DNA of 64,000 nt from Lacunisphaera limnophila. Its GTDB lineage: Bacteria; Verrucomicrobiota; Verrucomicrobiia; Opitutales; Opitutaceae. Both the position numbers and the translations under genes were made by a program. This document shows positions 1-64,000 of this stretch, one piece after another (position 1 is the stretch's first letter; every line of letters begins with the position of its first letter). Under the pieces are notes generated by a model. The model did not search any database and was not told where the DNA came from. It saw only the letters and a program-made list of their open reading frames with translations. The stretch lies in the NCBI RefSeq assembly GCF_001746835.1, contig NZ_CP016094.1, positions 3,239,501-3,303,500 on the forward strand, written 5' to 3'.

Positions 1-177
1 GATCCAGTCGAGCAGGGCGCGTTCAAAACCGATGTCGTAGCCGAGCCGCTCGGACTCGATCCACTTGTGCTTCAGGATCTCCTCCCGCTCCGCCAAAAAC
101 TCCTGGTAAAGGCTCGAATGCTTTACGAATTCGCGGCTGTCGCTGCTCTCGGTGGGATGGGGGGGAGCGGATGACAT
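1..177 (-). CDS. Conserved small hypothetical protein, 3' end outside the window
   Basis: An ATG at 177 (minus strand) opens a frame that runs off the left edge after 59 codons. The visible protein begins MSSAPPHPTESSDSREF and then has a charged helical segment with the pattern EEILKHKW, SERLGYDIGFE and ALLDW. This resembles short conserved bacterial proteins of unknown role that share an E-E-I-L-x-x-K-W and D-I-G-F-E core; I cannot name the family. No signal peptide or membrane segment is visible. The gene is transcribed away from the Mrp-like gene's 3' end, across a gap of about 107 bases. Confidence 0.6.
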   Translation of the reverse strand, partial: MSSAPPHPTESSDSREFVKHSSLYQEFLAEREEILKHKWIESERLGYDIGFERALLDWI

Positions 178-284
178 GAGGAACTCAGCTACAATACAGA
201 GGGTTCCAGACTGGTCTGGTCGGCAGTGAATGGCCCGGCTTCTGCGTCATGTGGGCGTACGGTAGAGGTCTCGTCTCGCGCGTG

Positions 285-1361
285 TCAACTCGCGTGCGGC
301 ACTTTCAAACGGGTCAGCAACGCCGCGGCGATTTCGCGGAAGACGGCCGCGGGCCGTCCGCCGGGTGCGCTCACCGTCACCGGCTGGCCGCTGTCGCCGC
401 CGGCGCGGATGTCCGCATAAAGCGGCACCTGTCCGAGGAGCACCGTGCCGAGTTGCTCGGCGATGGTGGCGCCGCCGCCCTCGCCAAAGAGTGCCTGGCG
501 CTGCCCGTTGGCATCCTCGAACCAGCTCATGTTCTCGGCCACGCCGAGCAGGGGGACGTTGACCTTCTGGAACATCAGACCGCCCTTGCGCGCCACGTTG
601 GTGGCAGCCGGCTGCGGGGTCGTGACGAGGATGGCGCCGTCCAGCGGCAGGGTCTGGACCAGGGAAAGCTGGGCATCGCCCGTGCCCGGAGGCAGATCCA
701 CCAACAGCACGTCGAGTTCGCCCCATTTCACGTTTTGGACGAACTGTTGAATAGTTTTCATGATCATCGGCCCGCGCCAGACGACCGGGGTGTTGTCATC
801 CACCAGGAAACCCATGGACATGACCTTCACGCCAAAGCGCTCCAGCGGCACCAGGGTCTCGCCGTCCACCTCGGGCCGGCTGCCGCCGAGCCCCATCATG
901 AGCGGCACGGACGGGCCGTAGATGTCGCAATCCATCAGGCCGACACGCCCGGGGAGGCCGCTTTTTTCCAAGATCTGGGCGAGGGCACAGGCGAGATTGA
1001 CCGCAAAGGTGGATTTGCCCACGCCGCCCTTGCCGGAGGCGATCGCAACGGAGTGCTTCAGGCCGGCCGGCGTGGTGCCGCCTCCCAGATTGGCCTGGCC
1101 AGGGGCCGGGGGGGCCTTGGCGGCGGAAACGGCCAGCTCGATGATCACGTCCTTCACGCCTGGCTGGGCGCGGAGGCATTTCTCGATCTCCGCCTTGAGC
1201 ATCGTCGGGACCTTGGGATCCGAGGTGGTGATCGCCACGGAGACCTTGGCCGTGCCGTCGGCAAAGGCCGCGGAGCGCACCAGCCCGAAGGACACGATGT
1301 CCCGGCTGAAACCGGGGTACTTCACTTGCTTCAGGGCTTCCTTGATGGTGTCGGCGGTCAC
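285..1361 (-). CDS. Mrp/NBP35 (ApbC)-family P-loop ATPase
   Basis: 358 aa from a GTG start at 1361, chosen because the protein similarity starts there (VTADTIKEALKQV) and the longer frame runs back over the divergent gene. Residues 1-80 form a MIP18/DUF59-type domain. Residues about 105-350 are the Mrp ATPase, with a deviant Walker A (SGKGGVGKST, residues 109-118) and the DLPPGTGD motif. Family members act as Fe-S cluster carriers or scaffolds in the cytoplasm. Oddity: the usual CxxC after the ENMS motif is absent (ENMSWFEDANGQ leads directly to FGEGGG), so classical cluster binding through those cysteines is not expected. No clear Shine-Dalgarno supports the GTG. Confidence 0.9.
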   Translation of the reverse strand: MTADTIKEALKQVKYPGFSRDIVSFGLVRSAAFADGTAKVSVAITTSDPKVPTMLKAEIEKCLRAQPGVKDVIIELAVSAAKAPPAPGQANLGGGTTPAGLKHSVAIASGKGGVGKSTFAVNLACALAQILEKSGLPGRVGLMDCDIYGPSVPLMMGLGGSRPEVDGETLVPLERFGVKVMSMGFLVDDNTPVVWRGPMIMKTIQQFVQNVKWGELDVLLVDLPPGTGDAQLSLVQTLPLDGAILVTTPQPAATNVARKGGLMFQKVNVPLLGVAENMSWFEDANGQRQALFGEGGGATIAEQLGTVLLGQVPLYADIRAGGDSGQPVTVSAPGGRPAAVFREIAAALLTRLKVPHAS

Positions 1362-1473
1362 AGGGATGGGAAAATGGCTTGGAAAACGAGGCGCTTTGAC
1401 CTTGTGAGTAGGGTGCGGGGAGTAAAACAAAAACCCCGTCGAACTTTCCTCATTACTTTTCGTCCCACCTTCC

Positions 1474-2649
1474 ATGCGTAACGCTATTTCCTTCCTCCTG
1501 GCCTGCACCCTCCTGGTCTCCGCCTTCGCCCAGCGCGACATCGGCGTCATCGACGTCAAAGGCGACGCCAACGTGCTCGGCCTCTCGCTGAGTTCCTCCT
1601 CCCCCGAACTCCAGAATCTCGCGCTCACCGCCTTCAACGCCCACGGTCGCTTCAAGCTGCTCGCCAGCGGCGCCAGCTACGCGGTGAACTTCGCCCCCGC
1701 CGGCGCCAGCTCCGTGACCGTCACGATCACGCGCGGAGGCGCCACGGTCCATACCCAGACCGTGTCCGGGACCAACCAACGCAACGCCCTGCTGCGCGCC
1801 GCCGACGTGGCGGTGACAAAGATGAGCGGCCTGCGCGGCTGGTTCGCCGGCAAACTCGCCTTCGTCGGCGAGCGCACCGGCAAGCCCGAGGTCTACACCG
1901 CCGACCTGTTCTTCGGCGACCTCGTGAAGTGGACCAGCGACGGCAAGCAGGTGATGGGCCCGCGCTGGGCGCCCGACGGCTCGAAGATCGTCTACACCAG
2001 CTACCGCACGAGTTTCCCCGATATCTACCAGATCGATTTCGCCACGCGCCGCATTTCTTTGCTCGCCAGCTTCAAGGGCACCAACAGCGGCGGTCGCTTC
2101 AGCCCCGATGGCAGCCGGCTCGCCATGGTGCTTTCGGGCGAGGGCAACCCCGAGGTTTACGTGGGCAACGCCTCCGCCCGCCAGCTCCGCCGCCTCACCA
2201 ACAACCAGTCGGTCGAGGCCTCGCCGACCTTCTCGCCTGACGGCGGCCGCGTGCTCTACGTGTCTGATTCCGCCGGCGGTCCGCAGCTCTACACGCTCCC
2301 GGTCAACGGCGGTTCGCCGACCCGGCTCGCCACGAACATTTCCAAATACTGCGCCGAGCCCGACTGGAGCGCCGCCGACCCGTCCAAGATCGTCTTCACC
2401 GCCGGCGTGGGCCGCGGTTACCAGTCCGCGGTGTTTGATATGAAGGCCGGCTCCAGCAAGATCATCACCAAGGCCCCGACCGATGCGATCGAGCCAGTCT
2501 GGCTCGCCGACGGCCGCCACTTCATCTGCACCTTCCGCGCCGCCAACACCAAGAGCCTCTACATCGTCGACTCCGAGTCCGGCAAGGCGACCCGCCTGAG
2601 CCCCGCGGCTTTCGGCAACGCCGGCAACGCCAGCTACCTCGCGCCGTAG
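1474..2649 (+). CDS. TolB-like periplasmic beta-propeller protein
   Basis: 391 aa with a cleavable-looking signal peptide (MRNAISFLLACTLLVSAFAQ). After an N-terminal alpha/beta region (about residues 20-140) come repeated PD40/WD40-like blades, including WAPDGSKIVYTS, FSPDGSRLAMVL and FSPDGGRVLYVS, as in TolB. In Proteobacteria TolB works with Pal at the outer membrane. No tolA, tolQ, tolR or pal gene lies nearby, so the assignment is to the fold and family, not to a proven Tol complex. The next gene starts 3 bases after the stop, which suggests co-transcription with the YmdB-like gene. It is divergent from the Mrp-like gene, with a 112-base shared upstream region. Confidence 0.88.
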   Translation: MRNAISFLLACTLLVSAFAQRDIGVIDVKGDANVLGLSLSSSSPELQNLALTAFNAHGRFKLLASGASYAVNFAPAGASSVTVTITRGGATVHTQTVSGTNQRNALLRAADVAVTKMSGLRGWFAGKLAFVGERTGKPEVYTADLFFGDLVKWTSDGKQVMGPRWAPDGSKIVYTSYRTSFPDIYQIDFATRRISLLASFKGTNSGGRFSPDGSRLAMVLSGEGNPEVYVGNASARQLRRLTNNQSVEASPTFSPDGGRVLYVSDSAGGPQLYTLPVNGGSPTRLATNISKYCAEPDWSAADPSKIVFTAGVGRGYQSAVFDMKAGSSKIITKAPTDAIEPVWLADGRHFICTFRAANTKSLYIVDSESGKATRLSPAAFGNAGNASYLAP

Positions 2650-2652
2650 TTC

Positions 2653-3432
2653 ATGAGGCTCCTCTTCATCGGCGACATCGTGGGCAAGCCCGGGCGCGAG
2701 CTCGTCACCGCCACGGTCGGCCGGCTGAAGGCGGAGCGTGGCATCGATTTCATCATCGCCAATGGCGAGAACGCCGCCGCCGGTTCCGGCATCACCGGCG
2801 CCATCGCCTCCAGTCTTCGCGAGGCCGGGGTCGACGCGATCACCCTCGGCGACCACGTCTGGGACCAGAAGGGTTTCGAGGCCGACATCAAGACGCTGGA
2901 ATACGTCTGCCGGCCGGCGAACCTGCCCGCGGGCAATCCCGGCCGCGACCACCTGATCGTCGCGAAGGACGGCTTCCGTTTGCTCGTCTTCACCGTGCTC
3001 GGCCGCACCTTCATGGGCCTGAAGGCCGAGTGTCCTTTCCTCGCGGCGGATGCGCTGCTCGCCAGACTGGCCGGTACCTATGACGGCGCCATGGTTGAGA
3101 TCCATGCCGAGGCGACATCCGAGAAACAGGCGCTGGGCTGGCACCTCGCCGGCCGCGCCACCGCCGTGCTGGGCACGCACACCCACGTGGCCACGGCCGA
3201 CACCGCGGTCCTGCGCGGGCACACGGCCTTCCAGTGCGATGTCGGGATGACGGGACCGCACGAATCCGTGCTGGGCCGGCAGATCGAGCCCGTGCTCGGC
3301 CGGTTCCTCGACGGGATGCCGCGACGCTACGAGATCGCCACCGGCGACAACCGGCTCTCCGCCGCGCTCGTGGAGTTCACCGCCACCGGCCAGGCGACCT
3401 CCGTCGAGTGGCTGCAGGTCCGGGCCGGGTAG
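2653..3432 (+). CDS. YmdB-like (TIGR00282 family) metallophosphoesterase
   Basis: 259 aa. The metal-binding motifs run in order: GDIVGKPGR near the N-terminus, ANGENAA, LGDHVWDQ and GTHTHVATAD near residue 175. Length and motifs match the TIGR00282/YmdB family of cytoplasmic phosphodiesterases, for which 2',3'-cyclic mononucleotide hydrolysis has been shown in Bacillus. The start lies 3 bases after the TolB-like stop. The physiological substrate here is not evident from context. Confidence 0.9.
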   Translation: MRLLFIGDIVGKPGRELVTATVGRLKAERGIDFIIANGENAAAGSGITGAIASSLREAGVDAITLGDHVWDQKGFEADIKTLEYVCRPANLPAGNPGRDHLIVAKDGFRLLVFTVLGRTFMGLKAECPFLAADALLARLAGTYDGAMVEIHAEATSEKQALGWHLAGRATAVLGTHTHVATADTAVLRGHTAFQCDVGMTGPHESVLGRQIEPVLGRFLDGMPRRYEIATGDNRLSAALVEFTATGQATSVEWLQVRAG

Positions 3433-3499
3433 GGGATCTTGGCGTGGTTCATGGATTCCCTTTTTGCGGTATTTGTGCTTTCTGTGGCCGATCCCCTTC

Positions 3500-4351
3500 A
3501 TGAAATTCTCCCAACCCGCGGCTGATGTCCTCGTGCCGGACCGCCGGCCCCTCGCCGCGGCGCTGGCGCGCACCACGCATCTCTGCCTCGCCGCGCACCA
3601 GGACGACATCGAGATCATGGCCTATCACGGCATCGCGACCTGCCACGGCCGGAAGGACCGCGGTTTCACGGGCGTGGTCGTGACCGATGGCGCCGGCAGC
3701 CCGCGCACGGGCCGGTTCGCAAACTATACCGACGAGCAAATGAAAACCGTGCGCCGCGACGAGCAGCGCCGGGCTGCTCGGCTGGGGAAATACGCGGCGG
3801 TCATTCAGCTCGCACACCCGAGTCAGGTCGTGAAGGACGCCAAGGACGACCGCGTGCGGACGGAGCTGGCGGCCATCCTGCGCGCCGCCGCCGCGGAGGT
3901 CGTCTATCTGCACAATCCCGCCGACAAGCATGACACCCATGTCGCGGTTTTCCTGCGTTGCCTCGAGGCCCTGCGCAGCCTGCCGAAGAGCCGGCGGCCC
4001 AAGCAGGTCCTCGGCTGCGAAGTCTGGCGCAACCTCGACTGGCTGGTGGACGCGGACAAGGTGTTGCTCGACGACTCGCCGCGTCCGGCCCTCGCGGCGA
4101 AGCTGATCGGTGCGTTCCAGTCGCAGATCGCCGGCGGCAAGCGTTATGACCGCGCGATTGCCGGCCGGCGCCTGGCCAACGCCACCTTCCACACCTCGCA
4201 CGCCACCGACGCCGCGCAGGCCGTCACGTGGGCGATGGATCTCACGCCGCTGATCCACGATGACCAGCTTTCCGTCGAGCAATTCACCCTCGCTCACCTC
4301 GACCGGCTGCGGGCCGACATCACGGCGCGGTTGCGGCACTTCAAGATCTGA
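3500..4351 (+). CDS. PIG-L/LmbE-family deacetylase
   Basis: 283 aa from ATG at 3500 (MKFSQPAADV). An upstream in-frame ATG at 3464 only adds repeat-like sequence and was rejected. The zinc site signature is AHQDDIEIMAYHG (residues about 32-44, normally AHPDD), with a later histidine motif NPADKHDTHV. Family members are zinc-dependent N-deacetylases acting on GlcNAc-type substrates such as GlcNAc-PI, mycothiol or bacillithiol precursors. The local context does not specify a substrate. The gap before it (3433-3499) is half of a dyad-type repeat (see findings). Confidence 0.87.
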   Translation: MKFSQPAADVLVPDRRPLAAALARTTHLCLAAHQDDIEIMAYHGIATCHGRKDRGFTGVVVTDGAGSPRTGRFANYTDEQMKTVRRDEQRRAARLGKYAAVIQLAHPSQVVKDAKDDRVRTELAAILRAAAAEVVYLHNPADKHDTHVAVFLRCLEALRSLPKSRRPKQVLGCEVWRNLDWLVDADKVLLDDSPRPALAAKLIGAFQSQIAGGKRYDRAIAGRRLANATFHTSHATDAAQAVTWAMDLTPLIHDDQLSVEQFTLAHLDRLRADITARLRHFKI

Positions 4352-4353
4352 GC

Positions 4354-4434
4354 ATCGCGAAAACGCGGAGGAGCGGAACCGCGAAAGTGGGGAAAAGTCG
4401 ACTCGGTGCTTCCGTCCTTCCGCCTTTCCGCGAT
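4354..4434. repeat. Intergenic imperfect inverted repeat
   Basis: Arms 4354-4377 and 4411-4434 are about 24 bases long, differ at a few positions and are separated by about 33 bases. They fill the gap between the PIG-L and OsmC genes. The arm text (ATCGCG, then GCGGA-rich) is of the dyad type seen in many gaps of this window. It may form a hairpin in the transcript. Confidence 0.6.
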
Positions 4435-4490
4435 CAGTTTGGGTAAGATCTTTTCTGGTGTTCGGGGCGAATTTTGTGATTACCTCCGCC

Positions 4491-4904
4491 ATGGTCAAAA
4501 GCACCGGCACTTACACGGGTGGGTTGAACTGCCAGCTCACGCACGGTCCCTCGGGCAAGGTCATCGAAACCGACGCCCCGGTGGACAACCACGGTCGCGG
4601 CGCGGCGTTCTCGCCGACCGATCTGACGGCGGCCTCGCTCGCCTCGTGCATGGTCACGACCATGGCGATCGCGGCCAAACTCAAGCTCGGGTACGACATC
4701 CCGGGTCTGCGCTGGGAGGTGACCAAGGAGATGTCAGCCGACAAGCCGCGCCGCATCGTGCGGCTCGCCGTGCAGATCTGGCTGCCCTTTTCCAAGGCCA
4801 AGGATCCCGCGGGCGTCCTCGAACACGCCGCGCTCAACTGTCCGGTCGCGGCGAGTCTCCATCCGTCGGTGGAGAAGCCGGTGACTTTGCACTGGGCGGA
4901 GTAG
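4491..4904 (+). CDS. OsmC/Ohr-family peroxiredoxin
   Basis: 137 aa from ATG at 4491 (MVKSTGTYTG). The two catalytic cysteines of the OsmC/Ohr family are visible: Cys53 in LASCMVTTMAI and Cys117 in LNCPVAASLHP. Family members reduce organic hydroperoxides in the cytoplasm through this thiol pair. Length is typical. No regulator of the OhrR type is adjacent. Confidence 0.9.
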   Translation: MVKSTGTYTGGLNCQLTHGPSGKVIETDAPVDNHGRGAAFSPTDLTAASLASCMVTTMAIAAKLKLGYDIPGLRWEVTKEMSADKPRRIVRLAVQIWLPFSKAKDPAGVLEHAALNCPVAASLHPSVEKPVTLHWAE

Positions 4905-4930
4905 GTTGGGGCCGGTCGCCGGCCACGCTC

Positions 4931-5392
4931 TCACTTCACCACGTTGTTGAACCGGTAGGTGGTGTTGAAGATCAGCTCCGTGTCATCCACGCCGATCCGC
5001 ACCTTGATCGTGCCGGTGGCGGCATTCTTTCGGTCGGCCCGGCCGGTGACATACCGGGGCTTGTTCTTGTGGCTGGTGGCCTCGCCCTTGAACTCGATGC
5101 GCTCCCCGCGGGCGAGTCGCTCCAGATCGGCGGGAGGCAGCGTGATGGTGATGCGGCCGGTTTCGCTCCAGAAAAACCAGGGCCAGACCTTGGCCTCGTA
5201 GGTGGTGGAAAACGTGTCGCCCTCGCGCCGGAACTCCCCGGTCGTGAGCGCCACGCTGCCGACGTAGATGGACGTCTTGACCGGCGCCATCGTCACGGAG
5301 TCCCACTCGCCGAGGGGCCGGGTGGTGTCCGCCCGCAGGCCGGCCACAGCGGCCAGCACCAGCAGGGAGCACAGAATCCGGATGCACATCAT
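4931..5392 (-). CDS. Hypothetical secreted protein
   Basis: 153 aa. The start is at 5392 or the next codon at 5389 ([11 protein letters not shown]), followed by a hydrophobic signal segment ending near GLRADT. The mature part is small and probably beta-rich, with [16 protein letters not shown] and [12 protein letters not shown] segments. I do not recognise a family. It converges on osmC with only 26 bases between the stops. Its upstream region contains the perfect dyad at 5452-5534. Confidence 0.7.
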
Positions 5393-5451
5393 GGGTGAGT
5401 CACGATGCGGCGCCGAAGGTTGCAGGCAAATGGGAAAGAAGGGGCGGGCAG

Positions 5452-5534
5452 TTGTAGGGCGGGGTCGCCGAACCCTGCCTTCGTTCGAATGCGATATCAC
5501 GTTCGAGGCGGGGTTCGGCGACCCCGCCCTACAA
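5452..5534. repeat. Perfect 23-bp inverted repeat between divergent genes
   Basis: Arms 5452-5474 and 5512-5534 are exact reverse complements over 23 bases (starting TTGTAGGGCGGGG), with a 37-base spacer. The element lies between the divergent secreted-protein gene and argH. A related, less perfect dyad starting TTGTAGCC lies at 38743-38815, so this is a dispersed family. Confidence 0.85.
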
Positions 5535-5585
5535 CCTGCAAATATGCGTTGCCAAGGGAGACGGCGGGCCGTTGCTTGGCCCCCT

Positions 5586-6986
5586 ATGGCAAAGCAGGCT
5601 CAAGCCACGTGGGGCGGACGGTTCTCGGCGGGTCCCGCCGGGCTGATGCTCCGTTTCAGCGAATCCGTTTCCTTTGACCACCGGCTGGCGTCCTTCGACA
5701 TCGCCGGCAGCAAGGCGCACTCCGCCATGCTCGCGCACGTGGGGCTCATCACGAAGACCGAGCGGGATGCCATCCACCGCGGCCTCGACGCCATCCTGGG
5801 GGAGATCGAGGCGGGGAAATTCAAGTGGCAGACGCAGCTGGAGGACGTGCACATGAACATCGAGCAGGCGCTGACCCAGCGCGTGCCCGCCGCCGCCAAG
5901 CTGCACACCGCCCGGAGCCGCAACGACCAGGTCGCGACCGACATGCGGCTCTATTTCAAGGCCGCCTGCGCCGACCTCATCGCGCGGATCACCGGCGCCC
6001 AGCGGGCCATCCTGCAGGTGGCGGAGAAAAATGCCTCCGTCCTGATCCCCGGCTACACCCACCTGCAGCGCGCGCAGCCGGTGTTCCTCGCGCACCACCT
6101 CTTCGCCTACCTGGAAATGCTCGAGCGGGATGCGGAGCGTTTCGCCGCGATTGCGGACCAGGCCAACTGGTGCCCACTCGGCTCGGGCGCCATCGCCGGC
6201 ACCACGCTGCCCATTGACCGCGAATTCACCGCCCGGGCCCTCGGCTTTGTTGACACCCGCGGCCGGCCGCGCGTCACGCAGAACAGCATGGACACCGTCG
6301 CCGACCGCGACGTCTTCATCGGCTTCGCCGCCGCCTGCGCCACGGCGGGCGTGCACCTTTCCCGGATGGCCGAGGACCTGATCCTGTGGATGAGCGCGGA
6401 GTTTGGCTTCGTGGATCTGCCCGACACCTTCTGCACCGGCTCCAGCCTGATGCCGCAGAAGAAGAACCCCGATTCGATGGAGCTGATCCGGGGCAAGTCC
6501 GCGCGCCTGCAGGGCAACCTGCACACCCTGCTCGTGCTCACGAAGGGCCTGCCGCTCACTTACAACCGGGACCTGCAGGAGGACAAGCCGCCGGTTTTCG
6601 ACAGCCACGACCAGACGGCCCTCTGCCTCGACGTCCTTGCCGGCACCTTCGCCGGGATGACGGTGAAAACGAAACGCTGTGCAGCCGCCGTGGCCGATCC
6701 CGCGCTGCTCGCCACCGACCTGGCCGATTATCTCGTCCGCGCCGGGGTGCCGTTCCGCACCGCGCACCACGCGGTGGGCGCGGTCGTCAAACTCGCTGAA
6801 CAGCAGGGCGTCGCCCTCAACGCCCTCGCGCTCGCCGACGTGCAGACGGTGCACGCGGCGTTCAAGGCCGATTGGGTCGAGTGCTTTGACCTGACCAAGG
6901 CCATGGCCCGCCGCACGGGCACCGGCATGCCCGGCCCGGCCCAGGTCCGGCGGCAGTTCGCCCGCTGGCGGAAGTTGCTCGGGTGA
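5586..6986 (+). CDS. argH: Argininosuccinate lyase
   Basis: 466 aa from ATG at 5586 ([14 protein letters not shown]), the usual length. It cleaves argininosuccinate to arginine and fumarate in the last step of arginine synthesis, as a cytoplasmic homotetramer. The fumarase-superfamily signature [12 protein letters not shown] is present near residue 292, along with [12 protein letters not shown] and the early WGGRF motif. No other arg gene is nearby. The longer open frame upstream covers the dyad repeat and the divergent gene's promoter region and was rejected. Confidence 0.96.
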
Positions 6987-7036
6987 TCCCCTGAAATCGC
7001 GGAAACGTGGAGGCGGACCTTCGCAAAATGCCGTCT

Positions 7037-7116
7037 CACGCAAAGTCGCAAAGCCGCGAAGGAGGGTACCCTGTCCATGATGAATAGTCTTCTTTGCGTC
7101 TCTGCGACTTGGCGTG
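7037..7116. repeat. Intergenic imperfect inverted repeat (CACGCAAAG type)
   Basis: The left arm at 7037-7062 (CACGCAAAGTCGCAAAG...) and the right arm at about 7089-7116 are imperfect reverse complements with a spacer of about 26 bases. The element occupies the argH-MFS gap and ends within 10 bases of the first plausible MFS start codon, so it could affect the start region of that message. Confidence 0.7.
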
Positions 7117-7125
7117 CGCACAGGT

Positions 7126-8547
7126 ATGGATGGCACGGGCCGAACCTCGGCCGCTGACGCCATGGCGTTCTTCACCCCGCAGCGCGATCCCGGGCTTTAT
7201 CCCTACCGCCAGGGGCTGTACTTCGCGTTCTTCAACGCGATGAACTGGCAGATCGCCACGGCCACCCCGACCGTGTTGTTCATGGCCTACCTCGGGGCCG
7301 ACTCGTTCGAGACCGGTCTGGTTTATGCGTGGCCGCTGTTGCTGACTCCGATCCAGGTGTTTGCCACGGTCCTGCTGCCCCGGCTTGGCTTCAAGCGTCT
7401 GACTCTGGCAGGGTGGGGGGCGCGGAGCTGGTTTTTGGTCGTACCGCTGGGCATTGCCCTGTTGGCACCGGCCAAACCCCTGCCGTGGATGATCCCGGCG
7501 ATGGTGGCCGCGATGTTCTTTTACTCCGTGAGCCGGTCGGTCGGCGCGGCGGCCATCACCACCTGGCTGCAGGGTCTCGTGCCCGCCGAGGTGCGCGGGC
7601 GCTACTGGTCGACCGACCAGATCATGGGCGGGGCCGCCTCCATCGGCACGCTCCTGCTGTGTGCGGCGACCTTCACCTGGCTGCCGGCGTCCACGGCGTT
7701 TTCCCTGCAATACGTGTTCAGTATCGCCGGGGCCTGGCTGGCGTTCCGGTGTCTGCGGGCCTTGCCCGATATCGAGCGGCCGACGGTGATGAGCCTCACC
7801 ACCATTCGGACCGAGACGCCGCGGCATCTCTTCGGGCCGGGCCTGTTCCGGCCCTATCTGTGGTTGGCGGTGTTGTTCTACGTCGTAACGATCCCGCTGG
7901 TGCCGTTCGGGGCTTATTACCTGAAGGTCGCCGAGGGCATTTCCCCGGCGGTGATCATGGGTTGCACGATCGTGCAGTATACCGGCGTGATCACAGGCAA
8001 CTGGTTCATGCGTTCACGCATCGACCGGACCGGGGCAAAACCGTTTCTGCGGGCTTCCTTTGTGCTCTACGCGCTGGTGGCCGCCGGTTGGCTGGCGGGC
8101 CTGCAGTGGCGTCCCGTCCTGCTCGGCCTCATGCCGGTCCTGTATTTTCTGCTCGGGGCCGGGGCGGGCATCTTCACGGCGGCCAACGTCAGTTACCTGG
8201 CCAAGATCCTGCCCCTCGCCGAACGGGCCCTGCCGGTCTCCCTGCATGGGGCGATGTGCTTCTGCCTCGGCGGGCTGGCGCCCATCGCCTGGGGCCTCCT
8301 CCTGAAGGGCGAGGGGGCCTTGCCCTCTGTGAACCTCGGGGCGTTCCAAGGGTTCTTCGTCTTCACGCTGGCCGGGGCGCTGGGGCTGGTGCTGCTGGTC
8401 AACCGGTTGAAGGAGGACCCCGGGCACGTGGACCCGCTGCTGGAGGGTGACTGGCTGTTCCGGCCCTTCCGCGTGGTGGCCTCGCTGGTCAAGCTCTCCG
8501 ACCCGGTGCGGACCCCGGGCCAGCCGCCCGAACCCGGGCAACGATAG
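7126..8547 (+). CDS. MFS-type membrane transporter
   Basis: About 473 aa from ATG at 7126; a second ATG at 7162 (MAFFTPQRD) is equally plausible and lies further from the upstream repeat. The protein has about 12 hydrophobic segments, including VLFMAYLGADSFETGLVYAW, AAMFFYSVSRSVGAAAI and the motif-A-like PAEVRGRYWSTDQ loop. This is an inner-membrane major facilitator; the substrate cannot be inferred. The C-terminal tail of about 40 residues is soluble. mutL begins 43 bases downstream on the same strand. Confidence 0.82.
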   Translation: MDGTGRTSAADAMAFFTPQRDPGLYPYRQGLYFAFFNAMNWQIATATPTVLFMAYLGADSFETGLVYAWPLLLTPIQVFATVLLPRLGFKRLTLAGWGARSWFLVVPLGIALLAPAKPLPWMIPAMVAAMFFYSVSRSVGAAAITTWLQGLVPAEVRGRYWSTDQIMGGAASIGTLLLCAATFTWLPASTAFSLQYVFSIAGAWLAFRCLRALPDIERPTVMSLTTIRTETPRHLFGPGLFRPYLWLAVLFYVVTIPLVPFGAYYLKVAEGISPAVIMGCTIVQYTGVITGNWFMRSRIDRTGAKPFLRASFVLYALVAAGWLAGLQWRPVLLGLMPVLYFLLGAGAGIFTAANVSYLAKILPLAERALPVSLHGAMCFCLGGLAPIAWGLLLKGEGALPSVNLGAFQGFFVFTLAGALGLVLLVNRLKEDPGHVDPLLEGDWLFRPFRVVASLVKLSDPVRTPGQPPEPGQR

Positions 8548-8590
8548 ACTCGCCGTCGGCGGTATTTTTCTGCACGTTGCGCTTTTTCCC

Positions 8591-10408
8591 ATGCCCACGA
8601 TCCGCATCCTCACTGACCGCGTGGCGAACCAGATCGCCGCCGGCGAGGTGATCGAGCGCCCGGCCGCGGTCGTCAAGGAGCTGGTGGAGAACTCCCTCGA
8701 CGCCGGGGCAACGCGCATCGAGGTCGAGTTCAGTCACGGCGGGCGCAGCCTGATCCGGGTGGAGGACAACGGCTGCGGCATGTCGAAGGATGACGCCCTG
8801 ATGTCCCTCGAGCGCCATGCCACCAGCAAGCTCGTGGAGACGGCCGACCTCGACCAACTCGACACCTTCGGCTTCCGCGGCGAGGCGGTGCCGTCCATCG
8901 CCAGCGTCTCGCGCTTCGAGCTGCGCACGCGGCGCGAGGATGCGGCCGGCGGCACGGAGATCCTGGTCAACGGCGGCAAACTCGTGCACGTGCGCGAATG
9001 CGGCTTGGCACCGGGCACGCGGATCACGGTGGCGCACCTCTTCAATTCCGTGCCGGCGCGGCGCAAGTTCCTCAAAAGCGACGCCACCGAGTCGGCGCAC
9101 ATCATCCAGACGGTGCGACTCTACGCGCTGGCCTGTCCGCAGACCGCCTTCACCCTCATCGAGGACGGGCGCGTGCTGTTCCAGTCGCCGAGCTGCACCA
9201 CGCTGGAGGAGCGGGTGGCCGAGATCTTCGGCCGGCAGCTGGCGGCCGACCTGCTGCCGGTGGAGGCCAGCGAAGCCGGGCTGCGGCTCACGGGCCTGAT
9301 TGGCCGGCCGGGGGTCAACCGTTCCACCCGCCACGAGATGATCATGTTCGTGAACCGCCGGCCGGTGGACAGCCGCACGCTCACCTATGCCGTGATCGAA
9401 TCCTATGCCACCTCGCTGGCCAAGGGCCGTTACCCGGTGGCCATGCTGTTTCTGGACATGGAGCCCGCGGCGGTGGACGTGAACGTGCATCCGGCCAAAC
9501 GCGAGGTGCGCTTCCGGAGCGAGGGCGCCGTGCGGGGATTTGTGATCCGGGCCGTCCTGCAGGCGCTGCGCGAACTCGGCGGTCCGGCGGCGGACCCCGC
9601 GCCAGACGCGCCGCGCAGTCCGACGCCGAGCGAGCCCATGCCGGGTGATCCCGTGCCGCCGGCCGCGGCTGCCCCCGCGATGCCGGCCCCCGTGGCCGCC
9701 GCCCCCACGGTGATGGCGCAGCCTTTCCGCTCGTACGCCCCATTGCCGGTTGCGCCCGCCCGCCCGGCGGCGCTGCCGGCGAATCCGGGGGTGACGCCGG
9801 TGACACCCGTGAAACGCGGGGATCCGGCGGCGCTGATGAATTGGCGTTTCCTGGGGATCGCCCACGGTGACTACGCCCTGTTCGAGGCTCCGGGCGGCGT
9901 GGTGGTGCTGGACCGGCGCGCCGCGGATGAGCGCGTGTGGTACGAACGCCTGCAGGCCCAGTTTGCCATCGGCGGCGTGGCCAGCCAGCGCCTGCTCTTC
10001 GCGGTACCGGTGGAACTCGACGCGATCGCCAGCGCGCTGCTGCTCGACCGGCTGCCTTTCCTGCACCGGCATGGACTCGAGGTGGGGGAGTTTGGCCGCA
10101 ATTTTTTCCGCATCGAGGCCGTCCCGGTCTGGCTGGAGCCGGCCGAGGCCGAGGATTTCCTGCGCGATGTGATCGGGCTGATGCGCGAAGGCCGCTTTGA
10201 CGAGAAGCGCGCGGACCTCGCCCGCGACGAGTTGGCCCGGTTGGCCGCCCGCAAGGCGGTGCGGCTGTCCGCCTCGCTGCGGGAGGAGGAGGCCTTGGAA
10301 CGGGTGGCGCGGCTGTTCGCGTGCCAGCACCCGCACACCAGCCCGACGGGCCGGCCGACGCATTTCGAGCTCAGCCGCGGGGAGCTGTCCCGGCGCTTTC
10401 AGCGCTAG
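8591..10408 (+). CDS. mutL: DNA mismatch repair protein MutL
   Basis: 605 aa from ATG at 8591. The GHKL ATPase motifs are clear: KELVENSLDAGA, VEDNGCGM and GFRGEAVPSIASV. A Pro/Ala-rich linker (about residues 335-415) leads to the C-terminal dimerisation domain. The metal-binding DQHA(x2)E(x4)E motif appears only as DRRAADERVWYE, and the ACK motif reads ARK. The C-terminal CQHPH...GRP element and the terminal FQR are kept. The protein couples MutS recognition to excision; nicking activity is doubtful (see findings). No mutS or mutH is adjacent. Confidence 0.95.
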   Translation: MPTIRILTDRVANQIAAGEVIERPAAVVKELVENSLDAGATRIEVEFSHGGRSLIRVEDNGCGMSKDDALMSLERHATSKLVETADLDQLDTFGFRGEAVPSIASVSRFELRTRREDAAGGTEILVNGGKLVHVRECGLAPGTRITVAHLFNSVPARRKFLKSDATESAHIIQTVRLYALACPQTAFTLIEDGRVLFQSPSCTTLEERVAEIFGRQLAADLLPVEASEAGLRLTGLIGRPGVNRSTRHEMIMFVNRRPVDSRTLTYAVIESYATSLAKGRYPVAMLFLDMEPAAVDVNVHPAKREVRFRSEGAVRGFVIRAVLQALRELGGPAADPAPDAPRSPTPSEPMPGDPVPPAAAAPAMPAPVAAAPTVMAQPFRSYAPLPVAPARPAALPANPGVTPVTPVKRGDPAALMNWRFLGIAHGDYALFEAPGGVVVLDRRAADERVWYERLQAQFAIGGVASQRLLFAVPVELDAIASALLLDRLPFLHRHGLEVGEFGRNFFRIEAVPVWLEPAEAEDFLRDVIGLMREGRFDEKRADLARDELARLAARKAVRLSASLREEEALERVARLFACQHPHTSPTGRPTHFELSRGELSRRFQR

Positions 10409-10504
10409 GGCATTACAAACTCCCTGCGGTGACAGTTTGGTGGCGCCCTGAGTCCCGCCTTGCCTGCGGGGTTGGCACGGCATGTGATAGCAATCCCTTC
10501 CTTT

Positions 10505-13009
<2,505 letters not shown>

Positions 13010-13018
13010 GACTGGACG

Positions 13019-13040
13019 GCGCGCGGCTCAGGCCGCGCGC
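13019..13040. terminator. GC-rich hairpin between convergent genes
   Basis: Stem 13019-13027 pairs with 13032-13040 (GCGCGCGGC with GCCGCGCGC) around a 4-base loop that contains the stop codon of the minus-strand gene. It sits where glgP (+) and the TMEM175-like gene (-) converge. There is no T-run, so intrinsic termination is only a possibility. Confidence 0.35.
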
Positions 13041-13759
13041 GCGGGGCCGGCGGCGATGAGCGCCCGGATCCGGCGGCCGAAGCGGAATCCATTCCAGGCC
13101 ATCGTGAGGCCCAGCGTGCCGTAGATCATGCCGGGCAGCCACAGGGGGACCGGCAGGTAGGACAGCAGCACCGACACCAGACAGGTGCCGATGTTGATGC
13201 GCATGCCCGCCAGATCGAGGCGGGTGTACTCCACCTCCACCGCGGACAGACCCAGTTCATACCACCGCCGCAGCGCGTGCCAGTAGAGCAAGCCGAAGAG
13301 CAACCAGACCGCCGCCAAGCCGACGCCGTAGATGCGGTAGACCATGAACAGTTCGTCCGCGGTCCGCATCCCGCCGGTGCCACCGAGCCAGGCACTGAAG
13401 AGGAATTTCAACGGGTAGACCGAGAAGATGACAAAGAGCAGGATGGCGTAATTGATCACCCGGGTGAAGCCGTCTTCGAGCCCGTAGCGCCGGAAGAAGC
13501 GGTAATGGACGTTCCAAAAAACGATCAGCAGGGCGAAGCTGGCGGCGAAGGCGGGAAAACCGCGGATCACCTTCATGAGGCCGGCGAAGTCGGTCGGGAC
13601 CTGTTGGGCGACCACGAGCAGGGTCAGCGAGAATCCGAAGGCGGCATCCGCCAGGTTCTCCAACCGGGACACCTCCCGTCCGCGCCAGTGAAAGTGTTCC
13701 TCGGGCCGCCGCCCGGGAAGGCGTTCGCGCCAGGACGGCTTGGATCGGTTGCGGGCCAT
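13028..13759 (-). CDS. TMEM175/DUF1211-family membrane protein
   Basis: 243 aa from ATG at 13759; a TTG at 13795 would add 12 residues. After a basic N-terminus comes RLENLADAAFGFSLTLLVV, which aligns with the first pore helix of bacterial TMEM175 channels (RxxAFSDGVFAIAITLLV). Further membrane segments include FALLIVFWNVHYRFF and the loop NYAILLFVIFSVYPLKF. Family members are potassium-selective channels of the inner membrane. The signature FSD triplet reads LAD here, so the channel property should not be assumed. It converges on glgP. Confidence 0.75.
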   Translation of the reverse strand: MARNRSKPSWRERLPGRRPEEHFHWRGREVSRLENLADAAFGFSLTLLVVAQQVPTDFAGLMKVIRGFPAFAASFALLIVFWNVHYRFFRRYGLEDGFTRVINYAILLFVIFSVYPLKFLFSAWLGGTGGMRTADELFMVYRIYGVGLAAVWLLFGLLYWHALRRWYELGLSAVEVEYTRLDLAGMRINIGTCLVSVLLSYLPVPLWLPGMIYGTLGLTMAWNGFRFGRRIRALIAAGPARAA

Positions 13760-13872
13760 GGCACGAAGCCAAACCGGTCGGGGCGCCTTCGCCAAGCGCG
13801 AAGCTCGGCCACGCGCGTTTCCGCGATTGTGCCATCCCGCCCGGTCCGTCAGACAGGCGGTCTTAAGCTCCC

Positions 13873-15327
13873 ATGTTGCCCGCCCACCGTACCCGCTTGT
13901 ATTGGTTTCTGGCGTTGCTCGGGCTGGTGCTGGGGACCGGCCTGGCGGTCCGGTACTGGGTGGGCGGTTATGTGGTGCGCTCGGTGCTGCGGATGGCTGG
14001 GGCGGCCGAGATCCGGCACGGGGCCATTCGGGCGACGCCGTGGCGGGTGGAGATTGAGAATCTGAATTTCAAAATCCGGAGCCAGTCCTTTGCCGCGGGG
14101 CGGGTCACGCTCCAGCGCGCGAACTGGTGGATGGCCTCGCTCGGCGATGTGCAGGTCGCGGGGGCGCGCATCCCGGTGGTGCTCGACGGCTCGCAGGTGG
14201 ATCCGTGGAACTGGGCCACCTACGAGGACGGCGGGCTGGGGGACGAACCGGTGCCCCCGCCATTCCGCTCGCTGCAGCTGGAGGGGGAATTGCTCGTGCG
14301 CATGGCCAACCTGCCGGACCGGCCGGTGCGGGTGACGCTGGAGAGCCAGCCGAAGAGCGCCGCGTCGTGGGTGGGCAGCCTCGTGGCCGAGGGCGAGGGG
14401 TTCCGGCTGGCAGGTGGCGGCGCGTTGCTGCGGGCCGGGCAGGAACTTGATTTTCAGGTGCTGAGCGCGGAGTTGGACCTGGCGGTGTGGTCCGGCCAGA
14501 TCCAGCGCCTGGTCCCGCTGCCGGGCGGACCGTGGGAACTCGGCGGCAGGCTGACCGGCGTGGCGGAGGGCAAGGTGACCGCGAAACGGTTTGCCGCCAC
14601 GGCGCGCGTGAACCTGCGCGAGGGCCGGATGGGCGGAGGGAAGGAAGACATCGCGGTGACAGGAGCGGAGGCGGAGCTCGAGTTTTCCGACCTGTGGAAG
14701 CTGCGGACCAAGTTCGGGGCCCTGCGAGTCGCCGATCTGCGGATCGGACGTCTCCCCCTGCGCGCGGTCACGGCGGATTTTGGCCTCTGGGACGGCACCC
14801 AAATCCGGGTGAAGCGCGCGGAAGCGACTGCTCTGGGCGGGCGGGTCACGGCGGAGGATTTCAACTACCAACTGAATGAACGCAGCCTCGCGCTGGGGTT
14901 GCGCGTGGCGGACGTACGCGCGGCGGACTTGCTGGCCTTGACCGCCGGGGTGACGCCGCGGCTGTCCGGCCGGGTCTCGGGTGATCTCCCGCTGCGGATC
15001 CAGGGCGATGGCGTGCGGGTCAGCGGTGGCGGGCTGGCCCTCCAGCCGGGCCAAGGGGCGGAGCTCCAGCTCAACGCCGCCGCGTTGTTGCGCTCCGGCG
15101 CACCGATGTCCGCGGCGACCGCGGGCGTGCTCAAGGCGGCGGGATCGGCGAGTGTGGTGCTGCGGCTGGATCAGCTGCAGTTTGAGGTGCGACCGCCGGG
15201 GCTGCCCTTGGGCACCTCCGCGCGCGTGCGGGTGGCGGGCCGGGTGGATGGAATCCCGGTGGAGTTTACCTATCAGGTGAATGGCGCCGTGGAGCGATTC
15301 CTGCGCATCCTACCCGCCCGGCGCTAG
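13873..15327 (+). CDS. YdbH-like envelope protein (paralogue 1)
   Basis: 484 aa with an N-terminal membrane anchor (YWFLALLGLVLGTGLAV). The body is a long beta-rich domain with the C-terminal pattern SGRVSGDLPLRIQGDGV, typical of YdbH-like/AsmA-related proteins that bridge the inner and outer membranes. It is clearly paralogous to 21547-23022: both share an AG(A)xEIR element, then RVxLxRAxWW and SLG near residues 70-90. E. coli YdbH is far longer (about 880 aa). No ynbE-like or ydbL-like gene follows this copy. The next gene converges on it 9 bases downstream. Confidence 0.65.
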   Translation: MLPAHRTRLYWFLALLGLVLGTGLAVRYWVGGYVVRSVLRMAGAAEIRHGAIRATPWRVEIENLNFKIRSQSFAAGRVTLQRANWWMASLGDVQVAGARIPVVLDGSQVDPWNWATYEDGGLGDEPVPPPFRSLQLEGELLVRMANLPDRPVRVTLESQPKSAASWVGSLVAEGEGFRLAGGGALLRAGQELDFQVLSAELDLAVWSGQIQRLVPLPGGPWELGGRLTGVAEGKVTAKRFAATARVNLREGRMGGGKEDIAVTGAEAELEFSDLWKLRTKFGALRVADLRIGRLPLRAVTADFGLWDGTQIRVKRAEATALGGRVTAEDFNYQLNERSLALGLRVADVRAADLLALTAGVTPRLSGRVSGDLPLRIQGDGVRVSGGGLALQPGQGAELQLNAAALLRSGAPMSAATAGVLKAAGSASVVLRLDQLQFEVRPPGLPLGTSARVRVAGRVDGIPVEFTYQVNGAVERFLRILPARR

Positions 15328-15335
15328 GGAGCGGG

Positions 15336-15938
15336 TCAGGTGGGCGGGGGCGGGATGGGTTCGGGCTCGGCCGGACGATGGAAAAGCTGGTTGTCTGATC
15401 CATCGCCCACAAACGACATGTGCATGGCCAGGAGCACCGGCAGCGCCGTTTCCTGAATCTTGGTCGGAGCGTACTGCCAGCGCACCACCGCGGCGGCCAC
15501 CGCGAGGGCAAACATGCGGTCGGAGTGCTGGTAGCAATGGATGGTCTTCACCTTGCCGTCGGCGCCGATCAGGACGAGGAAGTCGGCCTCGCCGCTGGTC
15601 CGGCCGCGGCGGAGCTTCGTCGGGTAATTATAGGGGATCGATTCGACCACTTTCGGCGGACCAAATTCCGGGGGCAGCACCATGAACTTCGTGGCGTCGG
15701 CGAGACCGGAAGTCTTGAGCGCCTCGGCCAGGCTGGCGGGAATCTCGGCCACCGGTTTCTCAAAGGTCAGCAGGGTCTTGGGCCCGAGGGCCTGCCGCAG
15801 GTATTGGGCGTCGAAAACCACGTCTTCGAGGGTCAGTTTGGCGGCCTTGCTCTTGGCCTTGTCGGCGGCTGAAAGCGGGAGGGCCAGCAGGAGCAGGCCC
15901 GCCGCGATCAGCCGGCAGAGCATGGGGGAGGTCTTCAT
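15336..15938 (-). CDS. Secreted protein with TonB C-terminal-like domain
   Basis: 200 aa from ATG at 15938 with a signal peptide (MLCRLIAAGLLLLALPLSAA). Residues about 110-190 resemble a TonB C-terminal domain: IPYNYPTKLRRGRTSGEADFLV followed by VLIGADGKVKTIHCYQH and AAVVRWQYAPTK, the beta-strand and helix pattern of energy-transducer C-terminal domains. There is no N-terminal transmembrane anchor with a proline-rich linker. It is probably a soluble periplasmic relative and not a working TonB. The short C-terminal PEPEPIPPPP tail is unusual. Confidence 0.7.
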   Translation of the reverse strand: MKTSPMLCRLIAAGLLLLALPLSAADKAKSKAAKLTLEDVVFDAQYLRQALGPKTLLTFEKPVAEIPASLAEALKTSGLADATKFMVLPPEFGPPKVVESIPYNYPTKLRRGRTSGEADFLVLIGADGKVKTIHCYQHSDRMFALAVAAAVVRWQYAPTKIQETALPVLLAMHMSFVGDGSDNQLFHRPAEPEPIPPPPT

Positions 15939-15945
15939 GCCTCCA

Positions 15946-15972
15946 ACAAAAAGCGCGCCCTTTCGGGCGCGC
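15946..15972 (-). terminator. Rho-independent terminator (minus strand)
   Basis: An 8-bp GC stem, GCGCGCCC (15965-15972) with GGGCGCGC (15953-15960), around a 4-base GAAA loop. On the minus strand it is followed by a T-rich run (15946-15952). It lies 50 bases after the stop of the 16023-16442 gene and just before the start of the TonB-domain gene, so the two are probably separate transcription units. Confidence 0.8.
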
Positions 15973-16022
15973 AATCTGGAAATATCCGGTGCTCGGACCG
16001 GCTATGGAGTGACTCGGTCGGC

Positions 16023-16442
16023 TCAGAGCTTGAACGGCACGACCACCTCAAGCGGGGCGTAACCGGCGGCGCTGAGCAGCACCTTGTCGCCACCGGAAAG
16101 ATCCTTCACCGTCATCACCGCACCGGCCGCCACCGTCTGCTCGGGCAGCACCCGCGCCTTGTCCATGGCGTGATGCACGACGCTGAGCAGGACCTTGCCG
16201 CTCACGGTGAGCGCGTCATGGCCATCGTTTTTCAGGGTCAGCACGAAGGGCGTGCCCTCGGTGCCTTCCACTTTGGCGAAAGTGGCGGAGAGCGGCAGGG
16301 CCTTGTCGGCCAGCGGCTGCAGGGTCATCGCATCGGCGGCCACGACGGCGGGGGCAGCGACGAGGGTGAGGAGGGTGGCGCAGGACAGGACGAGCAGCGC
16401 GCGGGAGCGCGCAGCGAGACGGACGGACTTTGGGTTGTTCAT
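16023..16442 (-). CDS. Hypothetical secreted protein
   Basis: 139 aa from ATG at 16442 (MNNPKSVRL) with a signal peptide (about residues 14-36, LLVLSCATLLTLVAAPAVVAAD). The mature domain of about 100 residues looks like a small beta-sandwich (TPFVLTLKNDGHDALTVSG, then a C-terminal APLEVVVPFKL). I do not recognise a family. It follows the glycine-rich protein gene on the same strand after a 94-base gap and ends at a good terminator, so it may be the last gene of the sigma/kinase cluster. Confidence 0.65.
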   Translation of the reverse strand: MNNPKSVRLAARSRALLVLSCATLLTLVAAPAVVAADAMTLQPLADKALPLSATFAKVEGTEGTPFVLTLKNDGHDALTVSGKVLLSVVHHAMDKARVLPEQTVAAGAVMTVKDLSGGDKVLLSAAGYAPLEVVVPFKL

Positions 16443-16536
16443 GGGGAGAGGGGGATTGAGCCGCGAGACTGGCGGCCCGCCGGCGCATGACAAGCGCGGA
16501 CCCTGTGCAGATATTGTGCTGCCCGGGTGGGCCGCG

Positions 16537-17424
16537 TCAGGCGCGGACGGGCTGATGGGTGAGGCCCGGGGCGTGGAGGGTGACGGGGCTGCAGAGAAAC
16601 AGGATGGCGGCGGCCCCGGCATCAGCTTGAAAGCCGGGGATGTTCTGCTGTTCGCGGCCGCGATTGTAGGAACCGCCGCCGCCGCCCCCGCCGAGGGCGA
16701 TCCGTCCGCCGCCACCCCCGCCGCCGCTGAAGCCGCCGCCGCCGCCGGCTCCGGCCCCGAAGAAGGAGCCTCCGCCGCCGCCGCCATAGCCGCCGTCCCC
16801 GCCGAGGTATCCGCCGAAGCGGGCCCCCGCGCCACCCTCCCATTGCCGGCCCCCCTGACAGTAGGTCGGCCCCGAGCCGTTGGCGCCGATATCAAGCCAG
16901 CCGGTGCCGCCGCCGCCGCTGTAATAGCAGGGACCTTGATCACTGGTCCCGCCGAGCCCGTTGCGTCCGCCGGTGCCGGGGCCCTGGCCCGCATCCAGGC
17001 TCACTACCGCGTCACCGCCCGGTCCATTGCCGCCGCCGCCGCCGCCGCCGGCCACGAGGAGCGGCCACACGGGCAGGGTGCCGGTGCGGGTGCCGCTCCA
17101 GATAAATGTGCCACCGCCGCCGCCGCCGCCGCGCGTCGCCTCCGGCTCACGACCAGTGCCCAGGTCGAAGGCATCTGCAGAGCCCCCCAATGCGGGGACA
17201 TTGCGGCCCGGGAGTCCCGGCCGGCCCACGACGAGATGGATGATTTCGCCCTCCTTGAGATGAAACACCCCGCGGAGGAAGGCGCCCTTGCCCCCGCCCG
17301 CCAGGCCTTCGCCCCCGCCCTGGGCTCCCCGCGCCTCCAGCAGGTAGAGGCCGGACTCCGGCACGATGTAGAGTTGGAGATGGCCGCAGGCGCGGAATCG
17401 GACCGGGGGGATGATCTTGGGCAT
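16537..17424 (-). CDS. Glycine-rich protein with ALK/LTK-type glycine-rich domain
   Basis: 295 aa from ATG at 17424 (MPKIIPPVRF). The pattern matches the glycine-rich domain best known from ALK/LTK receptors and scattered bacterial proteins: YIVPESGLYLLEARGAQGGG, GGKGAFLRGVFHLKEG, IHLVVGRPG, then GGGGGGGTFIW and LLVAGGGGGGG. From about residue 110 on it is dominated by Gly runs encoded by GGC/GGT tracts. No obvious signal peptide is present, although a glycan- or surface-binding role would be expected from other members. It is the next gene downstream of the kinase and small frameshifted gene. The regulatory-like element at 17457-17494 lies 33 bases upstream. Confidence 0.75.
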   Translation of the reverse strand: MPKIIPPVRFRACGHLQLYIVPESGLYLLEARGAQGGGEGLAGGGKGAFLRGVFHLKEGEIIHLVVGRPGLPGRNVPALGGSADAFDLGTGREPEATRGGGGGGGTFIWSGTRTGTLPVWPLLVAGGGGGGGNGPGGDAVVSLDAGQGPGTGGRNGLGGTSDQGPCYYSGGGGTGWLDIGANGSGPTYCQGGRQWEGGAGARFGGYLGGDGGYGGGGGGSFFGAGAGGGGGFSGGGGGGGRIALGGGGGGGSYNRGREQQNIPGFQADAGAAAILFLCSPVTLHAPGLTHQPVRA

Positions 17425-17456
17425 GGGAGGAGCCGGCCTGAGTGGGCCGGCAACCC

Positions 17457-17494
17457 CCAATGCGTAACCGCGGCGGCAAAAGGGCCACCGCGGT
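17457..17494 (-). promoter_or_regulatory. Shared upstream element, copy A
   Basis: 38 bases that match 20783-20820 at 30 of 38 positions in the same orientation. The best conserved parts are CCAATGCG and GGCAAAAGGGCCA on the plus strand. This copy also forms a strong hairpin (17467-17477 with 17484-17494). It lies between the frameshifted small gene and the glycine-rich gene, 33 bases before the latter's start. A regulatory role is inferred from position and conservation only. Confidence 0.5.
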
Positions 17495-17511
17495 CAAAAA
17501 TAATGCGCTGC

Positions 17512-17936
17512 TCAGATCGGATCGTTGCGGATGGCGGGATCGATCAGCCCGATCTCCCCGGTGGCGGTGTTCTGCACGAGCAGGACGTAGCTGTAGCTCT
17601 TGCCCTTGTCCTGCTGGCGGTTGGCGTCGACCACACTGAGGCAATTGGGCGGCAGGTTGGACGCGGGGCTGCGGTTGATCGTGATGACCGGGAATTCAAA
17701 GGCCCCCACATCGGTGTCGGGTGCTTCCGAGTCGAAAGCCGCGCCGATGAAGACAAAGGCGGTGTTGGCGATCTGGAAGACCAGGTTCACCGGGGCGTTG
17801 CCCCGCACGATGACATTGCCGTTGCTGACGCTGATCCCGGGCACGGGATTCGGGATGGTGAAGATCGCGCTGATGGGGAACACGCCCCGAGCGGACGGAA
17901 TTGTGTGATGGTGATGTTGATGACGGCGGTGGTCAT
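17512..17936 (-). pseudogene. Small hypothetical gene with an apparent -1 frameshift
   Basis: An ATG at 17936 overlaps the kinase stop codon in an ATGA arrangement, which suggests translational coupling. Its frame reads MTTAVINITITQFRPLG and is then lost. One extra base in the C4 run near 17885-17888 (plus strand) would join it to a 123-codon frame continuing VFPISAIFTIPNPVPG to DPAIRNDPI at 17512. The joined protein would be about 141 aa with a beta-rich look; no family is recognised. The cause may be a sequencing or assembly homopolymer error, a true mutation or programmed frameshifting. A standalone GTG start at 17883 is the alternative. Confidence 0.55.
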
Positions 17937-20764
17937 GGCGGCTGACTTGGGTTGGAGGTGGCGGACGATTCGGCCTCCGCGAGGTCCGCCCGGTTGAGCG
18001 GGTCGACGGAGTGGTAACCGAAAGTTTTCAGGAGGTCGGCGGGCGGTCGCGCCGCCGCGGCCAGACCGGCGAGCCGGGCGGACACCGCCGCAGGCTCCAG
18101 CAGGCGCCAGTCATGGCTGCCCGGGGTGAACGGTATGATCCGGGCATAGGCGTCGCGCCACAGTGCCTGGGCCGCATCGTCTTGGCCGGTTGCGCGGGCC
18201 ACGCGGCCGGCGAGGATCGCGACGAGGGCGGCCTCGTGGCGCACCCAGGGATCCGCGCGGTTGTCCTGCAGAAGGCGTTCGAGGATTTCCCGCGCGGCTT
18301 CGAGTGAAGCCCGCGCTGAGGGGAAACGGCCGGCCGCGAAGTCCAACCGGGCGGACTGCCGGTGGGCCGCGGCCAGCAGCCGGGCAAAGTTCAGCGACGC
18401 GGGCTCGGCCGTCGCCAACGGGGTGGCGGCCGCCTGCGCCTCAGCCAGGAGAAGCGAAGCCTCCGTGGTCGAGCCCGCATCGAGGAGAAGCGCGATTTGA
18501 TGCAGGTTGAGGCTGACCAGCGCGGAAAGGCGGGTCCGGTTGCTGCGGTCCTCCGCCACCAGGGCGCGCTGCCGCGTGCTGGCCTCGGCGAACAGCTGCG
18601 CCGCTTCCGCCCGGTGTCCCTGGACAGCGAGCACGCGGGCCCGGAAAGTCACGGCATGGATTTCTTCCTGTCGCCAGCGGACTACTGTCGGCTCGTCCCG
18701 CGCCAGCGCGGCGTAGCGGGCGGCCATGGCGGTGTAATGTCCGGCCGCATCCGCGAATCGTCCGTCGCGTTCCGCGACACTGCCCAGCCAGGACGCCACG
18801 TCCGCGAGGCTGTACCGCAGTTCGCCGTCGCCCGGCTGCGCCGCGAGGAGCGGCTCCAGGAGCGCCTGCTCGGCCAGGAAGCCCACCCGCGCGGCGGCGA
18901 GATTGCCGGTGTCGGTGTCGAGCACCGCCAGGTTGTGATGGGCGTAGACGGCCTCCAGCTGGGCGCGGGCCGTCGGCCCCTCGGCGGCGCCGAGGGCGCG
19001 GGCCGTGTCGCGGTAGCGGAGCAGCCACTCCCGCTGGGAATCCCGGTCGCCCCGGCGGCGGGCGGCCAGCCCCAGCCAGAACTCGGCCTGGCCGCGTTCG
19101 AAGAGCATGTCACCGTTGGCCGGGTGGCGGACGGCGAGGGCGGCGGCCCGGTCGAAGGCCGCGGTGAAGGCCTGCCCGGCGGCCGGAAAATCGCCCTGCT
19201 CGAGGCGGACCTCGCCGAGTTGGGTCAGCGCCTTGGCCTGACGGGTCAGTGCGGCGTCGCTCAGGTCGCGCGGATCCAGCGCGGTGAAGTAGGCGAGGGC
19301 CTTGTCGCCGACGGCCGCGAGGGGTTCCAGCCGGCCGGACTTTTGCAACTCCGTGCGGAAATCACCCAGCATGAAGGTCAGCAGGTCCTCGGCCTGGGCC
19401 TGGCGGCGCTGCGCATCGGTGCGGGCGAGGGTCTCTGCCTGCTGCGCGGCCCGCGCGAGGTCGCGCTCGGCGGCGGCCACCTGCTCGGCCGCGCGGGCCC
19501 GGCGGGCCTGCTGCGTGCTGGCGACAATGCCCCCGATCAGGCTGACGGTCACGAGCGCGGCACTGGCACAAGCCAGGCGGTGCCGGGCGGTGAATTTGCG
19601 GAGCCGGTAAACGGTGGAGGGCGGGCGGGCCTCGACGGGTTCCTGGCGCAGGTGACGACGCACGTCCTCGGCGAGGGCGGCGGCGGTGCCGTAGCGCCGG
19701 TCGCGGTCCTTTTCCAGGCAGCGCATCACGATCCAATCGAGGTCCCCGCGCAGGTCCGCCGTCAGCCGCGGGGCGGGGGCGCCACGCAAGCGGGCGACGC
19801 TGCGGCGATCGCTGTCGGTCAGCGTCCCGATGACGGTCGAGGGCCGCGGGGGCTCCACCTCGCGGATGATGCGCCGGATCTCGAGCAGGCCGGCGCGCAC
19901 GAGTTCCTTGGGATCGTAAGGGGGCCGGCCGGTCAGCAGCTCGTAGAGGAGCACGCCCAAGGCATAGACGTCGCTGCGGGTGTCGATGTCGACGTCGCGC
20001 AGCTCGGCTTGTTCCGGGCTCATGTAGGCGGGCGTGCCGACAAGCAGTCCCATCTCGGTGAACAGGCTTTCGTCGCTGAGCCGGCCGGCGGTGGCTTTGG
20101 CGATGCCGAAGTCGATGAGCTTGGGGGCCGGCTGGCCGTCCCGGAGCGCAACGAGGATGTTCGAGGGTTTGAGGTCGCGGTGGATGATGCCCCGTTGGTG
20201 GGCGTGTTGGAGGGCGACGCAGACCCGGGCGAACAGCTCCAGGCGCCCGGCCATGGGCAGGCTGTGTTCGTCGCAAAACCGCGTGATGGGGATGCCCTCG
20301 ACGTATTCCATCACGAAATACGGCCGGCCGGCGGCCGTGGTGCCGGCGTCGTAAAGGCGGGCGATGTCGGGGTGGGTCAGCAGGGCCAGCGTCTGGCGCT
20401 CGCCCTCGAACCGGGCGATGACTCGCTGCGAATCCATGCCGGGCTTGATGACCTTGAGGGCCACGGTGCGTCGCAGGGGCGTGGTCTGCTCGGCCAGCCA
20501 GACCACCCCGCAGCCGCCCTCGCCGAGGCGCTGGCGCAGGGTGTACGGACCGATGACCGTGCCCGGGGCCTCGGTGGCCGGCTCTGGGGGGCGCGCGGTG
20601 ACGGGCTGTTCAAGGAAACTGCGTGCGGCGTCGTGCGCGCCGAGCAGGGCGGTGAGGCGGGCGAGTCGGACCGGATCACCTGCGCAGGCGCGCGCCAGGT
20701 AGGCGGCCCGCGCGGTGGCGGGCAGCTCCAGGGCTTCGGCAAAAATGTCCTCGTCGCGGTTCAA
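17933..20764 (-). CDS. Serine/threonine protein kinase with transmembrane segment and TPR-like region
   Basis: 943 aa from a TTG start at 20764. The kinase domain (about residues 70-350) has all catalytic motifs: GEGGCGVVW loop, VALKVIK lysine, HRDLKPSN, LIDFGIAK and TPAYMSPEQ. One transmembrane helix follows (ACASAALVTVSLIGGIVAS, about residue 395). Then comes an Ala-rich coiled segment and a C-terminal region of about 450 residues of TPR-like helices, probably extracytoplasmic. It lies 68 bases downstream of an ECF sigma gene and ends in an ATGA overlap with the next frame. This order is typical of sigma/kinase pairs in Planctomycetes and Verrucomicrobia, where the kinase may control the sigma factor. 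Confidence 0.92.
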   Translation of the reverse strand: MNRDEDIFAEALELPATARAAYLARACAGDPVRLARLTALLGAHDAARSFLEQPVTARPPEPATEAPGTVIGPYTLRQRLGEGGCGVVWLAEQTTPLRRTVALKVIKPGMDSQRVIARFEGERQTLALLTHPDIARLYDAGTTAAGRPYFVMEYVEGIPITRFCDEHSLPMAGRLELFARVCVALQHAHQRGIIHRDLKPSNILVALRDGQPAPKLIDFGIAKATAGRLSDESLFTEMGLLVGTPAYMSPEQAELRDVDIDTRSDVYALGVLLYELLTGRPPYDPKELVRAGLLEIRRIIREVEPPRPSTVIGTLTDSDRRSVARLRGAPAPRLTADLRGDLDWIVMRCLEKDRDRRYGTAAALAEDVRRHLRQEPVEARPPSTVYRLRKFTARHRLACASAALVTVSLIGGIVASTQQARRARAAEQVAAAERDLARAAQQAETLARTDAQRRQAQAEDLLTFMLGDFRTELQKSGRLEPLAAVGDKALAYFTALDPRDLSDAALTRQAKALTQLGEVRLEQGDFPAAGQAFTAAFDRAAALAVRHPANGDMLFERGQAEFWLGLAARRRGDRDSQREWLLRYRDTARALGAAEGPTARAQLEAVYAHHNLAVLDTDTGNLAAARVGFLAEQALLEPLLAAQPGDGELRYSLADVASWLGSVAERDGRFADAAGHYTAMAARYAALARDEPTVVRWRQEEIHAVTFRARVLAVQGHRAEAAQLFAEASTRQRALVAEDRSNRTRLSALVSLNLHQIALLLDAGSTTEASLLLAEAQAAATPLATAEPASLNFARLLAAAHRQSARLDFAAGRFPSARASLEAAREILERLLQDNRADPWVRHEAALVAILAGRVARATGQDDAAQALWRDAYARIIPFTPGSHDWRLLEPAAVSARLAGLAAAARPPADLLKTFGYHSVDPLNRADLAEAESSATSNPSQPP

Positions 20765-20782
20765 GCAGGGTCGGCTTCGGGA

Positions 20783-20820
20783 CCAATGCGGAATCGGAGG
20801 GGCAAAAGGGCCATCGGGAT
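20783..20820 (-). promoter_or_regulatory. Shared upstream element, copy B
   Basis: The second copy of the element at 17457-17494 (30 of 38 identical). It lies inside the 68-base gap between the ECF sigma stop and the kinase start, ending about 19 bases before the kinase start codon. Both copies have the same orientation and position relative to the downstream gene. The hairpin is weaker here than in copy A. Confidence 0.5.
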
Positions 20821-20832
20821 TTCTTGCGGGGT

Positions 20833-21459
20833 TCAGCCGCGGAGGCGCTGGACTTCGTGGTAGAGCCAGGTGCGGGCGTAGACCCAGTCGCGCTTGGCGG
20901 TGCGGACGGAGATGCCGAGCACCTCGGCGGACTCCTCCAGGGTGAGGCCGATGAAATAGCGTTGTTTCACCAGGTCGGCCTTGCGCGGGTCGTGGGCGGC
21001 CAGGGCGTCGAGCGCGTCGTTGATCAGCAGGAGCTCGCGGTCATCGGTGGCCGCGGCGGGCAGGTCGAAGGCGGTGTCACTGGCGCTGAGTTTCTCGAGC
21101 TGGCCGCCGTGGCGGAGGGCGAGCTTGCGGCGGGCGTTGTCGATGAGGATGCGCCGCATGGCCTCGGCAGCGGCGGCGAAAAAGTGCGCGCGGTTGGCCC
21201 AGGCGGGTTGGTGTTCGCCCCCCAGCCGCAGCCAAGCCTCATGGACGAGGGCCGTGGCTTGGAGGGTCTGGCCCGGCGCCTCGCGGGCCATCCGGGCGGC
21301 CGCGAGGCGGCGCAGTTCGTCATAGACCAGGGGGAGCAGCACCTCCGCCGCCCGCGGGTCGGCCGGGTCAAGCCGCGGGAGAGGGGAGGGAGCTGCGTCG
21401 GGCTGCACGGGCCCGAGCGTGCATGGCCCCGGCGCAACCGGAAGACGAAAATCTGGCAT
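20833..21459 (-). CDS. ECF RNA polymerase sigma factor, TIGR02999-type
   Basis: 208 aa. Region 2 runs from about residue 38 (LLPLVYDELRRLAAARM) and includes TLQATALVHEAWLRL. Region 4 (about 150-205) has DLVKQRYFIGLTLEESAEVLGIS and a DNA-binding helix TAKRDWVYARTWLY. This is the TIGR02999/Sig-70_X6 type. The acidic DAED-like motif of region 2.2 is missing and threonines 65 and 69 lie in its place. No anti-sigma gene is present; a Ser/Thr kinase gene follows. The leading 30 residues are poorly conserved, so the true start may be internal. Confidence 0.92.
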   Translation of the reverse strand: MPDFRLPVAPGPCTLGPVQPDAAPSPLPRLDPADPRAAEVLLPLVYDELRRLAAARMAREAPGQTLQATALVHEAWLRLGGEHQPAWANRAHFFAAAAEAMRRILIDNARRKLALRHGGQLEKLSASDTAFDLPAAATDDRELLLINDALDALAAHDPRKADLVKQRYFIGLTLEESAEVLGISVRTAKRDWVYARTWLYHEVQRLRG

Positions 21460-21546
21460 AGCGCGGAGGTCACATTGTCATCGCCCCGCGCAGGCTTAGC
21501 GCCCAAGCATGGACCCAACACCGCCGGTTGCGGTCCCACCTCCGCC

Positions 21547-23022
21547 ATGAACCTGACCCTTTCTCGATCCAGGCTGCTCATGTCAGCGCTGATCCTGGCC
21601 GTCCTGCTGCTGGTCGCGGCCGTCGCGGCGCGGCTGTTCCTGACCGGGCTTGCCTTTGACGCGGTGCTCAAGCACGCGGGAGCGTCGGAGATCCGGTTTG
21701 AAGTCACGCAGGCATCGCTATGGCAGGTCGTGATGAAGGATGTCGGATTCCTGCTGGACCTGCAGCCGTTCACCGCGGAGCGGGTGTCGCTCGAGCGGGC
21801 GCACTGGTGGACGCCCTCGCTGGGCTCGCTGCGCGTCGAGTCGGCGCGGGTGCCGATCCGCCTCCATGATCCCGCCCGGTCTCCGGCACCCGAACGGAAG
21901 CCGGCGGGGGCGGTGATCCTTCCCTTTGAAGAAATCTCGATCGACGGGCAGGTCGTCATCCAGGCCGATGGACAGGCGGATCAGGCCCTGACGGTCACGA
22001 TTGAGGCCCGGCCGGGGCCGGGAAAAATCTGGGCGGGCAGCGCGCGGGTGAGCGCCCCGGGCTTGGCCGGGCGCGGGGAGGGCACCTACGACTTGGCGTC
22101 CGAAGCTCTGGTTTTCCGGGTGCCGGAACTGGCGCTCGATCTCAAACCCTGGGCCGCGTTTGCGCAGCAGGTCCTGCCGTTGCCCGAGAATGACTGGACG
22201 GTGGAAGGTCAAGTCAGCGGCAGTCTCGAGGGCCGCTGGGCGGACGGGGCGTTGACCGGGACCGGGCGCGTGAGTTGGCGTGACGGCCGGGCAACCTCGA
22301 CCAAGCAGGCCATTACCGCGACCGGCATCGAGGCCGATCTGGAACTTTCTGACTTGGCCCAGCTGGTGGGCAAGGCCGGCACCGTGCGCATCCGCGAAGT
22401 GCAGACGGGCAAGCTCACCCTGAGCGCCTTGGCGGCGGATTTCACGATGGCGGGGATGGATCACCTCACCGTGAACCACGCCACCCTGGAGACGCTGGGG
22501 GGGCGGGTAACCGCGGAACCTTTCCGCCTGGTGCCGAGCCAGGCGGAGTTGGATGCGGTCTTTCGCGTGGAGGGCATCCAGGTCGAGCAGGTGATGGCGT
22601 TGACGGAATCCCTGCCGGCCAAAGCGACCGGACGGGTGAACGGGCGCGTACCGGTGCGCCTCACCAAGGAGGGCTTGCGCCTGGGGACCGGCTGGCTCGG
22701 GCTGATGCCCGGCGTCCAGGCGGAGATCGAATTCAACGCCAAAGGGCTGCTCACCGGCGGGGCATCCGCCGGCACGCCGACCTTTGCGGTGCTGCAAAAG
22801 ATCGAATCCGGCCTGCTCAGGCTGCGAATCAGCGAGTTGCGCCTCGATATCCGCCCGACCGATGCCCCCGAGGGGCGCTCGGCCCAGCTGCACCTGAAAG
22901 GCGAACCGGTCGATCGCGAGGTCAAGGCGCCGGTCATCCTCGATCTCAACGTCAACGGGCCGCTGGAGAAACTCATCAACCTGGGCATGGATTCGCGCTT
23001 GAGCGTCGGAACCAAACCCTGA
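21547..23022 (+). CDS. YdbH-like envelope protein (paralogue 2, with YnbE and YdbL partners)
   Basis: 491 aa from ATG at 21547 (MNLTLSRSRLLMSALILAV), with an N-terminal membrane anchor followed by a long beta-rich domain. The C-terminal third contains KATGRVNGRVPVRLTKEG, the YdbH-like signature. It is paralogous to 13873-15327. In E. coli, YdbH and the lipoprotein YnbE form an intermembrane bridge for lipid homeostasis, with YdbL as a periplasmic helper. The same gene order follows here (23179 and 23382), which supports the assignment. It is divergent from the ECF sigma gene with an 87-base gap. A longer in-frame extension over the sigma gene was rejected. Confidence 0.72.
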   Translation: MNLTLSRSRLLMSALILAVLLLVAAVAARLFLTGLAFDAVLKHAGASEIRFEVTQASLWQVVMKDVGFLLDLQPFTAERVSLERAHWWTPSLGSLRVESARVPIRLHDPARSPAPERKPAGAVILPFEEISIDGQVVIQADGQADQALTVTIEARPGPGKIWAGSARVSAPGLAGRGEGTYDLASEALVFRVPELALDLKPWAAFAQQVLPLPENDWTVEGQVSGSLEGRWADGALTGTGRVSWRDGRATSTKQAITATGIEADLELSDLAQLVGKAGTVRIREVQTGKLTLSALAADFTMAGMDHLTVNHATLETLGGRVTAEPFRLVPSQAELDAVFRVEGIQVEQVMALTESLPAKATGRVNGRVPVRLTKEGLRLGTGWLGLMPGVQAEIEFNAKGLLTGGASAGTPTFAVLQKIESGLLRLRISELRLDIRPTDAPEGRSAQLHLKGEPVDREVKAPVILDLNVNGPLEKLINLGMDSRLSVGTKP

Positions 23023-23048
23023 GCCACCTGACTCAATTGAGGCCAGTT

Positions 23049-23155
23049 AACCATGGATTGCACGATGCCCACGGATCAGCCCTTTCAGTTCCGGTCGCCC
23101 GCCCAAATCGGGCTGGGGTGAATTTAATCCGTGTCCAACCGTGAAATCCGTGGTC
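23049..23155. repeat. Intergenic inverted repeat (CCACGGATTTCACGG type)
   Basis: The left arm at 23049-23079 and the right arm at 23125-23155 are imperfect reverse complements with ACCAyGGATT and CACGGAT words. They lie inside the 156-base gap between the ydbH-like and ynbE-like genes. The dyad could form a long hairpin in the ydbH-ynbE transcript. Confidence 0.65.
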
Positions 23156-23178
23156 AAACCTAGCTGATCTTCCCTTCC

Positions 23179-23376
23179 ATGCACCGTCGCCTGCTCCTTT
23201 CCACCACCTTCGTGCCGCTGCTGCTGGGTGGCTGTCTCAACGTCAAGACCGAGCCCATCGAGGTCAAACCGATCCACATCACGGTGGACGTGAACGTGCG
23301 GGTCGAGCGCGCGCTGGATGACTTCTTCGGCGACCTCGACGAGAAATCCACGACCATCGAACCTTCCAAATCCTGA
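23179..23376 (+). CDS. YnbE-like outer-membrane lipoprotein
   Basis: 65 aa. A lipobox LLLGGC puts the lipidated cysteine at residue 19. The short mature part has the YnbE-like pattern VKTEPIEVKPIHITVDVNV, ending RALDDFFGDLDE. In E. coli the YnbE lipoprotein contacts YdbH by beta-strand augmentation at the outer membrane. The alternating hydrophobic strand PIHITVDVNVRV fits that. It is followed by the ydbL-like gene after 5 bases. Confidence 0.78.
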   Translation: MHRRLLLSTTFVPLLLGGCLNVKTEPIEVKPIHITVDVNVRVERALDDFFGDLDEKSTTIEPSKS

Positions 23377-23381
23377 ACGCC

Positions 23382-23756
23382 ATGCACCGCCTCCGTTTCC
23401 TCACCCTTTTGTTCGCCCTTGGTGTCGTCGCCGTGTCGGCTTTCGCCGCCGAGAGCGCCGCGGACATCCGCCGCCGCATGGAGCAACGCCTGCCGGTGAT
23501 CGACCGGCTCAAAACCGCCGAGACGGTCGGCGAGAACAACCGCGGCCTGCTCGAGGTGCGCGGCGCCGGCGGCGCCGAGGCCGGGGCGGTGGTGGCCGAG
23601 GAAAACCGCGACCGCCAAGCGGTCTACGCCCTGATCGCCAAGGAGACCGGCGCGACCGCCGACTCCGTCGGCCAGGCCCGCGCCAAGCAGATCGCCGCCC
23701 ACAGCCGCGGGGGCGTGTGGGTGCAAGACGCCAGCGGGGCGTGGAAGAAGAAGTGA
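23382..23756 (+). CDS. YdbL-like (DUF1318) periplasmic protein
   Basis: 124 aa with a signal peptide (LTLLFALGVVAVSAFAAES). The mature domain matches DUF1318/YdbL: RRRMEQRLPVIDRLK, GENNRGLLEVRG, EENRDRQAVYALIAKETG and a C-terminal GVWVQDASGAWKKK. In Proteobacteria it is encoded with ydbH and ynbE. The tight 5-base spacing to the ynbE-like gene supports an operon. Confidence 0.85.
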   Translation: MHRLRFLTLLFALGVVAVSAFAAESAADIRRRMEQRLPVIDRLKTAETVGENNRGLLEVRGAGGAEAGAVVAEENRDRQAVYALIAKETGATADSVGQARAKQIAAHSRGGVWVQDASGAWKKK

Positions 23757-23952
23757 TTTTTGGCGGAACCTGACCTCCGGGCAGGTTGGCTTGCGCTGCA
23801 TCACGCCACGCGACCAAGCCCACCCGGCCTGCCGGCCGTAGCCTAGGCGAAGGCTGGAGGTCGGGCTCCACCCCCGGGCAGACCTGCCGGTCGACGCCAC
23901 CCCATAAGGCTGGCCTCGCGGCCCGGCACCTGCTTTCGTCCGCCTTCGACCC

Positions 23953-25224
23953 ATGCCGAAAAACCGTTTCTACAACGCCTTTGACATGCAGGAGTGGGGC
24001 AGCAGCCGGAAGCCCGACTACCGCACCCCTTTCCAGATCGATCGCGACCGGATCATCCACGCGCACGCCTTCCGCAAGCTGCAGTCGAAGACTCAGGTCT
24101 TCCTGAGCGGCGAATACGATTTCTACCGCACGCGGCTCACCCACTCGATGGAGGTCGCGCAGATCGGCCGGTCCATCTGCGCCTGGCTGCTCAGCCGCGG
24201 CGACCCGCTGGGCGACGACTTCTTCATCGACGCGGACCTCGTCGAGGCCAGCAGCCTGTCGCACGACATGGGGCATCCGCCCTTCGGCCACAGCGGCGAG
24301 CGCACGCTGCAGGAGCTGATGAAGCGCCGCGGCGGTTTCGAGGGCAACGCCCAGACACTGCACCTGCTCTGCGAGACCATGTACCAGAACGAGTCCGGCG
24401 TGAAGGGCATGCAGCCCACGCGCGCGCTGCTCGACGGCGTGCTCAAGTACAAGAAGCTCTACACCGAGTTCGCGACCCCGCCGCTCAATCACTTCATCTA
24501 CGACACGCAGGCCCCGGTGCGCGAGTGGGTCTTCGGCGGCGCCCGCATCCCCGGCCCGCTGATGCGCGGCGAGGCGCTCAACGACTTCAAGAGTGTCGAG
24601 TGCCAGATCATGGACTGGGCCGACGACGCGGCCTATTCGCTCAACGACATCGTGGACGGCGTGCGCGCGGGATTCCTGAACGTGGAGCGCGTGGAGCGCT
24701 GGGCGGCGGGTGAGGCCATCGGGGCGTTGGAGCAGCGGCACCTCGACTCGTTCTTTGATGCCGTTCGGAAAGACCGGCTGGAAAACACCTTTTCCAAGAA
24801 GATCGGTCACTTCATCCAGGCCTGCCGGCTGAAGACCCGGGACAATTTCATGGCGGAGAAGACCCACCGCTACGCCTACGACCTCGTCATCGAGGAAACC
24901 GCGCGCGCCGAGGCCGAGTTCTTCAAGAAGATGGCCAACGACATCATTTTCGAGAGCCCGCAACTCGAGCAGCTGGAGCACAAGGCGCGGGTCATCATCA
25001 ACGCCCTCTTTAACGCGATCTGGGAAAACTACGTCCAGCGCAACGAGCGCGTGATCCGGATTTTGCCCACCAATGTCAGCCGGCTGATCGAGACCGAGAA
25101 GACCCAGGACGGGAAGGCCCGCCGGATCTGCGACTTCCTCGCCGGCCAGACGGATGGCATGGTGGTGCGGACCTACCGGCGGCTGTTTGACCCGGAGTTC
25201 GGATCTTTTCGGGACCTAAGCTGA
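23953..25224 (+). CDS. dgt: dGTPase-like HD-domain triphosphohydrolase
   Basis: 423 aa from ATG at 23953. The HD metal site is complete: RLTHSMEVAQIGR near residue 60, then SSLSHDMGHPPFGHSGE near residue 100. The FRKLQSKTQVF segment and the late ADDAAYSLNDIVDG motif are typical of deoxyguanosinetriphosphate triphosphohydrolases (dNTP to deoxynucleoside plus tripolyphosphate). The gap upstream (23757-23952) holds GC-rich repetitive text (GGAGGTCGGGCTCC) and no gene that I can see. Confidence 0.92.
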   Translation: MPKNRFYNAFDMQEWGSSRKPDYRTPFQIDRDRIIHAHAFRKLQSKTQVFLSGEYDFYRTRLTHSMEVAQIGRSICAWLLSRGDPLGDDFFIDADLVEASSLSHDMGHPPFGHSGERTLQELMKRRGGFEGNAQTLHLLCETMYQNESGVKGMQPTRALLDGVLKYKKLYTEFATPPLNHFIYDTQAPVREWVFGGARIPGPLMRGEALNDFKSVECQIMDWADDAAYSLNDIVDGVRAGFLNVERVERWAAGEAIGALEQRHLDSFFDAVRKDRLENTFSKKIGHFIQACRLKTRDNFMAEKTHRYAYDLVIEETARAEAEFFKKMANDIIFESPQLEQLEHKARVIINALFNAIWENYVQRNERVIRILPTNVSRLIETEKTQDGKARRICDFLAGQTDGMVVRTYRRLFDPEFGSFRDLS

Positions 25225-25348
25225 TTTTTCGCGGATCACGCGGATGGCCGCGGATTCCATCAGGTGGAGGGCGGGATGTCCGACGTCGGCGTGTGTGCGC
25301 TCAACCCGTCCGCAGGCCGGGTTCCACCTTTCGATCCCAAGCGGGTGA

Positions 25349-25834
25349 TCAGAGGACCAGTTCCCAATAGCCGACGTCGATCCACTGGTCGAATTTCCAG
25401 CCGACTTCCTTGAAGTGGCCGATCTTTTGGAAACCGAGTTTCTCGTGCAGGGCGATGCTGCCGGGATTGGGAATCGAGATGCCACCGATGAGGGCGTGGG
25501 TCTTGGTCTTCCGCAGGGCCTCGATCAGCGCGGTGTAGAGGATCGTCCCCAGACCGCGGCGGGTGGCGTCGGCGGCCAGGTAGACCGTGGTCTCGAGGGA
25601 GAAGCGGAAGGAGCAGCGGGATTTCCAGCCGCTGGCGTAGCTGTAGCCGAGGACGCGGCCGTTTTCCTCCCACACGAACCAGGGCCGGCCGGTGGCGAGG
25701 ACCTCGGTGATGCGCTGCGCCATTTCCTTGGCGGTGATCGGTTCCTCCTCGAAGGTCACGATCGTGTGCAGGACGTAGTGGTTGTAGATGGCCGTGATGT
25801 CGGCGGCGTCGGCGGGCGTGGCGAGGCGGAGCAT
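25349..25834 (-). CDS. GNAT-family N-acetyltransferase, phosphinothricin acetyltransferase-like
   Basis: 161 aa from ATG at 25834 (MLRLATPADAADITAIYNHYV). The acetyl-CoA-binding region is seen in TRRGLGTILYTALIEAL (motif A, R-x-x-G-x-G/A type) and IPNPGSIALHEKLGFQKIG. The YNHYVLHTIVTFEEEP start and WFVWEENGRVLGYSYA segment are typical of the PAT/MddA subgroup, which acetylates small amines such as phosphinothricin or methionine sulfone. Substrate not predictable. It converges with dgt. Confidence 0.88.
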   Translation of the reverse strand: MLRLATPADAADITAIYNHYVLHTIVTFEEEPITAKEMAQRITEVLATGRPWFVWEENGRVLGYSYASGWKSRCSFRFSLETTVYLAADATRRGLGTILYTALIEALRKTKTHALIGGISIPNPGSIALHEKLGFQKIGHFKEVGWKFDQWIDVGYWELVL

Positions 25835-26037
25835 GGGTGGAGAGATGGCCAAGAATGAATACGAAGCAGCGCGAATGCCAAGGCCGGGTTGGCCATCACC
25901 GACACAGTGGGGTACGGATGGGGACAGGGCAGCGGCGGATGACCGCAGGTGGCGGGCTTGCGACTTCAGTCGCGGCCCAGCGGGAGCCGGGCCCTCCATG
26001 GACCAATTGCAGCGAGGCGGGCGTCGCGAACGGCGCG

Positions 26038-28662
26038 TTACTTGGCGGTCAGGCTGACTTCGGCAGGGGCCAAGCCGGGGGAGGTGGCGGTGAGGGTGAT
26101 CGGGCCGGTGGTGCCCGGCTGGGTACGGACGACCACCAGCACGAGGCCGTTGAAGGCGGCGCGCTCCTTGGACTGGAAGGATTCGAAGCTCGTGGGATCG
26201 CCGTTGTCGGTGGCGACGATCTCGGCCGGGCCGCTGACGGCGAAGGCCACGCGATTCTCAGCGCGGGGCGCGAGCACGCCGTCGGCGTCCTCGATCCGCA
26301 CGGTGACGAATGAGAGATCCCGGCCGTCAGCCGTGAGTTCGCGACGGTCGGCCTTCGCCTTGAGACGCGCGGCCGGTCCGGCGGTGCGTTGGACCGCTTC
26401 GGCCCAGACGGCGCCCTGCTTGTAGGCGACCACCTTCACCTCGCCGGGCGCGTATTTCACGTCGTCCCAGCGCAGGCGGTATTCGCCCGGACCGCGTTGC
26501 TTGCGGCCCAGGGACCGGCCGTTGAGGAACAGTTCGGCCTCGTCGCCGGAGGTGTAGGCATGGATGGGCGTGATTTCGCCGGCGCGTTCGGGCCAGGTCC
26601 AGTGCGGGAGGAGATGGGCCATGGGCAGGTCGGGGCGCCAGCGGGCCTGGTAGAAATAGTAGCGGTCCTTGGGGAAGCCGGCCAGGTCGATGATGCCGAA
26701 GTAGGAGCTGCGGGATGGCGTGGGGATCCGGCCGAGTTCGGTGAGAAGCTGCTTCTGGCGCTCCTTCTCGGCGGGATCGGAGAAGTTGAGCAGGTTGGTG
26801 AGGTCGGCGTTGTAGGGCGTGGGCTCGCCGAGGTAGTCGAAGCCGGTCCAGACGAACTCGCCGGCGTAGCCGGGCACGGCGTCGGCGGCGCGCCACTCCA
26901 CGTCAGGCGGGGTGGCCCACGGGGCGGCGTAGAGATCGTAGCTGCTGACCTGGAAGTCGGCGCGGCTGGCGGGATCGATCTTGTCGTCGCTGATCGGGAA
27001 AAAGTACACCCCGCGCGAGCTGAGGGCGGAGGCGGTCTCGGCCCCGAAGAGCGGGATGGCGGGGTTGATCTCCCGGAAGCGGGCGTACTCCTTGATGCGG
27101 TAGTTGTAGCCTATGGCGTCGAGCACGTGCTGGTAGCCGTTGTAGCCGCTGATCTCGCCGTTGAAACCGGCGCTGACCGGGCGGGTGCGGTCCTCCTCGC
27201 GGACGATGCCGGCGAGCCGGGCGGCCAGTTTCCAGCCCTCCTGGCCGTCGGCAAACCATTGCTCGATGACCTCGTTGCCGATGCTCCACAGGATGACGCT
27301 GGGGTGGTTGCGGTCGCGCCGGACGAGGGCACGCAGGTCGGCCTCGTGCCAGTCGGGGAACTGCACGTGGTAATCATGCCGGTTCTTGCCCTTGGCCCAG
27401 CAGTCGAAGGCTTCGTCCATGACGAGGAAGCCCATGCGGTCGCAGAGATCGAGCAGCTCGGGCGCGGGCGGGTTGTGGCTGGTGCGGATGGCGTTGCAGC
27501 CCATCGCGCGGAGGATCTCGAGCTGGCGCTCGAGGGCGCGGAGGTTGATGGCGGAGCCCAGGGCGCCGAGGTCGTGGTGGTTGCACACGCCGCGGATCGG
27601 CACGACCTCGCCGTTGAGGCGGAAGCCACGATCGGCGTCAAAGACCGCGGTGCGGATGCCGAAAGGCGTCTCGAGGCGATCGACGAGCCGGCCGTCCTGC
27701 GTGATGCTGGTCACGGCGACGTAGCGGTGGGGGTGGGTCACGCTCCAGAGCCGGGGTTGTGGCACGCGGAGGGTCTGGGTGGTCGAGGCCTGGCGGCCGG
27801 GCTCGATGGTGACCGTGATGGGCTGGCCGAGGGCGGCGGATTTGCGGCCCGTGTCGTCGAGGGCGAAGAGCTCGGTGCTGAGGCTGAGCGCGGCGTTGGT
27901 GGCCGAGTCGTTGTCCGTAAGGACCTGGATGCTGACCTGCGCGGCTTCGGCCGTGACCTTGGGTGTGGTGACGATGGCACCCCAGGGGGCGACGTGGACC
28001 GGGTTGGTCTTGGTGAGCCACACATTGCGGTAGAGGCCGCTGCCCGGGTACCAGCGCGAGGATTCCGTCGGGTTGTCGAGGCGGATGGCGAGGACGTTCG
28101 GCTGGCCGGGCTTGATGTAGGGGGTCAGGTCGAGCTGGTAGGAAGAATAGCCGTAGGGCCAGCCGCCGACGAACTGGCCGTTGAGCCAGACGAGGGAGTG
28201 GGCCATCGCGCCGTCGATTTCGAGGACGATGCGGCGGCCGGCATCGGTGGCGGGCAGGTCAAAGTGCTTGCGGTACCAGGCGACGCCCCACCACGGGAGT
28301 TTGCCGGTATCGCCGGGGTATTCCTGCTTGAAGGGACCCTCGATGCCCCAGTCATGGGGCAGCGTCAGCGGGCGCCAGCCGCGGTCATCGAAGTCGGCCT
28401 GCACGTGGGTGAAGCCCCCGCCGAAATTGCCGCGCGGGCGCGCGGTTTGCGGACTGGTGGGGCCGAAAAAGTCGGCGGCCGAGGCCAGCAACCAGGGCTT
28501 GGCGTTGGCGTAGTCGAGCTGGCCGAGCACCCATTCGGCGTCGGTGCGGCTGAAGAGCCAGCCCTCATTGAAGGAGAGGCGCTCCCGGGGCGGGGCTTCG
28601 GCGGCGAGGACGGAGACCGGCAAGGAGATGAGCAGGGTGGCGGCAAGCAGGAGCAGGCGCAT
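26038..28662 (-). CDS. Glycoside hydrolase family 2 enzyme (beta-galactosidase-like)
   Basis: 874 aa from ATG at 28662 with a signal peptide (MRLLLLAATLLISLPVSVLAA), so exported. Domain order is the GH2 one: jelly-roll sugar-binding domain, immunoglobulin-like domain, TIM barrel. The barrel has VRTSHN-like AIRTSHNPPAPELL, the acid/base Glu in LWSIGNEVIEQW (near residue 460) and the probable nucleophile Glu in PLFGAETASALSS (near residue 540). Two further C-terminal domains (DUF4982-like, then Ig-like) follow. It probably cleaves beta-galactoside or a related linkage outside the cytoplasm. There is no adjacent transporter. Confidence 0.92.
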   Translation of the reverse strand: MRLLLLAATLLISLPVSVLAAEAPPRERLSFNEGWLFSRTDAEWVLGQLDYANAKPWLLASAADFFGPTSPQTARPRGNFGGGFTHVQADFDDRGWRPLTLPHDWGIEGPFKQEYPGDTGKLPWWGVAWYRKHFDLPATDAGRRIVLEIDGAMAHSLVWLNGQFVGGWPYGYSSYQLDLTPYIKPGQPNVLAIRLDNPTESSRWYPGSGLYRNVWLTKTNPVHVAPWGAIVTTPKVTAEAAQVSIQVLTDNDSATNAALSLSTELFALDDTGRKSAALGQPITVTIEPGRQASTTQTLRVPQPRLWSVTHPHRYVAVTSITQDGRLVDRLETPFGIRTAVFDADRGFRLNGEVVPIRGVCNHHDLGALGSAINLRALERQLEILRAMGCNAIRTSHNPPAPELLDLCDRMGFLVMDEAFDCWAKGKNRHDYHVQFPDWHEADLRALVRRDRNHPSVILWSIGNEVIEQWFADGQEGWKLAARLAGIVREEDRTRPVSAGFNGEISGYNGYQHVLDAIGYNYRIKEYARFREINPAIPLFGAETASALSSRGVYFFPISDDKIDPASRADFQVSSYDLYAAPWATPPDVEWRAADAVPGYAGEFVWTGFDYLGEPTPYNADLTNLLNFSDPAEKERQKQLLTELGRIPTPSRSSYFGIIDLAGFPKDRYYFYQARWRPDLPMAHLLPHWTWPERAGEITPIHAYTSGDEAELFLNGRSLGRKQRGPGEYRLRWDDVKYAPGEVKVVAYKQGAVWAEAVQRTAGPAARLKAKADRRELTADGRDLSFVTVRIEDADGVLAPRAENRVAFAVSGPAEIVATDNGDPTSFESFQSKERAAFNGLVLVVVRTQPGTTGPITLTATSPGLAPAEVSLTAK

Positions 28663-28790
28663 GGCAGGGAGGGGTTGCACGGAGCATGACCGGCCGATCG
28701 TGACAGGCGAGAAAGGCGCCATGCCGTCTGCTGTCATTTACTGCCCAGAAATTGACCGGCCCGGCACCGGGCACGCGGGTCCTCCAGGAA

Positions 28791-29414
28791 TTACTTCGGA
28801 CCGGGCGCCAGGTGGCCCTTGGCCACGGCTTCGTCGATCATGCGGACGGCGTATTCCCAGATTGCGGTCGAGCCCTCGGCCACGTGGGCGTTGCGGGCGT
28901 GGACGCGGTCGTGGGTGATGCCGTGCTTCTGCCAGGCGTGGCCGTCGGTGAGGCAGTTCAGCAGCATCGGGTGGAAGCGGTCGCAGGCGGCGGCGAAACG
29001 AGCCTCGGGGGTGGCCCGGGCCTCGAACTCGTCCCACAGTGCGCGGAATTCGGCGGACTGGTCCGGCGGGAGGAGGCCGAAGATGCGGGTGGCGGCCACG
29101 GCCTCGCGCGCGTGCTGGTCGGCCATGTTTTTGGTGTCGTAGGCGAAGGTGTCGCCAGCGTCGATCTCCACGAGGTCGTGGATGAGCACCATCTTCAGCA
29201 CGCGCAGTACGTCGAGGGGCTGATGGTTGGAGTGCTCGGCGAGCACCATGATCATGAGGGCAAAGTGCCAGGAATGCTCGGCGCTGTTCTCGGCTCGCCG
29301 GCTCTGGGTGACGATGGTCTGGCGGAAGATTTCCTTCAGCTTGTCGACCTCGGCGATGAAGGCGACCTGGCGGCGCAGACGTTCGGCGGGGGAGAGGACA
29401 GGTTCGGGATTCAC
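28791..29414 (-). CDS. HD-domain hydrolase (HDDC2/YfbR-like)
   Basis: About 207 aa from GTG at 29414; a tandem GTG at 29417 is also possible. No ATG is suitably placed. The HD residues are seen in NSAEHSWHFALM and LIHDLVEIDAGDTFAYD. The architecture matches HDDC2-type 5'-deoxynucleotidase relatives. The start overlaps a half-copy of the ACCACGGAGGCACGAAAGAC-type intergenic repeat (29413-29441). The SGNH gene lies 122 bases upstream on the same strand. Confidence 0.82.
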   Translation of the reverse strand: MNPEPVLSPAERLRRQVAFIAEVDKLKEIFRQTIVTQSRRAENSAEHSWHFALMIMVLAEHSNHQPLDVLRVLKMVLIHDLVEIDAGDTFAYDTKNMADQHAREAVAATRIFGLLPPDQSAEFRALWDEFEARATPEARFAAACDRFHPMLLNCLTDGHAWQKHGITHDRVHARNAHVAEGSTAIWEYAVRMIDEAVAKGHLAPGPK

Positions 29415-29536
29415 CACGGAGGCACGAAAGACACGAAGCGGGGCCGGGGCAATGAGGGAAAGTGGACGCCGGCGGAAGGGCGTCCGGGAAGGGGGGATCT
29501 CGTTCGCGATCACCCTGGGCCGGCGGGAGACCGGCC

Positions 29537-30199
29537 CTACTTTAGAAACGGCGCCAGCGTCTTGGTCCAGATGGCGTAGCCGTCGCGGTTCAGGTGCAGG
29601 CGGTCGGCGTTGAACAGCGACTCCGGGGGCAGGCCGTCGGGCCCGCTCATTGGGGTGTTGATGTCCACGAAGGTGCACCGCGGGTCGGTGGCGACATCCG
29701 CGGCGATCAACTGGTTCGCCTCGCGCATCTGCGCATGGACGCCGGCCCGGGACGGGGCGAGGGTGATGGAAAGGTAGATCAGCCGCGTGGCGGGCAGCGC
29801 GGCGTGGAGCTTGGCGCGAAAGGCTTGGAAGTCGGCGAGCACCGCCGCGGGGGTTTTGCCGCTGTTGAGGTCGTTGGTGCCGGCAAACAGCACGACGATC
29901 CGCGGGTGGTAAGGGAGCACGATGCGATCCTCATAAAAGACACTGTCGGCCAGCTCGGAGCCGCCGAAGCCACGGTTGATCGGGGCGAGGCCGGGAAAGT
30001 CCTCGGCCAGGGTCCGCCACATCCGGATGGAGGAGCTGCCCACGAACACCACGCCGCCGACGGGCGGTGGGTTGGTTTCGTCCTGGGCCGTGAGGGCGGC
30101 GATTTCCTGGGCCCAGTGATCGGGGGTGGCGGACAGCGGGCCGGCGACGGCGCACACGAGGAAGAGGGCGAGGAGGCGGAGCAGGGCGGGGTACTTCAC
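29537..30199 (-). CDS. Secreted SGNH/GDSL-type esterase
   Basis: 220 aa with a signal peptide (LLRLLALFLVCAVAGPLSA). The SGNH blocks are visible: VFVGSSSIRMW (nucleophile Ser, block I), INRGFGGSELAD (Gly, block II), LFAGTNDLN (Asn, block III) and DRLHLNRDGYAIW (Asp-x-x-His, block V). It is probably a periplasmic carbohydrate or lipid esterase; the GSSSIRMW variant is common in carbohydrate-linked members. It lies next to the HD gene and divergent from the prolyl oligopeptidase gene. Confidence 0.88.
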   Translation of the reverse strand: MKYPALLRLLALFLVCAVAGPLSATPDHWAQEIAALTAQDETNPPPVGGVVFVGSSSIRMWRTLAEDFPGLAPINRGFGGSELADSVFYEDRIVLPYHPRIVVLFAGTNDLNSGKTPAAVLADFQAFRAKLHAALPATRLIYLSITLAPSRAGVHAQMREANQLIAADVATDPRCTFVDINTPMSGPDGLPPESLFNADRLHLNRDGYAIWTKTLAPFLK

Positions 30200-30289
30200 G
30201 CGACCCAGCCTGTCCGCTGCGCCCGCAGGTGCAACCCGGGAGAAGCATCACGGCTTGCGCCGGTGGGGGCCGGGGGTTTGCTTGGCCCC

Positions 30290-32446
<2,157 letters not shown>

Positions 32447-32543
32447 GGCGGCAGGACGAAACCGGCGCGTTTAGACGGCAACACTCCCGCGGACAAAATT
32501 CCGGAAGAGTTGCGGACCGCGCCGGCCTGGGTATCGAAGAGGC

Positions 32544-33599
32544 ATGCCGCAGTTGCATGATCCTCTCCGCGTCGGCGCCCTGGCGCTGCCCAATCGCATC
32601 ATCATGGCCCCGCTTACGCGGTGCCGCGCCTCCGCCGGCCGCGTGCCGAACGACCTGATGCGGGACTATTATGTGCAGCGCGCCTCCGCCGGCCTGATTC
32701 TCACGGAAGCCACCGCCGTGGATCCGATGGGCGTGGGTTATCCGGACACGCCGGGCATCTGGTCCGAGGACCAGGTAGCCGGCTGGCAACGCATCACCGC
32801 CGCGGTCCATGCGGCGGGCGGGCGGATTCTGCTGCAGTTGTGGCATGTCGGCCGCATCTCCGACCCGGTTTATCTCGACGGCCAACTGCCCGTGGCCCCG
32901 AGTGCCATCGCCCCCGCCGGGCACGTGAGCCTCGTGCGGCCGCTCAAGCCCTTCGTCACGCCGCGGGCGCTGGAATTGTCCGAGTTGCCCGGCATCGTCG
33001 CCGCCTTCCGGCGAGGGGCCGCCCATGCCTTGCGGGCCGGCTTCGACGGCGTCGAAATCCACGGGGCGAACGGCTACCTGCTGGACCAGTTTTTGCAGGA
33101 CCGGACTAACCGGCGCACCGACAACTACGGGGGCAGCATCGAGAATCGCGCCCGGCTGCCACTTGAGATTACCGACGCGGTGGTCGGGGTCTGGGGCGCC
33201 GATCGGGTGGGGTACCACCTCGCGCCGCGCGGCGATTCCCATGACATGGGCGACAGCGACCTCGCGGCCACCTTTGGTCACCTCGCGCGCGAACTGGGTC
33301 GGCGCAAGCTGGCCTTCCTCTGTGCCCGCGAATCCCTGGAGGCGCCCCGACTCGGACCGCAGCTAAAACGGGCCTTCGGCGGCGTGTACATCGCCAACCA
33401 GAACTTCACGGCCGAGACCGCCGCGCAGGTGCTGGCCGCCGGCGAGGCCGACGCGGTGGCGTGGGGCAAACAATTCATCGCCAATCCGGACCTGCCCCGG
33501 CGCCTGCAGCTTGGGGCTCCTCTTAATAGCCCCGATAACGCGTCCTTCTACGGCGGGACCGCGCAGGGTTACACCGACTACCCCGCGCTGGGGGCCTGA
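32544..33599 (+). CDS. Old Yellow Enzyme family alkene reductase
   Basis: 351 aa. FMN-binding and active-site segments typical of the family are IIMAPLTRCRAS, LQLWHVGR, EIHGANGYLLDQFLQDRTN and DNYGGSIENRAR. The family reduces activated C=C bonds (enals, N-ethylmaleimide, nitro compounds) with NAD(P)H through FMN. Length matches NemA-like members. No linked regulator is seen. Confidence 0.93.
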   Translation: MPQLHDPLRVGALALPNRIIMAPLTRCRASAGRVPNDLMRDYYVQRASAGLILTEATAVDPMGVGYPDTPGIWSEDQVAGWQRITAAVHAAGGRILLQLWHVGRISDPVYLDGQLPVAPSAIAPAGHVSLVRPLKPFVTPRALELSELPGIVAAFRRGAAHALRAGFDGVEIHGANGYLLDQFLQDRTNRRTDNYGGSIENRARLPLEITDAVVGVWGADRVGYHLAPRGDSHDMGDSDLAATFGHLARELGRRKLAFLCARESLEAPRLGPQLKRAFGGVYIANQNFTAETAAQVLAAGEADAVAWGKQFIANPDLPRRLQLGAPLNSPDNASFYGGTAQGYTDYPALGA

Positions 33600-33704
33600 G
33601 CGGTCAGGCGCAGGTGGGGCGCGTCATAATTGCCGTGTCCTGTACCGTCCGCCCCGTCTGGAAGGTTGCATTTTGGCCGGGGGGTCTGCTTTCCTGACCC
33701 CTCC

Positions 33705-35294
33705 ATGAAAATCCTCGTTGCCGACAAGATCTCGCCCAAGGGAGTTGCCTTTCTGCGCGCGCAGAAGGGCTTTGAAGTAGTCGAGGCCTACGGCTCTTCC
33801 CCGGCCCAGATCCTGGAACTGGTGAAGGACGTGCACGCCATCGCCGTGCGGTCGGAAACCAAGATCACCGCCGAGGTGTTCGCGGCCGCCCCGTTGCTCA
33901 AGGTCGTGGGCCGCGCCGGCGTCGGCGTGGACAACGTCGACGTCGATGCCGCCACCGAGCGCGGTGTGATTGTGATGAACACGCCTTCCGGCAACACGAT
34001 CGCCACCGCCGAGCTGACTTTCACGCACATCCTCTGCGGCGCCCGCCCGGTACCCCAGGCCGCGGCGTCCATGCGCGACGGCAAGTGGGATCGCAAGAGC
34101 TTCTCCGGCATCGAACTGTTCAAGAAGACCCTCGGCATCGTCGGCCTCGGCCGCATCGGCTCGGAGGTGGCGAAGCGCGCCCAGGCCTTCGGCATGAATG
34201 TCGTCGCCTTCGATCCCTACCTGTCGCCCACGCGCGCCAAGGCCATGCAGATCGAGGCCGTCACGCTCGACCAGCTCCTCGCCCAGGCCGATTACATCAC
34301 GGTCCACATGCCGCTGACCGAGCAGACCCAGTACATGATCGACGAGGCCGCCCTCGCGAAGTGCAAGAAGGGCGTGCGCCTCTTCAACTGTGCCCGCGGT
34401 GGCATCATCAAGGAAGCGGCGCTCATCGCCGGCCTCAAGTCCGGCCACGTGGCCGCCGCCGGCCTCGACGTGTTCGAGGAGGAGCCGCTCGCCGCCGACA
34501 GCGAGCTGCGCAAGTTCCCGAATGTTTCCCTCACGCCGCACCTCGGCGCCTCGACCGCCGAGGCCCAGGACGCCGTGGGCGTGGAGGTCGCCGAGCAGAT
34601 CGCCGACGTGCTCGCCGGCGGCGTGATTCGCAACGCCGTCAACATGCCGTCGCTCGACGCCGCGACCCTGAAGATCATCGGGCCTTACCTGGAGTTGGGC
34701 TCCAAGCTGGGCACGCTCGTCCAGCAGCTCGCCACCGACCGCGTGGAGAAGCTTCGCATTTCCTACTGGGGCAAGCTCCTTGAGCTCGATGCCAATGCCG
34801 TGATCCGCGCCATCCAGCGCGGTTTCCTCAGCCGCATCAGCAGCGAGGGCCTGAACTACATCAACGCCCCGTTCGTCATGGACCGCCTGGGCGTGCAGGT
34901 GGAGGTCGTGAAGTCCAACCAGGAGACGGACTACACCGAGCTCATGCTGGTCGAGGCGGTCACGGCCAAGGGCGAGGTCTTTTCCGCCACCGGCACGCTG
35001 CTGGGCAAGGCGAGCAGCCCGCGGATCGTCGCCCTCAACGGCCGCGAGGTCGAGGCCGAGCCGAAGGGCGCCCTGCTGGTCTACGAGAATCACGACGAGC
35101 CGGGCATCATCGGCATGGTCGGCACCCTGCTCGGCCGCGAGAAGGTGAACATCGCCGCCATGTCCCTGAGCCGTAACAACGCCGGCGGCACCGCCCTCTG
35201 CGTGGTGAATCTCGACAGCACGCCGACCGAGGCGACGGTTAAGGAGTTGACCAGTCATCGGGCCATCAAGCAGGCTCTGGTGGTCAACCTCTGA
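33705..35294 (+). CDS. serA: D-3-phosphoglycerate dehydrogenase
   Basis: 529 aa from ATG at 33705. This is the long form: substrate domain, NAD domain (GLGRIGSEVAKRA near residue 147), catalytic Arg in FNCARGGII (about 230) and His in LTPHLGAST (about 275), then an allosteric substrate-binding domain and a C-terminal ACT domain (about 455-529) for serine feedback. It is the first step of serine synthesis. Its stop codon overlaps the plsY start (TGATG), so the two are translationally coupled. Confidence 0.96.
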   Translation: MKILVADKISPKGVAFLRAQKGFEVVEAYGSSPAQILELVKDVHAIAVRSETKITAEVFAAAPLLKVVGRAGVGVDNVDVDAATERGVIVMNTPSGNTIATAELTFTHILCGARPVPQAAASMRDGKWDRKSFSGIELFKKTLGIVGLGRIGSEVAKRAQAFGMNVVAFDPYLSPTRAKAMQIEAVTLDQLLAQADYITVHMPLTEQTQYMIDEAALAKCKKGVRLFNCARGGIIKEAALIAGLKSGHVAAAGLDVFEEEPLAADSELRKFPNVSLTPHLGASTAEAQDAVGVEVAEQIADVLAGGVIRNAVNMPSLDAATLKIIGPYLELGSKLGTLVQQLATDRVEKLRISYWGKLLELDANAVIRAIQRGFLSRISSEGLNYINAPFVMDRLGVQVEVVKSNQETDYTELMLVEAVTAKGEVFSATGTLLGKASSPRIVALNGREVEAEPKGALLVYENHDEPGIIGMVGTLLGREKVNIAAMSLSRNNAGGTALCVVNLDSTPTEATVKELTSHRAIKQALVVNL

Positions 35295-35947
35295 TGTCAC
35301 CAGTCGGGCTACTCGTCACCACGCTCATCGGCTATTTCCTCGGGTCACTGCCATTTGGCTACCTCGTGGCCCGGGCGTATGGCGTCGACATCTTCAAGGT
35401 CGGCAGCGGCAATCCCGGTGCCACCAACGTCAAGCGGGTGCTGGGCGAGAAGTTCGGCCCCAAGGGCAAGCGGGCGGGCAACCTCGTCTTCGTGCTCGAT
35501 GCCGTGAAAGGCGCCGTCGCCGCCGCCTGGCCCCTACTGCCGGGCATCGTCCTGGCGGAGGAGCGCCTGCTCGGGCTTGCCGGCCTCATCGCCGCGGTGC
35601 TGGGACACTCGTTCTCCTGTTTTACCAAATTCAAGGGCGGGAAGGGGGTCGCGACTGCGGCCGGCGGCCTCGTGGTGTTGATGCCCGTTTCCTGTCTGGT
35701 GGGTGCGCTGGTGTGGCTGCTGACCTTCGCCACCACGCGTTATGTTTCGCTGGGCTCCATCCTGGCGGCCGTGGCGGTGCCGGCGACCAGCTGGTTCCGG
35801 CTCTACCAAGGCAAGACCTCGCTGCCCTTCAGCCTCGTGGCGACGGCGTTGGGACTTTTCGTGATCATCCGGCACCGGGAGAACATCAAGCGCCTGCTGG
35901 CCGGCACGGAGACCAAGTTCGTGAAAAAATCGCCGCCCGCGGCCTGA
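35294..35947 (+). CDS. plsY: Acyl-phosphate:glycerol-3-phosphate acyltransferase PlsY
   Basis: 217 aa, an inner-membrane protein with about five hydrophobic segments. PlsY motifs are intact: GSLPFGYLVARAYG (motif 1), GSGNPGATNVKRVLG (motif 2) and GHSFSCFTKFKGGKGVATA (motif 3). It makes lysophosphatidic acid, the first lipid of phospholipid synthesis, from acyl-phosphate. The start codon shares a base with the serA stop. Confidence 0.96.
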   Translation: MSPVGLLVTTLIGYFLGSLPFGYLVARAYGVDIFKVGSGNPGATNVKRVLGEKFGPKGKRAGNLVFVLDAVKGAVAAAWPLLPGIVLAEERLLGLAGLIAAVLGHSFSCFTKFKGGKGVATAAGGLVVLMPVSCLVGALVWLLTFATTRYVSLGSILAAVAVPATSWFRLYQGKTSLPFSLVATALGLFVIIRHRENIKRLLAGTETKFVKKSPPAA

Positions 35948-36044
35948 TCACGCAAGTGGTTCGGGGCGGGCGATATGACGCAAGGTGGCCAATCGCGCCT
36001 TGCCAAGCCGCGCCCCGCCGCGTCATTCCTAACTGGTTATTCCC

Positions 36045-37262
36045 ATGGCTCTTATCGTCCAGAAATACGGCGGCACCTCGGTCGGCGACATCGACCGGAT
36101 CAAGAACGTCGCGCAACGCATCAAGAAGTCCCGTGACGAGGGACACAGCCTCGTCGTCGTGGTCTCGGCCCGCTCCGGCGTCACCAACGAGCTGATCGCC
36201 AAGGCCAAGGCCATCACCGACCGGCCTGATACGCGCGAGATGGACATGCTGCTCGCCATCGGGGAGCAGGAAACCATCGCCCTGACGGCCATGGCCCTGC
36301 ATGCCATCGGCATCCCGGCGGTGTCCTACACCGGCGCGCAGGCCGGCATTTTCACTGACGAGGTGTTCACCAAGGCCAAGATCCAGAAGATCCTGCCGAA
36401 GCCGATCCAGAAGGACCTCAAGGCCGGGAAGGTCGTCATCGTCGCCGGCTTTCAGGGCATCAATGAGACCGGCCAGATCACCACGCTGGGGCGGGGCGGC
36501 TCCGACCTCACGGCCATCGCGCTGGCCGCGGCGCTCAAGGCCGATGTCTGCCAGATTTTCACCGACGTCGACGGCGTTTACACCGCCGATCCGCGCATCG
36601 CCAAGGACGCGAAGAAGCTCACGGAGATCAGCTATGACGAGATGCTCGAGCTCGCCAGCCTCGGCTCGAAGGTCATGCAGTCCCGCTCCGTCGAGTTCGC
36701 CAAGAAATACGGCGTCGTGTTCGAGGTCCGCAGCAGTTTCAACCACAACCCAGGAACCATCGTGAAAGAAGAAGTCGCCTACATGGAAAAGGTCGTCGTG
36801 CGCGGTGTCGCCGTCGACAAGGACCAGGCCAAGGTCGCCATCACCAACGTGCCGGACAAACCCGCCACCGCGGCCACCATCTTCAAGGCCCTGGCCGATG
36901 CGGCCATCAACGTCGACATGATCGTCCAGAACAGCAGCCACACCGGCGGCCTGGCGGACCTGACCTTCACCGTCCAGCGGGACGACGCCACCAACGCCGT
37001 GCGCGTGCTCCCGGCCGTGCTCAAGCAGCTCGGCGGCGGCGAGGTGAAGGCCTTCGACAACATCGCCAAGCTCTCCGTGGTCGGCGTCGGCATGCGCACC
37101 CACGCCGGCGTGGCCGCCACGCTCTTCAGCGCCCTCGGGGCCCTGGGGGTGAACATCCAGCTCATCACCACCTCCGAGATCAAGATCACGGTCGCGCTGG
37201 ACCGCGCCAAGGCCGACGAGGCCGTGCGCGCCGCCCACGCGGCCTTCGGGCTGGAGAAATAA
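36045..37262 (+). CDS. lysC: Aspartate kinase
   Basis: 405 aa. The N-terminal KYGGTSVGD kinase motif and the GRGGSDLTAIAL and DVDGVYTADPR segments identify aspartokinase. Two ACT repeats follow from about residue 265. It phosphorylates aspartate in the first step of the Lys/Thr/Met branch. An internal ATG at 36783 could provide a beta-subunit-like product as in Bacillus; that is a possibility only. thrC follows after a repeat. Confidence 0.96.
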   Translation: MALIVQKYGGTSVGDIDRIKNVAQRIKKSRDEGHSLVVVVSARSGVTNELIAKAKAITDRPDTREMDMLLAIGEQETIALTAMALHAIGIPAVSYTGAQAGIFTDEVFTKAKIQKILPKPIQKDLKAGKVVIVAGFQGINETGQITTLGRGGSDLTAIALAAALKADVCQIFTDVDGVYTADPRIAKDAKKLTEISYDEMLELASLGSKVMQSRSVEFAKKYGVVFEVRSSFNHNPGTIVKEEVAYMEKVVVRGVAVDKDQAKVAITNVPDKPATAATIFKALADAAINVDMIVQNSSHTGGLADLTFTVQRDDATNAVRVLPAVLKQLGGGEVKAFDNIAKLSVVGVGMRTHAGVAATLFSALGALGVNIQLITTSEIKITVALDRAKADEAVRAAHAAFGLEK

Positions 37263-37282
37263 TGCCGCCCTGGTGTGTGTTC

Positions 37283-37355
37283 GTCATCCTGAGCGCAGCG
37301 AAGGATCCAGAAATTGCGTGCATGCCCTTGGATTCTTCGTTTCGCTCAGAATGAC
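37283..37355. repeat. Inverted repeat of the GTCATYCTGAGCG type
   Basis: Arms 37283-37308 and 37330-37355 are reverse complements at 22 of 26 positions, with a 21-base spacer. Each arm starts GTCATyCTGAGCG and ends near GGATCC or GAATCC. It occupies nearly all of the lysC-thrC gap. Very similar text is found in many unrelated bacterial genomes, so this is a widespread mobile-like palindrome. Confidence 0.85.
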
Positions 37356-37367
37356 CGTTAACGAAAG

Positions 37368-38726
37368 ATGAAATACGTCTCCACCCGCGGCCAGACCGAT
37401 CCCGTATCCTTCCGTGAGGCGGTCGCCATTGGCCTTGCCCCCGATGGCGGGCTGTTCCTGCCGGAGACGCTGCCGGATATCTCGCCCCGGCTGCCGGGCT
37501 GGCGGAACCTCAGCTACACCGAGCTGTGCGCCGAGTTTCTCGGCCTGTTCGCGACGGATGTTCCGCCGGAGGTCCTGCAGCAGCTGATCCACCGCTCCTA
37601 CGGCGCTTTCACCCACCCCGAGATCGCGCCCTTGCGCAAGATCGACGACCGGCTCTACGTGCTCGAGCTGTTCCACGGCCCCACGCTGGCCTTCAAGGAT
37701 TTTGCCCTGCAGTTCCTGGGCAACCTGTATGGCTGGGAGTGCGAGCAGACGGGCCGGACCATCAACGTGCTCGGCGCCACCTCCGGCGACACCGGGGCGG
37801 CGGCCATCCACGGCCTGCTGGGCAAGCCGAAGGCCGCCAGCTTCATCCTCTATCCCGAGGGCCGCGTGTCGCCGCTGCAGGAGCGGCAGATGACCTGCAC
37901 CGGCGCGGCCAACGTGCACGCCATCGCGATCGACGGCAGCTTTGACGACGCCCAGCGCGTGCTGAAGGACATCTTCGCCAACAAGACCTTCGCCACCCAG
38001 CACCGGCTGTCGGCGGTGAACTCGATCAACATCGCGCGCGTGCTGGCGCAATCGGTCTACTACCTCCACGCCTGGCTGCGCCTGCCCGAGGCCGAGCGCG
38101 GCAACGTGGAATTCGTCGTCCCGACCGGCAATTTCGGCAATGTGTTCGCGGGCTGGCTGCTCCAGCAGATGGGCGTGCCCGTGATGGGCTACAAGGTGGC
38201 CACGAACCGCAACGACATCCTGCACCGGCTCTTCACCACCGCCGAGTACCGCAGCGGCGAGGTTCATCCCAGCCTCGCGCCCTCAATGGACATCCAGGTG
38301 GCCTCGAACTTCGAACGCTTCCTGTATTATGCGCTCGATGAGAACCCCACGCGCGTGAACAACGTGATGGCCCAGATCAAGGCCACCGGCGCCTACCGGT
38401 TCGACCTGCTCAACCGCTCGCTCTTCAGCTCCTCGTCCGCTTCCGACGATGAGATCACGTCCCTCATCCGCCGGGTATACGAGCGGTACCGTTACATCGT
38501 TGATCCCCACACGGCCTGCGCCTTCAAGGACATCAACCCGCAGCGCATCAGCATCGTGCTCGCGACGGCGCACCCGGCCAAGTTTCCGGCCGCCATTCGC
38601 GACGCCATCGGGCAGGAGCCGACCTCGCCGGTCCTGGAGGTGCTCAAGACGCGTCCGGTGGTGAAGCATCGCCTGCCCGCCGAGGCGGAGGCGATCAAAG
38701 CCTTCATCGCGCAGCGCGCGATCTAG
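37368..38726 (+). CDS. thrC: Threonine synthase
   Basis: 452 aa. The pyridoxal-phosphate lysine is in GPTLAFKDFALQFLGN (about residue 109), and the phosphate loop is PTGNFGNVFAG. Length and the YVSTRGQ start match the long (E. coli/yeast-like) threonine synthases. It converts O-phosphohomoserine to threonine. It lies downstream of lysC in the same direction, so aspartate-family steps are grouped here, although hom and thrB are not in the window. Confidence 0.96.
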   Translation: MKYVSTRGQTDPVSFREAVAIGLAPDGGLFLPETLPDISPRLPGWRNLSYTELCAEFLGLFATDVPPEVLQQLIHRSYGAFTHPEIAPLRKIDDRLYVLELFHGPTLAFKDFALQFLGNLYGWECEQTGRTINVLGATSGDTGAAAIHGLLGKPKAASFILYPEGRVSPLQERQMTCTGAANVHAIAIDGSFDDAQRVLKDIFANKTFATQHRLSAVNSINIARVLAQSVYYLHAWLRLPEAERGNVEFVVPTGNFGNVFAGWLLQQMGVPVMGYKVATNRNDILHRLFTTAEYRSGEVHPSLAPSMDIQVASNFERFLYYALDENPTRVNNVMAQIKATGAYRFDLLNRSLFSSSSASDDEITSLIRRVYERYRYIVDPHTACAFKDINPQRISIVLATAHPAKFPAAIRDAIGQEPTSPVLEVLKTRPVVKHRLPAEAEAIKAFIAQRAI

Positions 38727-38742
38727 GGCCGAACGGGTCCGG

Positions 38743-38815
38743 TTGTAGCCGGGGTCGCTGACCCCGGGAATTACCGCGCATCGCAGCGGACCGGGCTCAG
38801 CGGACCGGGCTACAA
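38743..38815. repeat. Intergenic inverted repeat (TTGTAGCC type)
   Basis: Arms 38743-38765 and 38793-38815 are reverse complements at about 19 of 23 positions with a 27-base spacer. Both outer ends read TTGTAGCC inward. It is related in layout and end sequence to the perfect dyad at 5452-5534. It lies in the thrC-desaturase gap; the remaining 110 bases hold AT-rich text that may contain the desaturase promoter. Confidence 0.7.
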
Positions 38816-38929
38816 GCTAATCGACGCGCCTGCCTGGCCCGGGCGCGTTCAAAAAAAGCCGTTTTTACACCCGGAATATATCCAAAATTGCGCTCGCGCC
38901 GCCGGGGGCCGGTCACACGCTCACCCCCC

Positions 38930-40078
38930 GTGAAACTCAACCTTCCCTTCGATCGCATCAACTGGGTCAATAGCTCGTTCCTCATGGGAACCGCGCTGGT
39001 GACCTGCACGGTCGTGCCGTGGTACTTGTGGCATTACGGCGTGGACGCCTTCCAGGTGGCGATGTTCTTCGCCTTCTTCATCGCGACGGGCCTCAGCATC
39101 ACGCTGGGTTATCACCGCCTCTTCGCCCACAACGCCTTCCAGGCCCGCTGGCCGGTCCGCCTGGCGACCCTCATCTTCGGCGCGGCCGCCTTTGAGAACT
39201 GTGCGCTGGCCTGGGTTTCGGATCACCGTCGCCACCACAAGCACGTGGACCACGACGATGATCCCTATGATATCTCCAAGGGTTTCTGGCACGCCCACAT
39301 CGGCTGGATCCTCTTCAAGCTCGATCCGCCGCCCCCGTGGGACAACGTCCTCGACCTGCGCAAGGACCGCCTGGTGATGCTGCAGCAGCGTTTCTACGTG
39401 GCCATCGCGGTCGGTTTCGGCTTCGTCCTGCCGGCCCTGCTCGGCTACCTCCACAGCGGCTGGGCGGGTGCCCTCGGCGGCTTCCTGCTCGCCGGCGTGG
39501 CGCGCACGACGGCGGTCCAGCACATGACCTTTTTCATCAACTCGCTGTGCCACACGATCGGCAGCCAGCCGTATTCGAACAAGTGCAGCGCCCGCGACAG
39601 CTGGCTCATGGCCATCTTCACCTTCGGCGAGGGCTACCATAACTATCACCACGAGTTTCAGCACGACTACCGCAACGGCGTGAAGTGGTGGCAGTGGGAT
39701 CCGACCAAGTGGACGATCTGGACCCTGGAGAAGGTCGGCCTCGTGCGCGGTTTGCGCCGCGTCTCCGAGGACAAGATCCTGCTCGCGCAGCTGACCGACG
39801 CCCGCCGCCGGCTGGCCGTGTCGCTCGCCTGCCCGGTGGTGAGCCGCAACGAGAAGCTGCACCAGCTGCTCCAGGCCTCCGACGCCAAGCTGCATGAGCT
39901 GGGTGAGCGCTGGTCGGCCTTGAAGCTGGAATACACGGAGAAGGCTACGGCGCTGCGCGCGGAGTACGCCGATCGCGCCAACGCCCACTTCGAGGAAGCG
40001 CGGGCTGCGCTCGAGGAAATGCGCCGCGAGGTGCGCCAGGCCACCCGCCTGCTCAAGCACGCGGGCGCCGCCGCCTGA
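38930..40078 (+). CDS. Acyl-lipid/acyl-CoA fatty acid desaturase with C-terminal coiled coil
   Basis: 382 aa from GTG at 38930 (VKLNLPFDRINWVNS). The three histidine boxes of delta-9-type membrane desaturases are present: HRLFAH, HRRHHKHVDH and HNYHHEFQHD. Several membrane segments surround them. The last 90 or so residues (about 290-382) form a charged Ala/Leu/Glu-rich helix that looks like a coiled coil and is not part of the usual domain. It introduces a double bond in membrane fatty acids, using di-iron and external electrons. A strong terminator follows. Confidence 0.92.
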   Translation: MKLNLPFDRINWVNSSFLMGTALVTCTVVPWYLWHYGVDAFQVAMFFAFFIATGLSITLGYHRLFAHNAFQARWPVRLATLIFGAAAFENCALAWVSDHRRHHKHVDHDDDPYDISKGFWHAHIGWILFKLDPPPPWDNVLDLRKDRLVMLQQRFYVAIAVGFGFVLPALLGYLHSGWAGALGGFLLAGVARTTAVQHMTFFINSLCHTIGSQPYSNKCSARDSWLMAIFTFGEGYHNYHHEFQHDYRNGVKWWQWDPTKWTIWTLEKVGLVRGLRRVSEDKILLAQLTDARRRLAVSLACPVVSRNEKLHQLLQASDAKLHELGERWSALKLEYTEKATALRAEYADRANAHFEEARAALEEMRREVRQATRLLKHAGAAA

Positions 40079-40100
40079 GTTCGGGTTTATAGTGCTTTCC

Positions 40101-40129
40101 AGGCGGAGTCTTCGGACTCCGCCTTTTTT
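40101..40129 (+). terminator. Rho-independent terminator after the desaturase gene
   Basis: A perfect 10-bp stem (AGGCGGAGTC with GACTCCGCCT) around a TTCG tetraloop, followed by a run of T to 40129. It lies 22 bases after the desaturase stop. This is a textbook intrinsic terminator. Confidence 0.93.
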
Positions 40130-40222
40130 GTGGAGAACCGTCGCTGGACCTGATCGGGCGACACCTGAATTTCTGTGTCTGGCGCATCCTGGGGCCGCGC
40201 CGCGATGCGATGGAAAAAACGG

Positions 40223-40292
40223 GTGGGCGGCGAGCTTGCTCGCGCCACGAACTGGATGCCGCCCACGTGGCGCCAGCAAGCTGGCCGCCCAC
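40223..40292. repeat. Intergenic inverted repeat with GCGAGCTTGCTC core
   Basis: Arms 40223-40249 and 40266-40292 are close reverse complements of about 27 bases with a 16-base spacer. The outer text is GTGGGCGGC and the inner part CGCCACG. Each arm is itself nearly palindromic around AGCTTGCT. The 12-base core GCGAGCTTGCTC also occurs inside mfd at 46119-46130. The rest of the 40130-40352 gap shows no gene. Confidence 0.8.
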
Positions 40293-40352
40293 ACTTGGAT
40301 CGCGGCACTCCGGCAGGATGACCGCACGGGCGGCCGATTGCCTTGACCCGCC

Positions 40353-41804
40353 CTACAACAGCGGGGCCAGCAGGCGGGCGATCTCCTCGCCGAAGGCGGG
40401 GAGGAAGCGGCGGCTCTTTTTCCGGTCGGACATCGGTTTGCTCAGGGTCATGACCTCCAGCATCCATTCCCGCAGCGTCCGGGCCTCGGCGGCCGAATAG
40501 GTGACCAGGCCGATCTCGAAATTCACGAAGAGGCTGCGCAGGTCCATGTTGGCGGAACCGAACAGGGCGGTCTCGCCGTCCACGAGCAGGAGCTTGGCGT
40601 GGTTCATACCGGGCTGGTAGAGCAGGACCTTGACCCCGGCGGCTTGCAGCTCGTTGAGGTGATGCCGGCGGGCCAGGTCGGTGATGCGGTGATTGGAGCG
40701 GGCCGGTACGACGATGCGCACGTCGAGGCCGGCGCGGGCCTGGACCATGAGCGAGCGCTGGAGCACCTCGTCGGGAATGAAGTACGGCGTGACGATCCAG
40801 ACGCTGCGCTGCGCCTGCTGCACGAGGGACAGGATACCCTCGTAGAGCGGGTCACCGGCGACATCAGGGCCGCTGGCGACCACCTGAAGGTCCGCCGGGC
40901 CGTCCGCGGCTGGCCAGGCTTCCGGCAGCTCCTTCAGCAGGCGGTTGAAAGGCTGGTCGCTGGCAAAGGCCCAGTCGGCGAGGAACACCTCCTCGAGCTG
41001 GCGCACGGCGGGTCCCTCGATCACCGCCCCGAGGTCGCGCCAGCGGCGTTTGAGTGGGGTGGGTCCCATGTATTCGCGGGCAAGGTTCCGGCCGCCGACG
41101 GCGGCGAAGCGATGGTCGATGATCGCGATCTTACGGTGGTTGCGGAGATTGGCCGACCAGCGGGTCTGCAGGGGCAGCATGGGCATGAACCGCACAACCT
41201 CGCCGCCGGCCTCCCGGATCGGATCGCAGAACCGGCCGCTGGTTGGGAAACAGCCGAGGGCGTCGAGGAGCAGGCGCACCTTCACCCCCGCCTTCGCGCG
41301 CTCGGCCAGGAGCTGCACGATGCGGCGGCCGACCTCGTCACGGCCGAGGATGAATGTCATGATGTGGATGCTTTCCCGGGCCTCGCGGATGCCGCGTTCG
41401 AGGGCGGCGAAGGAGTCCTCGCCGTTGAGCATGAAATTCACGCGATTGCCGCCGATCGGGGCGCTGGCGCCGTTGCTGGCGAAGACGCGGGCGGCAAAGC
41501 CGGCGTTCTCCGGCACGTCCACCCGGGTGGGGTTGACCGGGCAGAGCCGGGCCTTGCGCTCGGCGAGTTTGCGCAGCTTGCGGCCGCCGAAGAGCAGATA
41601 GAGGGGGACCCCGACATAGGGGATGAAGGCGAAGGCGAAGAGCCAGGCGAAGGTATTGCCGGGTTGCTTACGCTCGCTCATCAGCCGGGCGATAGCGAAG
41701 ATCGCGAGAAGGAAGCCGACCACCGTTAGCAGGTGGGGCAGGAGGCCGTTGGCAATCGGGTGCTCCAACAGGTTATCGTAGGCCGCTTGCAGGGTGTCCG
41801 TCAC
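40353..41804 (-). CDS. cls: Cardiolipin synthase (phospholipase D family)
   Basis: 483 aa from GTG at 41804 (VTDTLQAAYDNLLEH). Two N-terminal membrane helices (HLLTVVGFLLAIFAIAR and FAWLFAFAFIPYVGVPLYLL) are followed by two phospholipase D domains. Their HKD motifs are NHRKIAIIDHRFAAVGGRN and NHAKLLLVDGETALFGSAN. It condenses two phosphatidylglycerol molecules, or PG with another phospholipid, at the inner membrane. It converges on the desaturase gene, with a repeat and a terminator between. Confidence 0.93.
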   Translation of the reverse strand: MTDTLQAAYDNLLEHPIANGLLPHLLTVVGFLLAIFAIARLMSERKQPGNTFAWLFAFAFIPYVGVPLYLLFGGRKLRKLAERKARLCPVNPTRVDVPENAGFAARVFASNGASAPIGGNRVNFMLNGEDSFAALERGIREARESIHIMTFILGRDEVGRRIVQLLAERAKAGVKVRLLLDALGCFPTSGRFCDPIREAGGEVVRFMPMLPLQTRWSANLRNHRKIAIIDHRFAAVGGRNLAREYMGPTPLKRRWRDLGAVIEGPAVRQLEEVFLADWAFASDQPFNRLLKELPEAWPAADGPADLQVVASGPDVAGDPLYEGILSLVQQAQRSVWIVTPYFIPDEVLQRSLMVQARAGLDVRIVVPARSNHRITDLARRHHLNELQAAGVKVLLYQPGMNHAKLLLVDGETALFGSANMDLRSLFVNFEIGLVTYSAAEARTLREWMLEVMTLSKPMSDRKKSRRFLPAFGEEIARLLAPLL

Positions 41805-41871
41805 AGGTGGCACAGTTGCGACCCGGGCCGCGAAGGCAAGAAGACGGCGGGGGGCTGCCGGGGGTGGAAAA

Positions 41872-41903
41872 GACAAAATCCCGCCCCCTTTTCAGGGGAC
41901 GGG
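41872..41903 (-). terminator. Rho-independent terminator after tRNA-Tyr
   Basis: On the minus strand a 10-bp stem (41903-41894 with 41889-41880, CCCGTCCCCT with AGGGGGCGGG) closes a 4-base loop and is followed by ATTTTGTC. It starts 13 bases after the tRNA 3' end and separates the tRNA from cls. Confidence 0.82.
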
Positions 41904-41915
41904 ACTTTTGTAAAG

Positions 41916-42003
41916 TGGTGGTGGAGACTGGAGTCGAACCAGTGAACGGCAAGAGCCGAATTGATTTACAGTCAACGTCCTTTGACCACTTGGATACTCC
42001 ACC
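41916..42003 (-). tRNA. tRNA-Tyr (GUA), class II, CCA encoded
   Basis: The minus-strand sequence starts GGTGGAG and ends CTCCACC-A-CCA, giving a 7-bp acceptor stem. The anticodon loop reads CTGTAAA, anticodon GTA. A long variable arm follows, as expected for bacterial tRNA-Tyr, and the T arm contains GGTTCGACTCC. Length is 88 bases including the encoded CCA (41916-41918). Confidence 0.96.
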
Positions 42004-42020
42004 AACAAGAACGAAGGGTG

Positions 42021-42050
42021 AAGGTATGGGGGCGATTTGGGCTTTGCCAA
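42021..42050 (-). promoter_or_regulatory. Possible promoter of tRNA-Tyr
   Basis: On the minus strand TTGGCA (42050-42045) and TACCTT (42026-42021) are spaced by 18 bases and lie 17 bases before the tRNA. The -35 box is good and the -10 box is weak. Confidence 0.3.
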
Positions 42051-42083
42051 GCGGTTTTTTCCAAATCCTGAAAGCAGGAATCT

Positions 42084-42151
42084 CCGCGGATATCGCGGAT
42101 TCTCGCGGATGAAGGGTTGGCTCAATCTGCGTCCATTCGCGTCATCCGCGG
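42084..42151. repeat. Intergenic imperfect inverted repeat (CCGCGGAT type)
   Basis: The left arm at 42084-42110 and the right arm at 42126-42151 are imperfect reverse complements built from CGCGGAT words. They lie between tRNA-Tyr and radC, both on the minus strand, just after the radC stop. Confidence 0.55.
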
Positions 42152-42167
42152 GAGAGGGTCGGCCGGC

Positions 42168-42887
42168 TTAAATAACCCCGGATTCCCGGAAGCTGTAGTA
42201 GCCGCGGCCGAGCGGGTCGGTGGGGGCCTGGCCGATGATCACGTGGTCGAGGAGCTCGATATCGAGGGCCCGGGCGGCCTCGCGCAGCTGGCGGGTGACC
42301 TGCACGTCGGCGGCGCTGGGGGCGGGGTCGCCACTCGGGTGGTTGTGGACGCAGACGACGGCGGTGGCGCCGTGGTGGACGGCCTCGCGGAAGACCTCGC
42401 GGGGATGGGCGAGCGAGCTGGTCGCGGTGCCGGAGGTGAGCTCGACCTGGCGGATGAGGCGGTTCTTGCGATTCAGGCACAGGACCCAGAATTTCTCCAC
42501 GGCCAGGCCGGTGCACTGGGGCAGAAAATGGGCGTGGATCAGCTCGGGCCGGTTCAGCACGGGATTGGGCTCGCCGGTGGACAACACCCGGCGGGCGATT
42601 TCCATGACCGTGATCAGCTGCAGGGCCTTGATCCGGCCGATGCCCCGGATGCGGCGGTAGTCGGCCTCGCGCCAGCGCAGGAGGCCGGCCAGCGACCCCG
42701 CCTCGGTGATGAGCTGGCGGCTCATGCTGAGGACGCTCTGTCCCTTCTGGCCGCTGCGTAGGAGCATGGCGAGGAGTTCGGCGTCGCTCAGGGCGCCCGG
42801 GCCGTGCTTTTCCAGACGTTCCTGGGGACGTTCGCTGACCGCGAGGTCCGCGAGACGCGGGGCGGGGTAGGCGGGATCGGGACTCAT
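42168..42887 (-). CDS. radC: RadC-family JAB-domain protein
   Basis: 239 aa. An N-terminal UPF0758 helix-hairpin-helix region (LSDAELLAMLLRSG and IRGIGRIKALQL) precedes the JAB/MPN metalloprotease-like domain. The zinc-binding motif is VCVHNHPSGDPAPSAAD near residue 180. Despite the name, a direct role in DNA repair is unproven in this family. It lies 42 bases after surA on the same strand. Confidence 0.93.
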   Translation of the reverse strand: MSPDPAYPAPRLADLAVSERPQERLEKHGPGALSDAELLAMLLRSGQKGQSVLSMSRQLITEAGSLAGLLRWREADYRRIRGIGRIKALQLITVMEIARRVLSTGEPNPVLNRPELIHAHFLPQCTGLAVEKFWVLCLNRKNRLIRQVELTSGTATSSLAHPREVFREAVHHGATAVVCVHNHPSGDPAPSAADVQVTRQLREAARALDIELLDHVIIGQAPTDPLGRGYYSFRESGVI

Positions 42888-42929
42888 GGGCCGGGGTGAT
42901 AATCACCCGCTGGCCCACGGGCGGTGCAC

Positions 42930-43931
42930 TTAGAAGTGCTTCACGTACGCGTTGCGTCGGAGCTTTTCCAGCCAGCGCTCGGTGGCGCGGCGGGAACCTT
43001 GCTGGACGAGCGCGCGCTCGATTTCCGGACGGACCTCGTCGATCGGGAGGTTGCCGGCGTGCTTGCGGTCCTCGGCGAGGAAGAGGAAGGCGCCCTCGGG
43101 CGTGAGCAGGGGTTCGCTGCGTTTGCCCTTGTCCAAGGTGAAGATCACGTCGCTGAATTCCTTGCGGAGGTCGGAGCGGCGCTGCCAGCCCCAGTCGCCG
43201 CCGCGGCTCTTGCGCGAGTCCTGGCTGTACTTGCGGGCGACATCGCCGAAGTCGGCGCCGGCATCGAGCTCGGCCACCACGGCGGCCGCCTTGGCGCGGA
43301 GGGCGTCGTCGGATTCTCCCGGGGCGCGGGCGATCTGGATGAGGCGCAGCTGTACGCTGTCCTCCTGGTAAAAGCGCTCCTTGTTCTCGTTGTAGAAATC
43401 CTCGATGCGGACCGGGCTGATGGTGCTGCCGGACTTCGACTGCTGCTGGCGCATGAAATTGTAGATCATGTCCTCCTCCAGCTCGCGGCGGTATTCCTTC
43501 TGGGAGATGCCGCGGGAACGGAGGTAGGCGAGGTACTTGCTGCGGTCGTTCTCGAACTGGGTGATGATCGTCTCGGCCAGCTGGTTGTCGATGTAGCTCG
43601 AGGGCACGCGGCGCTTCTCGTCCTTGTAGAATTCCTTCACGATCAGCACGCGGTCGATCAGGTTCTGGATGACGTCGTTCTGGAGGGCCTCGAGCTTCTC
43701 GTTGAATTCCTGCTCGGTGCGGCTCTGGCGCTGGAGCTCGGGGACGAGGGGGCCGATTTCGCGGCGGACGTCGTCGACGGTGATGACCTTCTCCTCGGCA
43801 ATAGCAACTATCCCGTTGGCGTATCGCAAGTTAAGGTTGTCCACCGGGGTCTGGGCCTGGGCCAGTCCGACCATGCTGGCGGCGAGCAGCAGGCTGCAGA
43901 TCGGGGTGTGGAAACGGCGGAGACTCATCAT
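42930..43931 (-). CDS. SurA-like periplasmic peptidyl-prolyl isomerase
   Basis: 333 aa with a signal peptide (CSLLLAASMVGLAQA). Residues about 35-175 form the SurA N-terminal chaperone region (IAEEKVITVDDVRREI, then the helical LQNDVIQNLIDRVLI). One parvulin domain follows at about 185-290 (DSVQLRLIQIARAPGE, GGDWGWQRRSDL, SEPLLTPEGAFLFL). It chaperones outer-membrane proteins. LptD, a classical SurA client, is encoded at 61035. Tandem ATGs at 43931 and 43928; the start overlaps the mfd stop. Confidence 0.88.
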   Translation of the reverse strand: MMSLRRFHTPICSLLLAASMVGLAQAQTPVDNLNLRYANGIVAIAEEKVITVDDVRREIGPLVPELQRQSRTEQEFNEKLEALQNDVIQNLIDRVLIVKEFYKDEKRRVPSSYIDNQLAETIITQFENDRSKYLAYLRSRGISQKEYRRELEEDMIYNFMRQQQSKSGSTISPVRIEDFYNENKERFYQEDSVQLRLIQIARAPGESDDALRAKAAAVVAELDAGADFGDVARKYSQDSRKSRGGDWGWQRRSDLRKEFSDVIFTLDKGKRSEPLLTPEGAFLFLAEDRKHAGNLPIDEVRPEIERALVQQGSRRATERWLEKLRRNAYVKHF

Positions 43932-46900
43932 GAAGCGGGGAGATTGTGCAAGAAGGTGATGACTTCTTTCAACCTTGCAAGGGGGGTGGGGGCGGTCAAG
44001 CGGGGAAAGCGGCTGCTCAGTTGGATGAAATCATCGCGGCGGCCCGAATTGCGGAGGCACTTCAGGCGGTTGCCGTCGGTTTCGACGGATAGGATGCCCT
44101 TTTGTTCCGCCCGGACGCGGATTTCGGTGATGAGGAGGAGGGCCCGGACCGGCTCGGCAAAGCGGCCGAAGCGGTCGCGGAGTTCCTGCTCGAGTTCCTT
44201 CACCTGCTTGGGGGTCTCGGCCAGGGCCAGCCGGCGGTAGACATCGATGCGCAGGCGGGTCTCGGCGATGTAGTCGGAGGGCAGGCGGGCCTGGATGCGG
44301 TCGATCTCGCCCGCGATGCGCTCGGCTTGGCGCATGGCGGAGAAGGTTCCGGTGACCTCGGCGCGCGGCGCGGCGGTGTCGGCGCCCTCGCCGACGAACA
44401 CGAAGTCGAGCTTCACGTTGGCGCGGACGTGGGCGGCGTGTTTCTCGCCCTTCAGGCGGGCCACGCTCTGGCGCAGCAACTGGCAATAGAGTTCGAAGCC
44501 GATGCCGACGATGTGGCCGCTCTGCTCCGCGCCCAGCAGGTTGCCGGCGCCGCGCAGCTCAAGGTCGCGCATGGCGATGCGGAAGCCCGCGCCGAGCTGG
44601 TTGTGCTGGCGGATGGCCGTCAGGCGCTGGCGGGCGATGTCCAGGACGCGGGCGTGCCGGTGCAGGAGGAGGTAGGCGTAGGCCTGGTGCTTGAACCGGC
44701 CGACGCGGCCGCGGAGCTGGTAGAGCTGGGACAGGCCGAAGCGGTCCGCTCCCTCGATGATGAGGGTGTTGCAGTTCGGAATGTCGAGGCCGCTCTCGAT
44801 GATCGTGGTGCAGACGAGCACTTGATAGGTGCCGGCGACGAAATCGGTCATCATGCGCTCGAGGCCCTCGGCGCCCATCTGGCCGTGGCCGACGCCGATG
44901 GTGAGCCCGGGCAGGAGGGTGCGCAGGCGGCCGGCGACGGTGTCGATCGTCTGGACGCGGTTGTGCAGGTAGAACACCTGGCCGCCGCGGCGGATCTCGT
45001 GGCGGATGGCCTCGACCACCAGCTTTTCGTCATAGCTTTTGACGATGGTCTGGATGGGCAGGCGGTTGGTGGGGGCGGTCTCGATCGTGCTGAGGTCGCG
45101 GGCGCCGGTGAGGGCCAGGTAGAGCGTGCGCGGGATCGGGGTCGCGCTCATGGCCATCATGTCGACGTGGGCGCGCCAGCGCTTGAAGACCTCCTTGTGC
45201 TTCACGCCGAAGCGCTGCTCCTCGTCGATGATGACCAAGCCGAGGTCGCGGAACTGCACATCGGGTTGCACCAGGCGGTGGGTGCCGACGAGGATGTCGA
45301 TCTTGCCGGCGGCGAGGGCGGCGACGATGTCGGCCTGTTCCTTGCGGGTGCGGAAGCGGCTGAGCATCTCGATGGCCACCGGGTAACCGGCCATGCGCTC
45401 GCGGAAACTGTTCAGGTGCTGCTGGGCCAGCACGGTGGTGGGCACGAGCACGGCGACCTGCCGGCCGCCCATCACGGCCTTGAAGGCGGCGCGGATCGCG
45501 ACCTCGGTCTTGCCGAAGCCCACGTCGCCGCAGACCAGGCGGTCCATCGGGCGCGTGCGCTCCATGTCGGCCTTCACGGCCACGATGGCCTTGAGCTGGT
45601 CGGGCGTCTCGGTGAATGGGAAGGCGGCCTCGAATTCGCGCTGCCAGACATTGTCCTCGGCGAAGGCGTGGCCGGGCTGCGCCTCGCGTTTGGCCTGGAT
45701 GGCGAGGAGTTCGGCGGCGAGGTCGAGGGTGGCGCGCTCGGCGGCCTGCCGCGCCTTTTCCCAGCGGCCGGAGCCCACGCGGCCGAGCTGCGGCTTGGCC
45801 TTCGACAGGCCGACGTAGCGGCTGATCAGGTGGGATTCCGGCAGCGGCACGTGCAGCGTGACCTGGTCGTCGAACTCGAGGGAGATGACCTCGCGGACGC
45901 CATCGGCGGTCTCCAGCCGGGTGAGGCCGCGGAACTGGGCGATGCCGTGCTGCAAGTGCACCACGAAGTCGCCTTCCACCAGTTCGGAGAAATCGAGCAG
46001 CTGGTCCACGGCCGATTGCGCGGCGATGGCGCGCTTCGGGGTGGAGCGTCGCTGGCGGCGGCGGCCGAAGATCTCGGTTTCGGAGACGACGACGACGCCT
46101 TTGGGCTGATTTGTGGGAGCGAGCTTGCTCCCGACTTCGGTCGCTTTGTCACGCGCAAGTTCGGTCCCAGCGTTGTTCCGGAACGTGATGCGGAAGCCCT
46201 CGCCCAGCGCGCCGCGCAGGTAGCGGGGTTTTAGGTTTTTGAGTTCCTTGTCCTCCTCCAGCAGTTCGCGCACGCGCTGTTCCTCACCTTCCTTGGCGAT
46301 CACGAAGTCGACCGCGTAGCCCTCGCGCTGCCACGTGGCGACCTGTTCGAGGAACTGGCGGCGGGCGCCGTCCTCGGCCTGCAGGCGTTCGTGCGCGAGC
46401 TGACGCTCCTCGGGGTAGGAGCGGTGGTGGGAAAGGGATTCCGTGTCCCAGGTCTCCTCCTGCGCGGTGCCGTCGAAGAGGTCGCTGGCCAGATCGAGGT
46501 CGCTGAGGCCGAAGAGCCGGGCGGAAGAAGCGGCGAGTTGTGGGAGGAAGGCGGGAGTGCCGCCGCCCGGCGCCACCCCGGCCAGCGCGTCGGGTGGCTG
46601 CGCGCCACCGGGGGAGAGGTCGAAGAGTTCTTCGATGGCCTTGGGCTCTAGGATGGCGGTGTGCGTGGTGGGACCGAGGTAGGCGAGCAGCGTCGAGGCG
46701 GAGCCGCCGAGGTCATGCCGCGGGGCGGCCGTCAGCGTGATGGTGGCGACCGCCTCGCCGGAACGTTGCGTGACCGGGTCGAGGGTCTTGATCTCCTCCA
46801 GCGTGTCGCCGAAGAAATCCAGGCGGTAGGGCTGGTGGGCCGTGATCGGGTAGACGTCGACGATGCCACCGCGCACGGCGTACTGGCCGGGGGCCTCGCA

Positions 46901-47425
46901 GACGGCCTCGCTGTCGTAATCAAAGGTGCGCAGCAATTCGAGCAGCGCGGGGAAGGGGCGCGTTTCCCCGCGTTGCAGCGTGGTTTCGCGGGAGGCAAAA
47001 TCCTCGGGCGGCGGCACGGGTTGGACCAGGGCGGCCGGGGTGGCGAGGACGAGCAGGGCAGAAGACGGAGGGCCGGCGACGGAGGACGGACCCAGACCGC
47101 GGAGCTTGCTCAGGACGGCGAGGCGGTCGCTGGCGGCGTTGAAGGATTCGCGAAGTTCCCGCTGCTCGACCTGGGCTTCGGGAAAAGTGAGAATCTCCAA
47201 GGGGGCCGCGGACCCGTGGGCGGCGTGGAACAGGGCGATGTCCTCGGCGAGGGTATCCGAGCGCGCGGCTTCCTCGTGTACCAGCAGCCAGACGGGGGCG
47301 GGGTGTTGGCGGAGCAGTTCCGCGAGGGCATGGGGGTGCGCTGCCGGACAAATTCCGGTGAGTTTGATCCTGCGATCGGACGGCGTGGGGCTGGAACCCA
47401 TCGGGGAACGCGCTACGAAGGGCAT
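43928..47425 (-). CDS. mfd: Transcription-repair coupling factor Mfd
   Basis: 1165 aa. The N-terminal UvrB-homology region (about 1-380) is followed by the RNA-polymerase-interaction domain (FSELVEGDFVVHLQHGIAQFRG, about 465-485) and RecG-like helicase motors (CGDVGFGKTEVAIRA, VIIDEEQRFGVKHKE, Q/R-rich RGRVGRF), with a C-terminal TRCF domain. It removes RNA polymerase stalled at lesions and recruits UvrA. A stretch at about residues 412-441 is an in-frame insertion of repeat-like DNA (see 46111-46181). It follows rnc after 21 bases. Confidence 0.96.
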   Translation of the reverse strand: MPFVARSPMGSSPTPSDRRIKLTGICPAAHPHALAELLRQHPAPVWLLVHEEAARSDTLAEDIALFHAAHGSAAPLEILTFPEAQVEQRELRESFNAASDRLAVLSKLRGLGPSSVAGPPSSALLVLATPAALVQPVPPPEDFASRETTLQRGETRPFPALLELLRTFDYDSEAVCEAPGQYAVRGGIVDVYPITAHQPYRLDFFGDTLEEIKTLDPVTQRSGEAVATITLTAAPRHDLGGSASTLLAYLGPTTHTAILEPKAIEELFDLSPGGAQPPDALAGVAPGGGTPAFLPQLAASSARLFGLSDLDLASDLFDGTAQEETWDTESLSHHRSYPEERQLAHERLQAEDGARRQFLEQVATWQREGYAVDFVIAKEGEEQRVRELLEEDKELKNLKPRYLRGALGEGFRITFRNNAGTELARDKATEVGSKLAPTNQPKGVVVVSETEIFGRRRQRRSTPKRAIAAQSAVDQLLDFSELVEGDFVVHLQHGIAQFRGLTRLETADGVREVISLEFDDQVTLHVPLPESHLISRYVGLSKAKPQLGRVGSGRWEKARQAAERATLDLAAELLAIQAKREAQPGHAFAEDNVWQREFEAAFPFTETPDQLKAIVAVKADMERTRPMDRLVCGDVGFGKTEVAIRAAFKAVMGGRQVAVLVPTTVLAQQHLNSFRERMAGYPVAIEMLSRFRTRKEQADIVAALAAGKIDILVGTHRLVQPDVQFRDLGLVIIDEEQRFGVKHKEVFKRWRAHVDMMAMSATPIPRTLYLALTGARDLSTIETAPTNRLPIQTIVKSYDEKLVVEAIRHEIRRGGQVFYLHNRVQTIDTVAGRLRTLLPGLTIGVGHGQMGAEGLERMMTDFVAGTYQVLVCTTIIESGLDIPNCNTLIIEGADRFGLSQLYQLRGRVGRFKHQAYAYLLLHRHARVLDIARQRLTAIRQHNQLGAGFRIAMRDLELRGAGNLLGAEQSGHIVGIGFELYCQLLRQSVARLKGEKHAAHVRANVKLDFVFVGEGADTAAPRAEVTGTFSAMRQAERIAGEIDRIQARLPSDYIAETRLRIDVYRRLALAETPKQVKELEQELRDRFGRFAEPVRALLLITEIRVRAEQKGILSVETDGNRLKCLRNSGRRDDFIQLSSRFPRLTAPTPLARLKEVITFLHNLPAS
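46111..46181. repeat. REP-like sequence inside the mfd coding region
   Basis: A near-palindrome GTGGGAGCGAGCTTGCTCCC starts at 46113, followed by CGACTTCGGTCGC. The core GCGAGCTTGCTC is shared with the intergenic dyad at 40223-40292. It is translated in frame as part of a segment (GSKLAPTNQ, reading from the opposite strand) that lies between the UvrB-like and polymerase-binding domains of Mfd. Confidence 0.6.
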
Positions 47426-47446
47426 TTCGCCCCAAAGCGCAATCCC

Positions 47447-48181
47447 TCAGGCTGGGTCAGCGCGGAGGGTGGCCAGGGCGACGCGGGCCGCGGCTTCCTC
47501 GGCGACCTTCTTGGAGGAGCCACCGCCGGTGCCGATCTTGCGATCGTGGAGGAAGACTTCGACCTCGTAGACGCGCGCGTGGCGCGGGCCGGTGGTGGCG
47601 CTGACCGCATAACGGAGGGCGCTGTTGCCGTGCACGGGCTGCACGAGTTCCTGCAAGCTGCCCTTGGGGTTCTCGGCGTCCTCGGACACCGCCAGCCGGG
47701 CGGGCAGGGGCCCGTACCAGGTCAGCAGCAACTGCCGGATCGTGGCGAGGTCGCTGTCGAGATAGATGGCGCCGACGACGGCCTCGAAGGCGTCCTCGAG
47801 AATCGAGGCGCGGTTGCGGCCGCCGGCATCCTCCTCGCTCTTGTTGAGGCGCAGGCCGGCGTCGATGCCCAGGTCCCGCGCCATCTGGGTGAGGAAGCCG
47901 CCCTTGGACAGCACGGCGCGCCGGCGGCTCAGGACGCCTTCGCGTTCGGTGGGGTACTCGCGGTAGAGCGCGTCGGTCAGCACGAACTGCAGCACGGAGT
48001 CGCCGAGGAACTCGAGGCGCTGGTTGTGCGGGCCGGCGGCGGGGTCGTCCTGCAGGTACGAGCCATGGGTCAGCGCCTCCAGCAACAAGGCCGGATTCAC
48101 GAAGCGGTAACCAAGCCGCTTTTCCAATTCGCCGGGACTGGGATCTGTTTTGGCCACGAAAGTGAGATCACAAAGGCCCAT
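47447..48181 (-). CDS. rnc: Ribonuclease III
   Basis: 244 aa from ATG at 48181; a GTG at 48157 is an alternative. The catalytic motif RLEFLGDSVLQFVLTDALY and the second metal-binding motif EDAFEAVVGAIYLD are intact. A C-terminal double-stranded RNA-binding domain covers about 165-240 (GSLQELVQPVHG and GGSSKKVAEEAAARVAL). It processes rRNA precursors and structured RNAs, possibly including the long dyad hairpins described here. Confidence 0.95.
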   Translation of the reverse strand: MGLCDLTFVAKTDPSPGELEKRLGYRFVNPALLLEALTHGSYLQDDPAAGPHNQRLEFLGDSVLQFVLTDALYREYPTEREGVLSRRRAVLSKGGFLTQMARDLGIDAGLRLNKSEEDAGGRNRASILEDAFEAVVGAIYLDSDLATIRQLLLTWYGPLPARLAVSEDAENPKGSLQELVQPVHGNSALRYAVSATTGPRHARVYEVEVFLHDRKIGTGGGSSKKVAEEAAARVALATLRADPA

Positions 48182-48183
48182 TC

Positions 48184-48256
48184 CCAAACGCCAAACAAAC
48201 AGAAAACGCCAGGGTCGGACGGTGGTTTGGCATTTTGACGTTTGGCTCTTGGCGTT
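48184..48256. repeat. Intergenic imperfect inverted repeat (CGCCAAAC type)
   Basis: The left arm around 48184-48214 and the right arm around 48226-48256 share CCAAACGCCAAA-like words in inverse orientation. They fill the gap between the ABC permease gene and rnc. Confidence 0.5.
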
Positions 48257-48278
48257 AGCCGGACCCGACGGGACCGAT

Positions 48279-49067
48279 TCAGGAACTTGCGCTCGAGTAC
48301 CGGCGGAGCCCGCGCTGGAAGACAAACACGGCGAGACCGAACCACAAGACGGTGATGGCCAGCACCCAACCGACGATCCCGGCGTCAAAGCCGTGGAGGA
48401 GGATGCTGGCCGGGGCGTTGCTCACGATCACGACGGGCAGGATCCAGACAAAGGCGATGTTGGCCGCGCCGCGGAAGGCCTGCCGGGGCAGGCGGGAAAA
48501 CTCGCTGAGGGTGAAGTAGCTGCCTTCGATGCCCTGCGCGCTGGTGATCCAGAAGGCGGGGGTGATGCAGAGCACGAGCATGCTGTAGTGAATGATGACG
48601 CCGCAGACCACGAGGAGGGCGTAAAGCGCGAGATCGGTGGCGGAGGGATCCAGACCGAGTTGCCGCGCCGCGTAGATGACAACCGACAGGGCCACGAGGG
48701 AGTTGATCATGCTGTCGGGATCGATCTTGCGCGTCGTGGCCATGAACATGACGTTGCCGGGTTGGGCGAGGAAGAAGTCGAAGTGGCCGCTGCGGATGTT
48801 GCGGCCCATCTCGAAGATGCTGCTCCAGAAGAAACCCATCAGGAAGCGCTGGATTAGCAGGGAGGTGCCGACGAGCAGCATCATCTGGTATTTGGTCCAG
48901 CCGGCGACGGTGTCGGTGTGCTGGTAGATGACGGACACCATGAGGAGGTTCACCGCCATCCAGAACAGCTCGACCAAGGCCCAGATGAAGAAGTCCGCGC
49001 GGAACATCAGCGTCCGCATGATGCAGTAGCGCGCGGAGGTGAGCCAGAGGCGGAAGTAGTGGTTCAT
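48279..49067 (-). CDS. ABC-2 type permease (ABC2_membrane_6-like)
   Basis: 262 aa with about six membrane segments, e.g. FFIWALVELFWMAVNLLMVS and ALYALLVVCGVIIHYSML. The loop MGRNIRSGHFDFFLAQPGN is a hallmark of this family of export permeases, where it couples to the ATPase. It pairs with the similar permease at 49178. No ATP-binding subunit is encoded beside them. Substrate unknown. Confidence 0.82.
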   Translation of the reverse strand: MNHYFRLWLTSARYCIMRTLMFRADFFIWALVELFWMAVNLLMVSVIYQHTDTVAGWTKYQMMLLVGTSLLIQRFLMGFFWSSIFEMGRNIRSGHFDFFLAQPGNVMFMATTRKIDPDSMINSLVALSVVIYAARQLGLDPSATDLALYALLVVCGVIIHYSMLVLCITPAFWITSAQGIEGSYFTLSEFSRLPRQAFRGAANIAFVWILPVVIVSNAPASILLHGFDAGIVGWVLAITVLWFGLAVFVFQRGLRRYSSASS

Positions 49068-49078
49068 CGGAAAAGGAT

Positions 49079-49171
49079 GAATTAAGAATTAAGAAGGAAG
49101 AAAGGGATCAGGGGGGGGCAGACCAGGGATTGGTATTGGGTCGTTTCTTAATTCCTAATTCTTACTTCTTA
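49079..49171. repeat. AT-rich intergenic inverted repeat (GAATTAAGAATTAAG type)
   Basis: The left arm at 49079-49105 and the right arm at 49144-49171 are imperfect reverse complements made of AATTAAGAA words. This is distinctly AT-rich against the surrounding high-GC DNA. It fills the gap between the two permease genes. Confidence 0.7.
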
Positions 49172-49177
49172 CTTTGC

Positions 49178-49990
49178 TCAGCCGCCCACGGCGGTGTGCA
49201 GGCGGAGGCCGCGGCGCCAGAGGAGCTGGCCGAGGCCGAGGATGAGCACGACCCAGGCCGCCTGGATGGCCAGGCCCTGGAGGGCCATCGCCGGGTCGTT
49301 TAGGCGGCCGGTGAAGATCGCGACGGGGAAATACATCTGGTAGTAGTACGGCAGGTACTGGGAGATCCGGAAGAGCCACTCCGGCATCAGGTCGAGCGGG
49401 AAGATCTGACCACCGAGGACGGATTCCAGGGCCATGGAGAGGATGACGAGCCCCTGGATTTCCAGAAACCAGAAGCTCAGCAGGCCGAAGCAGTAGGCGA
49501 TACCGAACTGGATGAGGGCCGACATGACCAGCGCGGGCAGGCCGATGGCCAGGCGCCAGCCGTCGGTCGGCAGCACGAGGTAATCCTGCAGCAGCGGATA
49601 GGTCACGATCAGGGGAAGCAGGATGAGCCCGCCGGTGACGAGGCGGGCGGACAGGTAGAGGCTGAAGCGGTAGGCGAAGTAGTTGACCGGCTTGAGCAGG
49701 AACTGGTTGATCAGGCCGTTGCGGATGTCCTCGCTGATCTGGTAGTCCTCGTTGAAGGCGCCGATCATGAACTGCACCACGATCAGGGCGACGAAGTAGG
49801 TGAAGGTCTGGGCGAAGTTGAAGCCACCGATGCTGGCGTTGCCGCTGTAGGCGGCGGACCAGAGGATGAACACCACGATCAGGTGGAAAAACGAGAAGAA
49901 GCCGCGGATGGCGAAGTTCACCCGGTAGACCAGGTTGCTTTGCAGGCCGACGGAGAAGGCGGCGCGGTATTTGTTGAGGGTGGCGAGCAT
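49178..49990 (-). CDS. ABC-2 type permease, partner of 48279-49067
   Basis: 270 aa with about six membrane segments (FFSFFHLIVVFILWSAAY, TGGLILLPLIVTYPLL). The cytoplasmic loop YQISEDIRNGLINQFLLKPVN is the same coupling-type loop (I-R-x-G-x-x-x-x-F-L-x-x-P) found in its partner. The two proteins probably form a heterodimeric export channel. The expected ATPase gene would normally be next to them; instead a parA-like gene is upstream. Confidence 0.82.
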   Translation of the reverse strand: MLATLNKYRAAFSVGLQSNLVYRVNFAIRGFFSFFHLIVVFILWSAAYSGNASIGGFNFAQTFTYFVALIVVQFMIGAFNEDYQISEDIRNGLINQFLLKPVNYFAYRFSLYLSARLVTGGLILLPLIVTYPLLQDYLVLPTDGWRLAIGLPALVMSALIQFGIAYCFGLLSFWFLEIQGLVILSMALESVLGGQIFPLDLMPEWLFRISQYLPYYYQMYFPVAIFTGRLNDPAMALQGLAIQAAWVVLILGLGQLLWRRGLRLHTAVGG

Positions 49991-49996
49991 CGGACA

Positions 49997-50087
49997 GTAG
50001 TGGGTAGCGGGTAGCGAGTAGTGAGTAGCCAGCGGGTGGGGGATGGCAACTTCCGGCTGCTCACTCCCCGCTACTCGATGCTCGCTC
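49997..50087. repeat. Intergenic imperfect inverted repeat (GTAGCGGGTAGCGAGTAG type)
   Basis: The left arm at 49997-50029 (GTAGTGGGTAGCGGGTAGCG...) and the right arm at 50056-50087 are imperfect reverse complements. The element fills the 100-base gap between parA and the permease gene. Confidence 0.65.
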
Positions 50088-50090
50088 CGG

Positions 50091-50882
50091 TCAGGCGCCG
50101 TTCTCCGTCAACTTGAAGCGTGCGGCGATTTCCTTGCCGAGGGCGCGGTAGGCGGTGGCGCCGGGGCCGTGGGGGTCGTAGGAGAGGATGGGTTTGCCGA
50201 AGCTCGGGGCCTCGCTGAGGCGCACGGTGCGCGGGATCACGGTCTCGAACAGCTTGCTGGACAGGTGCTGGCGGACCTCCTCCACGACCTGGCGGGAGAG
50301 GTTGGTGCGGCTGTCAAACATGGTCATGACGATGCCGCCGACGTCGAGCGTGGGGTTGATGCCGGCGGTCTTGAGGCGGTCGACGACCTTGAGGATCTGG
50401 CCGAGGCCCTCGAGGGCCATGTATTCGCACTGCAGGGCAATGAGGAGGTGGTCGGCGGCGGCGAGGGAGTTCATCGAGAGCATCCCGAGGGCGGGCGGGC
50501 AATCGATGATGATGGCGCGGTAGCCGCCGGAGTTGCGCAGCGGGTCGAGGACCGAGCGCAGGCGCATGAGGTAGTTGGGTTGCTGGGCCAACTCGATCTC
50601 GATGGCGGCGAGGTCGACCTCGGAGGGGATGAGGGCGAGGTGGGGCCAGGCCGTGGGCGTGAGCATCTCGAAGGCGCTGCCCTCGCCGCGGAGGGGGCCG
50701 TAGAGGCTCTTGCCCTCGGTTTTTTCGATGCCGAGGGCGCTGGTGGCGTTGGCCTGGGGGTCGAGGTCCACGACGAGGGTGTGGATCTTCTGTTCCGCGA
50801 GGGCCGCGGCGAGGTTGACCGCCGTGGTGGTCTTGCCGACGCCGCCCTTCTGGTTGGCGATGGTGAAAACAGTACAGGCCAT
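50091..50882 (-). CDS. ParA/Soj-family chromosome partitioning ATPase
   Basis: 263 aa. It has the deviant Walker A KGGVGKTTTAVNLAAAL (residues about 11-27), the Walker B-like YRAIIIDCPPALG and the FDSRTNLSRQVVEEVR segment of chromosomal ParA/Soj proteins. No parB gene or parS-like TGTTTCACGTGAAACA site was seen in the window. It may still be the chromosomal ParA, with parB outside this gene's immediate downstream position. Confidence 0.9.
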   Translation of the reverse strand: MACTVFTIANQKGGVGKTTTAVNLAAALAEQKIHTLVVDLDPQANATSALGIEKTEGKSLYGPLRGEGSAFEMLTPTAWPHLALIPSEVDLAAIEIELAQQPNYLMRLRSVLDPLRNSGGYRAIIIDCPPALGMLSMNSLAAADHLLIALQCEYMALEGLGQILKVVDRLKTAGINPTLDVGGIVMTMFDSRTNLSRQVVEEVRQHLSSKLFETVIPRTVRLSEAPSFGKPILSYDPHGPGATAYRALGKEIAARFKLTENGA

Positions 50883-50960
50883 GGGGGCGATTAATCGGCA
50901 AGGGTGGGGGCGAGTCTAGCCTGAATGCGGAAACCTTTTTCCGCCTTTCGCCATGGATTT

Positions 50961-51032
50961 GAACCACAGAGGCACAAAGTTACAAAGGAGGGGATTTGAT
51001 CCGACCTTGGTGCCTCCGTGTCTTTGTGGTTC
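50961..51032. repeat. Intergenic inverted repeat (GAACCACAGAGGCACAAAG type)
   Basis: The left arm starts at 50961 with GAACCACAGAGGCACAAAG; the right arm ends at 51032 and its reverse complement begins GAACCACAAAGACACGGAGG. It lies between parA and tRNA-Cys. It belongs to the same family as 60934-61024. Confidence 0.8.
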
Positions 51033-51117
51033 ACTGGTTTCGGTCTTTGCAGGGGCCCGAATTTCAGTTCTTGCGGAACGTGAAAAACTGTCCCAAGTTC
51101 CGCGCTCGTTTCGGTCC

Positions 51118-51192
51118 GGTGCGGTAGCCAAGTGGTAAGGCCGAGCTCTGCAAAAGCTCTATTCGGCGGTTCGATTCCGCCCCGCACCTCCA
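51118..51192 (+). tRNA. tRNA-Cys (GCA), CCA encoded
   Basis: The acceptor stem GGTGCGG (51118-51124) pairs with CCGCACC (51182-51188), with discriminator T51189 as is usual for tRNA-Cys, and encoded CCA at 51190-51192. The anticodon loop CTGCAAA gives GCA. The T arm is GGCGG-TTCGATT-CCGCC. Its 3' end is the attachment site of the genomic island that follows. Confidence 0.96.
51170..51192 (+). other. Attachment site attL in the 3' end of tRNA-Cys
   Basis: The last 23 bases of tRNA-Cys (T loop to CCA) are repeated exactly at 56173-56195. This is the classic footprint of a tyrosine-integrase element using a tRNA 3' end as attB while restoring the gene. Confidence 0.88.
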
Positions 51193-51378
51193 TTCCCTTT
51201 CAGGCCTGCAAATTCGATACTTGCAAAGGCGGGAGGCGCGAAAAGATGGAAACGGACACCAAAACGGACACCAAATCTTCTACTCCTAGAGAATTTGGGC
51301 TAACGGGAAGTAACTCGCCCGCTACCCGCTAACACGGCGGAACCGTTTTCGACTATCGTCGTGGTTGTGAATTCAACC

Positions 51379-51450
51379 ATGAAGACCCGTTATCGCCTCA
51401 CCCGCCGCGGCAGCCGCGGCGACACCTGCTACTGCGTGGACACCCGCACA
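51379..51450 (+). pseudogene. Relic of a tyrosine integrase, N-terminus only
   Basis: ATG at 51379 gives MKTRYRLTRRGSRGDTCYCV, which resembles the start of phage-type integrases of Verrucomicrobiota (K-x-R-Y-R-L-x-R-R-G-x-R-G-x-x-Y-C-V-D). The similarity stops after about 24 codons, where RhaT-like sequence begins. The core and catalytic domains are gone. The position, 187 bases after tRNA-Cys, is where the integrase of a tRNA-borne island is expected. Confidence 0.6.
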
Positions 51451-51638
51451 TCTCCGCGCTCTTCCTTTACACTTGGCCTCAATCATCATCTTCAGCTCGA
51501 TCTGGGCCCTGATGCTGGGGGAGTGGAAGGACTCAGTGCCAAGGCCAAGCGGCTTCTCTTCCTCGGGCTCGCGGTCTGGTGCTGTCCACCATCGTCATCG
51601 GCTACGGCAACTACATCGGCGCCGGCACCGGGCACTGA
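51451..51638 (+). pseudogene. Relic of a RhaT-like L-rhamnose/proton symporter, C-terminus only
   Basis: Three frames in turn read LASIIIFSSIWALMLGEWK, then LSAKAKRLLFLGLAV, then LSTIVIGYGNYIGAGTGH and stop at 51638. Together they resemble the last two membrane helices of RhaT-type transporters. Two single-base deletions (near 51530 and 51577) account for the frame changes. The N-terminal eight or so helices are missing. Its presence beside a rhamnosidase indicates a former rhamnose-uptake function. Confidence 0.65.
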
Positions 51639-51895
51639 GTCCCCTCGCGGATACGGCCCCTCATCATGCTTGCGATCCTTTCCTGGACCGACCAACGCGG
51701 GCGAACCCCATGGCGGTGGATCGGCCGATCCGATACTCTCGTGGCGGCCGGAAAGTGGCCGACGCGGCCTGATGCAGTAGGCTTGGTCGCAAACGCAAAA
51801 CGACATCCATCGTGCAAATTCCCATGGCGGTGTGGGCGACCAGTCCGCTAGCATCGCCGACAATACCCCACCAGCCGCACCAGCCCCACCGTTTC

Positions 51896-54800
51896 ATGCG
51901 ATTCTACCGATTCCTTATCCTGTTCGCGTCTATCTCCGCGACTGCGGTGCTTTTTCCGGCAGAGGAGCGCGCGATGGATACCGCGACGTTCGCGGCTCCA
52001 CCGCGGGCCGTATTTCCGGAGACTTGGTTCCATCTGATCGGCGGCAACGTGTCGCGCGAGGGTCTCACCGCGGACATTGACGCCGTGGCGGCGGCCGGCT
52101 TGGCGGGCATCCAGCTGTTTCACGGCGCGGGCGGGGTCTGGCCGGGAGTGACACCGCAGATCCAGACACTGAGTCCCTCCTGGGACGGCATGCTCGAGCA
52201 CGTGGCCGACGAGGCGAAGCGGGCCGGGTTGCGCTTCACCATGCAGAACTGTCCGGGATGGGCGATGTCGGGCGGGCCGTGGATCACGCCTGACCGCGCC
52301 ATGCGCCACCTTGTGTGGAGCCGGGTGGATGTCGGTGCGGAAAGCGTCGAGGCGTTGCGCCTGCCCGTGCCGCAACCCAGCAAAGAGGAGTGGCGGGACT
52401 ATCGCGACGTGGCCGTGCTGGCCTTTCCGACGCCCGAAGGCGATACCGGAGGCAATGTCGCGCCGGTGGCGATCCGCAGCAATCGGCCGGATCTTCCTTG
52501 GGCGAAACTCTGGGCTGGATCGGAGGAGGTGCCGGACCTGCGCATCGAACCGGCTGGTGTGGACCCGGTGTGGGTCGAGGTCGAGTTCGCCGGGCCGCTG
52601 GTGCTGCGCAGCGCCGGTTTTCCGGGAATCGAGCGCTTCGCGATGCGGCGTAATTTTGATCCCAGCGCCCGCATCCAAGTGCGCGCGTTGGTCGAGTCCG
52701 CGGAGGGCGCGCCCACCTGGCGCACCGTGGCCGACCGCGAGGTGCCGCGGGGCAACTGGCAGGATCGGCCACCGCAGGAAAACGCCTGGGTGCTGGCGTT
52801 GGACGAGCAACCGGCGCGCGTTTATCGTTTCGTCTTCCATAACCGCAAGCCACTCGCGCTCCTTTACCTGCGTCTATCGACCGCTGCACGGCTGCAGGAC
52901 TGGGCGGGGCAGGCCGGGTTCGTGTTGCGCAGCCTCGACCGTAGCGGCCCGCCGCGGCAGAGCCCGGCGGCGTGGGTGCGCGGGGCGGACGTGCTCGACC
53001 TGAGCGAGCATCTGCGTCCCGACGGGACGCTCGACTGGCGGCCGCGGGAGGGGCGTTGGACCGTCGTGCGCTACGGCCACGTCAACACCGGCGTGACCAA
53101 CACGCCCGCACCGCCTGAGGCGACCGGGTGGGAGTGCGACAAACTTTCACCGCTGGGGGCCGAGCAGCATTTTGCCGGCTACATAGGCCGGGTCTCGGCG
53201 CCGGGCGGTCCGGTCGATGGCGGCCGGTTGCAGGGCATGCTCATCGACAGCTGGGAATGTTACACGCAGACGTGGACGCCCGCGATGGAAGCCGAGTTTG
53301 CCACCCGGCGGGAGTATGCGCTGCGCCGCTGGCTGCCGGCACTGGCCGGCTGGGTGATCGATGATCCGCTAACCACCGAGCGCTTTTTGCGGGACTGGCG
53401 GGCGACCATCAGCGACCTGCTCGTCGCCAACTATTTCGGACGGCTCGCCGAACTGGCCCGTGAGCGCGGTCTGCGCCTGTTCTTCGAGGCGGCGACGGGC
53501 GACGTGACGCCGGGCGACCTGCTGGAGTATTATCAGGCGGCCGACGTGCCGATGTGTGAATTCTGGCGGCCCAACGACCCCCACTGGGGCGGTCTGGAGG
53601 CCAAGCCGTTCTCCCTCGCGGTCTCAGCCGGTCACATCTACGGCAAGCCCGTGATCGCGGCCGAGGCGTTCACGAACATCTTGCTCGATTACAGCGAGCA
53701 CCCCTTTCAGTTCAAGGCATCCGCGGACCGCGCCTTCGCTGCCGGGGTGAATCACCTGGTGTTGCACACCTACACCCACAACCCGCGGCTCGACCTCGTG
53801 CCAGGCACCTCCTTCGGCTCGCGCATCGGTTCACCCTTCATTCGTGGTCAGACCTGGTGGCAGCACATGCCGGCGTTCACGACCTACCTGGCGCGCTGCC
53901 AGGCGATGTTACAACAGGGCGTGCCGGTGGCCGATGTGCTGTGGTATGTCGGTGATGATCTCGATCAGGAGCCACGCGCCGACACGCCTTATCCGAGTGG
54001 ATACAAGTTCGACCTGTGCAACCAGGATGCGCTGCTGCGCCGCATCTCGGTGGATGAGGCGGGCCGGCTGACAACACCGGAAGGCGTGAGCTGGCGCCTG
54101 CTGTGGCTGCCGCAGGATTCGGCGCGGCGACTCACCGTGCCGACGCTGCAGCGGCTGCGTGGCATGCTGGAGGCCGGGGCGGTCGTGCTGGCGGAAAGGC
54201 CGCAGCAGCGCGTAGACCTTTCCGGTGGACCCGCCGCGGATGCGGCATTCGATCAGTTGGTGTCCGCGCTTTGGGGGAACGTCCCAAGCCCCAGCGGCGA
54301 GGCTTTGCTCGGGCGGGGGCGGCTGCGTTGGGGGGTGTCGCTCGAAACCATGCTGGGGGAGATTGACTGCGGGCCCGACGTCGCCGGCGTGCGTGCGACC
54401 GAGTGGACGCACCGGCGCGTCGACGGCGAGAACATCTATTTCGTCGCGGCCGATCGGGCGACGCCGCTGCGCGCCAACGTGCGCTTCCGCGCCACCGGTC
54501 GACCCGAGCTGTGGGATGCCGTGACCGGCCAGATTCATCCGGTGCCGGTTTTCGCCAGGGTGGGCGGCGTCACCTCAGTGCCGCTCGATCTGCCGGCGGC
54601 GGGCTCCGTGTTTGTGCGGTTTCGGGCGGAGACCGCGCCCGTGGCGTGGCAGCAGGTCGAGCGGGATGGCACGGTTTTACTGGATGGGATGGATGCCACG
54701 CGCACCGAGGCCGGTGTACCCTTTCCGGTGCAGGGCCTCCAACCCGGTGCGGAGGAACAACCTTGGATACCGCAGCCGTGGCCGGACCTGACGGTGACGC

Positions 54801-55402
54801 CGGCAGGGCTGGGAGGAAAACTCGTGGCATGGCGTGATGGAAACTACACGATGCGCGGCCGCGGCTGGGAGCCGATCAGTGAGCGTGTCGAGGTGCGCGC
54901 CGCACAGGTCCTGAACGCTGGCTGGAAGTTGCAGTTTCCCAGTGGGTGGGACGCGCCGAGCGAGCTGAATCTCGCGGACGGCGTGCAACCCTGGTCTGCC
55001 CACGCGAATCCGGCGATCGCGGCGTTTTCCGGCACGGCGGTGTACTCCACCAACTTCACCGTATCCTCGCTAGCGGGCAACGAACGGGCGTGGCTCGACC
55101 TCGGCAGGGTGAGTGAGATTGCGGAGGTGGAACTCAACGGTCAAATTTTGCCGCTCGCTTGGACTGCGCCGCACCAGCTCGATGTCAGCGCTGCGCTGCG
55201 GGCCGGAGAGAACCGGCTGAAGGTTCATGTGACCAACACTTGGTTCAACCGGCTCGCCTACGAGGCCGGTCTGCCTGCAACCCAGAGGCGCACCTGGTCG
55301 ATCAACGGTCCGGTGGCGGATGCGCCGCGGCGGTTGGCCGGTTTGACCGGGCCCGTGCGCCTGGTGTTTGGTCGCATACTGGCTGCACCGACGGCGCCGT
55401 GA
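51896..55402 (+). CDS. Exported GH106-type alpha-L-rhamnosidase
   Basis: 1168 aa from ATG at 51896 with a signal peptide (MRFYRFLILFASISATAVLF). The GH106-like start PRAVFPETWFHLIGGNVSREG, the barrel segments AGLAGIQLFHGAGGVWPG and MQNCPGWAMSGGPWITPDRAM, and the acidic FFEAATGDVTPGD and KPVIAAEAFTN regions fit the family. The C-terminus (about 1030-1140) is a jelly-roll sugar-binding domain (AVYSTNFTV, WLDLGRVSEIAEVELNGQ). It should release terminal L-rhamnose from plant or microbial glycans outside the cytoplasm. It is the only full-length gene of the tRNA-Cys island. Confidence 0.82.
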   Translation: MRFYRFLILFASISATAVLFPAEERAMDTATFAAPPRAVFPETWFHLIGGNVSREGLTADIDAVAAAGLAGIQLFHGAGGVWPGVTPQIQTLSPSWDGMLEHVADEAKRAGLRFTMQNCPGWAMSGGPWITPDRAMRHLVWSRVDVGAESVEALRLPVPQPSKEEWRDYRDVAVLAFPTPEGDTGGNVAPVAIRSNRPDLPWAKLWAGSEEVPDLRIEPAGVDPVWVEVEFAGPLVLRSAGFPGIERFAMRRNFDPSARIQVRALVESAEGAPTWRTVADREVPRGNWQDRPPQENAWVLALDEQPARVYRFVFHNRKPLALLYLRLSTAARLQDWAGQAGFVLRSLDRSGPPRQSPAAWVRGADVLDLSEHLRPDGTLDWRPREGRWTVVRYGHVNTGVTNTPAPPEATGWECDKLSPLGAEQHFAGYIGRVSAPGGPVDGGRLQGMLIDSWECYTQTWTPAMEAEFATRREYALRRWLPALAGWVIDDPLTTERFLRDWRATISDLLVANYFGRLAELARERGLRLFFEAATGDVTPGDLLEYYQAADVPMCEFWRPNDPHWGGLEAKPFSLAVSAGHIYGKPVIAAEAFTNILLDYSEHPFQFKASADRAFAAGVNHLVLHTYTHNPRLDLVPGTSFGSRIGSPFIRGQTWWQHMPAFTTYLARCQAMLQQGVPVADVLWYVGDDLDQEPRADTPYPSGYKFDLCNQDALLRRISVDEAGRLTTPEGVSWRLLWLPQDSARRLTVPTLQRLRGMLEAGAVVLAERPQQRVDLSGGPAADAAFDQLVSALWGNVPSPSGEALLGRGRLRWGVSLETMLGEIDCGPDVAGVRATEWTHRRVDGENIYFVAADRATPLRANVRFRATGRPELWDAVTGQIHPVPVFARVGGVTSVPLDLPAAGSVFVRFRAETAPVAWQQVERDGTVLLDGMDATRTEAGVPFPVQGLQPGAEEQPWIPQPWPDLTVTPAGLGGKLVAWRDGNYTMRGRGWEPISERVEVRAAQVLNAGWKLQFPSGWDAPSELNLADGVQPWSAHANPAIAAFSGTAVYSTNFTVSSLAGNERAWLDLGRVSEIAEVELNGQILPLAWTAPHQLDVSAALRAGENRLKVHVTNTWFNRLAYEAGLPATQRRTWSINGPVADAPRRLAGLTGPVRLVFGRILAAPTAP

Positions 55403-55660
55403 GCAGGCACGTCTTTTCTTTATGCAAAGACTTCTATGCCGTTTTCAGGACCTTCACAATCGTCCAACTCATTGAACACAAATTTCGAAAGTGTGAGGTC
55501 TTCAACTGCGGGGAAGTTTATAACAACGCATCAACCGCGAAATATAGGATTAAATACGATGAATTTCAAAATAACCTGCCTCTTAGGAGTGGTATGGTAG
55601 CTTAGTCGTGACCCCAATTACAGCTTATGGCGCCAGGATAGACGCTATGGCGGAGGGCCG
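55403..55660. other. Low-GC non-coding stretch in the island
   Basis: About 258 bases, much richer in A/T than the flanking DNA up to about 55610 (TTTCTTTATGCAAAGAC, GAAATATAGGATTAAATAC). I see no gene and no clear repeat. The composition points to a different source from the host chromosome. Confidence 0.6.
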
Positions 55661-56083
55661 GTGGATCAGAACCTACGGTCTGGAAGAAGTCGTGTTGTAG
55701 GCGCAGACGGCGACACCGTCGTCTTCGGCGGGCTTAGATTCCACCTGCATGGTTGGCTTAGCAGCCTCGACCTCAATCAGCGGGTCGATGTGCTGGTGAC
55801 GCACGCTCCGCCTGCGGGCTCGGCCACGGCGGTGGCCAAGAGGGGTCAGGATTTCGGGGATCCAGCGGTCCTCGACATGTTGCACATGCCGCGGCTCGTT
55901 CTATCGGGCCACGTGCATTCTCCGTTGGTCTATTGGCACAAATGGCCCGCTATGGAAACGCTGGTCCTGAATACCGGGCATGATGAAAACTCAAGCGAGC
56001 CGCTCCATTGGACCATCGGCACAGACCGTGGCATTGCCGTCCACAGCCTCGGAGAGGCTGTCCGGTTTGCTCCGTGGCCGTAG
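55661..56083 (+). pseudogene. C-terminal half of a calcineurin-like phosphoesterase
   Basis: 140 codons from a GTG at 55661. The later metal-binding motifs are present (LVTHAPPAG and LSGHVHSPLVYW), but the N-terminal D-x-H, G-D and G-N-H-D motifs are absent, so the product would lack half of its metal site. It is probably a truncated remnant carried with the island. It ends 89 bases before attR. Confidence 0.6.
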
Positions 56084-56172
56084 ATAAAACGTGGCTAAAA
56101 CCCCCTCTTTTTTCACTTTCGCCAACCATGGCTTCCCTCTGAGAGACCTACTTTATGGACGCGAAATCGACT

Positions 56173-56195
56173 TTCGATTCCGCCCCGCACCTCCA
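56173..56195 (+). other. Attachment site attR (partial tRNA-Cys copy)
   Basis: An exact 23-base copy of the 3' end of tRNA-Cys (51170-51192). Sequence upstream of 56173 differs from the tRNA, so only the attachment core is duplicated. The following 205 bases to the MFS gene are the original right flank and show no gene. Confidence 0.88.
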
Positions 56196-56400
56196 GCCTT
56201 CGCCGAGCAGATCGAGAACGAAGGGGCCTTTCACAGGTTTGGCAAAAGGAGCAAATTTTTCCGGCGAAATGGCCTGAGTGGCTTCGGCTGGCAGGCCAGC
56301 CCGGATGCGGAAGCCGGTAAGGGCCGCGCCGAAGTGCCGCGAACACGGGACGAAGGCGGGCAATCAGGGGCGATCACGAGGCCAACGCCTGCATGCCTGT

Positions 56401-57765
56401 TTATAGTGGCCGCTCATCCTCGTCCGGGATCGTTTGGATCTGGTGGAGGGGCGGGACGTTTTTCAGGGTCGGGGCGAGCCAGGCGATGAGGGCGGTCACG
56501 GCGATCGTGCCGAGGCCGCCGATGCCGGCGGCGACGACCGGGCCGAAGAGCGCGGCGGTCAGGCCGGCGCGGAGGGCGGAGATCTCGTTGGAGGAGCCGA
56601 CGAACAGCTGGTTCACCGCCGTGACGCGGCCGCGGAGGGCGTCGGGGGTCATCAGCTGCACGAGGGAGTGCCGCACGACCACGCTGTAGTTGTCGAAGCA
56701 GCCGCTGAAGAACAGGGCGACGAGCGAGAGCCAGAACACGGTGGAGAGGCTGAAGAGGCTGAGTGAGGCGCCGAAGCCCGCCACGGACCAGAGCATGAGG
56801 AGACCGGGCCGACGCGCCGAGGGCCGGTGGGCGGTGAACATGGCCATGGCGATGGCCCCGGCGGCGGGGGCGGCGCGCAGCCAGCCGAGCCCGGCGGGGC
56901 CGACGTGCAGGATTTTGTCGGCGTAGATCGGGAGGAGCGCGGTGACGCCGCCGAGGATCACGGCGAAGAGATCGAGCGACATGGCCGCGAGGATGTTCGG
57001 GTTGCGCCACATGAAGCCGACGCCGGCGAGGGCGCCCTGCGCGGCGGCGGCGGTGCTGCGGGGCTGGACGGCCGGGCGCACGCCGATGAGCAGGACCACG
57101 AGGGAGAAGGAGGCCAGCACGTCGAACAGGTAGACCACGGAGTAGCCCCAGAGCGCGACGACAAGGCCGCCGAGCGCCGGACCGATCACGGTGGAAAGCT
57201 CGAAGGCGCTGGCGTTCCAGTTGATGGCGTTGCTGAGGGCCTTGGTGGGGATGAGCAGCGGCACCAGCGAGGCCCGTGAAGGGCCGGCGAGCACGCGGAC
57301 CACGGCTTGCATCAAAATAATGAGATAGAGCAGCGGCAGCGCCGGGTCGTCGAAGCGCAGGCTGGCCGGGTCGACGTGGCGTTCGAAGACGAGCGCGATC
57401 TGGCGCAGGAGGCCGTTGGCCGTTTCCAAGACCGGGAGGGCGGGGATCTGGTCGTGCCAGATCGAGACGGCGGCGAGGGCGAGCGAGAGCAGGGCGGAGG
57501 CGGCCGCGCCCCGGGTGAGGATCAGGCGCCGGTCATACCGGTCGGCCAGCGCGCCGGCGGGGAGCACGAAGGCGATGAGCGGGACGACGTTCATTAGGCC
57601 GACGAGCCCGAGGGCCGTGGCGGAGTTCGTCCACTGGTAGATCTGCCAGGCCGCGGCAACGCCAAGCGCCTGGCGGCCGAGGTTGGCCAAGAAATTGCCG
57701 GTCAGGAATCGGCGGTAGCCGGCGTGGCGCAGCGCGGCATAGGGATCGTGGGCAGGCTCAGTCAT
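56401..57765 (-). CDS. MFS transporter (EntS/MFS_3-like)
   Basis: 454 aa from ATG at 57765 (MTEPAHDPYAALRHAGYRRF). About 12 membrane segments; the motif-A-type loop is GALADRYDRRLILTRG and the family hallmark SALRxxxxRGRV appears as TPDALRGRVTAVNQLF. The MFS_3 group includes the enterobactin exporter EntS and related multidrug exporters. An extended segment between helices (about 125-150) is unusual. It lies just outside the island and converges with it. Confidence 0.87.
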   Translation of the reverse strand: MTEPAHDPYAALRHAGYRRFLTGNFLANLGRQALGVAAAWQIYQWTNSATALGLVGLMNVVPLIAFVLPAGALADRYDRRLILTRGAAASALLSLALAAVSIWHDQIPALPVLETANGLLRQIALVFERHVDPASLRFDDPALPLLYLIILMQAVVRVLAGPSRASLVPLLIPTKALSNAINWNASAFELSTVIGPALGGLVVALWGYSVVYLFDVLASFSLVVLLIGVRPAVQPRSTAAAAQGALAGVGFMWRNPNILAAMSLDLFAVILGGVTALLPIYADKILHVGPAGLGWLRAAPAAGAIAMAMFTAHRPSARRPGLLMLWSVAGFGASLSLFSLSTVFWLSLVALFFSGCFDNYSVVVRHSLVQLMTPDALRGRVTAVNQLFVGSSNEISALRAGLTAALFGPVVAAGIGGLGTIAVTALIAWLAPTLKNVPPLHQIQTIPDEDERPL

Positions 57766-57919
57766 GCCGCCCAAGCCTCCGGAATTTTAGCCCCGAAAAG
57801 TCGCAAAAAGGTCTGTTGTCGCAGCGAGGTGTCGTCCGTGCGCCCATAGGCGCCTCGAGGCATTGATTCCCGCCGGAACTTTTTGTGACTTCTTGTGGCC
57901 ACAACCTCTGCCTGGATTT

Positions 57920-58741
57920 TCATCCCGCGAAGAAGGGGTTGTGCTTCTTCTCCTGCTTGATCGTGGTGAGCGGGCCGTGGCCGCAGGCGAAGACGGTGTC
58001 GAGCGGGAGCTTGAAGAGCTTCTGCTTGTTGTTGCGGAGCTGCGCCTCGTACGAGACCTGTCCGCCGCCCATCGAGCTGGCAAAGAGCGAGTCGCCGACG
58101 ATGGCGAGCGGCCAGGCGAGGCCGGTCACGTAGTAGCTGGTCTGGCCCGGCGAATGGCCCCAGGTGAGCAGGGTCTTGATGGAGATTTCGCCGAGGTGGA
58201 AATGGGCGTTTTCCTGGAAAGTTTTCGCGCCGGGATGGGGGGCGGGCTCGAGTTCGCTGGCCCAGACCTCGGCACCGGTCGCGGCGAGGCGGGGGAGGTC
58301 GGCCACGTGGTCCTCGTGGGTATGGGTGAGGAAGATGTAGCGGAGTTTCAGGTTCTCGGCGGCGATCGTGTCGAGCATCGACACGGCGCTGGCCCCGGTG
58401 TCGAAGGCGGCGGCGTGGCGGGTTTTGACGTCCCAGACGAGATAGGAGTTCACGGTCATGTCCTCGTGCGGGGTGTTGAACATGACGAATCCGCGCGGGA
58501 AGATGGGCTGCTCGGGATACCACTCGCGCCGGGCGTGGGCGAGGAGGCTGTCGCGTCCGAGATTCAGGGCCTTGGCAATGGCGCGGAGGGCTGGTTCGCG
58601 GATCTCGCCGCCCTTGACGGCCTGCACATCGGCCAGGGGGATGCCGGCCTTCTGGGCGAGGGCGTCGTCGGTGAGTTGGTGGCCGCGTTGGGCCTTGCCG
58701 ATGACGTCGGTGAAATTGTCCTCCAGGGGGATGCGGGGCAT
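57920..58741 (-). CDS. Metallo-beta-lactamase-fold hydrolase with N-terminal HTH-like domain
   Basis: 273 aa from ATG at 58741 (MPRIPLEDNFTDVIG). Residues about 8-65 look like an XRE-type helix-turn-helix (TDDALAQKAGIPLADVQAVKGG, LRAIAKALNLG). The hydrolase domain follows with the metal motif LTHTHEDHVADL (about residue 140), a later WGHSPGQTSYY His and GDSLFASSMGGG Asp. The catalytic part resembles glyoxalase II-like enzymes. The fusion suggests either a regulatory domain or a helical dimerisation element. Confidence 0.8.
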   Translation of the reverse strand: MPRIPLEDNFTDVIGKAQRGHQLTDDALAQKAGIPLADVQAVKGGEIREPALRAIAKALNLGRDSLLAHARREWYPEQPIFPRGFVMFNTPHEDMTVNSYLVWDVKTRHAAAFDTGASAVSMLDTIAAENLKLRYIFLTHTHEDHVADLPRLAATGAEVWASELEPAPHPGAKTFQENAHFHLGEISIKTLLTWGHSPGQTSYYVTGLAWPLAIVGDSLFASSMGGGQVSYEAQLRNNKQKLFKLPLDTVFACGHGPLTTIKQEKKHNPFFAG

Positions 58742-58862
58742 CCGGTCAGCCAATCGGCCCGGCGCGGGTTCGCAAGCGCGGGGTTCGGGAGGGGTGAATC
58801 AGTCCGCGACGCGCTGGCCGATGGGGCGGGGTCGCCCACGCTCCAGAAGGAGATGAAATTTT

Positions 58863-59390
58863 CTACTGCGTCACCAAGCCGAGCGCCCGGAGCTGGCTTT
58901 CGAGGGTGGCGACAGAATTCCAGGGCAGGATGGGGGAGTTGCCGCGCTCGTCGGGCGGGTCCTGATCGAGGCGGTCCGACCAGCCGCCGCAGCCGGTGAG
59001 AGGGAGGAGCGGGCGACGGTGGAGCCAGGCGAGGCAGACCTCGGATTTCGTGCCGGCGCGGCCGCCGATCACGAGACAGGCGTCGCCGGCCAGGGCCATC
59101 AGCAGGTTGCGGGCGTCGCCCATGCCGCAAGGGATCAACACGGTGCAGGGCCAGTCCTTGAGGCCGATGTCGTCGGAGGGCACGATGCTGACCACCGTGC
59201 CGCCGGCCGCGAGGGCGCGCTCGGCGGCCACGCGAGTAGCCGGGCTGCCGCAGCCGCTGACGAGCGTGAGGCCGAGTCGTGCGATGAGCTCGCCGGCGGA
59301 AGCGGCCAAGTCATACGCCGGGGAACCGGGTTCGGCGCTGCCGAGGACGCAGACCTGGCGGGGGCGAGCGGAAGCGGGAGGGGTGGTCAT
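58863..59390 (-). CDS. SLOG/LOG-fold protein (TIGR00725-like)
   Basis: 175 aa from ATG at 59390. A Rossmann-like fold with QVCVLGSAEPGSPAY at the start and the nucleotide-binding GGRAGTKSEVCLAW motif (PGGxGTxxE-like) around residue 110. Related proteins bind nucleotides or act as cytokinin-activating LOG phosphoribohydrolases; TIGR00725 members have no assigned reaction. The start overlaps the upstream gene's stop by 4 bases, so the two are coupled. Confidence 0.8.
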   Translation of the reverse strand: MTTPPASARPRQVCVLGSAEPGSPAYDLAASAGELIARLGLTLVSGCGSPATRVAAERALAAGGTVVSIVPSDDIGLKDWPCTVLIPCGMGDARNLLMALAGDACLVIGGRAGTKSEVCLAWLHRRPLLPLTGCGGWSDRLDQDPPDERGNSPILPWNSVATLESQLRALGLVTQ

Positions 59391-59683
59391 TTCTTGAAGT
59401 AGTAGGTGAGCCCCGCGACGACCGCCATGAAAAGCACCGTCCAAAAAGCGGGGTGCTTCAGGGGCCAGGTCAGGGCAACGATCTTCACGCAGCGGTCACA
59501 CCACGCGCCGGTGTAGGGCAGCGGACCGGGGAAGTGTTGGGTGTGGCCCGGCTGGCCGCAGCGCTCGCAGATGCCGCAATAGCCGACGGGGATGTGTTGC
59601 TTCTGTCGGAAATCGGCGTCGAGCGAGGCGCAGTAGCACTGACGTGGGGGCTTGGCGGGCTCGCTGGCGGGCTTTGCGTCCAT
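59387..59683 (-). CDS. Small Cys-rich membrane protein
   Basis: 98 aa. Cysteines occur in three groups, CYC (residues 16-18), GYCGICERCG (about 35-43) and WCDRC (about 61-65), which resembles a zinc ribbon. A single C-terminal membrane helix follows (FWTVLFMAVVAGLTYYF). Family unknown to me. It is coupled to the SLOG gene by a 4-base overlap and lies 10 bases after the rRNA methyltransferase stop. Confidence 0.75.
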   Translation of the reverse strand: MDAKPASEPAKPPRQCYCASLDADFRQKQHIPVGYCGICERCGQPGHTQHFPGPLPYTGAWCDRCVKIVALTWPLKHPAFWTVLFMAVVAGLTYYFKK

Positions 59684-59693
59684 ATCGGAGGGG

Positions 59694-60923
59694 TTACGTT
59701 GAGCGCCGGAGCGTGGCGGCGTAGAAGCCGTCGGTGTTGCGGGTGCCGGGGAGCAGGGTGGTGCCGAGGCCGTCGAAGGTACCGCCGTGGGTGTCGGCCG
59801 CGGGCTCGGGCTTGAAATCCGGTTGGGCCTGGAGGAACGCGGCGACCACGTCGTGGTTCTCGTGGCGGCTCATCGAGCAGGTGGCGTAGATCAGGAGTCC
59901 GCCGGGCTTCACGCGCGGGGCCTGGGTGGTGAGGATCTCGAGCTGGGTCCGGGTGAACGAGGCGATGGTCTCGGGCTTCACGTACCACTTGAGGTGCGGC
60001 TGGCGGCGCCAGGTGCCGGAGCCGGAGCAGGGGGCGTCGACCAGAACGCCATCGTAGGCAGCATCGGGGCTGTTCGTAATCCGGACATTCGTCAGGCGGG
60101 CACGCTGGGCGCGGTCGCGGAGTTCCTCGAGGATTTCCAGGCGGATGTCGGTGGCGTCGACATGGCCGTGGTCGCCGAGCAGGCGGGCGAGTTGCAGGCT
60201 CTTGCCGCCGGCGCCGGCGCAGGCATCGAGCCAGCGGCCGCCGGGCGGGATGGGCGCGGTGGCGAGCACGAGTTGCGAGCCGAGGTCCTGGATCTCGATG
60301 AAACCGCGGCGGTAGGCATCGGTGTTGGCGACCTCGGCGTTGGGCGGCAGGCAGAGGGCGTCAGGGAAATCAGGGGCGGTTTCCCAAGTCCACTGCTTGC
60401 CGCGGAACTCGTCGAACACGAGGTTGCGGTCGATGCACTGGAGGCGCACCCAGACATTGGCGCGGGCGTTGAGGGCGTCGAGGTGGGGCGACGTGAAGGC
60501 GGCGGGGCAGTGGTCAGCGAACCAGGAAGGAAGCAACTCAGAGACCTGAAACTTCAGACCTGAAACCTGAGAGGTTAAGAATTCGGCTTTCTCGGCGAGC
60601 GTGGCCGGGACGGCGGGCCAGTCGGCGCAGAAGGCGGCGCGGTAGGGCGACGTGGGTTTCAGCTCGGGCGCGAGCCAGGCGATGACCTTGGCCGCCGTGA
60701 CCGGATCGGAATCGAGGAGCGGATCAGTCCACGGCAGGAAGCGGAGCCAGGTGTAGATGAGCTCGCGGTAGAGCTTGCGGTCGCGGGAGCCGATGGCGCG
60801 CTGGCGGGCGAGGAGTTCCTTGATCCGCCGGGGCAGGGCGCTGTCGCGGCGAACATGGGGACGCAGCTCGGCGACGAAGGCGAGGAACAGGCGCTGCTGG
60901 TTGGCCGCGATACCGGGATGCAT
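59694..60923 (-). CDS. RsmB/NOP2/Sun-type RNA (cytosine-5) methyltransferase
   Basis: 409 aa. An N-terminal NusB-like helical region precedes the methyltransferase. AdoMet binding is seen in WLDACAGAGGKSLQLA, and the two cysteines of the family are in VDAPCSGSGTWRR and YATCSMSRHEN. It probably methylates a cytosine of 16S rRNA. Residues about 115-129 (SQVSGLKFQVSEL) are encoded by a tandem-repeat-like insertion (60541-60572). Confidence 0.9.
   Translation of the reverse strand: MHPGIAANQQRLFLAFVAELRPHVRRDSALPRRIKELLARQRAIGSRDRKLYRELIYTWLRFLPWTDPLLDSDPVTAAKVIAWLAPELKPTSPYRAAFCADWPAVPATLAEKAEFLTSQVSGLKFQVSELLPSWFADHCPAAFTSPHLDALNARANVWVRLQCIDRNLVFDEFRGKQWTWETAPDFPDALCLPPNAEVANTDAYRRGFIEIQDLGSQLVLATAPIPPGGRWLDACAGAGGKSLQLARLLGDHGHVDATDIRLEILEELRDRAQRARLTNVRITNSPDAAYDGVLVDAPCSGSGTWRRQPHLKWYVKPETIASFTRTQLEILTTQAPRVKPGGLLIYATCSMSRHENHDVVAAFLQAQPDFKPEPAADTHGGTFDGLGTTLLPGTRNTDGFYAATLRRST
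60541..60572. repeat. Short tandem repeat inside the methyltransferase gene
   Basis: AGACCTGAAAC occurs twice (60542-60552 and 60556-60566), followed by a further CTGA. It is translated in frame into a 13-residue segment with no counterpart in the conserved domain. This text resembles intergenic repeat sequence more than coding sequence. Confidence 0.55.
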
Positions 60924-60933
60924 GGGATTAATT

Positions 60934-61024
60934 GAACCACAGAGACACGGAGGACACAGAGCAAGGCCGGGAAATGGTCGCGGAGCTCACGTAGCCCGCC
61001 GTGTCCTCTGTGTCTCTGTGGTTC
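60934..61024. repeat. Intergenic inverted repeat (GAACCACAGAGACACGGAGG type)
   Basis: Arms 60934-60960 and 60999-61024 are close reverse complements of about 26 bases with a 38-base spacer. They belong to the same family as 50961-51032. They fill the gap between lptD and the methyltransferase gene. Confidence 0.85.
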
Positions 61025-61034
61025 AAAACGGATC

Positions 61035-63128
61035 TCAGAATTTCAGCAGCTCGACCTCGACGCTGAGGGAGAAGGAGCTTTCCCGGCGGGGGCCGTCGTA
61101 GAAGGAGACCTCGTATTTCGCCGCCCAGGTCTGGCCGATGCGGTGCCACACGCCGTAGCTTTGCTCGTTCAGGCGGCTGTTGCGGGCATCGTAGCGCCAG
61201 AGAGCCTCCACGTCGAAGGTTTCGTTGAGGCGACGGCGGTAGGTGACCAGGTATTCCTCGTAGTTGGATTTCAGGAAATGCGTGCTGAGGCGCAGTGACC
61301 ACCACTCCTGGTCCATCAGCACAATGCCCGTGTTCAATTCCTGGGTGCTCGGCTGGTGGGGATTGAGCCGGTGGTAGGCCTCGAAGCGCAGCCACGGGGC
61401 CGGCGTGAGCGCGAGTTCGGTGTGCACGTCGGACAAGCTCCGGACCCCCGGCGCCGGGTCGAGGGCGTAGTCGGCGGCAAAGGTCAGGGCCGCGAGGTTG
61501 CGCGAGCCGTACGCGGCGTCGCGGGTCTGCAGCACGTTGCCGAGGGAGAGACGGGCGGTGTTCAGCGCGGACAGATCGTCGATGAACCGGGAGTCGGCGA
61601 TCGAGAGCGGCTGCAGGTAGGTGGAGAAGGCGCGGCGGTCGATGGGCGGGATGTAGGCCCGGCCGCGGGCGGCCTCGGGGGCGTAGCGGTAGGAGAGGCG
61701 GGGCTCAACGAGGTGGCGCAGGCCGTTGATTTCCCAGATCGCGTTGTCGTAGTCGAAGGTGCGGCTGGCGAGCAGGCGGGAGTCGAAGCCGACCTCGCCC
61801 AGGGAGCGGGTGTAGTCGCGGCGGGCGCCTAGGGCGTCGGTGTAGTGGGTCACGCGGGCACCGGCGACCGGAGTGAAGGTGAACCAGGGCGTCGGGGCGA
61901 TGGGCCGGGCCAGGCCGTAATACGCGTCCAAACGCGACGTGCGCAGCGCCGGGTCGGTGCCGAAGGCGTCGGATTCGAGCACCGCCGCACTGGCGTTCAG
62001 GCGCTGGATCACGCCGAGGGCGGCGGGCGAGGGCAGGAGGTCGAAACGAAACTCGGGCAGGCGTTCCTGGACGCGGTGGTAGCGGTTGGGGTGGAAGCGA
62101 CCGAAAAGGCTGAGGGAAGTGTTGTCCGTGGTGTAGGCGGCCTCGAGGAAGGAGTCGGGCTCCTGGATGCGGCGGAATTCCTTGCCGCGGAAATCGCGCA
62201 GCACCTCGGAGTCGCTCCAGTAATTGAAGGTGCCGTCGAGGGTGAAGTGTTCCCCGACGGTCTGGCGGTGTTCCCAGGTGAGGAACTCGCGGTCGCGGGG
62301 CACGGGCCGGCCGAGTACGTCGGTGCGGCGGGCGCCGCTGTCGTTGATGTAACCGGAGCGAAAGAAGCCGCGGAGCGTGCCGTCCGCGTCGTTGTGCCGG
62401 TAGCTGCCGGCCGGCCCGATCATGACCCCGCGGGCGGAATAGAGGCCGACATCGGCGCCGAGTTTCACGCCCTCGGCCACGGGCAGGTCGAAGCCCAATT
62501 CGGCGAAGACCCCGAGGCGTCCGCGGTAGCCGACCTGGGCGGTGACGTAGGAAAGGAAGTCGGTGTCGAGCGAGTGCTCAAAGCGGGGCAGGCTGAAGAT
62601 CTGGCGGCCGCGCAGGCCGACGCCGAGACCGTCGGCGCTGACGATGCGGTCCTTGGTGTAGGTCAGGCGCGAGGCGGTGATGGCCGGGGTGTAGGCGGCG
62701 TCCTCGCGGAAGAATACGGTGGCGTTGGTGAAGACGAGGGCGTCGAACGTTCCCTCGACCGTCTCGCCCGTCACATAGACCGGGAACTGGCCGACGCGGA
62801 GGTTGCGCGCGGAGATCTGGCCGGTGGTGGTGTTGTAGGTGCCCTCATCGGCCACGAGCCGCCGGGAGTTGGCGGTGAGGACGAGATGGCCGCGGGCGGT
62901 CGCGGTGCGGGTGCCGGTGTTGAAACGAATCTCGTCGGCGGTGAGCACGACCCCGGGGTAGGTGAGCCGGGCGTCACCGGTGAACACGGCTTCCTGGGTC
63001 GTTGCGTCGAAGGTGAAATCCCGGCCGGTCAGGTCGGGTTGCGCGGCCTGCCCGAACGCGGCGGCCGCACCTAGGAACAGGGTGGTCCCGAGGAGGAGCA
63101 GGCGGTGGACGGCGCGGACGGATGGCAT
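61035..63128 (-). CDS. lptD: LPS-assembly protein LptD
   Basis: 697 aa with a signal peptide (LLLLGTTLFLGAAAAFG). An N-terminal OstA/LptA-like domain (about 38-130: FTGDARLTYPGVVLTADEIRF, ARGHLVLTANSRRLVADEG) is followed by a long beta-barrel region ending in the aromatic-terminal strand SLSVEVELLKF. It inserts LPS in the outer membrane together with LptE, which is not visible here. It belongs to a minus-strand series with the methyltransferase, Cys-rich and SLOG genes. Confidence 0.88.
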   Translation of the reverse strand: MPSVRAVHRLLLLGTTLFLGAAAAFGQAAQPDLTGRDFTFDATTQEAVFTGDARLTYPGVVLTADEIRFNTGTRTATARGHLVLTANSRRLVADEGTYNTTTGQISARNLRVGQFPVYVTGETVEGTFDALVFTNATVFFREDAAYTPAITASRLTYTKDRIVSADGLGVGLRGRQIFSLPRFEHSLDTDFLSYVTAQVGYRGRLGVFAELGFDLPVAEGVKLGADVGLYSARGVMIGPAGSYRHNDADGTLRGFFRSGYINDSGARRTDVLGRPVPRDREFLTWEHRQTVGEHFTLDGTFNYWSDSEVLRDFRGKEFRRIQEPDSFLEAAYTTDNTSLSLFGRFHPNRYHRVQERLPEFRFDLLPSPAALGVIQRLNASAAVLESDAFGTDPALRTSRLDAYYGLARPIAPTPWFTFTPVAGARVTHYTDALGARRDYTRSLGEVGFDSRLLASRTFDYDNAIWEINGLRHLVEPRLSYRYAPEAARGRAYIPPIDRRAFSTYLQPLSIADSRFIDDLSALNTARLSLGNVLQTRDAAYGSRNLAALTFAADYALDPAPGVRSLSDVHTELALTPAPWLRFEAYHRLNPHQPSTQELNTGIVLMDQEWWSLRLSTHFLKSNYEEYLVTYRRRLNETFDVEALWRYDARNSRLNEQSYGVWHRIGQTWAAKYEVSFYDGPRRESSFSLSVEVELLKF

Positions 63129-63375
63129 GGAATGGAAGTGGCGGCGGGGGCGGGCTGGTGCAATGAGATTTCCGGGAGCGAAGGCAGGACAATTTTCCGG
63201 TCGCGCGGCCCCACAAAGACACAGAAAAAGGGAAAGTGTTCGCCGCCGGGCAGTCCCCGGGAAGCCGTGCTCGAAAGTGTCGCCGAGCCGGGTGTCGGGA
63301 CTGGTGGACTGAAGCTCCGCAGATTTTGTCCTGCGCTCCTTTCGGCTAGACGCGGGGGGGGATCGGGTCAGTGTA

Positions 63376-64000
63376 ATGTCCTACCCCGTGATCATTCCGG
63401 AAACAGAACTCAAAGCGTTCCTCCACAATCATCAGGCCAACCCCCACGGGTGGCTGGGGATGCACCCGGCGAAGGTCAAACGGAAGGCCGGCGTGATCGT
63501 GCGCGCCTTCCGGCGCGACGTCGCGCGTTGCTCCGTGATCGAGCTGGATGCCCCCGGGCAGCCGGCCTGGCCGATGGAGCGACTGGCGGACGAGGGCTTC
63601 TTCGAGGTGTTTATCCCGGGGAAGAAGATTTTCCGTCACCAACTGCGCTACGAGACAACCTGGGGTGACATCCACCAGATCTACAACGCCTATTCTTTCC
63701 TGCCGACGCTGTCGGAGCAGGACCTGTATCTCTTCAACGAAGGCAACGAGCACCGCATCTACGAGAAGCTGGGCGCGCATCCCCGGAAGCTGGGCGATGT
63801 GCCGGGCACAGCTTTCGCGGTCTGGGCGCCGGCAGCGTCGCGGGTGTCCCTGGTGGGCAATTTCAACGGCTGGGATGCGCGTTATCACCCGATGCGCCCG
63901 CTGGGCGGCTCGGGCGTGTGGGAGCTCTTCGCCCCCGACGTCGGCGAGGGCGAACTCTACAAGTTCGCGATCTGGGACCAGCAGGGCAACATGCGGCTCA
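63376..64000 (+). CDS. glgB: 1,4-alpha-glucan branching enzyme, 5' part
   Basis: 208 codons from ATG at 63376 (MSYPVIIPETELKAFLHN) to the window edge. The GlgB N-terminal domain (HGWLGMHPA, WGDIHQIYNAYSFLP) leads to the carbohydrate-binding module 48 (GTAFAVWAPAASRVSLVGNFNGWD). The catalytic GH13 barrel lies beyond the edge. It adds alpha-1,6 branches to glycogen, complementing glgP at 10505. The gap from 63129 to 63375 shows only a half-repeat (CACAAAGACACAG near 63213) and no gene. Confidence 0.94.
   Translation, partial: MSYPVIIPETELKAFLHNHQANPHGWLGMHPAKVKRKAGVIVRAFRRDVARCSVIELDAPGQPAWPMERLADEGFFEVFIPGKKIFRHQLRYETTWGDIHQIYNAYSFLPTLSEQDLYLFNEGNEHRIYEKLGAHPRKLGDVPGTAFAVWAPAASRVSLVGNFNGWDARYHPMRPLGGSGVWELFAPDVGEGELYKFAIWDQQGNMRL

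Follow-up and report, generated by a model that had tools for sequence, protein, structure and literature searches.

How might an ECF-type sigma factor be governed when it lacks the acidic motif of region 2.2 and has no recognisable anti-sigma partner? This is the question raised by a gene in the window analysed here – a stretch of 64,000 nucleotides from Lacunisphaera limnophila – and the first-pass annotation had offered an answer: that the Ser/Thr kinase encoded next door supplies the missing negative charge by phosphorylating threonine, as in the EcfP/PknT pair of Vibrio parahaemolyticus. Our data indicate that the pair is most likely another example of this known, little-studied form of phospho-control.

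The reading frame that had been reported, without a strand, as a sigma factor is real and lies on the minus strand (Table 1). It scores 191.8 bits against TIGR02999 (cut-off 126.15) and 172.9 bits against PF07638 (cut-off 21.1). Translation probably starts at the GTG at 21408, giving a protein of 191 residues, because the codon of V18 is ATG, GTG or TTG in an alignment of 13 sequences (the window and 12 hand-picked close relatives) and because one relative, G016, has an in-frame stop just upstream of the equivalent codon. Residue numbers here are those of the 208-residue form and fall by 17 in the shorter one, so that Thr65 and Thr69 become Thr48 and Thr52. The host genome (4.2 Mb, one contig) carries a single gene of the TIGR02999 type, seven more sigma-factor genes scoring below the TIGR02999 cut-off. 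An AF2 model of the protein (57 sequences) has a mean pLDDT of 83.6; with this model Foldseek ranks ECF structures at the top, yet none with an E value under 0.048, which may reflect a different placement of the two domains.

Table 1. Features of the sigma–kinase locus (positions counted from the first nucleotide of the window).
Feature	Position	Strand	Remarks
ECF-type sigma factor reading frame	20833..21459	minus	208 aa; TIGR02999 and PF07638 matches
Probable real sigma gene	20833–21408	minus	191 aa; GTG start at V18
Conserved bipartite element, candidate cassette promoter	21406..21451	minus	T-rich box, 15–19 nt, CAnnnT, then GTG
Thr65 codon	21265..21267	minus	Conserved, yet outside the DAED-equivalent positions
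Q67-A68-T69-A70, where region 2.2 usually has the acidic DAED	21250..21261	minus	170 relatives aligned
Thr69 codon	21253–21255	minus	
Hanks-type Ser/Thr kinase	17933..20764	minus	943 aa, TTG start assumed; PF00069
IIDP protein, third cassette gene	17512..17883	minus	123 aa, start uncertain
Glycine-rich protein, ALK/LTK GRD match, fourth cassette gene	16537..17460	minus	Probable start M at 17424
Small protein	16023..16442	minus	Signal-peptide-like N-terminus (read by eye)

A critical issue is the nature of region 2.2. The helix described by the first-pass annotation is present, reading TLQATALVHEAWLRL, positions 65 and 69 occupied by Thr and no acidic residue between E60 and E74; within it (T65-L-Q67-A-T69-A70-L-V-H73-E74) positions 67–70 align where canonical factors carry D-A-E-D. 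The AF2 model has helix 2.2 spanning residues 68–80, with Thr69 in its first turn. An acidic motif lying elsewhere in region 2.2 would have undone the argument and is ruled out, residues 61 to 73, before E74, containing none. Far from being peculiar to this protein, the motif is a trait of the TIGR02999/PF07638 family. We assembled 172 distinct relatives (window included) from loci with TIGR02999 or P0002 matches, a non-random sample, and counted motifs in 170, two members being left out whose fetched piece lacks region 2.2. Thr69 is kept in 166 of these 170 – the exceptions are A, A, E and H, and Ser occurs in none – and in 84 of 87 representatives whose mutual identity lies below 60%. Such family-wide conservation rules out a chance origin of the motif. 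An acid at positions 67–70 is absent from 147 of the 170 relatives and present in 23, of which 21 have a kinase near.

Two threonines had been put forward as phosphosites. Thr69 matches the known phosphothreonine; Thr65 falls outside the four-residue motif and is thus ruled out as the likely main site, position 65 holding T in 140 of 168 relatives and S in another 11. The six other ECF-like factors of the host genome that we compared have an acid at position 70 (6/6) and never Thr69 (0/6), in an alignment read by eye in which the program placed one gap otherwise and a seventh factor is unaligned at these positions. Five divergent relatives from the Planctomycetota search (L231, L232, L233, L234 and L235) read RWE-x-T-DVFQ, the same Thr flanked by acids, and have a kinase downstream.

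TIGR02999 matches above cut-off were obtained from 22 of 240 Verrucomicrobiota genomes sampled (completeness at least 90%; long flanks missing for a few rows) and, in the phylum to which a Planctomycetota contig belongs, from 21 of 59 (long flanks missing for 15 of 81 rows), and one genome holds 12 of them (long flanks missing for 7 of the 30 rows of that search). P0002 finds a strong match in 15 of 57 close relatives, the host included, with two more weak matches (E 3e-4 and 9e-4; long flanks again missing for a few rows).

The neighbouring kinase is also real. Its gene begins 68 nt past the sigma stop, if the TTG start is right, and its product scores 144.6 bits against PF00069. An N-terminal helical stretch is followed by the kinase domain (about 73–366), a transmembrane stretch (about 397–415) and an alpha-solenoid (about 503–933); the catalytic residues K104, E122, HRD 195–197, DFG 218–220 and SPE 249–251 are invariant in 15 aligned sequences, window included. 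The transmembrane stretch is the one strongly hydrophobic segment (hydropathy 2.18 for 397–415 against 1.32 for the next best) and divides the kinase domain from the C-terminal region. The claim that the C-terminus is TPR-like calls for correction: a Pfam TPR match is absent, and the AF2 model (pTM 0.54) predicts helices stacked in a regular solenoid, with pLDDT of about 90 or more over most of the region from residue 530. C-terminal TPR arrays of Planctomycetota kinases are predicted to be mostly periplasmic, according to the available text of PMC11032199. That this region of the window kinase senses the signal is, on the strength of its predicted topology, only plausible.

The best Foldseek match of the window kinase is PknS (9eed), at 40% identity and E 3.6e-18 against 5e-13 for the next structure; the match covers the catalytic domain together with the stretch before it. 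A sequence search against solved structures gives the same outcome (205.3 bits for PknS, 154.8 for the next), as it does for a second kinase of the same type (212 bits against 148). Three PF00069 kinases and two PF13672 (PP2C-type) phosphatases are encoded in the host genome, and for the other two kinases PknS ranks 26th in one case and lies outside the best 60 of 441 in the other. By a yardstick of our own, the window kinase thus lies closer to PknS than to PknB-type kinases.

Pairing of sigma factor and kinase is general in the family. In 156 of 170 relatives the sigma domain has a kinase domain no more than 6 kb away; over all 172, the kinase follows on the same strand in 133 and lies upstream in 10, is encoded on the opposite strand in nine and is further off in four, none being seen in 13 and three defying assignment. 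Three related genomes (L116, L117 and L118), together with L144 and L213, keep Thr69 and show no kinase within about 6 kb. Over 130 pairs, similarity among sigma factors correlates with similarity among kinases (r 0.64, the highest of 500 permutations reaching 0.19). Within genomes, among the fetched pairs of four of them, the correlation reaches significance in one (11 pairs, r 0.88, p 0.0005) but fails to do so in the three with 6–7 pairs (p 0.09, 0.31 and 0.53). The reported absence of an anti-sigma gene is borne out: a Pfam scan of the eight neighbouring reading frames found no anti-sigma domain, and the locus thus departs from the canonical anti-sigma-regulated ECF arrangement.

Direct phosphorylation of a sigma factor as a means of activation has been reported, in the literature as far as it was accessible, for EcfP, EcfK and a Hyphomonas factor. 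The hosts of these are Proteobacteria. The locus is compared here with the first two, the work of Iyer et al. 2020 and the ECF classification of 2021 being cited by way of the accessible text of PMC8999054, PMC8103513 and PMC13147305. EcfP of V. parahaemolyticus, a member of ECF43, carries the motif STTA and is reported to be intrinsically inactive (PMC8999054, in the text available). The locus resembles EcfP/PknT in that DAED is replaced by an uncharged motif with Thr in the same place (STTA there, QATA here), in that a kinase gene lies next door, and in the absence of an anti-sigma factor. It differs in belonging to another phylum, and phosphorylation has been shown there whereas it is predicted here; the two are set side by side by motif, not by sequence alignment.

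For EcfK and PknS of Xanthomonas citri we draw on excerpts of PMC13147305. According to these, the ECF43 consensus is QTTA, with the Thr conserved in 88%, and EcfK reads QATE; the EcfK residues that PknS phosphorylates are T51 and four in the linker; T106 in the linker serves as a second site, and either T51 or T106 alone suffices; and a T51A variant, supplied on a multicopy plasmid, is functional in vivo, which its authors credit to several polar contacts. The window pair is like this one first in its kinase, which no solved structure matches more closely than PknS, by fold or by sequence, and second in the sigma factor, where Y29, R33, Q49, T51 and H55 of EcfK are identical to Y46, R50, Q67, T69 and H73. 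Five of the six EcfK residues named around the polymerase contact are thus matched, E52 being Ala here; the counterparts were found by spacing, with one inserted residue between two groups, and do not amount to an alignment. Differences are the Glu that follows the Thr in EcfK (Ala in the window sigma factor), the second EcfK phosphosite, and the C-terminal solenoid and further cassette genes of the window, which the excerpts do not describe for EcfK/PknS. Three traits of ECF43 – DAED absent, Thr at the third motif position, an adjacent Hanks-type kinase – are found at the locus, the sigma factor being a candidate member of that group. A scan of genome contigs toward EcfP and EcfK gave 20 loci, all from Verrucomicrobiota or Planctomycetota. 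A third likeness is to the TIGR02999/PF07638 factors that stand beside kinases in these two phyla: here the family match is full, the motif is of the TLQ[AP]TALVHEA type and the kinase is usually downstream, the difference being two further genes that occur in a small clade only.

These two genes follow the kinase and complete what we regard as a cassette. The first encodes a protein that we name IIDP, whose family, in an alignment of its copies, ends in G-x-IG-x-IDP-x-I and whose window copy has no NCBIfam or Pfam match at E 1. Family loci are 17512–17883 of the window and L088, L039, L041, L043, L092, L125 and L127. A profile built from nine copies near sigma genes and then run over whole genomes found IIDP in 6 of 57 close relatives and 6 of 240 phylum genomes – jointly 10 copies in nine genomes – with all 10 copies within 5 kb (0.3–4.7 kb) of a sigma match. 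Of 15 close relatives with a strong sigma match, 6 have IIDP, and of the 42 others none (p 0.00014); in the phylum sample, IIDP occurs in 6 of 22 sigma-positive genomes against none of 218 others (p 3e-7). The genomes are related, and both p values serve only as a guide.

The second encodes a glycine-rich protein that scores 29.3 bits (cut-off 24.5) against PF12810, the glycine-rich domain of ALK/LTK. Homologues lie near the sigma gene at L088, L090, L125, L127 and, weakly, L057. That of L090 (L090:4980-5918) also reaches PF12810, at 29.7 bits, and contains only 10% Gly, so that the match does not stem only from low complexity; those of L088, L125, L127 and L057 show no PF12810 match. A frequency of PF12810 over 240 genomes (2/240) proved unusable, the scan having missed the glycine-rich gene of the window itself.

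The order sigma, kinase, IIDP, glycine-rich protein is kept in G016. A gene for a small protein follows the glycine-rich gene in the window, and its homologue stands directly before the sigma gene in G016 and G020. Two paralogous YdbH-like genes (13873–15327 and 21547–23022) flank the cassette; the latter is followed by a DUF1318 gene, the same pair occurs in related genomes that have no cassette, and in G016 and G020, too, a YdbH-like gene stands divergently next to the sigma gene. Over all loci no general family apart from the kinase emerged as a recurrent neighbour: the largest neighbour cluster (38 loci) lies on the sigma strand in one of 39 cases and was dismissed as antisense reading frames. 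The pairing of sigma factor and kinase being known, it is their recurrent association with the IIDP and glycine-rich genes in one cassette that is new and constitutes the more novel part of our findings.

The cassette may have its own promoter. In 18 upstream regions an EM search recovered a T-rich box scoring 86, against 45.5–49.5 in six shuffled sets; the sequences are related and shuffling ignores kinship. By our own reading, about 12 of the 18 combine this box with a CAnnnT box, read by eye, that ends close to the start codon; the bipartite site occurs once in the window. The element may thus be the cassette promoter, the spacing of CAnnnT to the start codon suggesting a leaderless transcript. 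Word pairs gave a less clear result: those recovered from 42 upstream regions were G+C-rich and lay close to the most that shuffling produced (6 against 4–5).

Taken together, we consider it likely, by homology and by analogy to EcfP/PknT and EcfK/PknS, that the locus encodes an ECF sigma factor activated by phosphorylation and its cognate transmembrane Hanks-type kinase. The mechanism envisaged by the first-pass annotation is thus supported on three counts – the motif, the near-invariance of Thr69 and the PknS-like kinase – with phosphorylation itself a prediction. The unphosphorylated sigma factor would bind core RNA polymerase poorly, because Q-A-T-A replaces the acidic motif in the first turn of the region 2.2 helix. 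A signal, probably received by way of the extracytoplasmic helical solenoid, would turn the kinase on; the kinase would phosphorylate Thr69 (Thr52 by the probable start); and, judging from homologues, the negative charge of phosphothreonine opposite the beta-prime clamp would allow the holoenzyme to form. The holoenzyme would then transcribe its targets, plausibly its own cassette first, and one of the two PP2C-type phosphatases may reset the sigma factor.

While this account fits the known systems, the activity of the EcfK T51A variant means that a switch at a single site need not be the whole story. One alternative is that Thr69, in the first turn of helix 2.2, is structural, and that the kinase controls the sigma factor elsewhere, for example at linker residues Ser125, Ser127 and Thr129, much as at T106 of EcfK. 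Among the 170 motif-bearing relatives there are 11 in which no kinase is seen (five with one flank under 2.5 kb), and all 11 keep Thr69, so that the residue could have a structural role or answer to a kinase located elsewhere. One might predict that such members regain an acid at positions 67–70, a prediction not borne out (2 of 11 against 21 of 156 kinase-linked members, p 0.65). The linker offers a candidate site: column 127 of the alignment holds an acid, D or E, in 109 of 169 sequences (64%), S or T in 14% and any of the four in 78%, and the position of T106 is S/T/D/E in 76.9% of ECF43 in the excerpts of PMC13147305. The window sigma factor has Ser at 127, with Ser125 and Thr129 nearby, and these would fit a second phosphosite, the register to T106 being uncertain. 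Together with the sufficiency of T106 in EcfK, these points speak for a structural Thr69 with control through another site. Against it, replacement by Ser, Asp or Glu ought to be tolerated if the Thr were purely structural, whereas Ser is never found at 69 and an acid once in 170; Thr65, Thr173 and Thr187, by contrast, are replaced by Ser in 11, 32 and 19 members. The phosphothreonines reported for EcfP and EcfK, in the text available for each, are moreover the same motif residue. We regard this alternative as unlikely.

Less credible still, and in our view highly improbable, is a sigma factor that is competent unmodified, engaging polymerase through Y46, R50, Q67 and H73 and controlled mainly by its synthesis, with the kinase directed to other substrates. 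The T51A variant of EcfK and its several polar contacts would agree with such an arrangement, as would the conserved element upstream of the sigma gene; the proximity of a kinase in nearly every relative, the correlated similarities of the partners and the reported intrinsic inactivity of EcfP all argue against it. That an unrecognised anti-sigma factor such as IIDP holds the sigma factor, with the kinase acting on that protein, has the slimmest of chances: the IIDP copies found all have a sigma gene of the TIGR02999 family nearby, but with IIDP in nine searched genomes and the sigma family in 22 of 240 of the phylum sample alone it cannot be a general regulator, and none of the neighbouring reading frames scanned carries an anti-sigma domain.

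Returning to activation by phosphorylation, one may ask what it serves. As a tentative and on balance doubtful extension, we offer a compact signalling cassette built around sigma factor and kinase, with the IIDP and glycine-rich proteins as its private output or its partners. Once phosphorylated, the sigma factor would drive all four genes from one promoter, possibly as a leaderless message; the helical ectodomain of the kinase would have the glycine-rich protein as its ligand, its target or its product. Animals carry the ALK/LTK glycine-rich domain in the ALK receptor. Were the extension true, a bacterial kinase would be paired with a domain known from that receptor.

Open-licence literature, judged mostly from listings, yielded no experimentally studied TIGR02999 member from Verrucomicrobiota or Planctomycetota. 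In the factors examined from these phyla, some of them present in multiple copies per genome, a phospho-acceptor Thr is near-invariant. With a single-copy pair in a genome of 4.2 Mb that encodes three Hanks-type kinases, L. limnophila offers a simple place in which to test the mechanism, and the genes of the cassette are the first candidates for its regulon.
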